Assembly (NCBI GenBank): GCA_009996515.1
Contig: JAACZV010000023.1
Location: 1 to 64,000, forward strand
Length of the DNA: 64,000 nucleotides
Source: Comamonadaceae bacterium
GTDB lineage: Bacteria > Pseudomonadota > Gammaproteobacteria > Burkholderiales > Burkholderiaceae_C
Reading direction: 5' to 3'
The notes under the pieces are model-generated. The model was not told where the DNA came from, did not search any database, and saw nothing but the letters and a program-made list of their open reading frames with translations. Numbering within the stretch: position 1 is the stretch's first letter; the number at the start of each line of letters is the position of its first letter. This document shows positions 1 through 64,000 of this stretch, piece after piece. The translations under genes and the position numbers were made by a program.

Positions 1-227
1 GCGGGCGGTGCCGGCAGGGGCTGCTCGGGCGCAGCCAGCCGCGGCGCGTTGACGGCGGGCGGCGCGGGCGGGGTCGGCCGCTGCCGCGGCTGCAGCAGGC
101 GCACCGCCGTCAGCCGCCGCTCCGCGGGCGGCTGCGGCGGCGCCGGGCGGTGCAGCCACAGCAGCGCGAACAGCGCGATGTGCAGCGCCGCGACGGCCAG
201 CCGCGCGATCCAGCGGTGCGCCGCCAT
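1..227 (-). CDS. Proline-rich membrane-anchored protein, partial (3' end outside window)
   Basis: This gene runs off the left edge, so only about 75 N-terminal residues are visible. They begin MAAHRWIARL, continue into one hydrophobic segment (about residues 8-25) and then into a proline- and arginine-rich stretch. The layout, a short cytoplasmic tail, one anchor and a Pro-rich periplasmic arm, is that of TonB-like proteins, but no C-terminal domain can be seen. The start lies 2 bases after the stop of the exported-protein gene at 230-958, so the two are probably cotranscribed. It resembles the product of 978-1571 in anchor and proline-rich segment and may be its paralogue. Confidence 0.6.
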   Translation of the reverse strand, partial: MAAHRWIARLAVAALHIALFALLWLHRPAPPQPPAERRLTAVRLLQPRQRPTPPAPPAVNAPRLAAPEQPLPAPP

Positions 228-229
228 GC

Positions 230-958
230 CTAGAGCTTCACGCTGAGCTGGGTGCCGGGCGGCGCCAGCAGCCGGGCGGCATCGGGCCAGTTCTCCTGGC
301 CGGTCAGCAGCGTGCAGGACCGGCCCTGCTCGCCCTTCCTGGCCTCGGGATCGCGCTCGCCGGCGGCCTGCGGCAGCGGCAGGCCCAGCAGCTGCCCGTC
401 TTCGCGCCATTCCAGCTCCCAGGCGGGCGTGGCGCTGCAGATGCGCACGGCCTGGATGCGCGGGAACAGCCAGCGCAGATACCAGGGCAGCAACTCCTCG
501 CGCAGCGTGCGGGCCACGCGCATGATCTGGCGCACCTTGGCCAGCGTCAGCTGCTCGGGCGGCGTCGTCAGCGCGAGGCTGCCCCGCACGGCCAGCTGGC
601 CCTTGGCGGTATTGGTGGCGATGTCGGCCGTGCGGGCCTCGGCCTCGGGCAGGATGGGCAGCTCGAGACCGCCCTCGGCGTCGATCTTGATGGGGTAGTC
701 CGCGTCGTCGCTGCGCACGATCAGCCGCACCTGGTCCGGCGCCAGCCTGGACTTCTCGGCGTCTATCCTGAAGTCCAGGCGGAACAGGCCCTCGCCATGC
801 TCGCGCAGCTGGGCCAGCAGGCCGTTGACGCGGGCATAGGGCAGCACGCCGCCGTCGCGCTTGAGTTCGGTCCTGACGGTCGGCAGCACGGCGCCGGGCT
901 GGGCGGTGGCCGACAGCGGCAGCAGCAGGGCGAGCAGCAGGGCGGGCTTCAGGAGCAT
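230..958 (-). CDS. Exported protein of unknown function
   Basis: The 242-residue product starts with a clear Sec signal peptide (a run of Leu/Ala ending around ATAQP, residues 1-19). The mature part has alternating beta-type segments and two late cysteines (in RICSAT and RSCTLL) that could form a periplasmic disulfide. I do not recognise the family. It lies 19 bases behind the proline-rich protein gene at 978-1571 and 2 bases ahead of the partial gene at the left edge, so it is the middle gene of a three-gene cassette of exported or anchored proteins. The start is the only ATG directly preceding the signal peptide. Confidence 0.65.
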   Translation of the reverse strand: MLLKPALLLALLLPLSATAQPGAVLPTVRTELKRDGGVLPYARVNGLLAQLREHGEGLFRLDFRIDAEKSRLAPDQVRLIVRSDDADYPIKIDAEGGLELPILPEAEARTADIATNTAKGQLAVRGSLALTTPPEQLTLAKVRQIMRVARTLREELLPWYLRWLFPRIQAVRICSATPAWELEWREDGQLLGLPLPQAAGERDPEARKGEQGRSCTLLTGQENWPDAARLLAPPGTQLSVKL

Positions 959-977
959 GAGGGACGGTCCGGTTTCA

Positions 978-1571
978 CTACTTCTTGCATTTGCCGCTGG
1001 CCTCGGCGGCCAGCCAGAACGGCAGGCTGAGCAGGCCGAAGCCGCCGCCGGGGAACTCGCCCTTCAGGCAGTTGCCGTAGGCGGTGCGCGCCACCTCGCG
1101 GCCTAAACGCTGCTGCGCGCTCTCGCGCTCCGGGGCCTGGCTGGCCGAGGCGGCCCGCTCGGACAGCAGCGGCGCGCGCGCCGACTGGCGTATCGCCAGC
1201 CGTGTGGCCTCGCTGTTGATCAGCAGCGAGGCGGGCGGCGGTGCGGCCTGCTCAGCGGCCTGCGCGGCAACCTCCGGGGCGGGCTCCGCCGGGTTTGCGA
1301 GGGCTGGGGCCGGATGGGGTGGTGTCTCTTCGCGGCCCTCTTCGCGGGCCGGTTCGGCCCGGCGCGCGGGCGCGGCCGGGCGTGCCGGCACGATCGGGCC
1401 CACCGCGAGGGGTGGGGGCGGGACGGCGCGGGGCAGCGGCAGCAGCTTCAGCGCCACCCGTTGCCCGGCCGGCCGCGGCGCCGGCGGGTGGTGTGGTGCC
1501 AGCACCATCAGCACGCCCAGGTGGGCCGCGGCGATCAGCAGCCACAGCGCATGGCGGCGTTCAAGGCGCAT
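978..1571 (-). CDS. Proline/alanine-rich anchored periplasmic protein
   Basis: The 197-residue product has a short basic N-terminus, one membrane segment (about residues 9-26, ALWLLIAAAHLGVLMVLA), a long Pro/Ala/Arg-rich linker (about 27-110) and a small C-terminal region with two cysteines (GNCLKGEF and SGKCKK). The anchor-plus-linker design resembles TonB-like proteins, but the usual TonB C-terminal domain is not evident. Its start overlaps the stop of the HTH regulator gene by 11 bases, which implies cotranscription and probably coupling. The function is unknown. The partial gene at the left edge looks like a second copy of the same design. Confidence 0.6.
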   Translation of the reverse strand: MRLERRHALWLLIAAAHLGVLMVLAPHHPPAPRPAGQRVALKLLPLPRAVPPPPLAVGPIVPARPAAPARRAEPAREEGREETPPHPAPALANPAEPAPEVAAQAAEQAAPPPASLLINSEATRLAIRQSARAPLLSERAASASQAPERESAQQRLGREVARTAYGNCLKGEFPGGGFGLLSLPFWLAAEASGKCKK

Positions 1572-1797
1572 GGCCGTCGTCCTCGGGCTCGGCGCCGGCC
1601 TCCCAGGCCAGCAGGTCGCCGGGCTGGCATTGCAGCGCCTCGCAGATGCGGGCCAGCGTGTCGAAGCGCACGCCGCGCACCTTGCCGCTCTTCAGCAGCG
1701 ACAGATTGGCCTCGGTGATGCCCACGCGCTCGGCCAGCTCGCGCGAACGCATCTTGCGGCGCGCCAGCATCACGTCGAGGGTGACGACGATGGGCAT
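1561..1797 (-). CDS. Small XRE-type HTH transcriptional regulator (YozG-like)
   Basis: The 78-residue protein is essentially a single Cro/CI-type helix-turn-helix: SRELAERVGITEANLSLLKSGKVRGVRFDTLARICEALQC shows helices 2 and 3 and the conserved packing helices. Small regulators of this type are commonly encoded beside DUF2975 membrane proteins, and a DUF2975 gene lies just upstream (1963-2511) on the same strand. Only one base separates this start from the stop of the small ORF at 1799-1966. It probably regulates its own operon, whose promoter would lie upstream of the DUF2975 gene. This is inference from context. Confidence 0.8.
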   Translation of the reverse strand: MPIVVTLDVMLARRKMRSRELAERVGITEANLSLLKSGKVRGVRFDTLARICEALQCQPGDLLAWEAGAEPEDDGHAP

Positions 1798-1798
1798 G

Positions 1799-1966
1799 TC
1801 AACGGATCACGGTTGCAGGGCTCAGCGGGCCGAGCGCCGGGCCGCCCCCAAGCCGGCCCGAGTTGGCGATGTGCTTGCGGCTCGATGCCGCAAGCATCGC
1901 CGTCCCCTCGGGGGACCGTTCGGGCGCGCCCGCGTTCAGCGGGGCGAGACTGGACGAGGGGCTCAT
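1799..1966 (-). CDS. Candidate small protein encoded by a palindromic repeat (55 aa)
   Basis: This ORF begins with ATG in an ATGA overlap with the DUF2975 stop codon and ends one base before the HTH regulator start, so it exactly fills the gap between two operon genes. The predicted 55-residue peptide contains the core SPEGTAMLAASSRKHIA. A second locus (26386-26616) encodes the same core, also in an ATGA overlap. Over the shared core the five base differences I count all fall at third codon positions, which hints that the peptide is translated and constrained. It may instead be only a palindromic repeat that happens to stay open. I do not recognise a function. Confidence 0.4.
   Translation of the reverse strand: MSPSSSLAPLNAGAPERSPEGTAMLAASSRKHIANSGRLGGGPALGPLSPATVIR
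1827..1966 (-). repeat. Palindromic intergenic repeat, long copy A
   Basis: About 140 bases that recur with high similarity at 26397-26616. It contains a perfect 9-bp stem with 5-base loop (1873-1895, GCTTGCGGC/GCCGCAAGC) and a perfect 6-bp stem with 3-base loop (1902-1916, GTCCCC/GGGGAC), followed by the module GAGCGCCGGGCCGCCC. Read on the minus strand it starts right at the stop codon of the DUF2975 gene. Degenerate relatives occur at 45346-45435 and 48740-48820, and short in-frame relatives inside lysA and wlbC. Confidence 0.75.
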
Positions 1967-2511
1967 ATGAACTCCGCGTTCTCGTCGGCGACGCGCGCGG
2001 CCTCGGCCAGCACCTGGGCCAGCGCCAGCAGCAGCAGGCCGAACAGCAGCGCGAGGTAATGGTCCGACGACAGGCCCACCCACAGCTGGCGCTCGCCCTT
2101 GGGGTTGCCCCAGGTCACGGCCAGGATGCCCAGCGTGTGGCCCAGTGGCTGGGCCGCCGCCAGCGCGCACAGGCCCAGGCCCAGGCGGCGCAGATGGCGG
2201 GCCGGGCGGCGTGCCAGCAGCTCGCCCTGGGCGAAGCAGCCGAACAGCGCCCACATCTGCCACAGCGCGTACAGGCTGACCGAGGTGGGCAGCATGGAGG
2301 CCGCCAGGCCCCACAGCCGTGAGCCCAGGTCCAGCTGCAGCTTGCTGAGGTGCCAGGTGCGGGCGGCCACCTCCGCCACCCAGTCGGGCTGGGCCCAGAA
2401 GATGAAGGGCAGGGTGCCGATGACCAGCACGCCCAGCAGGCTCAGCAGCCGCACGATCCAGGCCAGGCGGCGGATGCGCCGCAGACCGTCGGCGGAGAAG
2501 GATTCGGCCAT
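1963..2511 (-). CDS. DUF2975 family integral membrane protein
   Basis: The 182-residue product has about four hydrophobic segments: near residues 18-40 (IVRLLSLLGVLVIGTLPFIFW), 70-90, 108-130 and 150-168. Its layout fits DUF2975 membrane proteins, which are typically encoded beside a small YozG-like HTH regulator, as here (1561-1797). The start MAESFSADG was chosen because an in-frame extension would cross the AT-rich divergent promoter region shared with ybaK. The biochemical function of the family is not known. The partner regulator suggests a self-controlled membrane module. Confidence 0.75.
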   Translation of the reverse strand: MAESFSADGLRRIRRLAWIVRLLSLLGVLVIGTLPFIFWAQPDWVAEVAARTWHLSKLQLDLGSRLWGLAASMLPTSVSLYALWQMWALFGCFAQGELLARRPARHLRRLGLGLCALAAAQPLGHTLGILAVTWGNPKGERQLWVGLSSDHYLALLFGLLLLALAQVLAEAARVADENAEFI

Positions 2512-2601
2512 GGTGCCCTTCGTCAAACAGGAAAAACTTACTGTAAAACAATAATTGCTTGTCGTAATGGAGCAATTGAGCGCTTCCCTGAGAATCGGGG
2601 G
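2512..2601. promoter_or_regulatory. AT-rich divergent promoter region, DUF2975 operon / ybaK
   Basis: This 90-base gap contains the most AT-rich stretch of the first 8 kb (about 2530-2575, including TTACTGTAAAACAATAATTG). It separates two divergent starts. Promoters for both sides and an operator for the XRE regulator are expected here. I can see no single unambiguous -10/-35 pair. Confidence 0.45.
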
Positions 2602-3096
2602 ATGAGCAAGAAGAACAGCCATGTGAGCGAAACGCCCGCCACCCAGATGCTGAGGCGGGCCGGCATTGCGTTCACGGAGCATGTCTATGACTACGTCGAG
2701 CACGGCGGCACGGCGGAGTCGTCGCGCCAGCTGGGCGTGGCGGAGCATGCGGTCGTGAAGACGCTGGTCATGCAGGACGAGAAGGGCGAGCCGCTGATCG
2801 TGCTGATGCACGGCGACCGCACCGTCAGCCTGAAGGAGCTGGCCCGGCAGATCCCGTGCAAGAAGGTCGAGCCCTGCAAGCCCGAAGTGGCGCAGCGCCA
2901 CAGCGGCTACCAGGTGGGCGGCACCTCGCCCTTCGGCCTGCGCAAGCCCATGCCGGTGTTCGTCGAGGCCGGCATCCTGGATCTGGAGCGCATCTGCATC
3001 AACGGCGGCCGGCGCGGCTACCTGGTGGGCATCGCCCCCGCCGTGCTGACCGAGCTGCTGGGGGCGCGGCCCGTGAATTGCGCGAACGCCGCGTGA
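2602..3096 (+). CDS. ybaK: Cys-tRNA(Pro)/Cys-tRNA(Cys) deacylase YbaK
   Basis: The 164-residue product matches the YbaK/EbsC family over its whole length (MSKKNSHVSETPATQMLRRAG, then VKTLVMQDEKGEPLIVLMHGDRTVSLK, and the GYQVGGTSPFG segment). The family removes cysteine misacylated onto tRNA(Pro) by prolyl-tRNA synthetase, protecting translation fidelity in the cytoplasm. The catalytic-type Lys in VVKTLV and the GTSPFG loop are present. The start at 2602 follows a GGGG tract, and upstream in-frame codons fall inside the divergent promoter. The stop overlaps the GTG start of the DUF817 gene. Confidence 0.9.
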   Translation: MSKKNSHVSETPATQMLRRAGIAFTEHVYDYVEHGGTAESSRQLGVAEHAVVKTLVMQDEKGEPLIVLMHGDRTVSLKELARQIPCKKVEPCKPEVAQRHSGYQVGGTSPFGLRKPMPVFVEAGILDLERICINGGRRGYLVGIAPAVLTELLGARPVNCANAA

Positions 3097-3911
3097 CGGC
3101 GCCGGGGGCGCGCACCGGATGGGGTGGCGCCGGCGCGCTGCTGGTCGAGCTTGCGCACTTCGCGCGCAAGGAAGCGCAGGCCTGTCTGTTCGCCGGGCTG
3201 TTTTTCGCCGCGGTGTTGTGCGTGCCGCGCGCGGGCGTGCTGGGCCTGCCGCGCTATGACGCGCTGCTGCTGATCGCGCTTGCAATCCAGGCCTGGATGC
3301 TGTGGACCGGCCGCGAGACCCGGGATGAACTGAAGGCGATCTGCCTCTTCCATGGGCTGGGATTCGCGCTGGAGCTGTTCAAGACCTCCGCCGGCATCCG
3401 CTCGTGGTCCTACCCGGACTTCGCGCACACCCAGCTGTTCGGCGTGCCGCTGTTCTCGGGGTTCATGTACGCGGCGGTGGGCAGCTACATCATCCAGGCC
3501 TGGCGGCTGTTCGACCTGCGCGTGGAGCATCACCCGCCCTACTGGATGGCCGGGTGGGTCGCCGGCCTGCTCTATCTCAACTTCTTCACCCACCACTTCA
3601 TCGGCGACTACCGCTGGATCCTGGCCGCGGTCGCGCTGGGGCTTTACGCGCGCTCGCGCGTCGTGTTCCGGCCGCACCGGGTGGACCGGCGCATGCCGCT
3701 GTCGCTGGCCCTGGTGCTGATCGGCTTCTTCCTCTGGCTGGCCGAGAACATGGGCACTTTTCTCGGGCTGTGGGCCTACCCGCATCAACTGGAGGCCTGG
3801 TCGGCGGTGCACCTGACGAAGTGGAGCGCCTGGTCGCTGCTGGTGCTGATGAGCTTCACCATCGTGACCCACCTGAAGCACATCAAGGCCAGGGTGCACG
3901 TGCCGCCCTGA
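3093..3911 (+). CDS. DUF817 family integral membrane protein
   Basis: The 272-residue product has about eight hydrophobic segments and the characteristic DUF817 sequence ([15 protein letters not shown], the [14 protein letters not shown] segment, and a C-terminal [14 protein letters not shown] with [18 protein letters not shown]). The function is not established. The GTG start at 3093 overlaps the ybaK TGA (GTGA), which points to translational coupling. A longer reading of the frame would run back into ybaK and is rejected. Several conserved Glu, Asp, His and Trp residues in or near membrane segments are typical of the family. Confidence 0.8.
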
Positions 3912-3999
3912 GCCCGGCCTCGAACCGCCTGCGCCGTCCGCGCGCCAGGGTTTCTTCCCAGGCCGGCGTTGCGCGCCGCGCCCCGCGGCCGGCCCGACA

Positions 4000-4665
4000 A
4001 TGCCGGCCATGCAAGAGACTCTCCTTCCCCTGCTCGCCGCCGTCGCCGGCTATCTGATCGGCTCGCTGTCCTTCGCCGTCCTCGTCAGCCGCGCGATGGG
4101 CCTGTCGGACCCGCGCAGCTACGGCTCCGGCAACCCCGGCGCCACCAATGTGCTGCGCTCGGGCAACAAGGCCGCCGCGCTGCTGACGCTGGCCTTCGAC
4201 GCCCTCAAAGGCTATCTGCCCGTGCTGGCCGTGCTGATCTGGGGCCCGCGCTTCGGGCTGGAAGAGGGCACGGCCGCGATGGTGGGCCTGGCCGCCTTCC
4301 TGGGCCATCTGTGGCCGGTGTTCTTCAAGTTCAAAGGCGGCAAGGGCGTGGCCACGGCGGCCGGCGTCATCTTTGCGCTCAATCCCCTGCTAGGGGTTGC
4401 GACGCTGGCGACCTGGGCCATCATCGCCTGGTTCAGCCGCTACTCCTCGCTGGCCGCCATCGTGTCGGCCGCGTTCGCGCCGATGTATCAGTTGCTCATT
4501 TGGGAAGCCGGCCCCACCGCGCTGGCCCTCATCATCATGGGCCTGCTGCTGGTGTGGCGCCACCAGGCCAACATCAAGAAGCTGCTCGCCGGCACCGAGA
4601 GCCGGCTGGGCCAGAAGGCCACAGCGCCTGCCGTCCATCCCACCAAGACCCGGAAGAAATCATGA
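4000..4665 (+). CDS. plsY: Acyl-phosphate:glycerol-3-phosphate acyltransferase PlsY
   Basis: The 221-residue inner-membrane protein has five hydrophobic segments and the PlsY motifs: [16 protein letters not shown] (motif 1, phosphate binding), FKGGKGVAT (motif 2) and a third near the C-terminal helix. The enzyme transfers an acyl group from acyl-phosphate to glycerol-3-phosphate, the first acylation in phospholipid synthesis. A second ATG three codons downstream (4009) is an equally plausible start. The stop overlaps the ridA start as ATGA. A GACAAT element sits just before the start and may be part of the promoter. Confidence 0.92.
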
Positions 4666-5021
4666 CCGCCTCCACCTCCGTTGAACGTTTCGATATCGGT
4701 GCCCGCCTGTCGGAGATGGCCGTCCACAACGGCGTGGCCTACCTGGCCGGCCAGGTGCCCGAGGATCCCAGCGCCGACATCACCACCCAGACGGCCCAGG
4801 TGCTGGCCGCCATCGACAAGCTGCTGGAGCGCGCCGGCACCGACAAGTCGCGCATCCTGATGGCCCAGATCTTCCTGGCCGACCGCGCCGACTTCGCCGG
4901 CATGAACGCCGCCTGGGACGCCTGGGTGTCCAGCGGCCACACGCCGCCGCGCGCCACCGTCATCGCCGGCCTGGCCCGGCCGGAGTGGAAGGTGGAGATC
5001 GTCGTCACGGCCGCGGTCTGA
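4662..5021 (+). CDS. RidA/YjgF-family enamine/imine deaminase
   Basis: The 119-residue protein is a complete YER057c/YjgF/UK114-fold protein. It shows [45 protein letters not shown] and the conserved [20 protein letters not shown] segment, whose Arg corresponds to the substrate-carboxylate-binding residue of RidA. The family hydrolyses reactive enamines and imines released by PLP enzymes, as a trimer in the cytoplasm. It is coupled to plsY by an ATGA overlap, although no direct functional link is known. It could be one of the non-RidA Rid subfamilies, so no symbol is given. Confidence 0.88.
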
Positions 5022-5118
5022 ACTTTTTCGGGGTCTATCGCCCCGGCCTTGATCCGCGACAAGCCACCCGTCGCACGACGGCGTTAGCCTGACGGCTTCC
5101 AACCAGGGGGCCGCCAGC

Positions 5119-5898
5119 GTGTCGATCGAGTTGTTCCGCCAGGGGCGGCATGTGTGCGTCATGTTCTGCCGCCTGGGCGAGGAGGGCGGCGAGGCCGTGC
5201 AGGCCAACCAGTTCCTGCTCGTCAACGGCGACACCGGCGCCATCCTGGACCCCGGCGGCAACATCGCCTACAACGAGCTCTACCTGGGCATGTCGGCCTT
5301 TTTCGCGCCGCACAAGCTGGCCGCCATCCTGGCCTCGCATGCCGACCCGGACATCATCGCGTCGCTGGACCGCTGGATGACGGCCACCGCGGCGCCCGTC
5401 TACATCTCGCGCGTCTGGGAGCGCTTCGCGCCGCATTTCTGCAAGCCCGGCAAGACGGCCGGCCGCATCATCGGCCTGCCCGATGCCGGCGAGCGCCTGC
5501 ACCTGGGCGGCGGCGCCGACCGCTTCGAGCTGTGGGCGCTGCCGGCGCATTTCCTGCACGCCGAGGGCAACTTCCAGTTCTACGACCCGGTCAGCCGCAT
5601 CCTGTTCTCCGGCGACCTGGGCGCCTCGCTGGGCGCCAGCCTCAACCCCGAGCAGCCGGTCACGTCGCTGGCCGCGCACATCCCGCGCATGGAGGGCTTC
5701 CACCGCCGCTACATGGTCAGCAACAAGGTGCTGCGGCTGTGGGCGGCCATGGTGCGGCAGCTGGACATCCAGATGATCGCGCCCCAGCATGGCGCGCCGC
5801 TGGTGGGCGCGGCCGTGGGCGAGTTCATCGACTGGGTCGAAAGCCTGGAATGCGGCATCGATTTGTTCGGCCCGGCACACTATCGCCTTCCCAGCTGA
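5119..5898 (+). CDS. MBL-fold (ODP-type) metallo-hydrolase/oxidoreductase domain protein
   Basis: The 259-residue product resembles the diiron metallo-beta-lactamase domain of flavodiiron proteins. It shows FLLVNGDTGAILDPGG, a metal region ILASHADPDIIASL, LPAHFLHAEGNFQFYD, ILFSGDLGASLG and a late APQHG. The flavodoxin domain of full FprA/NorV proteins is absent. The family binds two irons and can react with O2 or NO. The GTG start follows a GGGGG tract in a 97-base gap. A 7Fe ferredoxin gene follows, so the two may exchange electrons, which is inference from adjacency. Confidence 0.75.
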   Translation: MSIELFRQGRHVCVMFCRLGEEGGEAVQANQFLLVNGDTGAILDPGGNIAYNELYLGMSAFFAPHKLAAILASHADPDIIASLDRWMTATAAPVYISRVWERFAPHFCKPGKTAGRIIGLPDAGERLHLGGGADRFELWALPAHFLHAEGNFQFYDPVSRILFSGDLGASLGASLNPEQPVTSLAAHIPRMEGFHRRYMVSNKVLRLWAAMVRQLDIQMIAPQHGAPLVGAAVGEFIDWVESLECGIDLFGPAHYRLPS

Positions 5899-5961
5899 TT
5901 CCCGATGCGCCACGCGGCGCGCGCAGCGGCCCTGCCTGGCGGTCGGCCGCGCCCAGTTCCC

Positions 5962-6297
5962 ATGCCTTTTGTCGTCACCGAGCCCTGCATCAAGTGCAAG
6001 TACACGGACTGCGTCAGCGTCTGCCCGATGGACTGCTTCGTCGAGGGCCCCAACTTCCTCGTCATCGACCCCGAGCAATGCATCGACTGCTCGGTGTGCG
6101 TGCCGCAATGCCCCGTGGGCGCCATCGTCGGCGCCAACGAGGTGACGCCCGAGCAGGCGCCTTTCGTGGCGCTCAACGCGCAGCTGGCGCGGGCGCCGGG
6201 CTGGCGCCCCATCAGCCGGCCGCAGGCGCCGCCGGCCGACCATGCGGCCTGGGCCGGCGTGACCGGCAAGCTGGACCAGCTGCAGACCGCCTGGTGA
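5962..6297 (+). CDS. fdxA: 7Fe ferredoxin FdxA ([3Fe-4S][4Fe-4S])
   Basis: The 111-residue product begins MPFVVTEPCIKCKYTDCVSV, the hallmark of Azotobacter-type 7Fe ferredoxins. The first cluster uses the CIKCKYTDCVSVCP cysteines, and the second shows CIDCSVCVPQCP. Such ferredoxins are low-potential cytoplasmic electron carriers. Upstream in-frame codons back to 5905 are not ferredoxin-like, so the start at 5962 is preferred. It faces the helicase gene convergently across 15 bases. The preceding MBL-fold gene is a possible redox partner. Confidence 0.93.
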   Translation: MPFVVTEPCIKCKYTDCVSVCPMDCFVEGPNFLVIDPEQCIDCSVCVPQCPVGAIVGANEVTPEQAPFVALNAQLARAPGWRPISRPQAPPADHAAWAGVTGKLDQLQTAW

Positions 6298-6312
6298 GCC
6301 GAGGCGGCGCGT

Positions 6313-8325
6313 TCAGCCGCCGCGCGCCCGCTGGCGCCAGAACCCGGTGTCGAACAGCTGCTCCACGCCGGTCGCGGCATTGACCAGCCAGAACTGCCGC
6401 CCGTCCGGGCTCGCGCGCGACACTTCGCCCGTGAGGCGCCCCGCGCTCACGCGCCGGCCCACGGCATGGGCCGGGAAGTCCGGGTGGCGCGCCAGCTCCA
6501 GCAGCGGCTGCGCGGGGCGCGGGTCCGCCGCCAGCCGCAACCTGTGCATCAGCGGTGCCAGCAGCGCGCCGGCCGCGTCGGCGGGCGACACGAACAGCAC
6601 CAGCTTGGCCTGGGCGCGGCTCAGCGCCACGTTGAGCAGGCGCTGCGCCTCCTCGCCCTGCAAAAAAGGCTGGGCGCCGTCCGCCGGGTCGAACAGCACC
6701 ACCGGCGCCTCGCTGCCCTGGGCGCGGTGCACGGTGCTGACGCGCAGCGCCTCCGGCACGCCGCGGGCGCGCAGGCAGTGGCGTATCAGGGCCCGCTGCG
6801 CGCGGAACGGCGTCAGCACGATCAGCTCGTCGGCCCGCCAGTCGCCGCCGGCCAGCGCGTCGGCGACCAGCGTCGCGATGGCCTCGGCCGACTCGCGCCG
6901 CACCGGCCCGCGCTCGCTGGCCACCCAGCCGCCGTCGGTCTTCAGGCGCTGCACATGAACGTGCGCAGCGGCCGGGATGTCGCCCAGCGTGCGCCGCCGC
7001 GCCGCCTGCCAGTCGGGCGAGGCCAGCGCGTCGGCCGCCACGCGCAGCGCGCCGCCGTAGAACAGCTGGCTGACGAGGTCGACGATGGGGCCGGCCATGC
7101 GCGACTGCTCGTCCAGCAGCGCCACCGACGCGCCGCCGCGCGGCATCTCGGCAAACGCCGAGCGGCCCAGCCAGCGGCGCGCGAGCCGGTCGTCGCTGCG
7201 CAGCACCGGCGAGAGCTGCTGCGGGTCGCCCGCGAACAGCCGGGCGCGGCCCAGCGGCATCAGCGCCAGCGCATGCGCGAGGCTGACCTGGCTGGCCTCG
7301 TCGAACACCAGCAGGTCGAAGGGTGGCTCGCCGTCGGGCTGCAGCTCGCGCAGCGTCTTCAGCGTGAACGCGGCGCGGGTGGTGGTCATGGCCGCCAGGC
7401 GGCAGCGCTGCAGCACTTTCAGGGAGGAGGCGCGCAGCTCGTCGCGCAAGGCCGCGACGCGGTCGGCCCAGGCCTTCAGCGCGAGCGCATCGCGGGCCGA
7501 TGGACGCTGGCTTTCCGCGCGCGCCAGCCGCGCGATGAGGTCCCGGTCCTGCGTCGGGATCAGGTGCTCGCGGCCGGCGTAGGCCGCCGCGTCGAAGCGG
7601 GTGCCCAGCCGCTGCACCAGCGGCCGGCAATGCTCGCGCCGGCCCTTGTGCAGTGCCTTGTCGACGGCCAGCGTCGCCAGGTCCACGGCCTGGTTGGTGG
7701 TGGACAGCAGCAGCACGCGGGCTGTGGGGTGGCGGTCCAGGTACTCGGCCAGCAGCACGCCCAGCGTCGTCGTCTTGCCGGTGCCGGGCGGCCCCCACAG
7801 GAAGGCGCTGCTGAAGCCCGTCAGCGCCAGCGCCGCGCGCTGGGCCGGGCGCAGCCAGCGAAAAGGCTGTCCCGTCAGCGCCGAGCCGCCGGCCAGCGGT
7901 TGCGGGCGCGAGAGGTCCGGCAGGCAGGCCAGCGCTGCTTCAGCCCAGGGCGTGTCCCACCAGGCGTCGGCGACGGCGTTCAGGAAGCGCGTGGGATAGA
8001 GGCGGATCAGATGCCCGGCCGGCGGCGGCGCGCTGCTGGCGTTCTGCAGCACCAGCTGGTCGTCTTCCACGACGACGGCCAGCACGCTGGCGCCGCCCTT
8101 GGCCGGCGCGCCCCACCAGGCGCTCGCGCCGTCCAGACTGTCGTCCAGCAGCGCCTGGGCCGACGCCGCGCCGGGCCGCTGGCCCTCGGCGAACACATAG
8201 CCGGGCTCCAGCGTGACCCGCCACAGCGCGCCGTCGCGCTCGCTGTGCAGCACCTTGAAGTCGTAGTACTCGGGCGTCGCCGACAGCTCGGCATTCAGCG
8301 CCGAGCGGACGTCGGCAAGGCTCAT
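6313..8325 (-). CDS. UPF1/DNA2-like superfamily I helicase, predicted SOS-regulated
   Basis: The 670-residue protein has an uncharacterised N-terminal region (about 1-160), then an SF1B helicase core. It shows Walker A GPPGTGKTTT (near residue 180), Walker B VFDEASQVS, motif III GDPQQLSPV, the STVHRAQGSEAPVV segment and motif VI LLNVALSRAQAKL. It therefore should be an ATP-dependent DNA or RNA translocase. A small C-terminal domain (about 600-670) carries the GRRVSAGRLTGEVSRAS segment. A LexA-box palindrome lies 32 bases upstream of the start, so the gene is probably induced by DNA damage. A role in repair or in conflict resolution is inference. Confidence 0.85.
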   Translation of the reverse strand: MSLADVRSALNAELSATPEYYDFKVLHSERDGALWRVTLEPGYVFAEGQRPGAASAQALLDDSLDGASAWWGAPAKGGASVLAVVVEDDQLVLQNASSAPPPAGHLIRLYPTRFLNAVADAWWDTPWAEAALACLPDLSRPQPLAGGSALTGQPFRWLRPAQRAALALTGFSSAFLWGPPGTGKTTTLGVLLAEYLDRHPTARVLLLSTTNQAVDLATLAVDKALHKGRREHCRPLVQRLGTRFDAAAYAGREHLIPTQDRDLIARLARAESQRPSARDALALKAWADRVAALRDELRASSLKVLQRCRLAAMTTTRAAFTLKTLRELQPDGEPPFDLLVFDEASQVSLAHALALMPLGRARLFAGDPQQLSPVLRSDDRLARRWLGRSAFAEMPRGGASVALLDEQSRMAGPIVDLVSQLFYGGALRVAADALASPDWQAARRRTLGDIPAAAHVHVQRLKTDGGWVASERGPVRRESAEAIATLVADALAGGDWRADELIVLTPFRAQRALIRHCLRARGVPEALRVSTVHRAQGSEAPVVLFDPADGAQPFLQGEEAQRLLNVALSRAQAKLVLFVSPADAAGALLAPLMHRLRLAADPRPAQPLLELARHPDFPAHAVGRRVSAGRLTGEVSRASPDGRQFWLVNAATGVEQLFDTGFWRQRARGG

Positions 8326-8357
8326 GGCAACAGGGAACTCGGGAACGGGAAGGGGTG

Positions 8358-8377
8358 AACTGTAAATGCATACAGTT
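8358..8377. promoter_or_regulatory. LexA (SOS) box
   Basis: The sequence CTGT-AAATGCAT-ACAG (8360-8375) is a perfect CTGT-N8-ACAG LexA site and the flanking bases extend the palindrome to 20 bp. It lies 32-52 bases upstream of the helicase start codon, in position to block its promoter. No intact gene starts on the other side. It is the only such site I found in an intergenic region of this window. Confidence 0.75.
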
Positions 8378-8379
8378 CT

Positions 8380-8612
8380 CGCTTGCCCCGACCCCGCTCA
8401 AGAGCCGCCACGATCACTTCCCGGGCGGCCAACGCGCCAGCTCGACATTCGGATGATCGCTCGCCCGGACGCACGCGCGCGGTGGTTCGGGCCGTCTGTG
8501 TGTGGCGGGTGTCGGCGGTGCCGGTGCGGTAGCTCATTTCGAGCTTGAGCTCCACCAGCCGGGCCTAGGCCGGCAGGCTGGCGGCCAGGGCCGCAGCGGC
8601 GATGCGCTAGAG
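8380..8612 (-). pseudogene. Remnant of a small exported protein gene
   Basis: On the minus strand a signal-peptide-like reading (RIAAAALAASLPA) is cut by an in-frame TAG (8563 area) and continues as ARLVELKLEMSYRTG and further polar residues towards 8380. No intact start or complete frame exists. It lies directly behind a BlaI-like fragment, so a two-gene locus seems to have decayed here. I do not recognise the protein family. The assignment as a remnant rather than random open sequence is moderately supported. Confidence 0.4.
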
Positions 8613-8639
8613 ACTGCGAAATCGGCAGAGCATCGCAAG

Positions 8640-8790
8640 CCTTTCAACGAGGGATGGGTGGTTCCCACGCGGCTGGCCTGTGGCGCGGCGATCTCGTCGG
8701 CGGCCTGCGGGGCGCGCTGCCAGAGCTGGCGCATGACCTGGGCCTCGGCGTCGCTGATGGGAGGGCGGTGGCTTGTTCTTGATCACCTCG
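8640..8790 (-). pseudogene. Remnant of a BlaI/MecI-type repressor gene
   Basis: The minus strand reads ISDAEAQVMRQLWQRAPQAA followed by DEIA (8685-8758), which is the start of the winged-helix domain of BlaI/MecI repressors. The natural upstream continuation (VIKNKPPP) is in a different frame, which implies a frameshift, and the rest of the about 120-residue domain is missing. With the exported-protein remnant downstream, this explains the otherwise gene-free 558 bases between the helicase and ppk2 starts. Confidence 0.55.
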
Positions 8791-8883
8791 GCAATCGTTG
8801 CCGTCAAGCGCGGGTTTGTCACAACCCCGCCACGCCACCGCCCTAGGCTGGCGGCACGGGCCGCCTTCGCGGCCGGGAGCCCT

Positions 8884-9792
8884 GTGTTGAGCCCTATCGA
8901 TGACGAACTGGTGAAGCGCATTCACCGCGACCTGCAGGACGATTTCGACGAGGAGCTGGAGCTCGAGCTCGAAGACCGCGACCACGGCATGGCGCCTGGC
9001 GATGTGCCGGGCGACGCCACCCTGGAGCGCCGGCGCTATTTCCGCGAGCTGTTCCGGCTGCAGAGCGAGCTGGTCAAGCTGCAGGACTGGGTCGTGCATA
9101 CGGGCCACAAGGTGGTCATCCTGTTCGAGGGCCGTGACGCGGCGGGCAAGGGCGGCGTCATCAAGCGCATCACGCAGCGGCTGAACCCGCGCGTGTGCCG
9201 CGTCGCCGCGCTGCCGGCGCCCAACGATCGCGAGCGCACGCAGTGGTATTTCCAGCGCTATGTGTCGCATCTGCCGGCGGCCGGCGAGATCGTGCTGTTC
9301 GACCGCAGCTGGTACAACCGCGCCGGCGTCGAGCGCGTGATGGGCTTCTGCACCGATGCGCAGTACGAGGAGTTCTTCCGCTCCGCGCCCGAGTTCGAGC
9401 GCATGCTGCAGCGCTCGGGCATACAGCTCATCAAGTACTGGTTCTCCATCAGCGACGACGAGCAGCGCGTGCGCTTCCTGGGCCGCATCCACGACCCGCT
9501 GAAGCAGTGGAAGTTGAGTCCCATGGACCTGGAGTCGCGCCGGCGCTGGGAGGAATACACCAAGGCCAAGGAAGTGATGCTGGAGCGCACCCACACGCCG
9601 GAGTCGCCCTGGTGGGTGGTGCCGGCCGACGACAAGAAGCGCGCGCGGCTGAACTGCATCCACCATCTGCTGAGCCAGATGCCTTATCGGGAGGTGCCGC
9701 ACGCCGACGTCGAGCTGCCCGCACGTGAACGCCGCGAGGACTACATCCGCCATCCGGTGCCGCAGGAGCTCATGGTGCCCGAGCGGTACTGA
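8884..9792 (+). CDS. ppk2: Polyphosphate kinase 2 (PPK2), class I-type
   Basis: The 302-residue product has the PPK2 core: Walker A VVILFEGRDAAGKGGVIKR, the FDRSWYNRAGVERVMGFC segment with Walker B, the lid residues around RRWEEYTKAKEVMLE and the WWVVPADDKKRARLNCIHHLL end. PPK2 enzymes transfer phosphate between polyphosphate and nucleoside diphosphates or monophosphates in the cytoplasm. The proposed start is GTG at 8884, with TTG at 8887 as alternative. A frame extension to 8773 would run into the pseudogene region. It is one of two PPK2 genes in this window. Confidence 0.9.
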   Translation: MLSPIDDELVKRIHRDLQDDFDEELELELEDRDHGMAPGDVPGDATLERRRYFRELFRLQSELVKLQDWVVHTGHKVVILFEGRDAAGKGGVIKRITQRLNPRVCRVAALPAPNDRERTQWYFQRYVSHLPAAGEIVLFDRSWYNRAGVERVMGFCTDAQYEEFFRSAPEFERMLQRSGIQLIKYWFSISDDEQRVRFLGRIHDPLKQWKLSPMDLESRRRWEEYTKAKEVMLERTHTPESPWWVVPADDKKRARLNCIHHLLSQMPYREVPHADVELPARERREDYIRHPVPQELMVPERY

Positions 9793-9815
9793 GGCATACC
9801 GCCTAGGATGCGGGC

Positions 9816-10184
9816 ATGCCGCTGCCCCCACGCTCACTGCTCGTCGTCATCGCACTGGCCGCCGCGGCCTCCTGGGCCTGGCGCGGCCATGTCGCGGCCG
9901 GCGATGGCGGGCGGCTGGCCCGGCAGGTGCAGCCGGGCGACATCCGCATGATCTCGTCCGAGACCTGCGGCTGGTGCACGGCGGCGCGGCGCTGGATGAC
10001 GCAGGAAGGCATCGCGTTCGACGAGTGCTTCATCGAGCGCGACGCCCAATGCCTGGCCGACTACCGGGCGCTGGGCGGCCAGGGCACACCGACGCTGCGG
10101 GTGCGCGGCCAGACGGTGCTGGGCTTCGACCGGGCCCGCATCCTCGACATCCTGGAACAGGCCGAGCCGAGTCGGCAGCGCTGA
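9816..10184 (+). CDS. Membrane-anchored glutaredoxin-like protein
   Basis: The 122-residue product has an N-terminal hydrophobic segment (about residues 6-24) and then a thioredoxin-fold glutaredoxin domain: IRMISSETCGWCTAARRWM with redox motif CGWC, and the cis-proline segment GGQGTPTLRVRGQTVLGFD. It probably acts in the periplasm on disulfides, anchored by the uncleaved segment. It lies 24 bases after ppk2 and may be cotranscribed. The last codons form the left arm of a long terminator hairpin. Confidence 0.8.
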   Translation: MPLPPRSLLVVIALAAAASWAWRGHVAAGDGGRLARQVQPGDIRMISSETCGWCTAARRWMTQEGIAFDECFIERDAQCLADYRALGGQGTPTLRVRGQTVLGFDRARILDILEQAEPSRQR

Positions 10185-10212
10185 CTCAGCAGCGCTGGCG
10201 ACTCGGCTCGGC
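10161..10212 (+). terminator. Long hairpin overlapping the glutaredoxin stop codon
   Basis: A 23-bp stem with one mismatch and a 6-base loop: left arm 10161-10183, loop ACTCAG, right arm 10190-10212. The left arm encodes the last residues of the glutaredoxin gene. It has no strong T-run and could stop transcription from both sides, because the gene at 10258-10527 converges on it. Confidence 0.65.
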
Positions 10213-10257
10213 GGCGGTGGAACGGGGCGTCTTTTGCATGTTCAGCAGACACCCGGC

Positions 10258-10527
10258 TCAGGCGCGCTTGGTCGTGGTCTTGGCGGCGGCCAGCGTCTGG
10301 CGCAGCAGCGTGGCTTCGCTGTAGCCGACGACGACGACGCGCGGCAGCTGGGCCACTTCGCGCTGGGCATGGCCGGTCACGACGACGCGCGGCAGTTGGG
10401 CGATTTCACGCGTGGCCTTGCCGGTGACGACGACGCGCTCCAGCTTGACGGTGGGCTGCGGCGCGGCCTGGGCGGCGAGGGCGGTGAGGCTCAGGGCGAC
10501 GGCGGTGATGACGGTTTGCAGGCTCAT
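10258..10527 (-). CDS. Small exported protein with RVVVTG repeats
   Basis: The 89-residue product has a signal peptide (MSLQTVITAVALSLTALAAQA) and then three tandem copies of a roughly 16-residue unit of the form RVVVTGxAxREVAQLP, the last ending RVVVVGYSEAT. The motif resembles the VVVTG segment near the N-terminus of many TonB-dependent receptors, but there is no barrel. The C-terminus is Lys/Thr-rich. I do not know a function. The start at 10527 was preferred over the upstream ATG (10611) because it places the signal peptide at the N-terminus. Confidence 0.7.
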   Translation of the reverse strand: MSLQTVITAVALSLTALAAQAAPQPTVKLERVVVTGKATREIAQLPRVVVTGHAQREVAQLPRVVVVGYSEATLLRQTLAAAKTTTKRA

Positions 10528-10685
10528 GATGGACTCCGTTCGGTGGGTTTCGAACCGCGTGATTGCTGGTTCGATGGAGTCAGTTTCGGCAATGAACCCG
10601 CCCGCTTCCACGGGCCTGCGATCAAGCGCGGGCTGCGCGGGATGAACTGCAGCCGTGGTGGATGAACAGCGGGGAAACCCCGACT

Positions 10686-10716
10686 AGGGCCTGCTGCCGT
10701 AGCGTGAACAGGCCCT
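10686..10716 (-). terminator. Hairpin at the end of the YciO gene
   Basis: Arms AGGGCCTG (10686-10693) and CAGGCCCT (10709-10716) pair perfectly and overlap the YciO stop codon. No T-run is visible. Confidence 0.45.
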
Positions 10717-11350
10717 ATTCCAGCTGCAGGCCCAGCCTGGCGAGGTCGCCGCGGCCCTGGCGCACCAGCTGGGGCTCGTCGCCCTGGCTCAGGTCCAGCA
10801 CCGTGGTGGGCTGGGCCGGGCAGGCGCCGGCGTCCAGCACGAACTGCAGCTGCCGGTCCAGGCGCTCGCAGACGGCGGCGGCGTCGTTCATGGGCTCGCT
10901 GTCGCCGGGCGGGATCAGCGTCGTCGACAGCAGCGGCTCGCCGAACAGGGCCAGCAGCTCCTGCGTGACCTTGTGGTCGGGCACGCGCAGGCCTATGGTG
11001 CGGCGGCTGGGGTGGGAGAGCCGGCGCGGCACCTCCTTGGTGGCCGGCAGGATGAAGGTGTAGGGGCCGGGCGTGGCCAGCTTGAGCAGGCGGTACTGGC
11101 GGTTGTCCACCATGGCGTAGGTGGCCAGCTCGGAGAGGTCGCGGCACAGCAGCGTCAGGTGGTGTTTCTCGTCCACGCCGCGCACGCGGCGCAGCGCCTC
11201 GGCGGCGGCCTTGTCGTCCAGCCGGCAGACGAAGGCGTAGCTGGAATCGGTCGGGATGGCGCCTATGCCGCCCGCCTGCAGCATCTGCGCGCACTGGCGC
11301 AGGAAGCGCGGCTGCGGGTTGTCGGGGTGGACTTCGAAGAGCTGGGCCAT
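10715..11350 (-). CDS. yciO: YciO/Sua5-family threonylcarbamoyl-AMP synthase-like protein
   Basis: The 211-residue product carries the Sua5/YrdC/YciO fold: AGGIGAIPTDSSYAFVC, the KHHLTLLCRDLSELATYA segment, GPYTFILPATKEVPRRL and TIGLRVPDHKVTQELL. YciO proteins resemble TsaC, which makes threonylcarbamoyl-AMP for the tRNA t6A modification, but act poorly or differently. The neighbouring PHP nuclease gene (11382-12248) reproduces the yciV-yciO pairing known from other proteobacteria, which favours YciO over TsaC. Confidence 0.85.
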   Translation of the reverse strand: MAQLFEVHPDNPQPRFLRQCAQMLQAGGIGAIPTDSSYAFVCRLDDKAAAEALRRVRGVDEKHHLTLLCRDLSELATYAMVDNRQYRLLKLATPGPYTFILPATKEVPRRLSHPSRRTIGLRVPDHKVTQELLALFGEPLLSTTLIPPGDSEPMNDAAAVCERLDRQLQFVLDAGACPAQPTTVLDLSQGDEPQLVRQGRGDLARLGLQLE

Positions 11351-11381
11351 GTCAGCGTCGCGGTCGTGGTGACAGGCCCCA

Positions 11382-12248
11382 TCATCCTCGATGGATGCGC
11401 TCGGCCACCGCGGCCCAGACCGGCGTCAGCCGGCCCGCCAGCGGCGGCAGCGCGCCGAGGTCGACGCGGCTTTCCTCGGGGCTGTGGAAGTCCGAGCCGC
11501 GCGAGGCCAGCAGATCGAACTCCAGCGCCGTGTCGGCGTACTGCTCGAACTCGGCCGCCGTGTGGCTGCCCGTGACCACCTCGATGCCGCGCCCGCCGTG
11601 GGCGATGAACTCGGTGATCAGCGCGTATTCCTCGGTGGGCGTGAAGCCGTAGCGGCCCGGGTGGGCGATGACGGCGACGCCGCCGGCGCGCGTGATCCAG
11701 CCCACCGCATCCTTCAGCGCCGCCCAGCGGTGCGGCACGAAGCCGGGCTTGCCCTCGGTCAGGAAGCGGCGGAACACCTCCGGCACGTCGCTGCAGTGGC
11801 CGGCGTCGACGAGAAAGCGTGCGAAATGGGTGCGCGAGATCAGCTCGGGGTTGCCGACGTACCTCAGGGCCCCCTCGAAGGCGCCCGCAATGCCCACCTG
11901 GGCCAGACCGGCCGCCATCTCGCGGGCGCGTGCCTCGCGGCCGCCGCGGGTCGCACGCAGGCCCTCGATGAGCTCGGGCGCCTGATGGTCGAAGCCCAGG
12001 CCCACGATGTGGACGACGCGGCCGGCAAAGCTGACCGAGATCTCGGTGCCGGTCAGATAGGGCAGGCCCAGCGCACGCGCCGCGTCCAGCGCGCGCTGCT
12101 GGCCGGCGATCTCGTCATGGTCGGTCAGCGACCACAGCGCCACGCCCGCGGCCTTGGCGCGGGCGGCCAGGGCCTCGGGCGTCAGCGTGCCGTCCGAGAC
12201 GACCGAGTGGCAGTGCAGGTCGGCGTTGAGCGTGGCAGCGAGGTTCAC
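11382..12248 (-). CDS. rnm: PHP-domain nuclease/phosphatase (YciV/RNase AM family)
   Basis: The 288-residue protein is a complete PHP domain of the YciV (Rnm) type. Metal ligands are seen in NADLHCHSVVSDGTLTPE, LTDHDEIAG, TGTEISV, the ISRTHFARFLV segment, VIAHPGRY and RGSDFHSP. Enzymes of the family act as 5'-3' exoribonucleases or 3',5'-nucleotide phosphatases that trim small RNAs and remove pAp. It lies 31 bases upstream of yciO on the same strand. Assignment to the family is firm; the exact substrate is inferred. Confidence 0.85.
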   Translation of the reverse strand: MNLAATLNADLHCHSVVSDGTLTPEALAARAKAAGVALWSLTDHDEIAGQQRALDAARALGLPYLTGTEISVSFAGRVVHIVGLGFDHQAPELIEGLRATRGGREARAREMAAGLAQVGIAGAFEGALRYVGNPELISRTHFARFLVDAGHCSDVPEVFRRFLTEGKPGFVPHRWAALKDAVGWITRAGGVAVIAHPGRYGFTPTEEYALITEFIAHGGRGIEVVTGSHTAAEFEQYADTALEFDLLASRGSDFHSPEESRVDLGALPPLAGRLTPVWAAVAERIHRG

Positions 12249-12302
12249 GCCCCGATTCTCGCAGGCGGGGCCAACCGGGGCCGGCGGCGGGGCTTGGCTC
12301 GG

Positions 12303-14219
12303 TTACAGCCGGAACGCCCGGACCGTCTCGTCCATGCCCTGGGCCTGGCCGCGCAGGCTGGCGGCGGACGCGGCGGCCTGCTCGACCAGGGCGGCGTTCT
12401 GCTGCGTCATCGCGTCTATGGCGCGCACGGCCTCGCCGACCGCCGTGGTCTGCTGCGCCTCGGCGCGGGCCTGCCCGGCCATGGCGTGGATCAGCGCGCT
12501 CATGTCGCGCACCTTGCCCAGGATGGCGTCGACCGAGCCGCCGGCCTCGGCGGCCTGCGCCGTGCCGGCCTGGGCCCGCGCGGCGGACTGCGCGATCAGC
12601 GTCTTGATCTCGCGCGCCGCGCCGGCGCTGCGCTGGGCCAGCGCGCGCACCTCGGCGGCGACGACGGCAAAGCCGCGGCCGGCCTCGCCGGCGCGCGCCG
12701 CCTCGACGGCCGCGTTCAGGGCCAGGATGTTGGTCTGGAAGGCGATGCCGTCGATCAGCCCGGTGATGTCGGCGATGCGCCGGCTGGCGTCGGCCATGCC
12801 CTGCATGCTGTGGATGACCTCGCCGACCACCTGGCCGCCGCGAGCCGCGACGTCGGCCGCGCTGCCGGCCAGCGCCTCGGCATTGCCGGCGGCCTGGCTG
12901 CTGTGCTGCACCGCCTCGGCCAGGGCCTGCACGTTGGACGCGGTCTGCTGCAGTCGCGCGGCGGCCAGCTCGGTGCGCTGGGCCAGATCCTGGTTGCCGT
13001 CGGCGATCTCCTGGGCCGCCTGGCGGATGCCGCCGGCGTCGGCGTGGATGCGCTCCACCAGGCCGCGCAGCCGCTGCTGCATATGGCCCAGCGCCGCCAG
13101 CACGCGGCCCAGCTCGTCATGGCGGCCCTGGGGAATGGGGTGGCTGAGGTCGCCGGCGGCGATGCGCTCGGTCGCCTCCAGCATCTGGCCCACCGGCAGC
13201 AGCAGCTGGCGGATGGCGCGCACCATGACGAACAGCATCAGCGCCAGCGCCGCCGGCAGCATCAGCATCAGCAGGTTGCGGCGCAGCGCGGCGCGCTCGG
13301 CGCGGGCGGCCAGGTCGGCGTCCAGGGCCTGCATGACCTGCGCGCTGAGCCGGGCCTGCAGCGTGCCGGCCTCGGCCAGCCGGGCGGCCAGCTGGTCCAG
13401 CGGGTAGTTGATGTCCTGGGCGGCGGCCTCCAGCGTCGCGTCGACCAGCCGGGGCTGGGCCTGGGCGCTCTCCAGCAGCGGCTGCAGGCGCTGCCGCAGC
13501 CCGGCGTCGCCGGCCTGCAGCGCCAGGCGCAGGTCTAGCTGCATCTGCGCCGCGTACTCGGCATAGCGCGTGTGCGCGGCCGACATGCGGGCCAGGTCGT
13601 CCACCGCCGCCGCGCGGGCCATGGCGGCCAGCTCCGACAGCGCGTCCTGCACGCGCGGCGCGGAGCGCAGGCCGGCCTCGATGGCGAAGTGCGACGCGGC
13701 ATCGGCCTCCAGCAGCAGGCCGGCGCCGGCGTTCAGCTCCGTGATGGCCTCGAAGACGGCCTGGGCCAGCGCGCGCTGGGCGCTCAGCAGCCGCGGCGGG
13801 TCCAGCGGGCCTTGTTGCAAGGCCTGGGCCAGCCCCGCCTGCTGTTTGCGCAGCGCCGCCACATGCTCGCGCTGCCGGGTGGCCAGCGCCGGATCCAGGC
13901 CTTCGCCGAGCGTGGCCTCCAGCTCGTCCAGCGCGGCCTGCACCGCCTGCGCCGCGGCGAGGGCCTGGGGGCGGGTGTCGGGCTTGGTGGACAAGGCCTC
14001 GGCGGCCTGCACGCGCTGCGCCTGCAGCCGGGCGAGCAAGGCCTGCCAGGCCAGGTTGGCCGGCAGCGCGCGCTGCTGGCGCGAGGCGGTGGCGAGGTCG
14101 TCGGCATAGCCGTGCAGCAGCAGCGCGCTGGGCAGGCTGCCCAGCAGCAGGGCCAGCAGCGCGACGATGCCGAGCCGGGTGCGCAGGCTCCAGGTTTGGG
14201 GGGCTTTGAGCGGATTCAT
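12303..14219 (-). CDS. Methyl-accepting chemotaxis protein
   Basis: The 638-residue protein has one membrane segment near residues 17-37, a helical periplasmic sensor region of about 270 residues, a second segment near 310-335, a HAMP domain (ending near [12 protein letters not shown]) and a long cytoplasmic signalling coiled coil. The conserved hairpin tip [20 protein letters not shown] with [12 protein letters not shown] is intact, so it should couple to CheA/CheW. The ligand cannot be told from the sensor region. No CheR-binding pentapeptide is present at the C-terminus. No other chemotaxis gene is in the window. Confidence 0.92.
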
Positions 14220-14259
14220 GGGGTACTGCGGGAAGGTGCGGCCGCGCGGGCCGCGGGTG

Positions 14260-16077
14260 TCAGGCCGCCAGCAGGGCGGAGCTGCCGGCCTTGCGGCGGT
14301 CGACGAAGAAGCGGCTGCCGCCCACGAGGCCCTTGGCCACGCGCTTGGGCTCGGCCAGCGCCGCGCTCAGCGCCCGTGCGTTCTCGAAATGCCCCGGCAG
14401 GTGCAGCACGGCGCCGGCGGAGATCGTCGGCAGCGGATGGAAGCTGGGCTGGTTCTGGCGGTTCAGCGTCTCGTAGCCGCCGGCGGCCAGGTGCTCGGCA
14501 GAGAAGAAGCTGCGCACGCCGGCGTCGAAGGCCTCGCAGACGCGCGCGAGCCGGGCTTCCCAGTCGGCGCTGCTGAGCACCATGACGAAGTCGTCGCCGC
14601 CGATATGGCCCACGAAGTCCAGCTGCGGGTCGGCGGCCTGGGTCAGCACGCGCGCGGCCAGGCGGATGATGTCGTCGCCGACGCGGTAGCCGTAGACGTC
14701 GTTGAAGGGCTTGAAGTGGTCGATGTCCCAGACCACGGCGACGAAGGTCTCGCCGGCCTCGATGAGACCGTCGAGGTGGTGGTCTATGGGCACGTTGCCG
14801 GGCAGCAGCGTCAGCGGATTGGCGTAGCGGGCCGCGTGCACCTGCAGGTCGGACACGGCCTTGAGCAGGTCGGAGCTACGGCCCGAGCCGAAGTAGGCGC
14901 CGTCGCGGGTGACGATGAAGCCGTCCATCAGCAGCCGCTCGTCCAGGTTGGCCAGCGCGTCGCTCATGGTCCGCAGCGGCGTCGTCACGTCGACGACCAG
15001 CGGGTTGGCGTCCATCAGCTCCACGCAGCTGCGCTTGTCGAAGATGTCCATGAAGTAGCGCTCGGTGCTGCGCTTGAGCACATGCAGCGAGCGCAGCACG
15101 CCGATGGGGCGCTGCAGCTCGTCCAGCACGGGAATGGCCAGCAGCTGGTCGTCGGCGTGGAACAGGTCGATGATGCTGCGGCAGCTGGTGGCGGCCGTGA
15201 CGGTGGGGCCGCGGCGGGCGAGCTGGCCGGCGCTGGTGATGGCGCCCTGGGCCAGCGGCAGCGCGAGGTCGTTGAGCAGCAGGCGCGGCTGGGCATCGGC
15301 GGCCAGGCGGCCGCTCCACTGCGCGCTCAGCGAGGCCCGCGGCTTGGCACTGGGGCGGGCGAACAGATAGCCCTGGCAGATGGTCAGGCCCAGGCGGCGC
15401 AGCACGTCCAGGTCGGGCTCCTGCTCCAGGCCCTCGGCGACCACCTCGCAGCCGCTGGTGGCGGCCATCTCGACGATGGAGCGTACGAACTGCTGCTTCA
15501 GCGGCTCCTGGGCGATGCCGTCGATGAAGTGGCGGTCGATCTTGACGAAGTCGGGCCGCATCTCCATCCAGCGGCGCAGCGAAGCGAAGCCCTCGCCCAG
15601 GTCGTCCAGCGCGACGCGAAAGCCGCGCTCGCGCAGCGCCTGCAGCGCGTCGCCCAACTGGGCCAGGTCTTCGATGGGGCGGGTCTCGGTCAGCTCGATG
15701 ACCACGCGCGAGGTGGGCAGGCCCAGCTCGGCCAGCTCGGCGGCCAGCAGCCCGGCGTCCGTGCGCGCGGCCAGCAGCGTGTCGGCGGTGACGTTGAGGA
15801 AGAGCTGGCCCGGCAGGCGCAAGGCCTTGAAGCGCCGGGTGGCGCGCTGCACGATGAGGCGCTCCAGCTCCACCAGGCGGCCCAGCCGGGCGGCGGCCTC
15901 GAACAGCACCAGCGGCGAATGCAGCGGGCCATCGGCCGGTGCCCGCGTCAGCGCCTCGAAGCCGTAGATCTCGGCGCGGTCGATGGCGATCAGCGGCTGG
16001 AAATGGATGTCGAAGCTGCGCTGCTCGATCAGTCGGGCAAGGGCATCGGCAAGAGGGTCGGGCGCGCTGGCGCGCAT
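14260..16077 (-). CDS. EAL-CBS-GGDEF cyclic-di-GMP turnover protein
   Basis: The 605-residue soluble protein starts with an EAL domain (about 10-245) that keeps the catalytic set: [47 protein letters not shown] and CQGYLF. A tandem CBS pair follows (about 275-400), then a GGDEF domain (about 425-590) with [13 protein letters not shown] and a GGDDF signature. The variant D in place of E may still allow cyclase activity, or the domain may only bind GTP. No RxxD inhibitory site is seen. Phosphodiesterase activity is the safer prediction. The chemoreceptor gene follows 40 bases downstream. Confidence 0.88.
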
Positions 16078-16097
16078 GGGAGGCTCCGGATCGGCGC

Positions 16098-16122
16098 GCC
16101 GGCCCGGGACATCCGGGCCGGC
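16098..16122 (-). terminator. Hairpin between recJ and the EAL protein gene
   Basis: Arms GCCGGCCCGG (16098-16107) and CCGGGCCGGC (16113-16122) pair perfectly around a 5-base loop, 74 bases after the recJ stop. There is no T-run, so terminator function is a guess. Confidence 0.4.
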
Positions 16123-16195
16123 GGCGCGGATTCTTGAAAGCCGGCATGACAGCCCGGTGAAGAGAGGCGGCGGGCCGGCGGCCGCGCCAAATCCT

Positions 16196-17932
16196 TCACA
16201 TCTGAGCCGCCTCGATGACGTACTGGATGCGCTGCTGGCCCTGCCATTCGTCCAGGCTCAGCCGGTAGGCCAGGCAGGCCCGCTCGGGCAGCATGTCGAT
16301 GTGGTTGAACCAGATTGCATCGATCAGCCGGCCGGCCTGGCGCAGACGCAGCTTCAGGTGCTTCTCGCCCACCAGCCGCTGCGACACCAGCTCGAAGCGG
16401 TCGCAGAAGACGGGCGGCTCGAAGCCCTGGCCCCAGACCTGGGCGTCCAGCAGCCTGGCCGTCTCGGGCGTGGCGGCGTCGGCGGGCAGGGCACCGTCGT
16501 GGCGCAGCGTGCGGGTCAGGTCTTGTTCGTCCAGCCATTCCTCGGCCACGCGGGCCAGGGCCAGCGCGAAACGCTGCACGAGGCCCACGTCGCCGGCCGC
16601 CAGCGTCGCGCCGGCGGCCATCGCATGGCCGCCGAACTTGGCCAGCAGCTCGGGCTCGCGCTTGGCGACCAGGTCCAGCGCGTCGCGCAGGTGGAAGCCC
16701 GGTATGGAGCGCCCCGAGCCCTTGAGCTGCCCGTCGGCGCCGCGCGCGAACACGAAGGTGGGGCGGTGCACGCGGTCCTTGATGCGCGAGGCGACGATGC
16801 CCACCACACCCTCGTGGAACTCGGCGTCGAACAGCGCGACGGCGGGCGGCAGCGCGCCTTGCAGCGCCTCGATCAGGCCGTCCAGCCGCGCCTCGGCCAT
16901 CTCACGCATGCCGCTCTCGATCTCGCGGCGCTCGCGGTTGATGGCGTCCAGCTGCGTGGCCAGCGCCAGCGCGCGCTCGGGGTCGTCCGTGGTCAGGCAT
17001 TCGATGCCCAGCGTCATGTCGGCCAGCCGCCCGGCGGCGTTGATGCGCGGGCCCAGCGCAAAGCCCAGGTCGAAGCCCTGGGCCTTGCCGGCATCGCGCT
17101 TGGAGGCGCTGAAGAGTGCCATCACGCCCGGCTGGCCGCGGCCCGAGCGCATGCGCCTCAGGCCTTGCGCGACCAGGCGGCGGTTGTTGGCGTCGAGCTT
17201 GACGACGTCGGCCACGGTGCCCAGCGCGACCAGATCCAGCAGGCCGTCCAGCCGGGGCTCGGGCGAGGGCAGGGCCTGGCGCGCGCGCAGCTCGGCGCGC
17301 AGGCCCAGCAGCACGTAGAAGGCCACGCCCACGCCGGCCAGCGACTTGCTCGCGAACGTGCAGCCGGGCTGGTTGGGGTTGACTATGGCCTCGGCCTCGG
17401 GAACCACGACCGTGCCGTCGACCAGCGCCGGCAGGTGGTGGTCGGTCACCAGCACCTTCAGCCCGCGCGCGCGTGCATGGGCCACGCCGGCCAGGCTGGC
17501 GATGCCGTTGTCCACCGTGACCAGCAGGTCGGGCTGCTGCTCCAGCGCCAGGTCCACGATGGTGGGCGTCAGGCCGTAGCCATGCACGGCACGGTCGGGC
17601 ACCACATAGCCCAGCTGCTCGGGCCGCGCGCCCAGCAGGCGCAGGCCGCGCAGCATGACGGCGCAGGCGGTGGCGCCGTCGCAGTCGTAGTCGGCCACGA
17701 TGACGATGCGCTCGCCGCGCTGCAGCGCGTCGGCCAGCAGCCGGCCGGCGTCCGGCAGGCCCTTGAGCCCGGCGGGCGGCAGCAGCTGGGCCAGGCTGTC
17801 GTCCAGCTCGGCCGCCTCGCGCACGCCGCGGGCGGCCAGCAGCCGGGCCAGCAGCGGTGCGACGCCGGCCTGCTCCAGCGCCCAGGCGGTGCGCGGCGGC
17901 ACCTCGCGTTCGACCAGTCGCGGCGGGTTCAC
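16196..17932 (-). CDS. recJ: Single-stranded-DNA-specific exonuclease RecJ
   Basis: The 578-residue product has the DHH phosphoesterase core: VADYDCDGATACAVML, VTVDNGIAS, VTDHHLPAL and LVALGTVADVV. The DHHA1 part shows GSGRSIPGFHL and FGGHAMAAGATL, followed by the C-terminal OB-type region. RecJ degrades single-stranded DNA 5' to 3' in recombination and mismatch repair. The GTG start at 17932 overlaps the TGA of the upstream gene (GTGA), and the frame further upstream belongs to that gene's shadow. Length matches other RecJ proteins. Confidence 0.93.
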   Translation of the reverse strand: MNPPRLVEREVPPRTAWALEQAGVAPLLARLLAARGVREAAELDDSLAQLLPPAGLKGLPDAGRLLADALQRGERIVIVADYDCDGATACAVMLRGLRLLGARPEQLGYVVPDRAVHGYGLTPTIVDLALEQQPDLLVTVDNGIASLAGVAHARARGLKVLVTDHHLPALVDGTVVVPEAEAIVNPNQPGCTFASKSLAGVGVAFYVLLGLRAELRARQALPSPEPRLDGLLDLVALGTVADVVKLDANNRRLVAQGLRRMRSGRGQPGVMALFSASKRDAGKAQGFDLGFALGPRINAAGRLADMTLGIECLTTDDPERALALATQLDAINRERREIESGMREMAEARLDGLIEALQGALPPAVALFDAEFHEGVVGIVASRIKDRVHRPTFVFARGADGQLKGSGRSIPGFHLRDALDLVAKREPELLAKFGGHAMAAGATLAAGDVGLVQRFALALARVAEEWLDEQDLTRTLRHDGALPADAATPETARLLDAQVWGQGFEPPVFCDRFELVSQRLVGEKHLKLRLRQAGRLIDAIWFNHIDMLPERACLAYRLSLDEWQGQQRIQYVIEAAQM

Positions 17933-18813
17933 AGGCTCTCCAGCACGGCGGCGGCGTCGGGGGCGCGCAGGCGCCGCCTGAGCTTTTCCATCAGCGACAG
18001 CGGCTGGGCCGTGAAACGGCGCGCGAAGCGGTCGCCGCTGAGCGTCAGGCTGGCCAGCGGCCGGGCCAGCGGGCCGGCGTCCAGGCGCTGCCAGGCCTCG
18101 GCCCAGGCAGCGAGGTCGCCGCTGAGCAGCGGCCCGGTCAGTCGGGCGTCCACCGTGATGTCGGCGGGCCGGCCGTTGGAGCGGCCGATGTCGGCGATCC
18201 ACACCGAGTTGATGGCCAGCTCGCCGCGCGCCTCGCGCTCTACGTTCAGCGCATGGCCGTGCAGCAGCATCTGCGCCTCGTTCTGCCAGCGGCGCAGCAG
18301 GCGGCTGTCGGGCAGCCAGGGCTCGATGGGGCGGCCGGCGGCGCGCTCCACGCTGGCCACGGCGGCGCCTTCCAGCGCGTCCAGCGCCGTCGCATGGCCC
18401 AGCGCCCAGCGCGTCGCGTCCAGCAGCCGCCAATGCCAGCCTTCGTGCTCGGGCCAGAGCTCCTGCAGCAGGCCGGCAAAGCGCGCCGCGTCGGACTCGG
18501 ACAGGCGCAGCGCCGCCGGCGGCAGCACGTCCACGCCGTCGGTGCCCACGGCCAGGTGCACGGGCGTCAGCAGTGCCCAGGCCAGCTCGGGCCCGGCGTC
18601 CACGGCCCAGGCGGCGGCGCTGGGCAGGGCCTGGCCACGCAGCGCGGCCAGCGCCAGCTGGTGCGGTGGATGGGGCGAGAACTCGTCACTGCCCCAGGTC
18701 TGGTCGGGGCTGAGGCGGGCCAGCTGCGCCGTCAGGTTGGGCAGCGACAGGGCGCCGAAGGCATGCCGCGCGGCCTCGTCCAGCGCGCCGGCATGGGGAA
18801 TCATCAGATGCAT
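17929..18813 (-). CDS. Conserved protein encoded upstream of recJ (COG4255-like)
   Basis: The 294-residue protein starts MHLMIPHAGALDEAARHAFG and contains WHWRLLDATRWALGHA and a SVWIADIGRSNG-like segment. It resembles the uncharacterised COG4255-type proteins that are often annotated loosely as phosphoglycerate mutase-like and sit beside recJ in betaproteobacteria; this recall is not checked. No metal-binding motif of true alkaline-phosphatase-fold mutases is obvious, so I would not assign that activity. The start at 18813 is preferred to the ATG at 18855. It is translationally coupled to recJ. Confidence 0.65.
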   Translation of the reverse strand: MHLMIPHAGALDEAARHAFGALSLPNLTAQLARLSPDQTWGSDEFSPHPPHQLALAALRGQALPSAAAWAVDAGPELAWALLTPVHLAVGTDGVDVLPPAALRLSESDAARFAGLLQELWPEHEGWHWRLLDATRWALGHATALDALEGAAVASVERAAGRPIEPWLPDSRLLRRWQNEAQMLLHGHALNVEREARGELAINSVWIADIGRSNGRPADITVDARLTGPLLSGDLAAWAEAWQRLDAGPLARPLASLTLSGDRFARRFTAQPLSLMEKLRRRLRAPDAAAVLESL

Positions 18814-18844
18814 GGCCGGATTATCCCGAGGGGCGTTCAAGGCC

Positions 18845-18862
18845 CTGTCATACAAGCTTCAT
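18845..18862 (+). promoter_or_regulatory. Pho-box-like direct repeat upstream of ppk1
   Basis: CTGTCAT-ACAA-GCTTCAT has the 11-base period of a PhoB site; the first half is perfect and the second matches at four of seven positions. It ends only 12 bases before the ppk1 start, which is awkward for a standard PhoB-activated promoter. Confidence 0.3.
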
Positions 18863-18874
18863 ACACTTTTCTTC

Positions 18875-20947
18875 ATGACCGCCCCGACCCCGTTGAAGCT
18901 GCTCAACCGCGAACAGGCCATCCTGGAGTTCAACCGTCGCGTGCTGGCCCAGGCTCAGCGCGAGGACGTGCCGCTGCTGGAGCGGCTGCGCTACATCTGC
19001 ATCGTGTCCAGCAACTTGGACGAGTTCTTCGAGGTGCGCTTCGCCGACATGCTGGAGGCCGCGCGCGACCCGCTCAGCAACTTGACGGCCCAGGATGTGG
19101 AGCGCGTGGGCCGCGCGGCGCACACGCTGATCGACGAGCAATACCATGTCTTCAACGAGCAGCTGACGCCGCTGCTGCAGCGCGAGGGCATCGTCATCCT
19201 CAACCATGCCGACCGCGACGAGCCGCAGCGGCGCTGGGTGCAGAAGTTCTTCGAGCGCGAGGTCAAGCCGCTGCTGATGCCGGTGGGGCTGGACCCGGCC
19301 CACCCCTTCCCGCAGGTGGCCAACAAGTCGCTGCACTTCATCGCGCGGCTGTCGGGCAAGGATGCCTTCGGCCGCGACAACCGCATCGCCATCGTCAAGG
19401 TGCCGCGCGTGCTGCCGCGCGTCATCAAGCTGCCGGACGCGCTCAGCCATGGCCGCCAGGCCTATGTGATGCTGACCAGCGTGATCCGTGCCCACCTGGA
19501 GGAGTTGTTCCCGGGCCGCAAGGTGGAGGCCTTCTCGCAGTTCCGCGTCACGCGCGACTCCGACCTGGAGGTGGACGAGGAGGAGATCGCCAACCTGCGC
19601 CATGCGCTGCGCTCGGGGCTGACGACGCGGCACTTCGGCCGCGCGGTGCGGCTGGAGGTCGTCAACACCTGCCCGGCCGAGCTGTCGGAGTTCCTGCTGG
19701 AGCAGTTCGGCCTGCCCGCCGCGGCGCTGTACCGGGTCAACGGGCCGGTCAACCTGGTGCGCCTGAACGAGCTCATCGACCAGACCGATGCGCCCGAGCT
19801 GCGCTTCCAGCCCTTCGAGCCGGCCTGGCCCACGGGCCGGCTGCCGCGCCACAAGTCCATCTTCGAGCGGCTGAAGAAGGGCGACGTGCTGCTGCACCAT
19901 CCGTTCGAGAGCTTCGAGCCCGTCGTGCAGATGCTGCGCGAGGCGGTGGCGGACCCCGATGTGCTGGCCATCAAGCAGACCATCTACCGCACCGGCGCCA
20001 AGTCGGAGCTGATGGACCTGCTCATCGAGGCGGCGCGGCGCGGCAAGGAGGTCATGGCCGTCGTGGAGCTGAAGGCGCGCTTCGACGAGGAGGCCAACAT
20101 CAACTGGGCCGAGCGCCTGGAGGCCGTGGGCGCGCAGGTGGTGTACGGCATCGTCGGCTACAAGACCCACGCCAAGCTGCTGCTGGTGATGCGGCGCGAG
20201 AACGGCCGGCTGCGTCGCTACGCCCATATGTCGACCGGCAACTACAACCCCAAGACGGCGCGGCTCTACACCGACCTGGGCCTGCTGACGGCCGATGCCG
20301 AGCTGACGGCCGACGCCGACTCGGTGTTCCGCCAGCTGGCCTCGCTGGGCAAGTTCAAGGCGCCGCGGCGCATGCTGCTGGCGCCCTTCAACATGCACGG
20401 CCGCATGCTGGAGCTGCTGGCCCAGGTGGAGGCCGCGGCGCGGGCCGGCTATGCGGGGGCGCGGGTGGTCGTCAAGATCAATGCGCTGACCGATGCCGAG
20501 CTCATCCAGGGCCTGCTGCGCACGGGCCAGGCCGGCGCGCGCATCGACCTCATCGTGCGCGGCGCCTGCATGCTGCCGCCGGGCCTGCCGGGCGTCAGCG
20601 ACCACATCGTCGTGCGCTCCGTCGTCGGCCGCTTCCTGGAACATTCGCGCGTCTGCTATTTCCGCTGGGCCGAGGCCACGGCGACGGACGACGGCGAGGC
20701 CTTGTTCCTGTCCAGCGCCGACTGGATGAGCCGCAACATGTTCCGCCGCATCGAGGTGGCCTGGCCGGTGCTGGATGCCAAGCTGCGCCAGCGCGTCATC
20801 GACGAGGCGCTGCAGCCCTATCTGCACGACACCCTGGACGCCTGGCAGCTGGGCCCCGATGGCCGTTCGACGCGGGTCGATGCCCATGGCACGGTCAGCG
20901 CCCAGCAGGCGCTGATGCGGCGCTACTCCGACGAGGGGCCGCAGTGA
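18875..20947 (+). CDS. ppk1: Polyphosphate kinase 1
   Basis: The 690-residue product is a full PPK1: N-terminal domain (LNREQAILEFNRRVLAQA, the NNLDEFFEVR-type segment as SNLDEFFEVRF), head domain, and two C-terminal PLD-like domains. The phosphorylated histidine lies in RYAHMSTGNYNPKTARLYTD. IKQTIYRTG and VELKARFDEEANI are also conserved. The enzyme makes long-chain polyphosphate from ATP. It is followed by sixA in a TGATG overlap, and ppx converges just beyond. The ATG is the only start compatible with the conserved N-terminus. Confidence 0.95.
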   Translation: MTAPTPLKLLNREQAILEFNRRVLAQAQREDVPLLERLRYICIVSSNLDEFFEVRFADMLEAARDPLSNLTAQDVERVGRAAHTLIDEQYHVFNEQLTPLLQREGIVILNHADRDEPQRRWVQKFFEREVKPLLMPVGLDPAHPFPQVANKSLHFIARLSGKDAFGRDNRIAIVKVPRVLPRVIKLPDALSHGRQAYVMLTSVIRAHLEELFPGRKVEAFSQFRVTRDSDLEVDEEEIANLRHALRSGLTTRHFGRAVRLEVVNTCPAELSEFLLEQFGLPAAALYRVNGPVNLVRLNELIDQTDAPELRFQPFEPAWPTGRLPRHKSIFERLKKGDVLLHHPFESFEPVVQMLREAVADPDVLAIKQTIYRTGAKSELMDLLIEAARRGKEVMAVVELKARFDEEANINWAERLEAVGAQVVYGIVGYKTHAKLLLVMRRENGRLRRYAHMSTGNYNPKTARLYTDLGLLTADAELTADADSVFRQLASLGKFKAPRRMLLAPFNMHGRMLELLAQVEAAARAGYAGARVVVKINALTDAELIQGLLRTGQAGARIDLIVRGACMLPPGLPGVSDHIVVRSVVGRFLEHSRVCYFRWAEATATDDGEALFLSSADWMSRNMFRRIEVAWPVLDAKLRQRVIDEALQPYLHDTLDAWQLGPDGRSTRVDAHGTVSAQQALMRRYSDEGPQ

Positions 20948-21408
20948 TGGACCTGATCCTGTGGCGCCATGCCGAAGCCGAGGTGATCGCATCGGGGCAG
21001 GACGACCTGCTGCGCGTGCTGACGCCCAAGGGCGAGCGCCAGGCGCGGCGCATGGCGGCCTGGCTCAACCACCGGCTGGCGGCGACGACGCGCGTGCTGG
21101 CCAGCCCGGCGCTGCGCTGCCGGCAGACGGCCGAGGCGCTGGGGCGCGAGGTGCGCATCGTGCCGTCCATCGCGCCGGACGCGCCCGTCGCGGCCCTGGT
21201 CCAGGCCGCGCGCTGGCCCAAGTCCAGCGAGCCGGTGCTGATCTGCGGCCACCAGCCCACGCTGGGCCGGCTGGCCGCGCTTCTGCTGGCCGGCGTGGAG
21301 CAGGACTGGGCCGTCAAGAAGGGCGCCGTCTGGTGGCTGCGCTGGCGCCGCCGCGACGGCGAGCCCGAGGTGACGCTGCACGCGGTGCAAGGCCCCGACG
21401 CGCTGTGA
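20947..21408 (+). CDS. sixA: SixA-type histidine phosphatase
   Basis: The 153-residue protein is a histidine-phosphatase-superfamily member of the SixA type. It shows MDLILWRHAEAE (RH nucleophile motif, RHA instead of the common RHG), SPALRCRQTAEAL and VLICGHQPTLGRL with the second catalytic His. SixA proteins dephosphorylate phosphohistidine on signalling or PTS proteins. The start overlaps the ppk1 stop, so the two are translationally linked, which may connect it to polyphosphate control. That link is inference. Confidence 0.85.
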   Translation: MDLILWRHAEAEVIASGQDDLLRVLTPKGERQARRMAAWLNHRLAATTRVLASPALRCRQTAEALGREVRIVPSIAPDAPVAALVQAARWPKSSEPVLICGHQPTLGRLAALLLAGVEQDWAVKKGAVWWLRWRRRDGEPEVTLHAVQGPDAL

Positions 21409-21427
21409 GCGCCGGGCGCCGCCGGGC

Positions 21428-23002
21428 TCAGGCCACGGCCAGTTCCAGCAGCCCCGTGCGCGCCCAGGCCTCGGCCTCCTCCTTCAGCAGGAAGCGCGTG
21501 CGCGCCTGACCGTCGGACCAGCCCTTGGGGCAGCGCAGCGTCAGCCGCCGGCCGTCGCGCGCGAGCACCGGCCCGGCCGCCTGCACCGGCGCACGCGCAT
21601 GGCACAGGATGACGGCCAGGCGCAGCGCGACCAGCTGCTCCAGCAGCGCCGTGTCGGCCAGCTGCGTCTCCAGCTTGCGCAGGCCGCCGCGCTGGCCCAG
21701 GGCCAGCGCGCCCAGGCGCTGCAGCTGGCTGGTCGAGAAGCCCGGCGCGTCCACATGGGCGATCAGGTAGGCGCTGTGGCGGTGGTGGTCGTGGTGCGAG
21801 ACCAGCATGCCGATCTCGTGCAGGGCCGCGGCCCAGCGCAGCTCGCGCAGCAGCTCGGCGGGCGGCTTGGGCACGAGCTGGCGGTACAGCCGCTCGGCCT
21901 GCAGGGCCACGCGCGCGGCCTGGGCGGCGTCTGCGCCGAAGCGGCGCTGCAGCTCGGCCACCGAGGCACCCCGCGGGTCGCGCGCGCCGCTGGGCTGCAG
22001 GCGCTCGGCCAGGTCGAAGATGACTCCCTGGCGCAGCGCGCCCTTGGTGGCCCGCAGCTCGTCGATGCCGAACTGGGTCAGCAGCGTGTAGAGGATGCAC
22101 AGGCCGCCGGCGACGACGGGGCGGCGGTCGTCCTTCAGGCCGGGCAGCTGCAGCCGCTCCGGCGAACCGGCGGCGAGGCATTGCTCGATGCACCAGCGCA
22201 GCGCGGCCGGCGTGATGCGGCCGTCGGTCTGGCCGCTGGCGGCGAGGATCTGCGACACCGCGCCCACCGTGCCCGAGGAGCCCAGCGCCTCCTGCCACAG
22301 CTCGGGGCGGAACAGCGTCAGCGCCTCCTCCAGCTCGGCGCCGGCCGCGACCTGGGCGGCGCGGAAGGCCTCGGCGGTGTAGCGGCCGTCCGCGAAGAAG
22401 CGCAGCGACAGGCCCACGCTGCCGACGCCGAAGGACTCGGCCAGCAGCGGCTTGCGGCCGCGGCCCAGGATCATCTCGGTGGAGCGGCCGCCGATGTCGA
22501 TGACCAGGCGCGGCTTGTTGGACGGCTGCAGGCGCGCGACGCCGGCGAAGATCATGCGGGCCTCCTCGCGGCCGGCAATGACCTCGACGGGATGGCCCAG
22601 CACGGCCTCGGCGCGGGCCAGGAAGGCGTTGCGGTTGCGGGCCTCGCGCAGCGTCTGCGTCGCGACGGCGCGGATGCGCTCGGGCGGGATGCCCGCCAGC
22701 TGCTCGCCGAAGCCCTTCAGGCAGGCCAGGCCGCGCTGCATGGCCTGCTCGGTCAGCATGCCCTGCGCGTCCAGGCCGGCGCCCAGGCGCACGCTCTCCT
22801 TGACGTAGCTGACGCGCTGGTAGCGTTCGCCGCTCAGGCGGGCCAGCTCCAGGCGGAAGCTGTTGGAGCCCAGGTCTATGGCGGCCCAGAGGTTGCTGCC
22901 CGGCGCGCGATGGGGCGCGCCGGGCCCGGGCTGTCCCTCGGCAGGGGCCGGCCGCTTCGTGGCGGCCCGGCGTTGGCGGGCGGAATCGGGGCGCGTCGTC
23001 AT
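21428..23002 (-). CDS. ppx: Exopolyphosphatase (Ppx/GppA family)
   Basis: The 524-residue product has the sugar-kinase-like fold of Ppx/GppA: NLWAAIDLGSNSFRLELARL, ATQTLREARNRNAFL, VIDIGGRSTEMILGRG and GSSGTVGAVSQIL. A C-terminal HD-like helical region follows (ALHEIGMLVSHHDHHRHSAYLI). It removes terminal phosphates from polyphosphate or converts pppGpp to ppGpp. The start MTTRPDS at 23002 precedes a basic, proline-rich leader of about 40 residues. It converges on sixA across 19 bases, and ppk1 and ppx being neighbours supports Ppx over GppA. Confidence 0.9.
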   Translation of the reverse strand: MTTRPDSARQRRAATKRPAPAEGQPGPGAPHRAPGSNLWAAIDLGSNSFRLELARLSGERYQRVSYVKESVRLGAGLDAQGMLTEQAMQRGLACLKGFGEQLAGIPPERIRAVATQTLREARNRNAFLARAEAVLGHPVEVIAGREEARMIFAGVARLQPSNKPRLVIDIGGRSTEMILGRGRKPLLAESFGVGSVGLSLRFFADGRYTAEAFRAAQVAAGAELEEALTLFRPELWQEALGSSGTVGAVSQILAASGQTDGRITPAALRWCIEQCLAAGSPERLQLPGLKDDRRPVVAGGLCILYTLLTQFGIDELRATKGALRQGVIFDLAERLQPSGARDPRGASVAELQRRFGADAAQAARVALQAERLYRQLVPKPPAELLRELRWAAALHEIGMLVSHHDHHRHSAYLIAHVDAPGFSTSQLQRLGALALGQRGGLRKLETQLADTALLEQLVALRLAVILCHARAPVQAAGPVLARDGRRLTLRCPKGWSDGQARTRFLLKEEAEAWARTGLLELAVA

Positions 23003-23069
23003 GGGCGCGGATTGTCGGGGCAAAATTTGACGCCTCTTCCCTCTTCATCACCGCTTGCACGGAGCCGCC

Positions 23070-23933
23070 ATGCTCAAAGAAGAAGTCGACAGCCTCGCAC
23101 CGTCCCGCGATTTCAGTCGCCGCAGCTTCGTGCAGACCACGGTGGGCAGCGGCTTCGCGGCCGCGGTGCTGCCGGTGACGGCGCAGACGATCACGACCGA
23201 CGCGACCGGGCTCGAGGCCGGTCCGGTCACCGTCCCGGTGGGCGACTTCAGGATGCCGGCCTACCGCGCCCAGCCCGCCGGTGCAAAGAGCCCGCCCGTC
23301 GTGCTGGTGGTGTGCGAGATCTTCGGCGTGCACGAGCACATCGCCGATGTGTGCCGGCGCTTTGCCAAACAGGGCTATCTGGCGATCGCGCCCGACCTGT
23401 TCGCGCGCCATGGCAACGCCAGCAGCTACACCGACATCCCCAAGCTCATCAGCGAGGTCGTCAGCAAGGCGACCGATGCGCAGGTCATGGGCGATCTGGA
23501 CGCCACGCTCGCCTGGGCGGCGGCGCAGGGCGGCAACACGGCCAAGCTGGGCATCACCGGCTTCTGCTGGGGCGGCCGCACCACCTGGATCTATGCCGCG
23601 CACAACCCCGGGGTCACCGCCGCCGTGGCCTGGTACGGCCCGGTGGCCCGCGCCTACCACCCGGGCGACAAGAGCGCCGTCGAGCTGGCCGGCCGCATCA
23701 AGGCGCCGGTGCTGGGCCTGTACGGTGCCGCGGACGGCGGCATCCCGGTGCAGACGCTGACCCAGCTGGAGGCCGCGCTGAAGGCCGCGGGCAACACGCA
23801 GTGCGAGTTCGTCGTCTACCCCGACACGCCGCACGCCTTCTATGCCGACTACCGGCCCAGCTACCGCCAGGCGGCGGCCGAGGACGGCTGGGCCCGCTGC
23901 CTGGCCTGGTTCCGCAGGCACGGGGTGGCTTGA
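23070..23933 (+). CDS. Dienelactone-hydrolase-family protein with Tat-like leader
   Basis: The 287-residue product is an alpha/beta hydrolase of the DLH family. It shows VVCEIFGVHEHIADVCRRFA, the nucleophile elbow GFCWGGRTTW with cysteine as nucleophile, a YGAADGGIP acid segment and the DTPHAFYADYRPSY histidine. An N-terminal region with SRRSFVQTTVGSGFAAAVLP resembles a twin-arginine signal, so export of the folded enzyme is likely. The start MLKEEVDS at 23070 is preferred because GGAG lies 9 bases upstream. The substrate is unknown. Confidence 0.85.
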   Translation: MLKEEVDSLAPSRDFSRRSFVQTTVGSGFAAAVLPVTAQTITTDATGLEAGPVTVPVGDFRMPAYRAQPAGAKSPPVVLVVCEIFGVHEHIADVCRRFAKQGYLAIAPDLFARHGNASSYTDIPKLISEVVSKATDAQVMGDLDATLAWAAAQGGNTAKLGITGFCWGGRTTWIYAAHNPGVTAAVAWYGPVARAYHPGDKSAVELAGRIKAPVLGLYGAADGGIPVQTLTQLEAALKAAGNTQCEFVVYPDTPHAFYADYRPSYRQAAAEDGWARCLAWFRRHGVA

Positions 23934-23957
23934 CAGCTCTGCTACGCTGATAGCAGT

Positions 23958-23977
23958 CGGGCCGCAGCAGCGGCCCG
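23958..23977 (+). terminator. Hairpin between the DLH-family and ZIP genes
   Basis: CGGGCCGC (23958-23965) pairs perfectly with GCGGCCCG (23970-23977) around AGCA and is followed by TTGCTTT, a weak T-rich tail. It lies 25 bases after the stop codon. Confidence 0.55.
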
Positions 23978-23994
23978 TTGCTTTGCCAGACCCC

Positions 23995-24777
23995 ATGACT
24001 CTTCTCTACATCGTGCTCGCCACCTTCGCCGGCGGGCTGCTGTCGGTGCTCGTCGCGGCGAGCCTGACCGTCGGCGTGCTGACCCGGCTCGTGAAAAGCC
24101 TCGTCAGCCTGTCGGCCGGCATCCTGCTGGGCACCTCGCTCCTGAACGTGCTGCCCGAGGCCTTCGAGAGCCACACGGCCCAGCCGCAGACGCTGTTCGC
24201 CGTGCTGCTGGCCGGCCTGCTGTTCTTCTGGCTGCTGGAGAAGGTGGAGCTGTACCGCCACGTGCACCATCACGAGGGCGACGGCCACCATCACCACCAT
24301 CATTTCGATGCCGAGCAGGCCGGCCGCGGCGGCCTGACCGTGCTGGTGGGCGACAGCATCCACAACTTCTGCGACGGCGCCATCATCGCCGCGGCCTTCC
24401 TGGCCGACACGCGGCTGGGCTTCGCGACGGCGCTGGCCATCGTCGCGCACGAGATCCCGCAGGAGGTGGGCGACTACATCGTGCTGCTGAACGCCGGCCT
24501 GAGCCGGGCCCGGGCGCTGCTGTTCAACGCGATCTCGGGCATGGCCTCGGTGGTCGGCGGCGTGCTGGGCTATTTCCTGATCGGCAGCTTCGACGGCGTG
24601 CTGCCCTGGCTGCTGGTGCTGGCCTCCAGCAGCTTCATCTACATCTCGGTGGCCGACCTGCTGCCGCAACTGCAGCAGCGCCTGGCCTGGCGCGACACGC
24701 TGGCCCAGGTGGCCTGGCTGGCCGTGGGCCTGGGCGTGGCGTTCGCCGTGTCACAGCTGCTGCACGGCGCGCACTGA
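23995..24777 (+). CDS. ZIP-family divalent metal transporter
   Basis: The 260-residue inner-membrane protein has about eight hydrophobic segments. A variable cytoplasmic loop is unusually His-rich (HVHHHEGDGHHHHHHFD, about residues 89-105). The ZIP metal-transport helices are seen as DSIHNFCDGAIIAAAF and ALAIVAHEIPQEVGDYIVLL, whose H, N/D and E residues form the binuclear centre. It probably imports zinc or another divalent metal. No Zur-type operator could be recognised upstream. Confidence 0.9.
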   Translation: MTLLYIVLATFAGGLLSVLVAASLTVGVLTRLVKSLVSLSAGILLGTSLLNVLPEAFESHTAQPQTLFAVLLAGLLFFWLLEKVELYRHVHHHEGDGHHHHHHFDAEQAGRGGLTVLVGDSIHNFCDGAIIAAAFLADTRLGFATALAIVAHEIPQEVGDYIVLLNAGLSRARALLFNAISGMASVVGGVLGYFLIGSFDGVLPWLLVLASSSFIYISVADLLPQLQQRLAWRDTLAQVAWLAVGLGVAFAVSQLLHGAH

Positions 24778-24788
24778 GCAGCGACCGA

Positions 24789-25012
24789 GCGCAGTGTCTG
24801 CGCACTGCGCGACGCGCTGCGAAGGCCCGGCGCCATGCAGGGCGACGGGCATGGGCACTGTCAGGCGCAGTGCCTGCGCACTGCGCGACGCGCTGCGAAG
24901 GCCCGACGCCATGCAGGGCGACGGGCATGGGCACTGTCAGGCGCAGTGCCTGCGCGCTGCGCGACGCGCTGCGAAGGCCCGGCGCCATGCAGGGCGGCGG
25001 GCATGGGCCGGG
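24789..25012. repeat. Three tandem 76-bp repeats with palindromes
   Basis: Near-identical units start at 24789, 24865 and 24941 (period exactly 76 bases). Each opens with a perfect 9-bp stem, 4-base loop hairpin of the form GCGCAGTGC/GCACTGCGC and continues with GCGACGCGCTGCGAAGGCCC. They fill the gap between the convergent ZIP and uspA genes. The period is not a multiple of three, so they are not a coding repeat. Confidence 0.9.
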
Positions 25013-25023
25013 CATGAGCCGCC

Positions 25024-25458
25024 CTATTTGACGATCAGCACCGGCAGGTCGGTGTGCGTCAGCACCTTCTGTGTCTCGCTGCCAAGCAGCAGGGCGGCGA
25101 CGCCGCGGCGGCCGTGCGAGGCCATGACGATGAGGTCCACGCCCTGGGTCTTGGCGTGGTCGATGATGGCCTCCCAGGCATGCAGGGCCTCGACGGTGTG
25201 GCCCTTGCAGGCCAGACCCTGGGCTGCCGCGGCCGCGCTGACGGCCTCGACGCGCTGGGTGGCGACGCGCTGCTGCGCGTCGATGAACTCCTGCGGCGGC
25301 ACGGGCTGGATCTCGGAGACCGCGCTGTAGGGGAAGGGCTCCATGACGCTGAGCGTCAGCAGCTGGGCACCATGCACCTTGGCGAGCTGGATGGCGGTGT
25401 TGACGGCGTTGGTGGTGATGTCGGAGCCGTCCGTGGGGACGAGGATGCGCTTGAACAT
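25024..25458 (-). CDS. Universal stress protein UspA family
   Basis: The 144-residue protein begins MFKRILVPTDGSDITTNAVN and ends with the nucleotide-binding signature MASHGRRGVAALLLGSETQKVL (G-2x-G-9x-G-S), so it is an ATP-binding UspA. Such proteins accumulate under stress or low oxygen. A near-consensus FNR/Anr-type site (25515-25528) lies about 63 bases upstream of the start, which would suit oxygen-responsive control. Confidence 0.92.
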   Translation of the reverse strand: MFKRILVPTDGSDITTNAVNTAIQLAKVHGAQLLTLSVMEPFPYSAVSEIQPVPPQEFIDAQQRVATQRVEAVSAAAAAQGLACKGHTVEALHAWEAIIDHAKTQGVDLIVMASHGRRGVAALLLGSETQKVLTHTDLPVLIVK

Positions 25459-25514
25459 TCGGTCCTCCAGTCGTTGCTGAGGAGCGCAGTGTCGAGCATC
25501 AGGCGCCGGCGCGT

Positions 25515-25528
25515 TTGTCGGAGATCAA
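25515..25528. promoter_or_regulatory. FNR/Anr-like box upstream of uspA
   Basis: TTGTC-GGAG-ATCAA matches the TTGAT-N4-ATCAA consensus at eight of ten positions. Its centre is about 63 bases upstream of the uspA ATG, compatible with -41.5 activation if the leader is about 22 bases. Confidence 0.4.
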
Positions 25529-25535
25529 GCCGTGG

Positions 25536-26372
25536 TCAACCCTTGGCGATCGGTCGGGCCGGGTCGGATGACCATTCGCTCCAGGAGCCCGGATAGAGCA
25601 GGCCTCCCAAGGGTTCGCCCAGGCCGGCGTGGGCCATGGCCAGCAGGTTGTGGCAGGCCGTCACGCCCGAGCCGCATTGATGCACCACAGCGTCGGCCGC
25701 GAAGGGCGCGAGCAGGGGCTGGAACTCGGCGCGCAGCTGGGCGGCCGGCTTGAAGCGGCCGTCGGGGCCGAGGTTGTCCTTGAAGAAGCGGTGGCTGGCG
25801 CCGGGGATGTGGCCGGCGGCCTGGTCCAGCGGCTCCACCTCGCCGCGGAAGCGCTCGGCGGCGCGGGCGTCGATGAGGCGGACCCGGCCGAGCTTTTTCA
25901 GCAGCGCGGCGGCGTCGATCTGGCCGACCAGGGGCGGGCCGGGCTGCCAGTCGCTGGGCGTGGCGGCGGGGATGTCGGTGCTCAGCTCGCCATCCCAGGC
26001 GCCGTCCAGCACGGCGACCTGCGCATGGCCCAGCCAGCGCAGCATCCACCACAGCCGGGCGGCGTAGGGGCCGCCCTGGCGGTCGTAGGCGACGACCTGG
26101 CGGCCCGCTGCCAGGCCCAGGCGGCGCAGCAGCGCGGCGAAGCCGTCGCGCTCGGGCAGCGGGTGGCGGCCGCGGAAGCTGCCGTCGGCGGCGGTCTTGG
26201 GGCCGCAGAGGTCGCGGTCCAGGTGCAGGTAGACCGCGCCGGGGATGTGGCCGGCCGCGTAGGCGCGCTCGCCGGCGCCGGTGTCGGCGAGGTCGAAGCT
26301 GCAGTCGACGATCAGCGGGCCGCTCAGGCCGCGCAGTTCGGCGCAGGAGATCAGCGTGGTGAAAGACTTCAT
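25536..26372 (-). CDS. sseA: Sulfurtransferase with two rhodanese domains (SseA-like)
   Basis: The 278-residue product has two rhodanese domains. The first, inactive one (about 5-140) shows AGHIPGAVYLHLDRDL and VVAYDRQGGPYAARLWWML. The second (about 155-275) carries the catalytic loop HQCGSGVTACHNLLAM. A CGSGVTA loop is typical of 3-mercaptopyruvate sulfurtransferases rather than thiosulfate-specific rhodaneses. It acts in cytoplasmic sulfur transfer. The small repeat-encoded ORF lies 13 bases upstream. Confidence 0.88.
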   Translation of the reverse strand: MKSFTTLISCAELRGLSGPLIVDCSFDLADTGAGERAYAAGHIPGAVYLHLDRDLCGPKTAADGSFRGRHPLPERDGFAALLRRLGLAAGRQVVAYDRQGGPYAARLWWMLRWLGHAQVAVLDGAWDGELSTDIPAATPSDWQPGPPLVGQIDAAALLKKLGRVRLIDARAAERFRGEVEPLDQAAGHIPGASHRFFKDNLGPDGRFKPAAQLRAEFQPLLAPFAADAVVHQCGSGVTACHNLLAMAHAGLGEPLGGLLYPGSWSEWSSDPARPIAKG

Positions 26373-26385
26373 GTCAGTGGTCCCT

Positions 26386-26616
26386 TCAGCGTTGCGCGAT
26401 TTCTTGGGCCGAGCGCTGGGCCTGCCATGGGCCAGAGGCCAATGGCCCTCCATAGGCACAAGCAGTCCGCAGGGACTGCTTGTGTCCGACTCCGGTTCCC
26501 GAGCCGGCCCGTTTGGCGATGTGCTTGCGGCTCGACGCCGCAAGCATCGCCGTCCCCTCGGGGGATCGGTCAGGCGCGCCGCGTTCAGCGGTGTGCGGCT
26601 GGACGAGGGGCTTCAT
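26386..26616 (-). CDS. Candidate small protein encoded by a palindromic repeat (76 aa)
   Basis: This ORF starts with ATG in an ATGA overlap with the EamA transporter stop and ends 13 bases before the sseA start, the same arrangement as at 1799-1966. It begins MKPLVQPHTAERGAPDR and contains the core SPEGTAMLAASSRKHIA; the C-terminal half is unlike copy A because of an extra hairpin segment. Third-position-only differences over the core suggest coding constraint, but no homologous domain is recognisable. It may be a repeat that merely stays open. Confidence 0.4.
   Translation of the reverse strand: MKPLVQPHTAERGAPDRSPEGTAMLAASSRKHIAKRAGSGTGVGHKQSLRTACAYGGPLASGPWQAQRSAQEIAQR
26397..26616 (-). 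repeat. Palindromic intergenic repeat, long copy B
   Basis: It shares with copy A (1827-1966) the 9-bp hairpin GCTTGCGGC/GCCGCAAGC (26523-26545), the GTCCCC module and the end abutting a stop codon. It differs by an insertion that includes a perfect 12-bp stem with 4-base loop (26457-26484, CACAAGCAGTCC/GGACTGCTTGTG). Confidence 0.75.
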
Positions 26617-27515
26617 GAATCCGCGGGGTTGAACTGGCTGTCCCTGGCCGGCGGGGCGACCCGGCTGCGCAGCAGCGTGGCGGCGATGCCTGCGCCGATG
26701 ATGAGCAGCATGCCGATGGCGGCCTGCCAGGTCAGCGGATCCTTGAACAGCAGCATGCCGTAAATGAAGGAGAACACGATGCCCAGGTATTGCAGGCAGG
26801 CGTTCACCAGCGGCCGGCCTATGGAGTAGGCCCGCGTCAGGCAGACCTGGGCGGTGGTGGCCAGCACGCCGACGGCCAGCAGCAGCGCGGCGCCCCACAG
26901 CGTGTGGGGCTGCAGGCCGCCCTGAGTCAGGCCCGTGATGACGGCCCCGGCCACGCAGCCACCCAAGGAGAAATAGAAGACCACGCGCAGCTCCGGCTCG
27001 CCAGCCCGGCCCAGCGCCGTGACCTGCAGATAGGCCATCGCGGCGATCATGCCGGACAGCAGGCCGGCCAGGCCGTGCCAGAGCTGCTGCTGGTCCAGCG
27101 TGGGGCGCAGGATCAGCGCGACGCCGGCAAAGCCCAGCAGCACGGAGGCCATCAGCCGCCAGTCCAGGCGCTGGGCCCCCATCAGCACGGCGCCACCGAG
27201 CAGGAACAGCGCCATCCAGACCGAGGACATGTAGTTCAGCGTCATGGCCGTGGCCAGCGGCAGGTGGCTGATGGCGTAGAACCACAGACACAGCGAGCTG
27301 ACGCCGGAGATGCTGCGCCACACATGCATGCCGGGCAGGCGGGTCTTGAGGCTCAGCCCCTGGCGCTGCGACAGCAGGGCCATCATGACCGCGCCGACCA
27401 GGCCGCGGTACATGACGATCTCGCTGGCCGCGTAGAACTCGCTGGCCAGCTTGACGCAGACGCCCATGGTGGCGAACAGCAGCGTCGCCAGGACCATGAG
27501 CGCCGGTGCGGGCAT
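26613..27515 (-). CDS. EamA-family (DMT) transporter
   Basis: The 300-residue protein has ten hydrophobic segments in two EamA repeats (first from MVLATLLFATMGVCVKLASE, second from LAGLLSGMIAAMAYLQVTALG). Members export or import small metabolites across the inner membrane, and the substrate is unknown. The ATG overlaps the TGA of the Rieske oxygenase gene (ATGA), so transporter and oxygenase are very likely one unit, and the transported compound may relate to the oxygenase substrate (inference). The C-terminus is followed at once by the palindromic repeat copy B. Confidence 0.85.
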   Translation of the reverse strand: MPAPALMVLATLLFATMGVCVKLASEFYAASEIVMYRGLVGAVMMALLSQRQGLSLKTRLPGMHVWRSISGVSSLCLWFYAISHLPLATAMTLNYMSSVWMALFLLGGAVLMGAQRLDWRLMASVLLGFAGVALILRPTLDQQQLWHGLAGLLSGMIAAMAYLQVTALGRAGEPELRVVFYFSLGGCVAGAVITGLTQGGLQPHTLWGAALLLAVGVLATTAQVCLTRAYSIGRPLVNACLQYLGIVFSFIYGMLLFKDPLTWQAAIGMLLIIGAGIAATLLRSRVAPPARDSQFNPADS

Positions 27516-28627
27516 CAGAGCGGCGCGTCGATCTCGTTGCGGTACCACTCGTGGAAGTGCTGCATGCCGTCTTCCATCGGGCTCTGGTAGGGGCCGACCT
27601 CGTTGTCGCCGCGCATCATCAAGGCCTTGCGGCCCGCGTCCATGCGCTCGGCGATCTCGTCGTCCTCCACGCAGGTCTCCATGTAGGCGGCCTGGTGGGC
27701 TTCGACGAAGTCGCGCTCGAAGGCGACGATCTCCTCGGGGTAGTAGAACTCGACGAGGTTGAGCGTCTTCTGCGGGCCCTGCGGATGCAGCGTGGAGACC
27801 ACCAGCACATGCGGATACCACTCGACCATGATGTGCGGGTAGTAGGTCAGCCAGATCGCGCCGGCCTGCGGCGGGCGGCCCTCGCGGTACTTCAGCAGCT
27901 CGTCGTGCCAGCGCTGGTAGACCGGCGAGCCGGGGCGCTCCAGTTGCTGCTGCACGCCCACCGTCTGCACCGAATGGTGCTTGCCGAACTCCCAGGCCAG
28001 GTCGTCGCAGGTGACGAAGCCGCTCAGGCCGGGGTGGAAGGGGCCGACGTGGTAGTCCTCCAGATAGACCTCGATGAAGGTCTTCCAGTTGTAGTGGCAC
28101 TCGTGGACCTGGACCTTGTCGAGCACGAAGCCGCTGAAGTCCAGCTGGGCGCGCGGCCCCAGCCGGCTCAGCTCGGCCGCGACGTCATGGCCGTTGTCCT
28201 CGAACAGCAGGCCGTTCCATTCGCGCAGCGGGTAGCGGTTCAGGTTCAGGCAGGGGTCGTGGTCGAAGTGCGGCGCACCGATCAACTCGCCCTGATGTGA
28301 ATATGTCCAGCGGTGCAGCGGGCAGACGATGTTGGCCTGGGTGTTGCCGCGACCGCGCAGCATGACCGCCTGGCGGTGCCGGCAGACGTTGGAGATCAGC
28401 TCTATGCCCTGGCTGGAGCGCACCAGCGCCCGGCCTTCGCCCTCCTGCGGGAGGGCGTAGTGGTCCCCGATTTCGGGGACCGACAAGGCATGGCCGACGT
28501 AGCGTGGCCCCCTCTGAAAGATGCTGGCCTGTTCGCGCTGGAACAGATCGGTATCGAAATAGGCGCTCACCGGGAGCTGGGTCTGGCTGCGTTGCAGCGC
28601 CGAGACGGGAAGGCTCAGGTCGGACAT
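27515..28627 (-). CDS. Rieske-type aromatic ring-hydroxylating oxygenase, alpha subunit
   Basis: The 370-residue product has an N-terminal Rieske [2Fe-2S] domain (CRHRQAV and CPLHRWTY, about residues 82-105) and a C-terminal SRPBCC catalytic domain. Its mononuclear iron site is visible in NWKTFIEVYLEDYHVGPFHP, where D, H and H are the expected ligands. Such enzymes hydroxylate aromatic or quaternary-amine substrates using electrons from a separate reductase, which is not encoded nearby. It is coupled to an EamA transporter. The substrate cannot be told. Confidence 0.88.
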   Translation of the reverse strand: MSDLSLPVSALQRSQTQLPVSAYFDTDLFQREQASIFQRGPRYVGHALSVPEIGDHYALPQEGEGRALVRSSQGIELISNVCRHRQAVMLRGRGNTQANIVCPLHRWTYSHQGELIGAPHFDHDPCLNLNRYPLREWNGLLFEDNGHDVAAELSRLGPRAQLDFSGFVLDKVQVHECHYNWKTFIEVYLEDYHVGPFHPGLSGFVTCDDLAWEFGKHHSVQTVGVQQQLERPGSPVYQRWHDELLKYREGRPPQAGAIWLTYYPHIMVEWYPHVLVVSTLHPQGPQKTLNLVEFYYPEEIVAFERDFVEAHQAAYMETCVEDDEIAERMDAGRKALMMRGDNEVGPYQSPMEDGMQHFHEWYRNEIDAPL

Positions 28628-28835
28628 GATCCAGGCGGGTCTTTCAGGCGAAGTGGGGGTGCTGCGTCCCTCCGGCGTTCTCGGGGTCGCCGAGTCGGCC
28701 AGGTTGCTAGGTGTGGAAAGGGGGTCGGGTCGACGCGCGTGCGCGCCCGGGCGAGAGGACCGAGATTCTACGCAACCCTGTGTCGCGCTGCCGACGGTTA
28801 CCTCTGTAGCCCTCGGTCCCGGGGTGCCCGCTGAC

Positions 28836-28841
28836 TACAAT
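28836..28841 (+). promoter_or_regulatory. Probable -10 element of the xseB-ispA-dxs operon
   Basis: TACAAT lies 20 bases before the xseB start in a 233-base gap that otherwise shows no gene or clear signal. No good -35 was found. Similar ACAAT/AAAAT elements precede several other starts in the window. Confidence 0.4.
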
Positions 28842-28860
28842 TGCCGTTTCGCGTTTTGAA

Positions 28861-29118
28861 ATGACAAAGACCTCGTCCCGCACCAAGACCGCCGCGTCCG
28901 ACGGCACCGAACTCAGCTACGAGCAGGCGCTCGACGAGCTGGAGCGTCTGGTGGCGGCGATGGAGGGGCAGCAGTTGCCGCTGGACCAGCTCCTGCACAG
29001 CTACAAGCGCGGCGCCGAGTTGCTGGCCCTGTGCCGCGGCCGGCTGCAGGCGGTGGAGCAGCAGGTCAAGCTGCTGGACGGCGCCGAACTGAAGGCCTGG
29101 GAGGGCCCGGAATCTTGA
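28861..29118 (+). CDS. xseB: Exodeoxyribonuclease VII small subunit
   Basis: The 85-residue protein matches Xse[41 protein letters not shown] and [14 protein letters not shown]. With XseA, encoded elsewhere, it degrades single-stranded DNA to short oligonucleotides. It is the first gene of the xseB-ispA-dxs operon, a common arrangement in proteobacteria. Its stop overlaps the TTG start of ispA. Confidence 0.93.
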
Positions 29119-30002
29119 ATGCACAAGACTTTGAGCGCTGGACGCAGGCGTCGCTGAGCGCCTTCGAGGCGACGCTGGACGACCTGGTGCCGGCCGCAGC
29201 GCCCGCCGGGCTGGGCGAAGCGATGCGCTATGCCGTGCTGGGCGGCGGCAAGCGGCTGCGCCCGCTGCTGGTGCTGGCCAGCTGCGCGGCGGTCGGCGGC
29301 GACGGCTTCGCGGCCATGCGGGCGGCCTGCGCCGTGGAGCTCATCCATGCCTATTCGCTGGTGCACGACGACATGCCCTGCATGGACGACGACGTCATGC
29401 GCCGCGGCAAGCCCACCACCCATGTCGCCTTCGGGGAAGCCCAGGCCATGCTGGCCGGCGATGCCATGCAGGCCCTGGCCTTCGAGGTGCTGACGCCGGA
29501 CACCGGCATTGCCCCCGCGCTGCAGGCGCGGCTGTGCTCGCTGCTGGCCCGCTCGGCCGGTCACGACGGCATGGCCGGTGGCCAGGCCATCGACCTGGCC
29601 AGCATCGGCAAGCAACTCGATGAGTGCACGCTGCGCGACATGCACCGCCGCAAGACCGGTGTGTTGCTGCAGGCCAGCGTCATGATGGGGGCGGCCTGCG
29701 GCCCGGCGTCGGCGCAGGCGACGAAGTCGCTGTCCGACTACGGTGCCGCGCTGGGCCTGGCCTTCCAGGTCGTCGACGACATCCTGGACGTGACGCAGGA
29801 TTCCACTGTGCTCGGCAAGACCGCCGGCAAGGACCAGGACGCCAACAAGCCGACCTATGTCAGCGTGCTGGGCCTGGAGCCCGCGCGCGCGCTGGCTCAG
29901 GCGCTGCGTGCCGACGCGAAGGCCGCGCTGGCCGCCAGCGGCCTGGCCGACGTGAGCCATCTGAGCCTGCTGGCCGATTCGGTCGTCCAACGCGACAACT
30001 GA
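29115..30002 (+). CDS. ispA: Farnesyl diphosphate synthase
   Basis: The 295-residue product has both aspartate-rich motifs of short-chain prenyltransferases: [17 protein letters not shown] (first) and [13 protein letters not shown] (second). It also has [12 protein letters not shown] and the KTG motif ([10 protein letters not shown]). It condenses isopentenyl diphosphate with DMAPP and geranyl diphosphate to farnesyl diphosphate. The start is TTG at 29115, overlapping the xseB stop. The nearby ATG at 29119 is out of frame. dxs follows 37 bases later. Confidence 0.93.
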
Positions 30003-30039
30003 GCGCAGCAGCCACCTACCAAGGACCCAGGCCTTAGCC

Positions 30040-31935
30040 ATGGACTACACCCTGCTGAACAGCATAGACAGCCCGGCCGACCTGCGTCGCCTGCCGCGGA
30101 CCGAACTGCGGCGCGTCGCCGACGAGCTGCGCGCCTATGTGCTGGAGAGCGTCTCCAGGACGGGCGGCCATCTCGGCTCCAACCTCGGTGCGGTCGAGCT
30201 GACCGTGGCGCTGCACTATGTGTTCAACACGCCGGAGGACCGGCTGGTGTGGGACGTGGGCCACCAGACCTATCCGCACAAGGTGCTGACGGGCCGCCGC
30301 GAGCGCATGTCGGGCCTGCGCCAGCTGGGCGGCATCAGCGGTTTCCCGCGCCGCGACGAGAGTCCCTACGACACCTTCGGCACGGGCCACTCGTCCACCA
30401 GCATCTCGGCGGCCCACGGCATGGCCATGGCGGCCAAGCTCAAGGGTGAGAACCGCAAGGCCGTGGCCATCATCGGCGACGGCTCGATGACGGCCGGCAT
30501 GGCCTTCGAGGCGCTGAACAACGCCGGCGTGGCCCATGGCGGCCTGCTGGGCGACGTGCTCGTGATCCTGAACGACAACGACATGTCCATCAGCCCGCCG
30601 GTCGGCGCGCTGAACAAATACCTGGCGCGGCTGATGAGCGGCAGCTTCTACGCCGCCGCGCGCGAGGGTGCCAAGAGCGTGCTGAAGAACACGCCGCTGT
30701 ACGAGTTCGCGCGCAAGTTCGAGGAGCACACCAAGGGCATGGTGGTGCCGGGCACCATCTTCGAGGAGTTCGGCTTCAACTACGTGGGCCCCATCGACGG
30801 CCACGACCTGGACGCGCTGATCCCGACGCTGGAGAACCTGCGCGACAAGAAGGGCCCGCAGTTCCTGCACATCGTCACGAAGAAGGGCGCCGGCTACAAG
30901 CTGGCCGAGGCCGACCCGGTCAAGTACCACGCGGCCTCCGGCAAGTTCGACCCGGCCGTGGGCTTCGTCAAGCCCGCCACGCCGCCCAAGACCACCTTCA
31001 CGCAGGTGTTCGGCGACTGGCTGTGCGACATGGCCGAGGCCGACCCGCGCCTGGTGGGCATCACGCCCGCCATGCGCGAGGGCTCGGGCATGGTGGAGTT
31101 CCACAAGCGCTTCCCGCAGCGCTATCACGACGTGGGCATCGCCGAGCAGCATTCGGTGACCTTCGCCGCCGGCCTGGCCTGCGAGGGCATCAAGCCCGTC
31201 GTCGCGATCTACTCGACCTTCCTGCAGCGCGCCTACGACCAGATGGTGCACGACGTGGCCATCCAGAACCTGCCGGTGCTGTTCGCGCTGGACCGCGCCG
31301 GCTTGGTGGGTGCCGACGGCGCCACCCACGCCGGCAACTACGACATCGCCTACACGCGCTGCATTCCCAACATGGCGGTGCTGACGCCGGCCGACGAGGA
31401 CGAGTGCCGCCAGGCGCTGTACACCGGCTTCCTGCACGATGGCCCGGTGACGGTGCGCTATCCGCGCGGTGCCGGCATGGGCGTGGTGCCCGTCAAGACC
31501 ATGACGGCCCAGCCCTGGGGCAAGGGCGAGATCCGCCGCAAGGGCCAGCGCATCGCCATCCTGGCCTTCGGCACGCTGCTCTATCCGGCGCTGGAAGTCG
31601 CCGAGCGCCTGGACGCCACGGTGGCCAACATGCGCTTCGTGAAGCCGCTGGACGCCGAACTGGTGGCCGAGCTGGCGCGCACGCACGAGGCCCTGGTCAC
31701 CGTGGAGGACGGCTGCGTGATGGGCGGCGCCGGCAGCGCCGTCGCCGAGGCGCTGAATGCCGCCGGGCTGAGCCTGCCGGTGCTGCAGCTGGGCCTGCCC
31801 GACGAGTTCATCGAGCATGGCGACCCGGCCAAGCTGATGAGCTTGTGCGGCCTGGACGCGGCCGGCATCGAGGCCAGCATCGTCAAGCGCTTCGGCGCGA
31901 AGCCGACCGTGGTGCGCTCGACCGCAGCGCGTTGA
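30040..31935 (+). CDS. dxs: 1-deoxy-D-xylulose-5-phosphate synthase
   Basis: The 631-residue thiamine-diphosphate enzyme is full length. It shows [36 protein letters not shown], the ThDP-binding [18 protein letters not shown] motif, [13 protein letters not shown], the catalytic-Glu region [16 protein letters not shown] and a C-terminal transketolase domain ([14 protein letters not shown]). It makes DXP from pyruvate and glyceraldehyde-3-phosphate, the first step of the MEP pathway that feeds ispA. Its last 53 bases overlap the convergent lysR gene on the opposite strand. Confidence 0.95.
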
Positions 31936-32791
31936 GCAGGGCGTCGACCAGCGGCTGCGCGGGTCGATGCAAGGGAATCAGCGCGCTGACCCGGTAGGGA
32001 ATCGACACCGTCAAGGGCCGCACCACCAGGCCCTGGCTGGCGCAGGCCGCCGCCGTCAGCGGGTTGATGATGGCGATGCCCAGCCGGGCCCGCACCAGTT
32101 CGCAGACCGCCACGGCGCTGTGGGTCTGCACGCGCAGGCGCCGCGCCACGCCGGCCGACCCGAAGCGCGCATCGATCTCGCGCCGGTAAGGGTCGTCCTC
32201 GGCCAGGCTGATGAAGTCCTGGCCTTCGAAATCCTTCAGGGCCAGCCGCTTGCGTGCGGCGAGCGGATGGTCGCCCGGCAGCACGGCCACTTCGTCGGCC
32301 TCCAGCACCGGCTCGATGCGCACACCGGCCAGCGGCGTGGCCTGTTCGGCGAGGCCCAGGTCGAAGCGCTGTTCGCTGATCCAGGCATCCAGCAGCGGCG
32401 GCTCGGCCGGGGTGATGGAGACACGCGCCGACGGATGGGCGGCTAGCAGTTGCTGCAGCGCGCCGGGCAGCAGCGCGTGGCTCAGCGCCGGCAGGCTCAG
32501 CAGGCTCAGCTCCGCATCCTCCGAGCGGCCCAGGGCCCGGGCGCGCTCGATGACCCGGGCCAGTCCCTGGAAGCTGCGCTCCACCTCATCGAACAAGGCC
32601 CGCGCCCGCGCTGTGGCCTTGAGCCGGCCGCGCTCGCGCTCGAACAGGGCGTAGCCCAGCAACTGCTCCAGCCGCGCCAGGTCGCGCGACAGCGTGGGCT
32701 GCGAGGTGTGCAGCAGCGCCGCCGCGCCGGTGACGCTGCCGGCCGTCATGACGGCGCGAAAGACCTCGATGTGGCGGTGCTGGATATCCAT
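31883..32791 (-). CDS. lysR: LysR-type regulator, probably of lysA
   Basis: The 302-residue product has an N-terminal winged HTH ([40 protein letters not shown]) and a periplasmic-binding-protein-like effector domain. It is divergent from lysA, the classic LysR/LysA arrangement, and two inverted repeats occupy the space between. Diaminopimelate or lysine would be the expected effector, by analogy with the E. coli pair. The start [10 protein letters not shown] at 32791 is preferred to an upstream ATG at 32851 that would lie inside the operator and the lysA leader. Its 3' end overlaps dxs. Confidence 0.82.
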
Positions 32792-32801
32792 ATCAGGCCT
32801 G

Positions 32802-32834
32802 AATTGTCGCTGCACAATTTTCAATTTGATTGAA
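32802..32834. promoter_or_regulatory. Paired inverted repeats between lysR and lysA
   Basis: AATTGT-CGCTGC-ACAATT (32802-32819) and TTCAAT-TTG-ATTGAA (32820-32834) are two perfect palindromes placed end to end. The first has the T-N11-A layout of LysR-type sites; the second could be the activation half. They lie 11-43 bases upstream of the lysR start. Confidence 0.65.
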
Positions 32835-32861
32835 TAGATGGCGCCGGGCATCCTTCAGGTC

Positions 32862-34184
32862 ATGACCAAGCCCCTGCCCAGCGCCCTGACGCCCGCCCGC
32901 CTGCAAGCCCTCGCCGCCGAACACGGCACGCCGCTGTGGGTCTACGACGCCGCCACCATCCGCGCGCGCGCCGCGTCGCTGAAGCGCTTCGACGTCGTGC
33001 GCTTCGCGCAGAAGGCCTGCTCCAACATCCACATCCTGAAGCTGCTGCGCGAGGCCGGCGTCAAGGTCGATTCGGTGTCGCGCGGCGAGATCCTGCGCGC
33101 GCTGGCCGCCGGGTATCGCAGCCCCTCGGCTGCGGGTGCCCAGCCGGTCCCCCGAGAGGACGCGGTCGCCCTCGGGAGCGGCCCGTCGGACGACCAGCCG
33201 GACGGCGACGAGATCGTCTTCACCGCCGACCTGCTGGACCACGCCACGCTGGCCACCGTCGTCGAGCACCGCATCCCGGTCAACGCCGGCTCCATCGACA
33301 TGCTGCACCAGCTGGGCGCGGCCTCGCCCGGCCATGCCGTGTGGCTGCGCATCAACCCCGGTTTCGGCCACGGCCACAGCCACAAGACCAACACCGGCGG
33401 CGAGCACAGCAAGCACGGCATCTGGCATGCGGACCTGCCCGACGCGCTGGCCGCCATCCGCCGCCACGGCCTGAAGCTGGTGGGGCTGCACATGCACATC
33501 GGCTCCGGCGTGGACTATGGCCACCTCGCGCAGGTGGGCCAGGCCATGGTGGGTCTGGTGCGCGAGACGGTGGCGGCCGGCCATGACCTGCACGCCATCT
33601 CCGCGGGCGGCGGCCTGTCCATTCCCTATCGCGACGGCGATGCGCGCATCGACGTGGAGCACTACTTCGGCCTCTGGGACGCCGCGCGCCGCGAGGCCGA
33701 GGCGCTGGTGGGCCACCCGCTGACGCTGGAGCTGGAGCCGGGCCGCTACCTGGTTGCCGAGAGCGCCGTGCTGCTGGCCGAGGTGAGGGCGGTGAAGAAC
33801 GCCGGCGCCAACCGCTTCGTGTTGGTGGACGCCGGCTTCAACGAGCTGATGCGCCCGGCCATGTACGGCAGCTTCCACGCCATGACGCTGCTGCCGCAGG
33901 ACGGCGCGACGCGGCCCGTGCGTGAGACGGTGGTGGCCGGCCCGCTGTGCGAGTCGGGCGACGTGTTCACCCAGGCGGCCGGCGGCGAGGTGCTGACGCG
34001 TGCGCTGCCCGAGGCCCAGGTCGGCGACCTGCTGGTCATCCACGACGCCGGCGCCTATGGCGCGTCCATGTCCAGCAACTACAACAGCCGGCCGCTGGCG
34101 GCCGAGGTGCTGGTGGACGGCGATGCGAGCCGGCTGATCCGGCGCCGCCAGACGGTGGAAGAGCTGCTGGCGCTGGAGGCCTGA
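32862..34184 (+). CDS. lysA: Diaminopimelate decarboxylase with in-frame repeat insertion
   Basis: The 440-residue PLP enzyme has the alanine-racemase-type barrel: FAQKACSNIHILKLLREAG with the PLP lysine region, HMHIGSGVDYGHL, ISAGGGLSIPY, ELEPGRYLVAESAVLL and the substrate loop CESGDVFTQ. It converts meso-diaminopimelate to lysine. Between AAGYR and DEIVFTAD it carries an extra 29 residues encoded by 33120-33206, a stretch similar to the palindromic repeat family and normally absent from the family. The start MTKPLPSAL at 32862 is preferred; the ATG at 32838 is also in frame. It is controlled by lysR in all likelihood. Confidence 0.92.
   Translation: MTKPLPSALTPARLQALAAEHGTPLWVYDAATIRARAASLKRFDVVRFAQKACSNIHILKLLREAGVKVDSVSRGEILRALAAGYRSPSAAGAQPVPREDAVALGSGPSDDQPDGDEIVFTADLLDHATLATVVEHRIPVNAGSIDMLHQLGAASPGHAVWLRINPGFGHGHSHKTNTGGEHSKHGIWHADLPDALAAIRRHGLKLVGLHMHIGSGVDYGHLAQVGQAMVGLVRETVAAGHDLHAISAGGGLSIPYRDGDARIDVEHYFGLWDAARREAEALVGHPLTLELEPGRYLVAESAVLLAEVRAVKNAGANRFVLVDAGFNELMRPAMYGSFHAMTLLPQDGATRPVRETVVAGPLCESGDVFTQAAGGEVLTRALPEAQVGDLLVIHDAGAYGASMSSNYNSRPLAAEVLVDGDASRLIRRRQTVEELLALEA
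33120..33206 (+). repeat. Palindromic repeat inserted in frame in lysA
   Basis: The 87 bases (29 codons, no stop) include CCCCCGAG, CGCC, CGGGAGCGGCCCG and the order of modules seen in the wlbC insertion (36377-36454) and in the intergenic copies. The translation shares PSAA, then PR, then ALG with the wlbC insert. It sits between two conserved LysA segments, evidently in a surface loop. Confidence 0.65.
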
Positions 34185-34223
34185 GCTCGCGGGACAATGC
34201 GGGCCTTGCTTCCCGCCTTGCCC

Positions 34224-35294
34224 ATGCCTTCCAAACGCCCCCCCGTCCATGGCCGTCAGGTCCGCTTCGCGCTGATCGGCTGCGGCCGCATCGCGCAGAA
34301 CCACATCCAGGCCGTGGAGCGCCACGCCGATCGGGCCACGCTGGTGGCGGTGTGCGACACCGACCCCGCGGCGCTGGCGGCCGCCGTCGCCCGCACGGGC
34401 GCACGCGGCTTCGCGTCGCTGACCGAGCTGCTGGCGGCGCAGCCCGAGCTGCAGGCCGACTGCGTGGTGCTGACCACGCCCAGCGGCCTGCACCCGCGCC
34501 AGGCCATTGAAGCCGCCGCGGCCGGCGTCGACGTGATGACCGAGAAGCCCATGGCCACGCGCTGGCAGGACGGGCTGGCCATGGTCAAGGCCTGCGACGA
34601 CGCCGGCGTGCGCCTGTTCGTCGTCAAGCAGAACCGCCGCAACCCGACGCTGCAGCTCTTGAAGCGCGCCGTCGCCGAGGGCCGCTTCGGGCGGCTCTAC
34701 AACGTCGCCGTCAACGTGTTCTGGACCCGGCCGCAGAGCTATTACGACAGCGCCGACTGGCGCGGCACCTGGGAGTTCGACGGCGGCGCGTTCATGAACC
34801 AGGCCAGCCACTACGTCGACCTGCTGGACTGGATCGTCGGCCCGGTGGAGAGCGTGATGGCCTACACCGGCACGCTGGCGCGCAACATCGAGGTCGAGGA
34901 CAGCGGCGTGGCGGCGCTGAAGTGGCGCAACGGCGCCATGGGCACGGTCAACGTCAGCATGCTGACCTACCCCAAGAACCTCGAGGGCTCCATCACGCTG
35001 CTGGGCGAGAAGGGCTCGGTGCGCGTGGGGGGCCTGGCCGTCAACGAGATCCAGCACTGGGAGTTCGACGCGCCGCACGAGATGGACGCCCTGATCCAGG
35101 ACGCCAGCTACCAGACCACCTCGGTCTACGGCTTCGGCCACCCGCTCTACTACGACAACGTCATCCGCACGCTGCGCGGCGAGGCCCAGCCCGAGACCGA
35201 CGGCCGCGAGGGCCTGAAGTCGCTGGAGCTGCTGATCGCGATGTACATGAGCGCGCGCGACGGCCGCCGCGTCAACCTGCCGCTGAGCTATTGA
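34224..35294 (+). CDS. wlbA: UDP-GlcNAcA 3-dehydrogenase WlbA (Gfo/Idh/MocA family)
   Basis: The 356-residue product has the NAD-binding fold [20 protein letters not shown] and the EKPMATRW motif, with [55 protein letters not shown] and [17 protein letters not shown]. These match Bordetella-type WlbA, which oxidises C3 of UDP-N-acetylglucosaminuronate with tightly bound NAD. It is the first gene of wlbABC in the same order as in Bordetella. The start MPSKRPP at 34224 follows a GACAAT element by 30 bases. Confidence 0.88.
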
Positions 35295-35875
35295 TGAGCA
35301 CCACCATCCACCCCAGCGCCATCGTCGACGAAGGCGCCCAGCTGGGCGACGGCTGCCGCGTCTGGCATTTCGTGCACATCAGCGCCGGCGCGCGCATCGG
35401 TGCACGCTGCTCCTTCGGCCAGAACGTGTTCGTGGCCAACGACGTCGTCATCGGCGACAACGTCAAGATCCAGAACAACGTCTCCGTCTACGACGCGGTG
35501 ACGCTGGAGGACGACGTGTTCTGCGGCCCCAGCATGGTGTTCACCAACGTCTACAACCCGCGCGCGGCCGTCGCCCGCAAGGACGAGTACCGCCGCACGC
35601 GGGTGAAGCAGGGCGCGACGCTGGGCGCCAACTCCACCATCGTCTGCGGCATCACCGTGGGCCACCACGCCTTCATCGGCGCCGGCGCCGTCGTCAACCG
35701 CGACGTGCCCGACTTCGCGCTCATGGTGGGCGTGCCGGCGCGGCAGATCGGCTGGATGAGCCGCTTCGGCGAGAAGCTGGACCTGCCGCTGCACAGCGCT
35801 CAGCCCGTCGAGACCACCTGCCCCCACACGGGCGACCGCTACCGCCTCAGCGGCCACCAACTCGAACTGATCTGA
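35294..35875 (+). CDS. wlbB: UDP-3-amino-GlcNAcA N-acetyltransferase WlbB (left-handed beta-helix)
   Basis: The 193-residue product shows the hexapeptide-repeat pattern of a trimeric beta-helix acyltransferase ([60 protein letters not shown]). Its end [20 protein letters not shown] and C-terminal cap match WbpD/WlbB. It acetylates the 3-amino group of the intermediate made by WlbA and WlbC. The start overlaps the wlbA stop (TGATG), so they are coupled. Confidence 0.88.
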
Positions 35876-35878
35876 AGC

Positions 35879-37054
35879 ATGGACTTCATCGACCTCAAGA
35901 GCCAGTACGCGGCGCTGCGCGACAACATCAACGCCCGCATCCAGAAGGTGCTGGACCATGGCCAGTACATCCTCGGCCCCGAGGTTCGCGAGATGGAGGA
36001 GGCCCTGGCCGCCTACACCGGTGCGAAGCATTGCATCAGCGTGGCCAGCGGCACCGAGGCGCTGCTGATCTGCCTGATGGCGCTGGAGCTGCGGCCCGGC
36101 GACGAGGTCATCACCAGCCCCTTCACCTTCGCGGCCACGGCCGAGATGATCGTGCTGGCCGGCGGCGTGCCGGTCTTCGTGGACATCGAGCCGGGCACCG
36201 CCAACCTCGACGCGACGCTGATCGAGGCGGCCATCACGGCCAAGACCCGCGCCATCATGCCGGTCAGCCTGTACGGCCAGGTGGCGGACATGGACGCCAT
36301 CAACGCCATCGCGGCCCGGCATGGTCTAGCCGTCATCGAGGATGCCGCCCAGAGCTTCGGGGCCACGTATTACGGAGCCCCCGCGCCGCCGAGTGCGGCG
36401 GCTGCCCCCCGAGGGGGCTCGCCCGCCTTGGGGCGGCCCGGCGGCGAGCGAGGCCGCAAGAGCTGCAACCTCTCCACCTTCGGCTGCACCAGCTTCTTCC
36501 CCAGCAAGCCGTTGGGCTGCTATGGCGACGGCGGCGCCATCTTCACCAGCGACGACGCCCTGGCCCAGGCCTGCCGCGAGATCCGCACCCATGGCCAGAG
36601 CCAGCGCTATCTGCACACCCGCGTGGGCGTCGGCGGGCGCATGGACACGCTGCAATGCGCCGTCGTGCTGGGCAAGCTGGAGCGCTTCGAGTGGGAGGTG
36701 AGCCGCCGGCTGGCGCTGGGCGAGGCCTACGGCGCCAAGCTCAAGGCCGCGGTGCCGGGCCTGCAGCTGCTGCAGGTCAAGGCCGACCGCGACTGCGTGT
36801 GGGCGCAATACACCGTGTTCGTGGACGACCGCGAGGCGGTGCAGGCGCGGCTCAAGGCCGCGGGCATCCCGACGGCCGTGCACTACCCGCGGCCGCTGCA
36901 CCACCAGCCGGCCTATGCGCGCTACGCCGCGGCCGACGCCTGCCCGCACAGCCTCGCGGCGGCGGCGCGCGTGCTGAGCCTGCCCATGAGCGCCGATCTC
37001 ACCGAGGCCCAGCAGGACCAGGTCGTCGCCGCCCTGGCCGCCGCCCTGGGCTGA
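35879..37054 (+). CDS. wlbC: UDP-3-keto-GlcNAcA aminotransferase WlbC with in-frame repeat insertion
   Basis: The 391-residue PLP enzyme of the DegT/DnrJ/EryC1/StrS family has FIDLKSQYAALRDNINARIQ, the EDAAQSFGATYYG segment with the PLP-stacking and phosphate-binding residues, and the Schiff-base lysine in STFGCTSFFPSKPLGCYGDG. It transfers an amino group from glutamate to the 3-keto sugar made by WlbA. Between YYG and RKSCNLS it has 26 extra residues rich in Pro/Ala/Gly (36377-36454), which the family normally lacks. The reading frame and all active-site segments remain intact. It starts 3 bases after wlbB. Confidence 0.88.
   Translation: MDFIDLKSQYAALRDNINARIQKVLDHGQYILGPEVREMEEALAAYTGAKHCISVASGTEALLICLMALELRPGDEVITSPFTFAATAEMIVLAGGVPVFVDIEPGTANLDATLIEAAITAKTRAIMPVSLYGQVADMDAINAIAARHGLAVIEDAAQSFGATYYGAPAPPSAAAAPRGGSPALGRPGGERGRKSCNLSTFGCTSFFPSKPLGCYGDGGAIFTSDDALAQACREIRTHGQSQRYLHTRVGVGGRMDTLQCAVVLGKLERFEWEVSRRLALGEAYGAKLKAAVPGLQLLQVKADRDCVWAQYTVFVDDREAVQARLKAAGIPTAVHYPRPLHHQPAYARYAAADACPHSLAAAARVLSLPMSADLTEAQQDQVVAALAAALG
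36377..36454 (+). repeat. Palindromic repeat inserted in frame in wlbC
   Basis: The 78 bases (26 codons) contain a perfect GCCCCC/GGGGGC hairpin and the module CTTGGGGCGGCCCGGCGG, both also present in the intergenic repeat copies A and B (there on the minus strand) and in the lysA insertion. Deleting it would restore the usual family spacing YYG-RKSCNLS. Confidence 0.8.
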
Positions 37055-37101
37055 CGCCGCCCGGCAGACCCCCGTCGATAGGCTGGCTCAATATCGCCCA
37101 T

Positions 37102-37142
37102 TTGATTAATGTTTTCAACCGATTAATCAAGTTCGATATAGT
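37102..37142 (+). promoter_or_regulatory. ahpC promoter with 9-bp inverted repeat
   Basis: TTGATTAAT (37102-37110) and ATTAATCAA (37122-37130) form a perfect palindrome with an 11-base spacer. A candidate promoter TTCAAC-N17-TATAGT (37114-37142) lies across it. The region is strongly AT-rich compared with its surroundings. OxyR is the usual regulator of ahpC, but the classical OxyR spacing is not clear here. Confidence 0.5.
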
Positions 37143-37187
37143 TATGGCTATCCCTTCAACCCCAGCCCTCACTGGAGATCCATCACC

Positions 37188-37751
37188 ATGTCCCTGATCA
37201 ACACCCAAGTCCAGCCCTTCAAGACCGAAGCCTTCCACAACGGCAAGTTCGTCACCGTGACCGAGGAATCCCTGAAGGGCAAGTGGTCCGTGCTGATCTT
37301 CATGCCGGCCGCCTTCACCTTCAACTGCCCGACCGAAGTCGAGGACGCGGCCGAGCACTACGCCGAGTTCCAGAAGCTGGAGACCGAGGTCTACATCGTC
37401 ACGACCGACACGCATTTCTCGCACAAGGTGTGGCACGAGACCTCGCCGGCCGTCGGCAAGGCCAAGTTCCCGCTGGTGGGCGACCCGACCCACACGCTGA
37501 CCAACGCCTTCGGCGTGCACATCCCCGAGGAAGGCCTGGCACTGCGCGGCACCTTCGTCATCAACCCCGAGGGCGTCATCAAGACGGCCGAAGTGCACTC
37601 CAACGAGATCGCCCGCGACGTCAAGGAAACGCTGCGCAAGCTGAAGGCCGCCCAGTACACCGCCAAGAACCCCGGCCAGGTCTGCCCGGCCAAGTGGAAC
37701 GAAGGTGCGGCCACCATCGCCCCGTCGCTGGACCTGGTCGGCAAGATCTAA
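37188..37751 (+). CDS. ahpC: Alkyl hydroperoxide reductase subunit C
   Basis: The 187-residue 2-Cys peroxiredoxin has the peroxidatic cysteine in FMPAAFTFNCPTEVEDAAEH and the resolving cysteine in NPGQVCPAKWNEG near the C-terminus. It reduces hydrogen peroxide and organic peroxides and is recycled by AhpF, encoded 138 bases downstream. An AT-rich promoter with an inverted repeat precedes it, and a series of hairpins follows. Codon use and family match are ordinary. Confidence 0.95.
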   Translation: MSLINTQVQPFKTEAFHNGKFVTVTEESLKGKWSVLIFMPAAFTFNCPTEVEDAAEHYAEFQKLETEVYIVTTDTHFSHKVWHETSPAVGKAKFPLVGDPTHTLTNAFGVHIPEEGLALRGTFVINPEGVIKTAEVHSNEIARDVKETLRKLKAAQYTAKNPGQVCPAKWNEGAATIAPSLDLVGKI

Positions 37752-37767
37752 GTCCATGACGACAAAC

Positions 37768-37850
37768 AGGAACCCGGGAGGGTTCCTGCCTTGCGCAGAG
37801 CCCATCAGGCTCTGCTGAAAGAGCCTCCACGCCTGGGGACTCTTTCAGCA
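37768..37850 (+). terminator. Three consecutive hairpins between ahpC and ahpF
   Basis: Hairpin 1: AGGAACCC/GGGTTCCT (37768-37787, 4-base loop). Hairpin 2: GCAGAGCC/GGCTCTGC (37795-37815, 5-base loop). Hairpin 3: TGCTGAAAGAG/CTCTTTCAGCA (37813-37850, 16-base loop). All arms pair perfectly, and 2 and 3 share three bases, so they compete at the edge. They may reduce read-through into ahpF, keeping AhpC in excess. Confidence 0.6.
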
Positions 37851-37889
37851 GTGGCCCGCCCCGCCACGCCTCACTGAAAGGAAGTCACC

Positions 37890-39443
37890 ATGTTGGACGC
37901 CGCACTGAAGACCCAGCTCCAGGGCTACCTGGACCACGTCAAGCTCCCCTTCGAGATCGTCGCCTCGCTGGACGATTCGGCCAGCAGCGCCGAGATGCGC
38001 GAGCTGCTGCAAGAGATCGCCGGCATGTGCGACAGGATCACGCTGCGCACCGACGGCAGCGACGCCCGCAAGCCGTCCTTCCTGCTGCGCCGCACGGGCA
38101 GCGAGCAGAGCCTGCGCTTTGCCGCCATCCCGCTGGGCCATGAGTTCACGTCGCTGGTGCTGGCGCTGCTGTGGACGGGCGGCCATCCGCCCAAGGTCGA
38201 GGCCGCCCAGATCGACGCCGTGAAGGCGCTCGACGGCGATTTCGACTTCGAGGTCTACATGAGCCTGAGCTGCCACAACTGCCCGGACGTGGTGCAGGCG
38301 CTGTCGCTGATGGCCATCCAGAACCCGCGCATCCGCACCACCGTCATCGACGGCGGCCTGTTCCAGGCCGAGGTCGAATCGCGCGAGATCATGGCCGTGC
38401 CCAGCGTGTGGCTGAATGGCCAGCCGTTCGCGTCGGGCCGCATGAGCCTGGAGGAGATCGTCGCCAAGCTGGACACCGGTGCTGCGGCCCGCGAGGCCAA
38501 GAAGCTGGATGCCGAGGCGCCTTATGACGTGCTCATCATCGGTGGTGGCCCGGCCGGCGCGGCCGCGGCCGTCTACGCGGCCCGCAAGGGCATACGCACC
38601 GCCGTCGCGGCCGAGCGCTTCGGCGGCCAGGTCAACGACACGCTGGGCATAGAGAACTACATCTCCGTGTCCAAGACCGACGGCCCCAAGTTCGTCGCGG
38701 CGCTGGAAGCCCATGTGAAGGACTATGCGGTCGACATCCACAACCTGCAGCGCGCCGAGAAGCTCGTTCCGGCCACCGAGCCGGGCGGCCTCATCCAGGT
38801 GCAGCTCGCCAACGGCGCCACGCTGAAGGGCAAGACCGTCATCCTGTCCACCGGCGCGCGCTGGCGCAATGTCGGCGTGCCCGGCGAGGTCGAGTACAAG
38901 AACAAGGGCGTGGCCTACTGCCCGCACTGCGACGGCCCGCTGTTCAAGGGCAAGCCGGTGGCCGTCATCGGCGGCGGCAACTCGGGCGTCGAGGCCGCGA
39001 TCGACCTGGCCGGCATCGTCAAGCATGTGACGCTGCTGGAGTTTGGCGCCGAGCTGCGCGCCGATGCGGTGCTGGTCAAGAAGCTGGAGAGCCTGCCCAA
39101 CGTCACCATCATCAAGAACGCCCAGACCACCGAGTTCACCGGCACGGCCGGCAAGCTGGACGGCCTGAACTACACCGACCGTGTCAGCGGTGCCGCCAAG
39201 CGCGTCGATGTCGAGGGCTGCTTCGTGCAGATCGGCCTGGTGCCCAACACCGAATGGCTGCGCGGCACGGTGGAACTCAGCCGCCATGGCGAGATCATCG
39301 TGGACGCCAAGGGCGCCACCTCGGTGCCCGGCGTGTTCGCCGCGGGTGACGTGACGACCGTGCCCTTCAAGCAGATCGTCATTGCCGCGGGCGACGGCGC
39401 GAAGGCGGCGCTGGGCGCCTTCGACCATCTGATGCGCAGCTGA
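37890..39443 (+). CDS. ahpF: Alkyl hydroperoxide reductase subunit F
   Basis: The 517-residue flavoprotein has an N-terminal double thioredoxin-like domain with redox motif SCHNCPD (about residue 130) and a thioredoxin-reductase-like core: FAD motif [20 protein letters not shown], the disulfide [11 protein letters not shown] (CxxC), NAD motif [19 protein letters not shown] and the C-terminal [21 protein letters not shown]. It passes electrons from NADH to AhpC. GAAAGGAAG precedes the start as ribosome-binding site. It forms an operon with ahpC interrupted by hairpins. Confidence 0.95.
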
Positions 39444-39497
39444 GCCGGCCGAGGCTCAGGCTCGCGCCTTGCAGGGCGCGGGCCTTCGCGCCGTGTG

Positions 39498-39519
39498 GGA
39501 CGGGACGCAGGTCCCGTCC
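39498..39519. terminator. Hairpin between ahpF and the convergent exported-protein gene
   Basis: GGACGGGAC (39498-39506) and GTCCCGTCC (39511-39519) pair perfectly around GCAG. It lies between two converging genes and could serve both. There is no T-run. Confidence 0.55.
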
Positions 39520-39530
39520 GCGTGGCGTGC

Positions 39531-39956
39531 TCAGCGCAGCGTGTAGCCGCGCCCGTCCATGCAGGCGTCCACGGCGCGGTTGAAGACGCTGCTGTCTGCC
39601 ATCGCCGCCGGCTGGGTGGTGGCCCAGCGGTTGCATTCGCGCTGGTCGAATTCGATCTGCGCCTGGCTCTGGCCGTTGCGCGGGTAGATGACCGGCGCGG
39701 GGCGGCTCGGCACATAGGCCGGGGCGGGCGGCAGCGGCGGGGGCGGCACATAGACCACGTCGGGCGCCCGGTCGGCCTGGCTGGCCAGCGCGATCAGCGG
39801 CACCGCCAGCGCCAGGCCCAGCACCAGCCCGCCCAGCCCCGCGCCGCCGTGATGGTGATAGCGCGGCCCCGGGCCGTAGCCACGCGGGCCTGCACTGGCC
39901 AGCCCGGTGGCGGCCACCAAGGTGGAAACGATCAGCGTGCGGACAAGTGGTTTCAC
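39531..39956 (-). CDS. Small exported protein, glycine/proline-rich
   Basis: The 141-residue product starts with GTG and a signal peptide (VKPLVRTLIVSTLVAATGLASA). A Gly/His-rich stretch (RGYGPGPRYHHHGGAGLGGL) and a second hydrophobic segment follow, then a Pro-rich linker (VVYVPPPPLPPAPAYVP). The C-terminal part has two cysteines and FDQRECNRWATTQPA...ACMDGRGYTLR, a pattern seen in small betaproteobacterial envelope proteins of unknown role. The long upstream frame extension is rejected because it runs antisense through the rarD region. Confidence 0.6.
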   Translation of the reverse strand: MKPLVRTLIVSTLVAATGLASAGPRGYGPGPRYHHHGGAGLGGLVLGLALAVPLIALASQADRAPDVVYVPPPPLPPAPAYVPSRPAPVIYPRNGQSQAQIEFDQRECNRWATTQPAAMADSSVFNRAVDACMDGRGYTLR

Positions 39957-40054
39957 GGCGGACTCACTGGAGAGGTCTGGCCCGCAGCCAACGCCGGGCG
40001 GACGGCTGCCGTTGACGCCGGCGGCCCCGTCCGCTTGTAAAGACGCGGCGCCGC

Positions 40055-40930
40055 TCAGAGCGGCCGGAGCGCCAGCGCCCGGCGGGTCTGCCACAGGCCC
40101 TCCGCGCTGTACACCGCCAGCGCGCCCCAGATGAAACCGAAGGCCACCAGCCGGCTCGCGTCCATGCTCTCCTTGAACAGGAACACCCCCAGCAGGAACT
40201 GCAGCGACGGCGACGCGTACTGCACGATGCCCAGCGTGGCCAGCGGAATGCGCCGTGCGCCGGCCGCGAACAGCAGCAGCGCGCCGGCCGTGACCGGCCC
40301 GGTGCCGATCAGCCAGGCCCAGTCCACGGCGGTCTGGCCGGCCATGCTGCCGTCCTGGCTCCACCAGATCAGGCCGGCCGCCGCCAGCGGCGCGAGGATC
40401 AGCGTCTCCAGCGTCAGGCCCTCGATGGCGCCCAGCGCCGCGGTCTTGCGCATCAGGCCGTAGAGGCCGAAGCTGATCGCCAGCACCAGCGCCACCCAGG
40501 GCAGGCGCCCGGCCGCCAGCGTCAGCCAGACCACGCCCAGGGTCGCCAGCCCCACGGCCAGCCACTGCACGGGCCGCGGCCGCTCCTGCAGCACCGCAAA
40601 ACCCAGCGCCACGTTGACCAGCGGGTTGATGAAATAGCCCAGGCTGGCGTCGATGACATGGCCGTGGCCCACCGCCCAGACATAGGTCAGCCAGTTGACG
40701 GCGATCAGCGCGGCCGACAGCGCGAAGCGCCGCCAGGTCGCCGCGCTCACCCCGCGCAGCCATTTCAGATGACCCGTCGCCAGCAGCACGATGGCGACAA
40801 AGACCAGCGACCACAGCGTGCGATGGGCCACGATCTGCAGCGCCGGGATGGTGGCGATCTGGCGGAAGTAAAGCGGGAACAGCCCCCAGCTCAGATAGGC
40901 GCCGAGGGCATAGAAGACACCGGAATTCAT
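40055..40930 (-). CDS. rarD: RarD-type EamA transporter
   Basis: The 291-residue inner-membrane protein has ten hydrophobic segments and RarD features: GVFYALGAYLSWGLFPLYFR, AHRTLWSLVFVAIVLL, NWLTYVWAVGHGHVIDASLG, YFINPLVNVALGFAVLQERP and QYASPSLQFLLGVFLFKE. RarD homologues are associated with chloramphenicol tolerance, but the natural substrate is unknown. The start at 40930 (MNSGVF) is preferred to 40939. Confidence 0.82.
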   Translation of the reverse strand: MNSGVFYALGAYLSWGLFPLYFRQIATIPALQIVAHRTLWSLVFVAIVLLATGHLKWLRGVSAATWRRFALSAALIAVNWLTYVWAVGHGHVIDASLGYFINPLVNVALGFAVLQERPRPVQWLAVGLATLGVVWLTLAAGRLPWVALVLAISFGLYGLMRKTAALGAIEGLTLETLILAPLAAAGLIWWSQDGSMAGQTAVDWAWLIGTGPVTAGALLLFAAGARRIPLATLGIVQYASPSLQFLLGVFLFKESMDASRLVAFGFIWGALAVYSAEGLWQTRRALALRPL

Positions 40931-41016
40931 CGCCGGCATTCTCGGTGCGGGTAATCCCCGCTGCTGTCGCGAGGGCTTCGCCGTCGAATCGGCCCCGCCT
41001 CGTTCGTCGTACCGCC

Positions 41017-41286
41017 ATGGCCCTGATCGAATTCACGCCCCAGCTGCACCGCTTTGTCGACACCCCCCGGGTCGAGACCCCGGCGTCCGTGCTCGGCGAG
41101 GGCCTGGATGCCGCCTTCGCGATCAACCCCAGGTTGCGCGGCTACATCCTCGACGACCAGGGCCATCTGCGGCCCAACGTGGTCGTCTTCATCGACGGCC
41201 GGCGCGCGCGCGACCTGCGTGGCCTGACCGACCCGCTGGGCCCGCACAGCCGGGTCCATGTCCTGCAAGCACTCTCCGGAGGTTGA
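41017..41286 (+). CDS. MoaD/ThiS-like (ubiquitin-like) protein with C-terminal Gly-Gly
   Basis: The 89-residue product fits the beta-grasp fold of MoaD/ThiS: MALIEFTPQLHRFVD, LGEGLDAAFAINPRLRGYIL, PNVVVFIDGRRARDLRGLTD and the end VLQALSGG, where Gly-Gly is the adenylation and thiocarboxylation site of sulfur carriers and ubiquitin-like modifiers. No MoaE, MoeB, ThiF, ThiG or JAMM protease is encoded nearby. The gene ends one base before the start of the Asp-box propeller gene, so the two are an operon pair. Its role is unknown; a dedicated carrier or modifier for the propeller protein is inference. Confidence 0.8.
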   Translation: MALIEFTPQLHRFVDTPRVETPASVLGEGLDAAFAINPRLRGYILDDQGHLRPNVVVFIDGRRARDLRGLTDPLGPHSRVHVLQALSGG

Positions 41287-41287
41287 G

Positions 41288-42370
41288 ATGGCAACTGACC
41301 GTGCCTGGGCCGCGACCCGCAAAGGCCTGTTCGAACTGCGTCGCCGCGGCGGCCCGAATGGCCGCTGGCAGGTGGAGCGGCTCAGCTTCGTCGCCGACCC
41401 GGTCACCATGCTGCTGCCGCCCGACGCCTCGGGCCATATGCTGGCCGGCCTCAACCTCGGCCACTTCGGCCCCAAGCTGCACGCCAGCGACGACGCCGGC
41501 CAGAGCTGGCGCGAGGTGGCCGCGCCCAGCTTCCCCCCGCAGCCGCCCGAGGCCGAGGGGCCGGCGTGGAAGCTGGAGCAGGTGTTCGCGCTGGAGCGCG
41601 CCGGCGACGCGATCTGGTGCGGCAGCATGCCCGGCGGGCTGTTCGTCAGCCGCGACCGCGGCGAGTCCTGGCGGCTGGACGAGACGCTGTGGCGCGACCC
41701 GCGGCGCCTGCAATGGGTGGGCGGCGGCACGGCGGTGCCGGCCCTGCATTCCATCTGCCCCCACCCGACCCGGCCGCAGGAGCTGCTGGTCGGCGTCTCC
41801 TGCGGCGGCGCCTGGCGCACCACCGATGGCGGCCAGACCTGGGGCCTGCGCGCCAAGGGCATGCGCGCCGACTTCATGCCGCCCGAGCTGGCGGGCGACG
41901 AGAACTCGCAAGACCCCCACCTCATCGTGCGCTGCCGCGACGCGCCCGACGTGCTCTGGTGCCAGCATCACTGCGGCATCTTCCGCTCGGTCGACAACGG
42001 CGCCAGCTGGCAGGCGGTGGTGGCCCAGCCGTCCAGCTTCGGCTTCGCCGTCGCGGCCCATCCCGCCGACGCGCAGACGGCCTGGTTCGTGCCGGCCGTG
42101 AAGGACGAGCGCCGCATCCCGGTCGACGCCGCGCTGTGCGTGACCCGCACCCGCGACGGCGGCCAGACCTTCGAGACCTTGCGAGACGGCCTGCCGCAAC
42201 AGCATTGCTACGACCTGGTGTTCCGCCATGGGCTGGCGGTGGACGAGGCCGGCGAGCAGCTGATGATGGGCTCGACGACCGGCGGCCTCTGGGCCAGCGG
42301 CGACGCGGGCGACAGCTGGCAGGCCATCCCGGCCCGCCTGCCGCCGGTTTACGCCGTCAAGTTCGGCTGA
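41288..42370 (+). CDS. Asp-box (BNR/sialidase-like) beta-propeller protein paired with MoaD-like gene
   Basis: The 360-residue soluble protein has six Asp-box motifs of the SxDxGxxW type (SDDAGQSW, SRDRGESW, TDGGQTW, SVDNGASW, TRDGGQTF, SGDAGDSW), spaced as in a six-bladed propeller. There is no signal peptide, so it is cytoplasmic, unlike secreted sialidases. Conserved-looking Cys and His residues (SICPHPTRPQ, LWCQHHCGIF) could bind metal or form a catalytic site. The sialidase catalytic arginine triad is not evident. It is translated directly behind the MoaD-like gene and overlaps the convergent PPK2 by 14 bases. The function is unknown. Confidence 0.75.
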   Translation: MATDRAWAATRKGLFELRRRGGPNGRWQVERLSFVADPVTMLLPPDASGHMLAGLNLGHFGPKLHASDDAGQSWREVAAPSFPPQPPEAEGPAWKLEQVFALERAGDAIWCGSMPGGLFVSRDRGESWRLDETLWRDPRRLQWVGGGTAVPALHSICPHPTRPQELLVGVSCGGAWRTTDGGQTWGLRAKGMRADFMPPELAGDENSQDPHLIVRCRDAPDVLWCQHHCGIFRSVDNGASWQAVVAQPSSFGFAVAAHPADAQTAWFVPAVKDERRIPVDAALCVTRTRDGGQTFETLRDGLPQQHCYDLVFRHGLAVDEAGEQLMMGSTTGGLWASGDAGDSWQAIPARLPPVYAVKFG

Positions 42371-43226
42371 GCTTGTTGCGGATGGCGGCCAGTTCGCCGG
42401 CGTCCAGCGCAGGCGGCGGGTAGCTCAGCTTCAGCGCCGTCAGCGCGTCGACGATGACCTGCGACACGATGAGGCGGGCATTGCGCTTGTCGTCGGCCGG
42501 CACGGCGTACCAGGGCGCATGCGCGCTGCTGGTGGCGGCCAGCGCCTCGCCATAGGCCCGCATGTACTGGGGCCACAGCTCGCGCTCGGCCATGTCGTCG
42601 GCGCTGAACTTCCAGTTCTTGGCCGGGTCGTCCAGCCGTGCGAGCAGGCGGCGGCGCTGCTCCTGCTTGGACAGGTGCAGGAAGAACTTGATGACCCGCG
42701 TGCCGTTGCGATGCAGGTGCCGTTCCAGGCCGTTGATGGACTCGTAGCGCTCGGCCCAGATCCTGGGCGCCTTCGCCGCCTCCCGGGGCAGCGACTGCGC
42801 CTTCAGGATCTCGGGGTGGGCGCGCACGATCAGCACCTCTTCGTAATAGGAGCGGTTGAAGATGCCGATGCGGCCGCGCTCGGGCAGGCATTGGGTGGTG
42901 CGCCACAGGAAGTCATGGTCCAGCTCCTGGGCGCTGGGATGCTTGAAGCTGAACACCTGGCAGCCCTGCGGGTTCACGCCCGACATCACGTGCTTGATGA
43001 TGCCGTCCTTGCCGGCCGCATCCATGGCCTGGAAGATCAGCAGCAGCGCGTAGCGGTTGTGGGCATAGAGCAGGTCTTGCAGCCGGCTCAGGTGCTGCAC
43101 CTGGGCGTCCAGCTGCTGGCGATAGTCGGCCTCGTCGCGGTACAGCGGCGCGACGGCCGTGGGCCGGTGCTTGAGCTGCAGCTTCTGGCCGGGCTCGATG
43201 CGGTAGGGGCGGGTGTCGATGTCCAT
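42357..43226 (-). CDS. Polyphosphate kinase 2-family protein (second copy)
   Basis: The 289-residue product has the PPK2 core: LLIFQAMDAAGKDGIIKHVM (Walker A), GIFNRSYYEEVLIVRAHPEI (Walker B region) and a lid region NWKFSADDMAERELWPQYMRAYGEALA, ending WYAVPADDKRNARLIVSQVIV. The leader IEPGQKLQLKHRPTAVAPLY and the KHVMSGVNPQGCQVFSF segment are more like class III PPK2 enzymes, which phosphorylate both AMP and ADP from polyphosphate, than like the PPK2 at 8884. The class is inferred. Its 3' end overlaps the propeller gene. Confidence 0.88.
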   Translation of the reverse strand: MDIDTRPYRIEPGQKLQLKHRPTAVAPLYRDEADYRQQLDAQVQHLSRLQDLLYAHNRYALLLIFQAMDAAGKDGIIKHVMSGVNPQGCQVFSFKHPSAQELDHDFLWRTTQCLPERGRIGIFNRSYYEEVLIVRAHPEILKAQSLPREAAKAPRIWAERYESINGLERHLHRNGTRVIKFFLHLSKQEQRRRLLARLDDPAKNWKFSADDMAERELWPQYMRAYGEALAATSSAHAPWYAVPADDKRNARLIVSQVIVDALTALKLSYPPPALDAGELAAIRNKLSRT

Positions 43227-43287
43227 GGGGGCGGGCTCCCGATGCAGGCTCAGGCGCAGCCTAGCGCCAGCGGGCGGGGCTTGGCCG

Positions 43288-43983
43288 TCATGACCGGCGA
43301 TCCTCCTCCCAACCGGCGCCCGGCGGCGCTTCCAGCGCCAGCGTCGAACCCAGCAACGGATGCCGGAACTGCAGCCGGTGGGCATGCAACCACAGCCGCT
43401 GCCGGCCCAGAAAGGCCGCGACGGCGCGGTTCAGCGGGCCCTTGCCATGGGTGGCGTCGCCCAGGATGGGGTGGGCCAGATGCTTGAGGTGGCGGCGGAT
43501 CTGGTGGCGGCGGCCCTGCAGCGGCTCGGCCTCCAGCAGCGCGACGCGGGTCGTCGCGAAGCGCGGATCGGTGACGAGCGGCCATTCGCGGCGCGCCAGC
43601 ACGCGCCAGCGCGTCCGCGCCTCCAGCAGCGGCTGGCCGGTGGACGGCAGCTCCGGGTCGCGCGCCAGCGGATGGTCGACGAGGCCTTCATCCCCGGCCG
43701 GCCAGCCGCGCACCCACGCCAGGTAGCGCTTGTGCATCCGGCCCTGCTCGAACATCGCGCCCAGCAGCGCGGCGACCTCGGGCGACAGCGCGAACAGCAG
43801 CACGCCGGAGGTGCCGCGGTCCAGCCGGTGCACGGGCCACACCGGCCGGCCGAGCTGGTCGCGCAGTTGCTGCAGCGCGGCCTCGTCCTCATGTGCCGCG
43901 AGCTGGGTGCGGTGGACCAGCAGGCCCGGCGGCTTGTCGATGGCGACGAGGTGCTCGTCCAGATGCAGCAGGGCCAGCGTCAA
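43288..43983 (-). CDS. truC: tRNA pseudouridine(65) synthase TruC-like
   Basis: The 231-residue product is an RluA-family pseudouridine synthase. The catalytic aspartate lies in PVHRLDRGTSGVLLFALS, the start LDEHLVAIDKPPGLLVHRT matches TruC, and GRRHQIRRHLKHLAHPILGD binds RNA. TruC modifies U65 of some tRNAs. The N-terminal S4 domain of RluC/D types is missing, which supports TruC. The start overlaps the stop of the YchJ-like gene (ATGA), so the two are cotranscribed. Confidence 0.85.
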   Translation of the reverse strand: MTLALLHLDEHLVAIDKPPGLLVHRTQLAAHEDEAALQQLRDQLGRPVWPVHRLDRGTSGVLLFALSPEVAALLGAMFEQGRMHKRYLAWVRGWPAGDEGLVDHPLARDPELPSTGQPLLEARTRWRVLARREWPLVTDPRFATTRVALLEAEPLQGRRHQIRRHLKHLAHPILGDATHGKGPLNRAVAAFLGRQRLWLHAHRLQFRHPLLGSTLALEAPPGAGWEEDRRS

Positions 43984-44378
43984 GCGAGCTCACCGTCCAC
44001 GTAGAACCATTCGCCGTTCTCGCGCACGAAGCGGCTGACCTCGTGCAGCCGGTGGGCCCGTCCGCCCAGCTTGCTGCGTGCGACGAACTCGACGCTGCCG
44101 TGGTCGGCGTCCTGCAGGGCGCTGCGCTTCACGTCCAGGCCCAGCCATTTCAGGCCCGGCTCGGGCGGCTCCAGCTCGGCGGGGCGGGTGCTGGCGTGCC
44201 AGCTGGCGAGCAGGTAGTCGCGCCGGTCGAGCACGAAGGCGGCATAGCGCGAGCGCATCAGCGCCTCGGGCGTGGGGGCGGTCAGTCCCAGGCCGGCGGC
44301 ATGCGCGGCGTGCAGCGCGCCGCAGCAGCCGGCGTAGGTGGCCGATCGGCCGCAGGGGCAGGGGGAGTCGGTGGACAT
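43980..44378 (-). CDS. ychJ: YchJ/UPF0225 family SEC-C motif protein
   Basis: The 132-residue protein starts with a SEC-C-like zinc motif (SPCPCGRSATYAGCCG), followed by PEALMRSRYAAFVLDRRDYLLASWH and the end VSRFVRENGEWFYVDGE, the pattern of YchJ. The function is not established. The start MSTDSPCPCG at 44378 is preferred because the motif is N-terminal in the family. It overlaps truC by four bases. Confidence 0.85.
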   Translation of the reverse strand: MSTDSPCPCGRSATYAGCCGALHAAHAAGLGLTAPTPEALMRSRYAAFVLDRRDYLLASWHASTRPAELEPPEPGLKWLGLDVKRSALQDADHGSVEFVARSKLGGRAHRLHEVSRFVRENGEWFYVDGELA

Positions 44379-44403
44379 GGCCGGCACTGTAAGCCGCGGC
44401 GGT

Positions 44404-44417
44404 TTGATCCGCCTCAA
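44404..44417 (+). promoter_or_regulatory. FNR/Anr-like box upstream of hsp20
   Basis: TTGAT-CCGC-CTCAA matches TTGAT-N4-ATCAA at nine of ten positions. Its centre is about 81 bases upstream of the hsp20 ATG, which allows activation from -41.5 with a leader of about 40 bases. Confidence 0.5.
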
Positions 44418-44491
44418 GGCGGGCCGGCCGCCGCGGCGCAAGCATGGACGCACGGGGCGCCATCGCGTCCCGTCCAGAAAGGAGTCCGTCC

Positions 44492-44920
44492 ATGAGTGAC
44501 TTGCCTTCCGTGCGCAGCAGCTTGTTCGATGACTTGCTGCGCGATTTCGCGCCGGGCTATTTCGTGCGCCCGCTGCATGGTGACCCGCTGCCCCAGCAGA
44601 TCAAGGTCGATGTGAAGGAGAACGCCGACGGCTTCGTCGTGCATGCCGAGATCGCCGGCGTGGCCAAGGACGACATCCATGTCGCCATCGACGGTCCCGT
44701 CGTGTCCGTCAGCGCCGAGGTCAGGCAGCATGACGAGAAAAGCGAGGACGACCGCGTGCTGCGCAGCGAGCGCTACTTCGGCTCGGTGTCGCGCAGCCTC
44801 AGGCTGCCGGCCGACGTGGATGAAGCGCGCGCCGTCGCGAAGTACAGCGATGGCGTGCTGACGCTGACGCTGCCCAAGAAGGCGCCGGCCCAGGGCGCCC
44901 GCAGGCTGCGCATCGACTGA
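44492..44920 (+). CDS. Hsp20/alpha-crystallin small heat-shock protein
   Basis: The 142-residue protein has the alpha-crystallin domain: IKVDVKENADGFVVHAEIAG, VAKDDIHVAIDGPVVSVSAE, a loop, SERYFGSVSRSLRLPADVDE and the end KYSDGVLTLTLPKKAP (GVLTL motif). It is a chaperone that holds unfolded proteins. AAAGGAGT precedes the start as strong ribosome-binding site. An FNR-like box upstream suggests induction at low oxygen rather than only by heat. Confidence 0.9.
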   Translation: MSDLPSVRSSLFDDLLRDFAPGYFVRPLHGDPLPQQIKVDVKENADGFVVHAEIAGVAKDDIHVAIDGPVVSVSAEVRQHDEKSEDDRVLRSERYFGSVSRSLRLPADVDEARAVAKYSDGVLTLTLPKKAPAQGARRLRID

Positions 44921-45046
44921 GTCTGGCCGTGCCTATCCAGGGCCGGCACCGGGCCGGGCATCGCCCCGTTGAGGGCGGGTGATCGCTTTCGGCCGTCTTG
45001 TCGCCAGGCGGCTACGCTGCGGGCTTCATCGCAACGGAGGTGTGGC

Positions 45047-45316
45047 TTGGGCATCGTGGTGTATTGGCTGGAAGGCCAGGGCGAGGCGGCCGGTCCGGTC
45101 TGCCAGCTCTTCGGCAGCGCGGAGCTGACGCAGGCCCTGGCCTGCGCCGAGGACAGGCGCAGGCAGGGGCATCGTCACGTCAGCATCTCCACCGAGCTGG
45201 AAGACCATGTCGGCGCACCCGGCGTGGCGGCGGTGGAAGGCGGCAGGACGCCGGACGGCCAGCCCTATGACTGGTCCAAGGCCGGGCGGGCCGGCAAGGT
45301 GCGCCGCGGCCGTTGA
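45047..45316 (+). CDS. Small conserved protein of unknown function
   Basis: The 89-residue product reads MGIVVYWLEGQGEAAGPVCQ, then ALACAEDRRRQGHRHVSIST and DGQPYDWSKAGRAGKVRRGR with a basic tail. The likely start is TTG at 45047, which has GGAGG 7 bases upstream; no in-frame ATG fits. I do not recognise a family with known function. The composition of folded middle and basic C-terminus suggests a small cytoplasmic, perhaps nucleic-acid-associated protein. Confidence 0.55.
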   Translation: MGIVVYWLEGQGEAAGPVCQLFGSAELTQALACAEDRRRQGHRHVSISTELEDHVGAPGVAAVEGGRTPDGQPYDWSKAGRAGKVRRGR

Positions 45317-45345
45317 GACTGGCGCGCGCCGGTCGACGCATGGCG

Positions 45346-45435
45346 GGTCGAGCGCCGGGCCGCCCCAGGCCGGCCCGTCCGGGCGATGTGCTGGCCGGTC
45401 AACCCGGCCAGCAGGGCAAGACTGGGCGAGGGGCG
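45346..45435 (-). repeat. Degenerate palindromic repeat copy C
   Basis: It contains GAGCGCCGGGCCGCCCC and GGCCGGCCCG, then GCGATGTGC and GAGGGGC in the same order as copy A, but lacks the GTCCCC hairpin and the SPEGTAM core; a different hairpin (CTGGCCGGT...) takes the middle. It begins 8 bases after the stop of the minus-strand DUF481 gene. Confidence 0.55.
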
Positions 45436-45442
45436 CCGTTCC

Positions 45443-46186
45443 TCAGAACTTGTAGCCGAAACCCACGGTCAGCAGGTTCTCGGTCTTCTTCAGGCCCTCG
45501 GGCACCTCGCTGTTGTAGCGGCTGGACAGGCCGGTGTTGAGCGTCCAGCCGCCGCTGATCTGCGTGGCCAGGCCGGCGTCGAAGTTCACCCGCGTGCCGA
45601 GGTCGCCGCTGCCGGGGTAGTAGGTCAGGCGCTGGTTCAGCGTCGTGGTCTCGCTGAGCTTGTGCCTGGACTCCTCGCCCAGCAGTGCCTGCGCGCCGTT
45701 GTCCCGCGTGCCGTCGATGAAACGGGTGTCGGTGTAGCCCACGCCACCGAACAGCTTGACGCTGTGGTGCTCGTCGCGCAGCAGGTGATAGCCCAGGCCG
45801 CCGTTCAGGTTGTAGCGGTCGCGCACGCCGGCGCCGGCCCGGTCGGTCTCGCCCTCCGCGGCGCCGAGGGCGAACCAGTCGGTGCCGAGGTTGAATTCGT
45901 AGCGGCCGCCCAGGCGCAGCAGGTCGGCGGTGGTGGTCTTCACGCCGTCCACCTTGGCGCGGCCGTAGTTGCCGACGCCGTAAAGGCTGATCTTGTCCTG
46001 CGCGGTGGCGCGGCTGGTGTTGGCGTTGGCCGACAGCGTCATACTGTCGTGGTTGCCGCTGGACAGGGCGCCGCCCAGGCTGGCATCGCCATGCCACAGG
46101 CCGTCCGGCTGGTCCTGGGCCAGGGCCGCCAGCGGCGCGGCGAGGGCGAGGGCGGCCGCTGCCGCGGCGAGGGAGTTTCGATACAT
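45443..46186 (-). CDS. DUF481 (YdiY-like) outer-membrane protein
   Basis: The 247-residue product has a signal peptide (MYRNSLAAAAAALALAAPLA...ALA) and then alternating beta strands ending in the aromatic GFGYKF, typical of an outer-membrane barrel. Segments such as WHGDASLGGALSSGNHDSMT and YNLNGGLGYHLLRDEHHSVK match DUF481 proteins, which are salt-induced in some species. The function is unknown. It is divergent from uvrD across 183 bases. The much longer frame upstream is antisense to uvrD and is not real. Confidence 0.85.
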   Translation of the reverse strand: MYRNSLAAAAAALALAAPLAALAQDQPDGLWHGDASLGGALSSGNHDSMTLSANANTSRATAQDKISLYGVGNYGRAKVDGVKTTTADLLRLGGRYEFNLGTDWFALGAAEGETDRAGAGVRDRYNLNGGLGYHLLRDEHHSVKLFGGVGYTDTRFIDGTRDNGAQALLGEESRHKLSETTTLNQRLTYYPGSGDLGTRVNFDAGLATQISGGWTLNTGLSSRYNSEVPEGLKKTENLLTVGFGYKF

Positions 46187-46369
46187 GGGAGTACTCCTGG
46201 TGCAAAGAGAAATCCCCAACGGGTGGCGTCGGGGATGGGTGACCGTGCCGCGGGCCAGTGGCCCGGCCGTCACGCGGCCATGCTGCCATGAAACTAGGGT
46301 TTCCACCCGGTAAAGACCGGTGCGGCGGGCCGGGCGGGGGCCGAAGAGGCGGCTCCTTAAAATGCGTCG

Positions 46370-48736
46370 ATGACCCCCGCGCCAGACGCTGCTGCACTGC
46401 ACAGTCCCCTTCTCAAGAATCTCAATCCCGAGCAGCTCGCCGCCGTCACGGCGGCCCCGGAACCCGCGCTGATCCTGGCCGGCGCCGGCTCGGGCAAGAC
46501 CCGCGTGCTGACCACCCGCATCGCCTGGCTGCTGCAGACGGGCCAGGTCAGCCCCGGCGGCATCATGGCCGTCACGTTCACGAACAAGGCCGCCAAGGAG
46601 ATGCTGGCGCGGCTGTCCACCATGCTGCCCTTCAATGTGCGCGGCATGTGGATAGGCACCTTCCACGGCCTGTGCAACCGCTTCCTGCGCGCGCACTGGA
46701 AGCTCGCCAACCTGCCGCAGGCCTTCCAGATCCTGGACGCCAGCGACACCACCTCGGCCGTGAAGCGCGTCATCAAGGCCATGAACCTGGACGAGGAGCG
46801 CTTCGTGCCCAAGCAGGTCGGCTGGTTCATCGCCGGCTGCAAGGAAGAGGCCTTGCGACCCGGCGACGTGGAGCAGCGCGACGACCAGACGAAGAAGCTG
46901 GTCGAGATCTACGCCAACTACGAGGACCAGTGCCAGCGCGAGGGCGTGGTGGACTTCGCCGAGCTGATGCTGCGCTCTTACGAGCTGCTGCGCGACCACC
47001 CGGCCGTGCGCGAGCACTATCAGCAGCGCTTCCGCCACATCCTCGTCGACGAGTTCCAGGACACCAACAAGCTGCAGTACGCCTGGCTGAAGATGTTCGC
47101 GCCGCCGGGCCGCGATCAAGGGCAGAGCATCCTGGCCGTGGGCGACGACGACCAGAGCATCTACGCCTTCCGCGGCGCGCGCGTCGGCAACATGGCCGAC
47201 TTCGAGCGCGAGTACCGCGTCAAGAAGGTCATCAAGCTGGAGCAGAACTACCGCAGCTTCGGCCACATCCTGGACGCCGCCAACGAGCTGATCAGCCGCA
47301 ACACGCAGCGCCTGGGCAAGACGCTGCGCACCGAGGCCGGCCAGGGCGAGCCCATCCGCGTGCAGGAGGCGCCCAGCGACTTCGCCGAGGCGCAGTGGCT
47401 GATCGAGGAGATCCAGCAACTGCACCGCGGCGGGCTGGACCGCCAGGAGATCGCTGTGCTGTACCGCAGCAATGCCCAGTCGCGCGTCATCGAGTCGGCG
47501 CTGTTCAACTCGGGCATCCCTTACCGCGTCTACGGCGGCCTGCGCTTCTTCGAGCGCGCCGAGGTCAAGCATGCGCTGGCCTATCTGCGATTGCTGGAGA
47601 ACCCCAACGACGACACCAGCTTCCTGCGCGTCGTCAACTTTCCGACGCGCGGCATCGGCGCCAAGACGCTGGAGAACCTGCAGGACGCCGCCAAGGCCTC
47701 CGGCCGCAGCCTCTACCAGAGCGTGAGCGCGATCCCGGGCAAGGGCGGTGCCAACCTGCTGGCGTTCACCCACCTCATCGACTCCACGCGCAACCTGACC
47801 CAGGGCATGACGCTGCGCGAGATCATCGAGCAGGTGCTGGAGACCTCGGGCCTGCTGGACTTCTACCGCACCGACAAGGACGGCGCCGAGCGGCTGGAGA
47901 ACCTGGACGAGCTGGTCAACGCGGCCGAGGCCTTCGTCATGCAGGAGGGCTTCGGCAAGAACGCCGTGGGCCTGCCGGTCGACGAGGTGGCCCCGCCGCT
48001 GACCGCCGCGGGTGCACCCGGCGCCGTGCCCGATGCCGAAACCGGCGAGATCATGTCGCCGCTGGTGGCCTTCCTGACGCATGCCTCGCTGGAGGCGGGC
48101 GACAACCAGGCCCAGGCCGGCCAGGACGCCGTGCAGCTGATGACCGTGCACTCGGCCAAGGGCCTGGAGTTCGACGCGGTCTTCATCACGGGCCTGGAAG
48201 AGGGTCTGTTCCCGCACGAGAACGCGATGTCCGACCACGACGGGCTGGAGGAGGAGCGGCGGCTGATGTATGTCGCTATCACGCGGGCGCGCAAGAAGCT
48301 GTCCCTGAGCTTCTGCCAGACCCGCATGCTGCACGGCCAGACGCGCTACCACGTCAAGAGCCGCTTCCTCGACGAGCTGCCGGAGGACAGCCTGAAGTGG
48401 CTGACGCCGCGCAACCAGGGTTTCGGCTCGGGCTATGCGCGCGAGTACCAGCAGGCCTGGGAGCGCGGCACCGGCCTCAAGGGCATGGTAGGCGCAGGCC
48501 GCGTCGAGAAAGCGGCCTGGGTGGAGCCGCCGGTGCCGGCCAGCATGCGGCAGAAAGTCTCCGAGGAGCATGGCGGCCTGCGCGTCGGCAAGGGCGTGTT
48601 CCACAACAAGTTCGGCGAAGGCGTGCTGCTGACGCTGGAGGGCACGGGCACGGACGCGCGCGCGCAGGTGAACTTCGGCCGCCACGGCACCAAGTGGCTG
48701 GCGCTGTCGGTGGCCAAGCTCACGCCCATCGACTGA
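46370..48736 (+). CDS. uvrD: DNA helicase UvrD
   Basis: The 788-residue superfamily IA helicase has Q-motif LNPEQLAAVTA, Walker A ILAGAGSGKTRVL, motif Ia VTFTNKAAKEM, Walker B HILVDEFQDTN, GDDDQSIYAFRGA (III), the VEQNYRSF-type segment and motif V/VI (TVHSAKGLEFDAVF, RLMYVAITRARKKL). It unwinds DNA 3' to 5' in nucleotide-excision and mismatch repair. A TAAAAT element ends 7 bases before the ATG, suggesting a very short leader or a leaderless transcript. No LexA box precedes it. Its stop is followed by repeat copy D. Confidence 0.95.
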   Translation: MTPAPDAAALHSPLLKNLNPEQLAAVTAAPEPALILAGAGSGKTRVLTTRIAWLLQTGQVSPGGIMAVTFTNKAAKEMLARLSTMLPFNVRGMWIGTFHGLCNRFLRAHWKLANLPQAFQILDASDTTSAVKRVIKAMNLDEERFVPKQVGWFIAGCKEEALRPGDVEQRDDQTKKLVEIYANYEDQCQREGVVDFAELMLRSYELLRDHPAVREHYQQRFRHILVDEFQDTNKLQYAWLKMFAPPGRDQGQSILAVGDDDQSIYAFRGARVGNMADFEREYRVKKVIKLEQNYRSFGHILDAANELISRNTQRLGKTLRTEAGQGEPIRVQEAPSDFAEAQWLIEEIQQLHRGGLDRQEIAVLYRSNAQSRVIESALFNSGIPYRVYGGLRFFERAEVKHALAYLRLLENPNDDTSFLRVVNFPTRGIGAKTLENLQDAAKASGRSLYQSVSAIPGKGGANLLAFTHLIDSTRNLTQGMTLREIIEQVLETSGLLDFYRTDKDGAERLENLDELVNAAEAFVMQEGFGKNAVGLPVDEVAPPLTAAGAPGAVPDAETGEIMSPLVAFLTHASLEAGDNQAQAGQDAVQLMTVHSAKGLEFDAVFITGLEEGLFPHENAMSDHDGLEEERRLMYVAITRARKKLSLSFCQTRMLHGQTRYHVKSRFLDELPEDSLKWLTPRNQGFGSGYAREYQQAWERGTGLKGMVGAGRVEKAAWVEPPVPASMRQKVSEEHGGLRVGKGVFHNKFGEGVLLTLEGTGTDARAQVNFGRHGTKWLALSVAKLTPID

Positions 48737-48739
48737 GCA

Positions 48740-48820
48740 TCGCCCGCCCCTCGGGCAGCGACCGGACCCGCCGGCGTTCAGCGCGGCGGGGTGGGGCGAA
48801 GCGGGGCGAGGGGAAGCGTT
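48740..48820 (-). repeat. Degenerate palindromic repeat copy D
   Basis: The gap between uvrD and the convergent methyltransferase holds CATCGCCCG, CCCCTCGGG, CGTTCAGCG and GGGGCGAGGGG in the order of copy A, without the second half or the core ORF. It ends at the methyltransferase stop codon. Confidence 0.5.
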
Positions 48821-48821
48821 C

Positions 48822-49634
48822 TCAGCGACCGACGATGATGATGTGGGCCTGCATCAGCGTGTCGATGGCGCCGGCGCCGAAGCGCTCGCTGATGGCCTGG
48901 GCGACATGGGCCGTCAGCGCCGCCAGGCGGCCGGGCGCGCGGGCCTCGATCTCGCCGCGCAGCGGCGTGCCCTGGCAATAGCCCAGGGCCGGGCCGGCCG
49001 GCGACTCGGCGCAGGCCCGCAGCGGCAGCGTGATGAGGTCGGCCTCGTGCGCGAAGCCGCCCAGTGCCAGGTCGGCGCGGATCTGCTCGACCTCGTGATA
49101 GCCGTGCGGCGTGCGGGCCATGAAGCGCGGCGGGTCGTCCGGGAAGGCCTGGGCCAGCGCATCGGTGACCGTCGCGGCCAGCTCGTTGCTGTCGATATGG
49201 TCCCAGACGTTGAACAGCAAGAAGCCGTCCGGCTTGAGCACGCGGCGGATCTCGGCGTAAGCCTGCGGCCGGTCGGGGAAGAACATCGCGCCGAACTGGC
49301 AGGCCACCAGGTCGAAGCTGGCGTCGGCGAAGGGCAGGGCCATGGCGTCGGCCTGCCGCCACTGCACGGGCCGGGCGGTGTCCAGCGCCATGGCCAGCTC
49401 CAGCATGGCGGGGTTCAGGTCGGTCGCGACGAGGCGGGCCGGGGCCGGCAGCTCGGCCGCCAGGCGGCGCGTCAGCACGCCGGTGCCGGCGGCGATCTCC
49501 AGCACCGCGCCCGGCTGCAGCGCGGCCGCGCGCGCCGCCAGGTCCACCGCGTAGGGCTGGAAGATCAGCGGCACCATGTAGCGCTCGTAGAGCTGGGGGA
49601 TGGAGCCCGTGAACCCCCGGTCGGCTGCGTCCAT
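48822..49634 (-). CDS. Class I SAM-dependent methyltransferase
   Basis: The 270-residue product has a Rossmann-type methyltransferase domain: AVLEIAAGTGVLTRRLA (SAM motif I), VATDLNPAMLELAM, ADAMALPFADASFDLVACQF (motifs II and III) and RVLKPDGFLLFNVWD. It resembles UbiE-type small-molecule methyltransferases, but the substrate is not evident. The start MDAADRGFTG at 49634 is preferred; the longer frame runs into the divergent thioesterase gene. Confidence 0.85.
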   Translation of the reverse strand: MDAADRGFTGSIPQLYERYMVPLIFQPYAVDLAARAAALQPGAVLEIAAGTGVLTRRLAAELPAPARLVATDLNPAMLELAMALDTARPVQWRQADAMALPFADASFDLVACQFGAMFFPDRPQAYAEIRRVLKPDGFLLFNVWDHIDSNELAATVTDALAQAFPDDPPRFMARTPHGYHEVEQIRADLALGGFAHEADLITLPLRACAESPAGPALGYCQGTPLRGEIEARAPGRLAALTAHVAQAISERFGAGAIDTLMQAHIIIVGR

Positions 49635-49697
49635 GGGCCGATTCTGCGGCGGTGCTAGGCTCGCCGCCGCCTGCTTCGCAAATCCTTGCAAACCGCC

Positions 49698-50120
49698 ATG
49701 ACCGAACCCCGCCCCACGCTGGCCCAGTTGACCGACTTCCTGAGGACCGAGTTTCCGCAGACGCGCTGCACGCTGGAGGAGCTGGATGGCGATGGCAGCG
49801 TCGTCGTCGCCCATCCGGTGGGCGAGGCCGAGCTGCGGCCGGGCGGCACGGTGTCGGGCCCGGTCATGATGACGCTGGCCGACGTGGCGCTTTACGTCGC
49901 CATCCTGGCCCAGATCGGCATCGTGCCGCTGGCGGTGACGACCCACCTGTCCATCAACTTCCTGCGCAAGCCGCGCGCCGACCGGCGCGTCGTGGCGCGC
50001 TGCCGGTTGCTGAAGCTGGGCCGGGCGCTGGCGGTGGGCGAGGTCTACATCTACTCCGAGGGCGAGGACGTGCCGGTCGCCCATGCGACCGGCACGTACT
50101 CCATTCCCAGGGACCGTTGA
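49698..50120 (+). CDS. PaaI-type hotdog-fold thioesterase
   Basis: The 140-residue hotdog-fold protein shows LRPGGTVSGPVMMTLADVALYVAI with the catalytic Asp in the central helix, then TTHLSINFLRKPRADRRVVA and a last strand HATGTYSIPR. The PaaI family hydrolyses acyl-CoA thioesters, often aromatic ones. It is divergent from the methyltransferase. The start at 49698 (MTEPRP) is preferred to 49686. Confidence 0.85.
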   Translation: MTEPRPTLAQLTDFLRTEFPQTRCTLEELDGDGSVVVAHPVGEAELRPGGTVSGPVMMTLADVALYVAILAQIGIVPLAVTTHLSINFLRKPRADRRVVARCRLLKLGRALAVGEVYIYSEGEDVPVAHATGTYSIPRDR

Positions 50121-50141
50121 CGCGCCGCCCGGGCGGGTTGG

Positions 50142-52385
50142 TCAGACGCCGATCTCGCCGCCGTCCTTGCGCGTGACGACCACGGTCGCAGAGCGAGGGC
50201 GCTTCTTTGCGGTGGCGTCGGTCTGGCTGGCCGGCCAGTAGCTGCCGAAGGTCTTGCCGGCCCAGTCCGGCGTGCTGTCCTCGCCCGGGTGCTGGACGTT
50301 GAAGAACAGCGTCTTGTTGTCCGGCGTGATCGCGATGCCGGTGATCTCGCACTCCTTGGGGCCGACCAGGAAGCGGCGCAGCGTGTCCGCCGTCGCGTTG
50401 GCGCCCTTGATTGTGCTGGTGCCGCCGGCCGCGTTGGCGCGGCCGCCGTCGCCCACCTTGCCCGGCACGGCGGCCAGCATCATGCAGTTGGTGACGTCGG
50501 TGTAGGCGCCGTCGTCGGTCTGCACCCACAGCATGCCGCGCTTGTCGAAGTACAGGCCGTCGGGGCTGGAGAAGTCGTTGACGTCGGTCAGGCCCGACAG
50601 GTTCACGTCCGCCGGCGCGCCGGCCTCGGCAGCGAACAGGTAGATGTCCCACGTGAACTTGGCGACGTTGGTCGCGTCCTCGCGCCAGCGGATGATGTGA
50701 CCGTTGGGGTTGCCCTTCTGGGACGTCGTGCCGTTCTTTAGGTCCTCGTAGTAGCGCGGGTTGGCCGCATCGGGCTTGAGCTGGCTGCCGGTCGGCGTGG
50801 CGGTGGTGGCGACGCGGTTGCTGTTGTTGGTCAGGGTCATGTAGACCTCGCCGTTCAGCGGGTTCACCGCGCCCCACTCGGGGCGGTCCATCTTGGTCGC
50901 GCCGAGCTTGTCGGCGGCCAGGCGCGGGTGGATGACGACATCGGCCTGGTCCGCGAAGGGGTAGGCGGCGTTCGTTGCATCCAGGCCGTTCTTGCCAAAG
51001 CTCAGCTCCAGCCAGTCGCCCGTGCCGTCGGCGTTGAAGCGGGCGACGTACAGCGTGCCCTCGTCCAGGTATTTGGCGCCGGCCGTCAGACCCTTGCCGA
51101 CGTCGGCGGCGTCCCAGACGGCCTTGGAGACGAATTTGTAGATGTACTCGTTGCGCGCGTCGTCACCCTGGTAGATGACGATGGGCTTGCCGGCCACGGC
51201 CGGCGCGGGCCAGGCGCCCTCGTGGTTGAAGCGGCCCAGCGCCGTGCGCTTGGCCGGCACCGAGTCGGGCGCGAACGGGTCGATCTCGACGACCCAGCCG
51301 AAGGTGTTGATGGTGTTGCGGTAGTCGTCCGCGGCGGTCGTGCCGGTCACCGACGAATCCCAGCGCGCGAACAGGTCGACCGTGCCGGCCGTCTCCCACT
51401 GGTAGGGGCTCTTGCGGTTCTGCGGCAGGCCGTAGCGGTTCAGCGCGGCGACTTCCTTGGCGCTGCGCTTGGCGTCGTCGCCCGCGGCGCGCGAGATCAC
51501 GTTGAGGAAGTTCTCCTCGCAGGTCAGATAGGTGCCCCAGGGCGTGTAGCCGTTGGCGCAGTTGTTGTTCGTGCCGCGCGTCTGCGTGGCGCCGGCCGAG
51601 AATTTCGTCGCCAGCAGTGCAGAGCCGCGCGCCGGGCCGCTGATGTTCATGACGGTGGCCGAGGTGATGCGGCGGTTGAAGCGCGAGCCGCGCACCATGG
51701 CCACGCCGCTGCTGTCACGCCTGACCTCGGCGACGCTGACGCCGTGCGCGTAGATCTCCTTCTCGACCTCGGTCGCGTTGCGCGTGCTGCCCGCGGCGCG
51801 GCCGGCCGGATGCAGGCCGTAGGGCGCGACGACGTACTCGTGGTTCACGCACAGCAGGCCGCGGTCCGAGCGGTCGGCCTGGTAGGCGCCGGCGTCGCTG
51901 AGGCCGAAGTAGTACATGCCGTCGTGGCCGTCGCCGATGCGGCGTTGGTAGGAGTCGGCGCTCTCGCTGCCGTCGTCCTTCCAGGACTCGTCGCCCCAGT
52001 GCAGCGGGTCGCCCAGCGCATGCAGGATGCTGACCTGGTAGCCGTCGGGCACGGTGACGATGTCGTTCTTGTTCTTGGCCACCGCCGCGAAGCCCAGCTT
52101 GGGCGCTGCGGCGGGTGCGGGGGCCGGCGCGGGCGTGGGGGCGGGGCTGGCATCGTCGTCCGACGAGCAGGCCGTCAGGCCCGCGCCACCCAGCAGTGCG
52201 GCGGCGGTGACGCTCATGCCGCCGCGCAGCGTCTGACGGCGGCTCAGGCGCGCCGCCAGCACGTCTGCCATATGCGGGTTGGCCGAGTGGTTGACGATGG
52301 CGTCATCGTCGTAGGCGTTGGGGGCGGGCGGGCAGGACGGGCTGGGCTTGTTCAAGAGGGGCTCCTGGTGGCTGGAGCCCGTCAT
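50142..52385 (-). CDS. phoX: PhoX-family alkaline phosphatase (DUF839)
   Basis: The 747-residue product has the PhoX pattern: N-terminal NHSANPHMADVLAARLSRRQ with a twin-arginine signal (LSRRQTLRGG), a Pro/Ala-rich linker, PDGYQVSILHALGDPLHWGD, LCVNHEYVV, NGYTPWGTYLTCEENF, GRFNHEGAWP and SSPDGLYFDKRGMLWVQTD. PhoX enzymes are calcium- and iron-dependent phosphomonoesterases exported by Tat in the folded state, usually under phosphate starvation. A weak Pho-box-like repeat was seen near 52400, but it lies too close to the start to be convincing. Confidence 0.88.
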   Translation of the reverse strand: MTGSSHQEPLLNKPSPSCPPAPNAYDDDAIVNHSANPHMADVLAARLSRRQTLRGGMSVTAAALLGGAGLTACSSDDDASPAPTPAPAPAPAAAPKLGFAAVAKNKNDIVTVPDGYQVSILHALGDPLHWGDESWKDDGSESADSYQRRIGDGHDGMYYFGLSDAGAYQADRSDRGLLCVNHEYVVAPYGLHPAGRAAGSTRNATEVEKEIYAHGVSVAEVRRDSSGVAMVRGSRFNRRITSATVMNISGPARGSALLATKFSAGATQTRGTNNNCANGYTPWGTYLTCEENFLNVISRAAGDDAKRSAKEVAALNRYGLPQNRKSPYQWETAGTVDLFARWDSSVTGTTAADDYRNTINTFGWVVEIDPFAPDSVPAKRTALGRFNHEGAWPAPAVAGKPIVIYQGDDARNEYIYKFVSKAVWDAADVGKGLTAGAKYLDEGTLYVARFNADGTGDWLELSFGKNGLDATNAAYPFADQADVVIHPRLAADKLGATKMDRPEWGAVNPLNGEVYMTLTNNSNRVATTATPTGSQLKPDAANPRYYEDLKNGTTSQKGNPNGHIIRWREDATNVAKFTWDIYLFAAEAGAPADVNLSGLTDVNDFSSPDGLYFDKRGMLWVQTDDGAYTDVTNCMMLAAVPGKVGDGGRANAAGGTSTIKGANATADTLRRFLVGPKECEITGIAITPDNKTLFFNVQHPGEDSTPDWAGKTFGSYWPASQTDATAKKRPRSATVVVTRKDGGEIGV

Positions 52386-52426
52386 TCTTGAAACCCGTCA
52401 TGTCATGGCGATGAAAGTGCCAGCCG

Positions 52427-53269
52427 TCAGCCGCCCGCGTCGGTGTGCGGCTCGCTGAGCACGCCGGCCGGCGCGCCGAACATGAAGCAGTCGACGAAGC
52501 TGAAGTACAGCGAGGCGTAGAACACCGTCGACAGCATCAGGCCGATGGCCATCAGCACGATGGGGGCCACCTGGGCCAGGCCGATCAGCGCGAACACCAG
52601 GCTGACGGCACTGGCCACGCCCATCATCAGCCCGCCCCACAGCAGCATGTTGAGCGCGAACGCCGCCTTGTTGCGCCACAGCGCCAGCGTGCTGGAGAAC
52701 AAGGCCTGGGCCACGCCCTGGCCGCCCCAGTGCACCAGCGCGGGCGCATGCCAGTAGGGCACCGACAGCAGCCCCATCAGGCCCATGCGGGTGGCCAGGC
52801 CCCAGAACAGGCGCGGGTCGGTGGCCGCGTTGGCGATGGCCTCGTTGTCGGCGTTCTCGGCGATGAGCTTCTGTAGGTCGCGCGTGCTGCCGCCGTCTAT
52901 CCAGTCGGCCAGCAGGCCGATGACGAGGATGGCAGCGGCATAACCCAGGCACAGCAGCAGCTGGCTGCGCCGGCGCTCGGCGGTCAGCTTCAGCGGCGCG
53001 ACGAAGACGCCGGCCGTGGGCGTCTTCTTCTGCAGCACCAGATGGGTGGCCAGCATGAAGCCCAGCGACAGCAGCGGCAGCGAGGCCATGACCAGCAGCA
53101 GGCCCAGGCCGGGGATCAGCATGGCGACGAAGCCGGCGAACAGGAACAGGCCGAACAGGCCGGCCAGCGCCAGCGGCTGGCGCTGGAAGACCTTGAAGCC
53201 GTGGCGTATCCACAGCCGGCCGTTGCGGGCCGGCACGTTCTGCAGATGCAGTTGCATGGTGGTGCTCAT
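52427..53269 (-). CDS. BPSS1780-type multi-pass membrane protein
   Basis: The 280-residue product has about six hydrophobic segments, including LALAGLFGLFLFAGFVAMLI, an LLVMASLPLLSLGFMLATHL region and paired C-terminal helices. The motif NGRLWIRHGFKVFQRQPL near the N-terminus matches the BPSS1780 family of betaproteobacterial membrane proteins, whose function is unknown. Its start overlaps the thrB stop (ATGA), and the two are commonly neighbours in this order. Confidence 0.78.
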   Translation of the reverse strand: MSTTMQLHLQNVPARNGRLWIRHGFKVFQRQPLALAGLFGLFLFAGFVAMLIPGLGLLLVMASLPLLSLGFMLATHLVLQKKTPTAGVFVAPLKLTAERRRSQLLLCLGYAAAILVIGLLADWIDGGSTRDLQKLIAENADNEAIANAATDPRLFWGLATRMGLMGLLSVPYWHAPALVHWGGQGVAQALFSSTLALWRNKAAFALNMLLWGGLMMGVASAVSLVFALIGLAQVAPIVLMAIGLMLSTVFYASLYFSFVDCFMFGAPAGVLSEPHTDAGG

Positions 53270-54279
53270 GCGTCGGTCCTCTCCGGCATGGCGTGCCAGG
53301 GCTTGGCGATGCGCTGGCGCAGCACCCTCTCGAAGTGGCGCGGGTCGTGGGCCTTGAGCAGACTGGCCTCGCGCGGCAGGTGCAGGTCGTACAGCCGCGA
53401 CAGCCAGAAGCGCAGCGCCGCGGCGCGCAGCAGCGCCGGCAGCAGCCGGTGCTCGGCGCCGGACAGCGGCCGCACGCTCTCATAGGCCGCGACGAAGACG
53501 GCCGCGCGCTCCTCGATGAGGCGACCGTCGCTCAGGTCTATGCACCAGTCGTTCAGGCAGACGGCCAGGTCGAACAGCCAGGTGTCGCAGCCGGCGAAGT
53601 AGAAGTCGAAGAAGCCGGTCAGCCGCTCGCGGCCCGGTCGCTCGCCCGGCTCGAACATGACGTTGTCGCGGAACAGGTCGGCGTGGATGGGGCCCGAGTG
53701 ATGCTTCAGCAGGTCGGCGTAGCGGGGCGACGCGGCCAGCTGCTCCTGGTAGGCCAGCTCGCTTCGCAGCAGCTCGGACTCGGCCGCGTCCAGGAAGGGC
53801 AGCAGCTGCGGCGCGACCTCGCGCCACCAGGCCAGGCCGCGCAGGTTGGGCTGGTGCAGCGGGAAGTCCCGGCCGGCCAGGTGCATGCGGGCCAGCGTGG
53901 CGCCGACCTGCTCGCAGTGGAAGGCGTCGGGCGCCAGCTGGTGGCCGCCGTGCAGGCGGTCGACGATGGCCGCGGGCTTGCCGGCCACCTCGAACAGGAT
54001 CTCGCCGCCGGCGTCGGCATGCGGCTCGGGCACCGGCACGCCGCGCTGGGCCAGGTGTTGCATCAGCCGCAGGTAGAAGGGCAGCTGCTGGGCCGTCAGG
54101 CGCTCGAACAGCGTCAGCACGTAGCGGTGCAGGTGGCCGTCCTCGCCGGTGCAGTCGACGAAGTAGTTGGTGTTCTCGATGCCGGCGCCTATGCCGCGCA
54201 GCGAGGCGAGCTGCCCCAGGTGGAGGTGGTCCAGCAGGGCTTGCGCCTGCGCGGGGCTGACTTCGGTGAAAACGGCCAT
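53266..54279 (-). CDS. thrB: Homoserine kinase, APH-fold type (ThrB II)
   Basis: The 337-residue product has an aminoglycoside-phosphotransferase-like kinase fold: an ATP-binding lobe with IGAGIENTNYFVDC and YVLTLFERLTAQQLPFYLRL, the catalytic loop SGPIHADLFRDNVMFEPGER (HxDxxxxN) and the metal site FFDFYFAGCDTWLFDLAVCL. This is the homoserine kinase form used by beta- and many gammaproteobacteria in place of the GHMP-type. It phosphorylates homoserine in threonine synthesis. It starts 37 bases after the DUF2782 gene stop. Confidence 0.9.
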   Translation of the reverse strand: MAVFTEVSPAQAQALLDHLHLGQLASLRGIGAGIENTNYFVDCTGEDGHLHRYVLTLFERLTAQQLPFYLRLMQHLAQRGVPVPEPHADAGGEILFEVAGKPAAIVDRLHGGHQLAPDAFHCEQVGATLARMHLAGRDFPLHQPNLRGLAWWREVAPQLLPFLDAAESELLRSELAYQEQLAASPRYADLLKHHSGPIHADLFRDNVMFEPGERPGRERLTGFFDFYFAGCDTWLFDLAVCLNDWCIDLSDGRLIEERAAVFVAAYESVRPLSGAEHRLLPALLRAAALRFWLSRLYDLHLPREASLLKAHDPRHFERVLRQRIAKPWHAMPERTDA

Positions 54280-54316
54280 GTAGAGGTCGTGCAGGCGACC
54301 CGAGGGCCGCGCGGAA

Positions 54317-54610
54317 TCAGAAGTTGAGGACTCGCCAGACCCGCGTGCCCGAGCCGCTCTTGGGCATGCCGGTGCCCGTGCCGCCGGCCGATTCGCGGCC
54401 CGCGTCGTTGACGATGATTTCGTAGTCCGGCGCCTTGGAATTCTTGTTCTTGACCGTGACCTTCTTGGTCTCGCCGCGCACCTTCAGCTCCTCGATGCGG
54501 ACCTGGTCGTCCTCCGACACGGTGCGCTCGACCTTGGGTTCGGGCGGCGGGTCGGCCAGGGCGGTGGCCGCCACGGCGGCCAGCAGCAGGAGGGCGATGG
54601 GGCGAAGCAT
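54317..54610 (-). CDS. DUF2782 small exported protein
   Basis: The 97-residue protein has a signal peptide (MLRPIALLLLAAVAATALA) and then EPKVERTVSEDDQVRIEELK, VRGETKKVTVKNKNSKAPDY and a final GSGTRVWRVLNF, the pattern of DUF2782. It sits between thrB and polA, divergent from polA across 45 bases, as in many Burkholderiales. The function is unknown. Confidence 0.85.
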   Translation of the reverse strand: MLRPIALLLLAAVAATALADPPPEPKVERTVSEDDQVRIEELKVRGETKKVTVKNKNSKAPDYEIIVNDAGRESAGGTGTGMPKSGSGTRVWRVLNF

Positions 54611-54655
54611 GATGCTGCCGATTCTAGGCGGCGGTGTGCCGGACAATCTTGCGCC

Positions 54656-57415
<2,760 letters not shown>

Positions 57416-57419
57416 TGGC

Positions 57420-57540
57420 CCACCCCCGTTGCGCTTCGCGCTCCCCCTCAAGGGGGCGCACCCAGTGGCCCGGCAAAGCCGGTTCCACGGGTGCTGCTCG
57501 AGTTGTCGCGGCTGGCGCCGCTTCATTGCATGGGGTGGGT
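57420..57540 (+). repeat. Second-family palindromic repeat behind polA
   Basis: It begins five bases after the polA stop with CACCCCCGTTGCGCTTCGCG, then CCCCCTCAAGGGGG (a perfect hairpin) and GGCCCGGCAAAGCCGG. This pattern is common behind genes in Burkholderiales as I recall it; only one copy lies in this window. It is distinct from the family at 1827-1966. Confidence 0.5.
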
Positions 57541-57556
57541 GGAGTGTTTTATGTAA

Positions 57557-57575
57557 TTTGCCGAAAAATGGCAAA
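57557..57575. promoter_or_regulatory. Operator/promoter of the toxin-antitoxin pair
   Basis: TTTGCC (57557-57562) and GGCAAA (57570-57575) form a perfect palindrome with a 7-base spacer, followed by ATATATAAATT and a CTGGAG ribosome-binding site before the antitoxin start. Phd-type antitoxins bind such palindromes to repress their own operon. Confidence 0.6.
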
Positions 57576-57599
57576 ATATATAAATTCCTGGAGAACGCC

Positions 57600-57965
57600 A
57601 TGTCTGCCGTCCTCGAACCCGCCATCGCCGACCAGTTGCCCAGCGTCTCGGCCACCCAGCTCGTGGCCGGCATCCAGAAGGTGGGCCGCGCCGTGGCGGC
57701 GCACGGCGCCGTGCTCATCACCAAGCATGACCAGCCGGCCTTCGTGCTGATGTCGGTGGAGCGCTACCGCGAGCTGCAGCGCGCGGCGGAGCCTGATCTT
57801 GGCGCGCTGGGCGGCGAATTCGACGCGATGCTGGCGCGCATGCAGGGCCAGGGCGACGCGATGGCGGATGCCTTCGCGATGGCGCCGGAGGTCCTGGGCG
57901 CGACGGCGATCAAGGCCGTCAAGCCCGCCAAGTCCGTCAAGTCCGCCCGGCGCAAGGCCGCCTGA
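57600..57965 (+). CDS. Phd/YefM-type antitoxin
   Basis: The 121-residue product has a Phd/YefM DNA-binding domain: VSATQLVAGIQKVGRAVAAH, then GAVLITKHDQPAFVLMSVER and YRELQRAAEP. A C-terminal tail follows (Met/Ala-rich, ending KSARRKAA) that would be free to wrap the toxin. It lies 3 bases upstream of the zeta-like toxin gene. A palindromic operator precedes it. The start MSAVLEP at 57600 follows CTGGAG; the upstream in-frame stretch belongs to the repeat region. Confidence 0.82.
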   Translation: MSAVLEPAIADQLPSVSATQLVAGIQKVGRAVAAHGAVLITKHDQPAFVLMSVERYRELQRAAEPDLGALGGEFDAMLARMQGQGDAMADAFAMAPEVLGATAIKAVKPAKSVKSARRKAA

Positions 57966-57968
57966 GCC

Positions 57969-58589
57969 TTGCCCGCCCGGCTGTTCGTGCTGGCCGGCGT
58001 CAACGGCGCCGGCAAGAGCTCCATCGGTGGTGCCGCCCTCCAGGCCAGCGGTGCCGAGTTCTTCAATCCCGACATCGCCGCCGCGCGCCTGCGCGAGCAG
58101 CAGCCTGGGTTGTCTGCCGAACAGGCCAACGGCCTGGCCTGGACCCTGGGCCGGCATGGCCTGGAGCGGGCGCTGGCCGAGGGGCTGACCTATGCCTTCG
58201 AGACCACGCTGGGCGGCGCCAGCATCGCCAAGCTGCTGCTGGAGGGCGCGCGGGCCGGCGCCCAGGTGCATGTCTGGTTCGCCGGGCTGGCCACGCCGGA
58301 GCTGCATCTGCGCCGCATCGCCGCGCGGGTGGCGGCGGGCGGGCACGACATTCCCGAGGCCAAGGTGCGCGAGCGCTTCGACGCCAGCCGCAGCAACCTG
58401 GTCAGGCTGATGCCTCACCTCGCCAGCTTGCGCGTCTACGACAACAGCTTCGAGGCCGACCCGCGCGCCGGCCGCCGGCCGCAACCCGTGCTGCTGCTGC
58501 AGATGCAGGCCGGCCGCGTCGTCGCCCATGCGCCGCTGCGCAGCGTGCCCGCCTGGGCCAAGCCGCTATTGGCCGCCGCGCTGCGTTGA
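57969..58589 (+). CDS. Zeta-like toxin (AAA kinase)
   Basis: The 206-residue P-loop protein has Walker A VLAGVNGAGKSSIGG, FFNPDIAAARLREQ, YAFETTLGGAS and IPEAKVRERFDASRSNLVRL, the layout of zeta-type toxins, which phosphorylate UDP-N-acetyl-sugars and block peptidoglycan synthesis. Zeta toxins are usually paired with the helical epsilon antitoxin, but here the partner is a Phd/YefM protein. The start is TTG at 57969, 3 bases after the antitoxin stop. A non-toxin nucleotide kinase is possible, but the adjacency favours a toxin. Confidence 0.75.
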   Translation: MPARLFVLAGVNGAGKSSIGGAALQASGAEFFNPDIAAARLREQQPGLSAEQANGLAWTLGRHGLERALAEGLTYAFETTLGGASIAKLLLEGARAGAQVHVWFAGLATPELHLRRIAARVAAGGHDIPEAKVRERFDASRSNLVRLMPHLASLRVYDNSFEADPRAGRRPQPVLLLQMQAGRVVAHAPLRSVPAWAKPLLAAALR

Positions 58590-58620
58590 CTATCATCGAC
58601 GCCCTAACGGGAGAGTCGTG

Positions 58621-59247
58621 ATGCAGGTGCTGCTGGTCGATGCTTTTCCGATGGTGCGCGCGGCGCTCACCGGCCTGGTCGAGCAGCATTTCGCCGGCGC
58701 CCGAGTGCAGGGCGTGGACAGCGTCGCCGCCGCGCGTGCCGCGCTGGCCGAGCGAATTCCCCGTCTGGTGTTGCTGGACCTGCGCATGGACGGCGGTTTC
58801 GAGCTGCTGCAGCAGATCCATCGCGAGCATCTGCTGCTGCCCGTTGTCGTCATCTCGGGCAGCGACGACACCGAGGAGGCGCTGCAGGCGCTGGGTGCCG
58901 GCGCGATGGGCTATGTGCCCGAGCGCAGCGACCTGGACACGCTGGTGCAGGCCTTGCACCTGGTGCTGGCCGGCGGCACCTATGTGCCGCCGCTGAGGCC
59001 GCGCGCCGAGGCTACGCCCGCCGCCGCCGCGGCGCCACTGCCCGACTGGGGCGGGCTGCCGCTGACGCCGCGCCAGAAGCATGTGCTGCAGCTGCTGACG
59101 CAAGGCCTGTCCAACAAGCTGATTGCGCGCGAACTGGGCGTCAGCGTGGATACCGTCAAGGACCATGTCGCCGCGGTGCTCCGGGCGCTGGGCGCCAGCT
59201 CGCGCACCCAGGCCGTGCTGATCGCGACGCAGAAGACGCGCGGCTAG
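58621..59247 (+). CDS. Orphan LuxR/NarL-type response regulator with atypical receiver
   Basis: The 208-residue protein has an N-terminal receiver (about 1-120) and a C-terminal LuxR HTH (LTPRQKHVLQLLTQGLSNKL and VDTVKDHVAAVLRALGASSR). The receiver keeps the phosphorylation aspartate (LVLLDLRMDGG), but the first acidic pair is reduced (LLVDAFPMV instead of VDD), and the conserved lysine is replaced by glutamate (MGYVPERSD). No histidine kinase gene is nearby. It may work without phosphorylation. A GTG at 58618 is an alternative start. It overlaps the convergent amidase by four bases. Confidence 0.85.
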   Translation: MQVLLVDAFPMVRAALTGLVEQHFAGARVQGVDSVAAARAALAERIPRLVLLDLRMDGGFELLQQIHREHLLLPVVVISGSDDTEEALQALGAGAMGYVPERSDLDTLVQALHLVLAGGTYVPPLRPRAEATPAAAAAPLPDWGGLPLTPRQKHVLQLLTQGLSNKLIARELGVSVDTVKDHVAAVLRALGASSRTQAVLIATQKTRG

Positions 59248-59825
59248 AGCCGTTTGGCCACCTCGGCCCTGAACCAGCCGGTCGCCAGGTAGGCGTCGTA
59301 GAAGTTCTTGCCCGGGCACAGCGTCTGGCGGCTGAAGTCCTTGTGGCTGGCGATGGCGTCCACGCCCAGGCCATGGGCGCGCGCCAGCCAGGCGGTCAAC
59401 TCGACGGCCGCGTTCAGCTGCTCCGGCGTGGGCTGCTGTTCCTCGAAGTTGCCCAGCAGCATGACCAGTGCATGGCCGCGCGGGTCGTACTCGGTGTTGG
59501 TGTCGCCGGCCTGGGCCAGCGGCCGCGCCGCATAGATGCGGCCGTCGGGCGCAATGATGTAGTGGTAGGGGATGTCGGCCCAGCGCTTGGTCAGGCGTGA
59601 CCATTGCTGCAGCCGGCGCAGGTAGGCTGCGGGGTCCGCATCCGGTTTCCAGATCTCGCCCTGGTGGTGCAGGGTGATCTTGCTGATCTGCTGGGCCGGC
59701 GCCTGGGTGGCGGACGAAGTGCCGCCCCAGGTGTCGATGCTGATGATCTGGGGGGCGGCCGGCTTGACGCTGGCGCAGCCCGCGAGGGCCAGCAGGAGGG
59801 CGGCGGTGCAGAAGGCGAATTTCAT
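59244..59825 (-). CDS. N-acetylmuramoyl-L-alanine amidase, PGRP-type lipoprotein
   Basis: The 193-residue product starts with a lipoprotein signal (lipobox LALAGCAS, Cys near residue 17). The amidase_2/PGRP domain keeps the zinc ligands and catalytic set: KITLHHQGEIW, IPYHYIIAPDGRIYAARPLA, NTEYDPRGHALVMLLGNFEE and SHKDFSRQTLCPGKNFYD. It would cleave the amide bond between muramic acid and peptide in the cell wall. Its start overlaps the xdhB stop (ATGA), an unexpected partner for purine catabolism. Confidence 0.88.
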   Translation of the reverse strand: MKFAFCTAALLLALAGCASVKPAAPQIISIDTWGGTSSATQAPAQQISKITLHHQGEIWKPDADPAAYLRRLQQWSRLTKRWADIPYHYIIAPDGRIYAARPLAQAGDTNTEYDPRGHALVMLLGNFEEQQPTPEQLNAAVELTAWLARAHGLGVDAIASHKDFSRQTLCPGKNFYDAYLATGWFRAEVAKRL

Positions 59826-62140
59826 CGCACCGAGTCTAGGGCGCGCAGTACGGCTTCCGCCGTCGCCGGGGCCTGTAGCGGCGGATCGCAGCGCTCGGGC
59901 CCGCAGGCCGCGCAGGCGTCCTTGATGGCCAGCAGTGCCGCAAAGCCCAGCAGCAGCGGCGGCTCGCCCACGGCCTTGCTGCGGTGGATGGTCTCGCTGG
60001 CATTGGCCACGCCGAACAGCTCGGTGCGGAACTCGGGCGGGCAGTCGTTGGCGGTCGGGATCTTGTAGGTGCTGGGCGCGTGCGTGGTCAGCAGCCCCGT
60101 GACGGGATGCCACACCAGCTCTTCCATCGTCAGCCAGCCCATGCCCTGGATGAAGCCGCCCTCGATCTGGCCGATGTCCAGGGCCGGGTTCAGGCTCTGA
60201 CCCACGTCGTGCAGGATGTCGGCACGCAGGATGCGGCTCTCGCCGGTCAGCGTGTCGACCAGGGCCTCGCAGACGGCGCCGCCCCAGGCGTAGTAGTAGA
60301 ACGGGTGGCCTTGCAGCCGGGTCTTGTCCCAGTGCAGGCCGGGCGTGGCATAGAAGCCGTCGCTCCACAGCTGGATGCGCTTCAGATAGGCGTCGGCGAC
60401 CAGCTGCCCGAAGGCAACGCTCTGGCCGCCACCGCTGACCTGGCCGCCCTCGAAGGCCACCAGCTCGGGCGTGCAGCCGAAGCGCTCGGCCGCGAACGCC
60501 GCCAGCCGCGCCTTGATCTTGCGCGCCGCGTCCTGGGCGGCCTTGCCGTTCAGGTCGCTGCCGGTGGAGGCAGCGGTGGCCGAGGTGTTGGCGACCTTGC
60601 TGGTGTCGGTGGCCGAGCAGCGCACCTGCTGCAGCGGCAGGCCCAGCTCATGCGCGACGACCTGGGCCACCTTGGTGTTCAGCCCCTGGCCCATCTCCGT
60701 GCCGCCATGGTTCACCAGCACCGAGCCGTCGGTGTAGACATGCACCAGCGCGCCGGCCTGGTTCAGGTGGGCCACGTTGAAGGAGATGCCGAACTTGACC
60801 GGCGTGAAGGCCAGGCCCTTCTTCAGCACCGGGCTGGCCGCGTTGAAGGCGGCGATCTCGGCGCGGCGCTCGGCATAGCGGCTGCTGGCCAGCAGCTGCG
60901 CCGTCAGCGCTTGCGCGTGCAGTTCCTCGACCCGCTGGCCGTAGGGCGTCACGTCTCGGCCGGCGGCGTAGAAGTTGCGCTGGCGCACCTCGGCCGGGTC
61001 CAGCCCCAGCCGGCGCGCAATGCCGTCCAGGATCATCTCGATGGCGATGGCGCCCTGCGGCCCGCCGAAGCCGCGGAAGGCGGTGTTGCTCTGCGTGTTG
61101 GTCTTCGCGCAATAGCCGTGCATGGCCACGTGCGGCAGCCAGTAGGCATTGTCGAAGTGGCAGAGCGCGCGCGCCATCACCGGCGCGGACAGGTCGGCGC
61201 TGTGGCCGGCGTTGGAGACCAGCTCGATGTCGGCGGCCAGGATGCGGCCGTCGGCGTCGAAGCCCACGTCCCAACGGTAGTCGAAGCCATGGCGCCGGCC
61301 GGTGATGAGGAAGTCGTCGTCGCGATCCACGCGCAGCTTGACCGGCTTCTTCAGCTTCAGCGCGGCTATTGCCGCCACGCAGGCGAACAGCGCCGACTGC
61401 GATTCCTTGCCGCCGAAGCCGCCGCCCATGCGCCGGCACTGCACGGCCACGCGGTGCGCCTGCCAGCCCAGGCAATGCGCGACCAGCTGCTGCATCTCGC
61501 TGGGGTGCTGCGTGGAGCAGTGCAGCAGCAGGCCCTCGCCGCCTTCCTGCGGCAGGGCCAGGCTGATCTGGCCTTCCAGATAGAACTGCTCCTGGCCGCC
61601 CAGGCTCCACGTGCCCTGCAGCCGGTGCGGCGCGCTGGCCAGGTGTTCGGCTGGCTCGCCGCGCGTCAGGTGCATGGGCGGCAGCACGTACTGGCCCTTG
61701 GCGTGCGCATCGAGTGCCGTCAGCACCGGCGGCAGCGGCTGGGCCTGGATGGCCTGCCTGGCCAGTGCCGCGGCGCGGCGGGCCAGCTCGCGATGCGTCG
61801 CGATGACGGCGAACACGGGCTGGCCCACATAGCGCAGCTCAGCGTCGGCCAGGATGGGGTCGTCGTGCAGCAGCGGGCCGCAGTTGTTCTCGGCCGGGAT
61901 GTCGGCGGCGCTGAGCACGGCGACGACGCCGGGCTGCTTGCGAACGAGCTCCAGATCGAGGCCGGTCAGCTTGCCATGGGCGATGGGCGACAGGCCCAGC
62001 GCCGCATGCAGCGTGCCGGCGGGCTCGGGCAGGTCGTCGGTATAGGGCGCGGCGCCGCTGACGTGCAGATGCGCCGATTCGTGCGGCAGCGACTGGCCCA
62101 CCACCGCGGGCGGCGCGGGCAGGGTTTCGGGCTTGTTCAT
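59822..62140 (-). CDS. xdhB: Xanthine dehydrogenase, molybdenum-binding subunit XdhB
   Basis: The 772-residue product has the molybdopterin domains of the xanthine oxidase family: HLHVSGAAPYTDDLPEPAGT, RRMGGGFGGKESQSALFACV, NTAFRGFGGPQGAIAIEMIL, VNHGGTEMGQGLNTKVAQV and RSKAVGEPPLLLG, where the Glu is the catalytic base. It oxidises hypoxanthine and xanthine to uric acid with the XdhA subunit encoded just upstream (overlapping starts and stops, ATGA). No xdhC maturation gene is in the window. Confidence 0.93.
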   Translation of the reverse strand: MNKPETLPAPPAVVGQSLPHESAHLHVSGAAPYTDDLPEPAGTLHAALGLSPIAHGKLTGLDLELVRKQPGVVAVLSAADIPAENNCGPLLHDDPILADAELRYVGQPVFAVIATHRELARRAAALARQAIQAQPLPPVLTALDAHAKGQYVLPPMHLTRGEPAEHLASAPHRLQGTWSLGGQEQFYLEGQISLALPQEGGEGLLLHCSTQHPSEMQQLVAHCLGWQAHRVAVQCRRMGGGFGGKESQSALFACVAAIAALKLKKPVKLRVDRDDDFLITGRRHGFDYRWDVGFDADGRILAADIELVSNAGHSADLSAPVMARALCHFDNAYWLPHVAMHGYCAKTNTQSNTAFRGFGGPQGAIAIEMILDGIARRLGLDPAEVRQRNFYAAGRDVTPYGQRVEELHAQALTAQLLASSRYAERRAEIAAFNAASPVLKKGLAFTPVKFGISFNVAHLNQAGALVHVYTDGSVLVNHGGTEMGQGLNTKVAQVVAHELGLPLQQVRCSATDTSKVANTSATAASTGSDLNGKAAQDAARKIKARLAAFAAERFGCTPELVAFEGGQVSGGGQSVAFGQLVADAYLKRIQLWSDGFYATPGLHWDKTRLQGHPFYYYAWGGAVCEALVDTLTGESRILRADILHDVGQSLNPALDIGQIEGGFIQGMGWLTMEELVWHPVTGLLTTHAPSTYKIPTANDCPPEFRTELFGVANASETIHRSKAVGEPPLLLGFAALLAIKDACAACGPERCDPPLQAPATAEAVLRALDSVR

Positions 62141-63606
62141 GCCGGCACCTCCTGCAGCGACGGCCAGATGCCGACGGGCGGCCCACCGGACGTTTCCAGC
62201 CACAGCTTGGTGAACAGGTTCTGCGCCACCTTGAGCCGGTAGCCGGCCGAGGCGCGCATGTCGGTCATGGGCTTGAAGTCCTGGGGCAGGGCGGCCGCGG
62301 CGGCTTGCGCCGTGGCCTCGCTCCAGGGCTGGCCGACGACGGCGGCCTCGGCGGCGGCCGCGCGCTTGGACGTGGCCGCCATGCCGCCGAAGGCAAAGCG
62401 GGCCTCGCGCACGACGCCGGCGTCCAGCCTGACGGCCAGCACGGCGCAGACGGCCGAGATGTCGCTGTCGTGGCGCTTGGCGATCTTGTGCGCGCTGAGG
62501 CGCCAGTCGCCCGCGGGCGCCGGCACCCACAGCGCCTCGACGAACTCGCCGGGCTGCAAGTCCTTCTTCATGTAGTCCAGGTAGAAGTCCTGCAGCTTCA
62601 GGCGCCGCTGCTGGCTGCCGCGGCGCAGGACGACGTCGGCGCCCAGCGCGATCAGCGCCGGCGTGCCGTCGCCTATGGGCGAACCGTTGGCGATGTTGCC
62701 GCCCAGCGTGCCGGCATGGCGCACCGGCGGCGACGCGAAGCGCAGCCACAGCTCGCGCAGCCGCGGCTGCGCGGCGGTCAGCGCGGCCCAGCTGTCTTCC
62801 AGCGAGGCGGCCGCGCCTATCCACAGGCCGCCGTCTTGGGCGCGGATCTCGCGCAGCGCCGCGACCCGGCCCGTGTAGATGATGTCGCCCAGGTCGCGGA
62901 ACTGCTTGTTGACCCACAGGCCCACGTCGGTGGAGCCGGCCAGCAGCGTGGCCTGCGGATGGGCCTCGCGCAGGCTGGCCAGCTGGGCCAGGTCCTGCGG
63001 CGCATGGAAGCGTGCCCCCGTGGGGCCGTAGGCCAGCGGTGCGTCGGCGGCCAGGGCCTGCAGGGCCGCCGCCATGGGCGCGCGGTCCAGGCGGCGGGCG
63101 GGGCCGTCGAACATGCGCTCGCCGGCATCCAGGATGGGCCGGTAGCCGGTGCAGCGGCACAGGTTGCCCGCCAGCGCATCGGCCAGCTGCTGGCGCGTGG
63201 GCGTCGTGCCGGCGGCCTGGTGCTGCTCGTAGCAGGCCGTCAGGCTCATGACGAAGCCCGGCGTGCAGAACCCGCATTGCGAGCCATGGCAGTCCACCAG
63301 CGCCTGCTGGGCGGGGTTGAGCGCGCCGGGGCTGCCCAGATCCTCCACCGTCAGCAGCGCCCGCCCGTCCAGCGTCGGCAGGAACTGGGTGCAGGCGTTG
63401 ACGTTGCGCAGCGCCACCCGGCCCTCGGCGTCCAGTTCGCCCTGGATGATGGTGCAGGCGCCGCAGTCGCCCTCGGCGCAGCCTTCCTTGGTGCCGGTGC
63501 AATGGGCATGCTCGCGCAGGTACTGCAGCACCGTCGTCGTCGGGGGCAGGTGGGCCACCTCGACGACCTCGCCACGGTGGAAAAAGCGTATGGGTCGGGT
63601 ATTCAT
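62137..63606 (-). CDS. xdhA: Xanthine dehydrogenase, FeS/FAD subunit XdhA
   Basis: The 489-residue product has the plant-type [2Fe-2S] domain (CTGTKEGCAEGDCGACTII), the second [2Fe-2S] domain (SQCGFCTPGFVMSLTACYEQ, NLCRCTGYRPILDAG) and a FAD-binding domain (LLAGSTDVGLWVNKQFRDL, HAGTLGGNIANGSPIGD). It passes electrons from the molybdenum centre of XdhB to NAD. The start MNTRPIRFF at 63606 is chosen because it begins the first domain. It is divergent from guaD across 39 bases. Confidence 0.93.
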   Translation of the reverse strand: MNTRPIRFFHRGEVVEVAHLPPTTTVLQYLREHAHCTGTKEGCAEGDCGACTIIQGELDAEGRVALRNVNACTQFLPTLDGRALLTVEDLGSPGALNPAQQALVDCHGSQCGFCTPGFVMSLTACYEQHQAAGTTPTRQQLADALAGNLCRCTGYRPILDAGERMFDGPARRLDRAPMAAALQALAADAPLAYGPTGARFHAPQDLAQLASLREAHPQATLLAGSTDVGLWVNKQFRDLGDIIYTGRVAALREIRAQDGGLWIGAAASLEDSWAALTAAQPRLRELWLRFASPPVRHAGTLGGNIANGSPIGDGTPALIALGADVVLRRGSQQRRLKLQDFYLDYMKKDLQPGEFVEALWVPAPAGDWRLSAHKIAKRHDSDISAVCAVLAVRLDAGVVREARFAFGGMAATSKRAAAAEAAVVGQPWSEATAQAAAAALPQDFKPMTDMRASAGYRLKVAQNLFTKLWLETSGGPPVGIWPSLQEVPA

Positions 63607-63645
63607 GCTGACCCCGATTGTCGAACCTTGCCCCAGAATTGCCAT

Positions 63646-64000
63646 ATGAGTTTTACTAACCAGGAAAAATTCGCCGACAGCCCTAGGCGATGGGCGTTGC
63701 GGGGCGATCTGCTGGATTTCACGGCCGCGCCGCGCTGGGGCGATACCGAGTCGCCGGCGGTGCGCTTCGACCGCGACCACTGGCTGCTCATCGAGGACGG
63801 CCGCATCGTCGGCCGCCAGGCCGCCGCGCCGGACGACTCCTGGGTGCGCCGCGACCATGCCGGCCAGCTGGTGCTGCCGGGCTTCATTGACACCCATGTC
63901 CACTGCCCGCAGCTGGAGGTCATCGGTTCCTACGGCACCGAGCTGCTGGACTGGCTGAAGCGCTACACCTTCCCCAGCGAGACGGCTTTTGCCGACCCGG
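63646..64000 (+). CDS. guaD: Guanine deaminase, partial (continues beyond window)
   Basis: The first 118 residues are visible: MSFTNQEKFADSPRRWALRG, the TIM-barrel amidohydrolase start LVLPGFIDTHVHCPQLEVIG with metal-binding His-x-His, and YGTELLDWLKRYTFPSETAF, which matches GuaD. It converts guanine to xanthine, the substrate of the divergently encoded xanthine dehydrogenase, so the two units form a purine-degradation locus. The C-terminal two thirds lie outside the window. Confidence 0.88.
   Translation, partial: MSFTNQEKFADSPRRWALRGDLLDFTAAPRWGDTESPAVRFDRDHWLLIEDGRIVGRQAAAPDDSWVRRDHAGQLVLPGFIDTHVHCPQLEVIGSYGTELLDWLKRYTFPSETAFADP

Follow-up and report, generated by a model that had tools for sequence, protein, structure and literature searches.

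Mycobacterial interspersed repetitive units (MIRUs), reportedly described by Supply et al. in 1997, are the closest published idea that we found to the repeat analyzed here. They are not known to have dyad symmetry. REP/BIME/REPIN elements, which go with RAYT transposases, are high-copy, extragenic, imperfect palindromes often found behind genes, and Rickettsia palindromic elements (RPEs) keep an open frame and sit inside genes. One review states that MIRUs appear mobile, insert at start codons, and have an internal open reading frame (ORF) coupled at -4 nt (PMC12548453). For one MIRU-VNTR site, another source reports orthologous junctions of 1-20 bp (54 bp in one species) in other mycobacteria (PMC2734929). 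Enterobacterial RU-1, RU-2, and RU-3 are reported as mobile intergenic repeats of 100-170 bp that carry ORFs (PMC2759123).

Compared by description, our element resembles MIRUs in being a short, dispersed repeat at gene starts, between co-directional genes at overlapping or nearly overlapping stop and start codons. It has tandem copies too, and an internal ORF joins the flanking stop and start (here in 37/58 form-A and 26/35 form-B copies). Unlike MIRUs, it is found in betaproteobacteria and has strong covarying hairpins, two forms in opposite orientations, and two frames in use; it is palindromic, though it may work as MIRUs do. It shares with REP/BIME/REPIN elements a high copy number, an extragenic position that is often behind a gene, and an imperfectly palindromic sequence but differs in its length of 79-137 nt, its several hairpins, and its phase-linked ORF. 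RPEs also keep an open frame, inside genes rather than between them. RU-1, RU-2, and RU-3 are likewise intergenic repeats carrying ORFs, but their ORFs are reported to be fused into annotated genes, whereas here separate ORFs link a stop to a start (PMC2759123). A literature search by title and abstract opening, with most subscription journals outside its scope, found no prior description of the element.

The window, a 64,000-nt stretch of contig JAACZV010000023.1 from a Comamonadaceae bacterium, contains two form-A copies of the element (Table 1). A preliminary description of this DNA had reported an ORF in each copy, starting in an ATGA overlap with the upstream stop and ending shortly before the next gene. 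We confirmed both ORFs on the minus strand, with gaps of 1 nt (copy 1) and 13 nt (copy 2) to the next gene, and the shared peptide core, SPEGTAMLAASSRKHIA (17 residues), is present in each. Five base differences had also been counted over that core, all at third codon positions. The third-position character holds and the number does not: the 51-nt core differs at one base (GCA/GCG, third position), and five third-position differences are reached only over a wider stretch, about -15 to +53 around the core start. Neither window ORF matched Pfam or PHROGs, and a search against Rfam found 0 matches at E ≤ 1 for the two window sites and 0 at gathering for four relative loci. Fold strength beyond shuffles was modest for copy 1 (z -1.67) and greater for copy 2 (z -4.41), in single-sequence folding, which is less telling.

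Table 1. Features of the two window sites
Feature	Position	Strand	Remarks
Element copy 1, form A, 137 nt	1826..1962	-	hairpins H1-H4
Hairpins of copy 1	1826..1962	-	H1 (covarying); H2 GTCCCC/GGGGAC; H3 GGCGATG..CATCGCC (covarying); H4 GGGCCG..CGGCCC
Bridge ORF 1, 55 aa	1799..1966	-	ATGA overlap with upstream stop; TGA-C-ATG end at next gene
Site 1, upstream gene 1, DUF2975	1963..2511	-	Pfam 2.3e-10
Site 1, downstream gene 2, Cro/C1-type regulator HTH_26	1561..1797	-	Pfam 5.1e-24
Element copy 2, form A, ~75-nt nested insertion in hairpin H4	26405..26611	-	ends by eye
Nested insert in copy 2, own hairpin ACAAGCAGTCC..GGACTGCTTGT	26423..26497, approximate	-	by eye
Bridge ORF 2, 76 aa	26386..26616	-	ATGA overlap with upstream stop; end 13 nt before next ATG
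Site 2, upstream gene 1, EamA-like transporter	26613..27515	-	Pfam 1e-17
Site 2, downstream gene 2, rhodanese domains	25536..26372	-	Pfam 5.3e-20

A BLAST search with the repeat-bearing stretch, in which 40 of 189 candidates were scored, yielded 43 matches; these fall at 40 places in the 4.58-Mb genome. The exact pattern of the 3' module occurs 68 times in the genome, against 0 for the same pattern read backwards. Hence, this is a dispersed repeat and not a chance resemblance. All 20 genomes of the genus that were searched, its own included, had matches. Within the family, 74/150 genomes (69/141 genera) matched a 79-nt form-B query at E ≤ 0.001, with at most six candidates scored per genome, and 42 of the 74 did so at E below 1e-10. 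Across the class, 5/369 genomes matched the form-B query (two candidates scored per genome); two of these belong to the same family, and three matched through 23-37 nt of the query. Genera among the matches listed include Roseateles, Pelomonas, Paucibacter, Rhizobacter, Leptothrix, Sphaerotilus, Methylibium, Aquabacterium, Piscinibacter, Ideonella, Rubrivivax, and Rivibacter. Among the matches listed, a single label was noticed that falls outside the Sphaerotilaceae-like genera: a metagenome-assembled genome labelled Methylotenera (L097) that has a full form-A copy. It reflects either a wider host range or an error in contig binning. When a 79-nt form-B copy was searched against plasmid and phage collections, nothing matched. 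RAYT was considered as the mover and set aside: two Y1_Tnp (RAYT) genes were found in the genome, no form-A copy lies within ~1.5 kb of either, and inverted repeats nearby gave no lead. Tandem form-B arrays with a period of ~88-90 nt were seen in seven cases, with up to six units among the matches listed.

Form A (~137 nt) and form B (~79 nt) have common ends, GCCCCTCG and GGGCCGGCTTGGG(A)GCGGCCCGGCGCTCGGCCCG; the 3' end served to find the form-B and outside-genus copies, which partly accounts for its constancy among them. Terminal inverted repeats and fixed-length target duplications, as in MITEs, were also looked for: by eye, one end is not the inverted repeat of the other, and repeats in the flanks differ in length and can be made out clearly in few copies. 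L029 was left out of one of the alignments (A1). Across 149 form-A copies, 90% of H1 cells and 96% of H3 cells are paired, with 144 and 112 double compensatory changes, respectively, compared with maxima of 61 and 33 in 200 shuffles, which do not keep the relatedness of the copies. The strongest covarying columns are mostly H1 and H3 pairs; H4 is 0.99 paired in the form-A alignment, and we claim covariation for H1 and H3. RNAalifold's own consensus paired the 5' half with the 3' end, contrary to the covarying pairs, and was not used. Also rejected was a switch involving the 5' end and the H2 arm, by which the form-B GAGGGG could be masked; it is 93.8% paired, with no covariation above shuffles.

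Several features of individual copies accompany this architecture. In form-A H1, pyrimidine-pyrimidine mismatches at consensus positions 8/43 and 13/38 are kept by coordinated swaps (C/T to T/C), and these conserved mismatches look as if they were recognized in the hairpin. Other hairpin sequences are nested in element loops in window copy 2 and in three other copies (L174, L120, and L139). A longer 3' tail is common to some form-A copies, seen in five right flanks, several of which end like ATGGACAACTGACATG. Intergenic TAACTGA repeats have been reported in Beggiatoaceae (PMC4679880).

The position of the element between genes, with gene starts and contexts from a purpose-made gene finder, was recorded in a discovery set and a fresh set of copies. 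Fresh copies were drawn from the ~150 best places (at most 40 scored per genome), which biases them toward well-conserved copies. Part of the discovery set (L034-L042) comes from the same genomes as fresh copies, and 7 of 100 fresh copies were identical to discovery copies and were dropped. For form A, 65/72 discovery copies lie behind a same-strand gene and have called neighbors on both sides, and 64 of these 65 start -1 to 12 nt after its stop. The fresh figures are 83/92 and 80/83; 61 of the 92 lie between co-directional genes, and 22 face a convergent gene. Form B is placed the other way around: in both sets together, 49/74 copies are reversed between two co-directional genes, and in 25 of the 49 exactly 4 nt separate the element from the start codon, a spacing that would put the form-B GAGGGG at a plausible Shine-Dalgarno distance. 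The upstream gene was called as running into the element at L026, at L140, and in three fresh copies (distance -27/-28); in those three, its stop lies ~27 nt inside. At these places, the upstream gene may obtain its stop and a C-terminal tail from the element.

The bridge test covered copies between co-directional genes. We called a copy bridged when a start codon at the gene-1 stop was in phase with an open frame ending between -12 and +6 of the gene-2 start. This criterion was set after viewing the discovery copies and was applied unchanged to the fresh ones. Among fresh form-A copies, 37/58 were bridged, compared with a mean of 17.0 and a maximum of 29 in 5000 phase rotations, and 32/58 had an exact ATGA, TGATG, or TGA-C-ATG ending. 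With one copy per gene-pair group, 29/50 were bridged (control mean 14.0, maximum 25, 20000 rotations). The discovery copies gave 20/41 (rotation mean 12.0, P 0.0007). This test left out three of 61 fresh copies, whose gene-1 stop falls within the element by 27-28 nt, and one of 42 discovery copies (by 66 nt). Form B, read in gene sense, was bridged in 26/35 copies (control mean 12.0, maximum 22, 5000 rotations; 25/34 by gene-pair group), after exclusion of 14/49 pairs with a gap above 45 nt, many of them tandem. Each frame is open in 48-49 of 49 form-B copies, so the phase is the signal there. In spacers of 100-260 nt, bridging was seen in 12/88 without the element and 89/146 with it, the latter set overlapping the other bridge sets.

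The link between start and open frame depends on the next gene. In fresh co-directional copies, 47/52 start phases were open compared with 52/122 other phases (p 1.5e-9). The 22 fresh convergent copies, 11 of them with a start, showed no link (6/13 start phases open vs 25/53 others, p 1.0). In the discovery set, the link was weak for co-directional copies (30/40 vs 45/83, p 0.03), and convergent copies had 9/14 start phases and 34/55 others open. The preliminary description had offered, as one of two readings, a palindromic element that maintains an open frame. This reading is borne out, in that the frame is tied to a start at the stop codon, only before a co-directional gene and in phase with its start; in the co-directional context, frames are not broken as often as chance. 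Bridging is not obligatory, with 21/58 fresh form-A and 9/35 form-B copies unbridged, and a true overlap at both ends is found in only part of the 37/58 and 26/35 bridged copies.

Because the frame-start link is confined to copies before a co-directional gene and is in phase with its start, translational coupling is the likely role. We are fairly confident that this is a dispersed, probably non-autonomous mobile, palindromic intercistronic repeat that survives in coupled junctions mostly with a bridge ORF. In the model that we propose, the repeat sits in junctions of co-directional, translationally coupled gene pairs, and the bridge ORF would begin at a start codon overlapping or closely following the gene-1 stop, cross the element in whichever frame is open, and end at the gene-2 start, most often as ATGA or TGA-C-ATG. 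A ribosome finishing gene 1 would re-initiate, pass the hairpins, and arrive at gene 2. The encoded peptide would be a by-product, the kept feature being passage for ribosomes, and the element would be tolerated where a translational bridge remains. Sequence, distribution, placement, phase, empty sites, and covarying hairpins are direct observations; we infer translation, re-initiation, mobility, and a phase kept by selection rather than by the insertion mechanism. Against this counts that convergent genes follow 22/92 fresh form-A copies, where coupling has no meaning.

Those convergent copies would suit an element that is a post-stop structure only, i.e., a terminator, an mRNA 3'-end stabilizer, or a ribosome termination structure whose open frame is a by-product of high G+C. 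Form A does begin directly after stop codons, and both window copies have strong folds, that of copy 1 exceeding shuffles only modestly. Structures directly after stop codons are reported to insulate re-initiation (PMC7518266). Such a structure, however, leaves unexplained the phase link to the gene-2 start and its absence before convergent genes, the 12/88 background in spacers free of the element, and the position of form B before start codons. We find it unlikely as the sole explanation; it may be a second role in convergent copies.

Orthologous junctions in the genus show the same sites with and without the element. At site 1, the junction was readable in 18 genomes, own included (L158, at a contig end, and L176 were unusable). 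Eleven are empty: five read TGATG, one TAATG, and one TGACATG, and the remaining four have spacers of 3-16 nt, giving an overall range of -1 to 16 nt. The others are filled at the stop by four element copies, one remnant, and two inserts with an unrelated CACAGAGG repeat. All 7/7 orthologs with an insert of at least 50 nt are bridged, ending 0-9 nt before gene 2. The four element copies are all in phase, despite spacers that differ by up to 75 nt and a nested insert in one (L174). In the four copies and the remnant, the last sense codon of gene 1 is GTA, GTG, or ATA, making ATGA or GTGA, whereas 10/11 empty orthologs have GTC or ATC there. The site-1 tree is compatible with one or several insertions for the four copies. 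At site 2 (L188 and L195 unusable), four relatives have the ATGA overlap, while the two genes are separated by 2-3 nt in six and by 21 nt in one. Four carry a different palindromic repeat, two of them open to 23-24 nt before the start and two without a start, and one has a 107-nt spacer without a start. The window copy at site 2, ending 13 nt short, falls just outside the -12 to +6 limit.

These junctions bear on a mechanical origin of the phase. If the length of the element and its target duplication (of the ATGA/TGACATG junction) were both fixed, insertion would always place a start at the left and a stop at the right in one phase, without selection. Some copies (eight) do have junction-like sequence on both sides, and a start-anchored flank test found a total run of at least 8 in 6/57 copies vs 1.3 expected. 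A general flank test for target duplication gave 5/143 at a score of at least 12 vs 1.5 expected, two of the five being tandem copies. We regard these flank results as suggestive of a fixed target duplication. In form B, 7 of 26 bridged copies share a start-to-start distance of 89 nt, and for those seven the phase could come from a fixed insertion length. But the 26 have 13 different distances, form-A bridge ORFs range over 50-67 aa, element lengths cover all three residues mod 3, two frames are in use, and the four site-1 copies stay in phase across their unequal spacers. We consider a purely mechanical phase quite unlikely. At one locus (L144), the start of what is presumably a kinase gene occurs in three copies together with the ATGA junction, spaced by 149 and 155 nt; the bridge ORF begins at the first junction copy, crosses the element, and stops at the ATGA of the second.

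What the bridge keeps is the frame and not the peptide. Of the differences among 144 cores, 31.6% lie at codon position 1, 40.8% at position 2, and 27.6% at position 3. Relative to the consensus, codon changes comprise 102 synonymous, 344 nonsynonymous, and 5 stops, a synonymous share of 22.6% vs 25.6% expected for random single changes. Form-A bridge ORFs use frame 0 in 29/57 and frame 2 in 27/57 copies, with one assigned to neither, and by eye some compensatory changes alter the frame-0 peptide. At the gene-2 end, 23/26 bridged form-B copies use the same frame, so many of their peptides are similar; this constancy is implied by the 4-nt spacing. In some form-B copies (L106, L063, and L103), the first half is read in another frame, which fits a passage rather than a peptide. 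The third-position bias expected under the small-protein family that the preliminary description had put forward is thus absent. That a real small-protein family was spread by the repeat is hardly credible: the 17-residue core common to the window copies and the similar peptides that nucleotide conservation gives in many form-B copies speak for it, but the codon-position and synonymous counts, with nonsynonymous changes about as frequent as random, the use of two frames, the compensatory base-pair changes, and the lack of a Pfam or PHROGs match for the window ORFs speak against it.

Two other palindromic repeat families, of the CACAGAGGCACAGAGG and CCCACCCCCTACGCGCTTCGCG types, lie at the same junctions, at the stop. 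Their site-1 copies (L164 and L167) are bridged, and their four site-2 copies are not within -12 to +6. A tentative extension of the bridge model is that coupled junctions are landing pads in which unrelated repeat families may settle only with an in-phase bridge, which would then set the re-initiation ratio of the operon partners.

The idea from MIRUs that a repeat inserts in a coupling site and its own ORF restores coupling is open to a quantitative test here: numerous gene pairs can be compared, sister species provide empty sites, the two forms lie on opposite strands, and convergent genes serve as a control. Our findings also explain a class of small ORFs, with the frame kept and the peptide not, that annotation or ribosome profiling could mistake for genes. 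If coupled junctions do act as landing pads, these repeats would be evolvable tuners of operon stoichiometry across the family.
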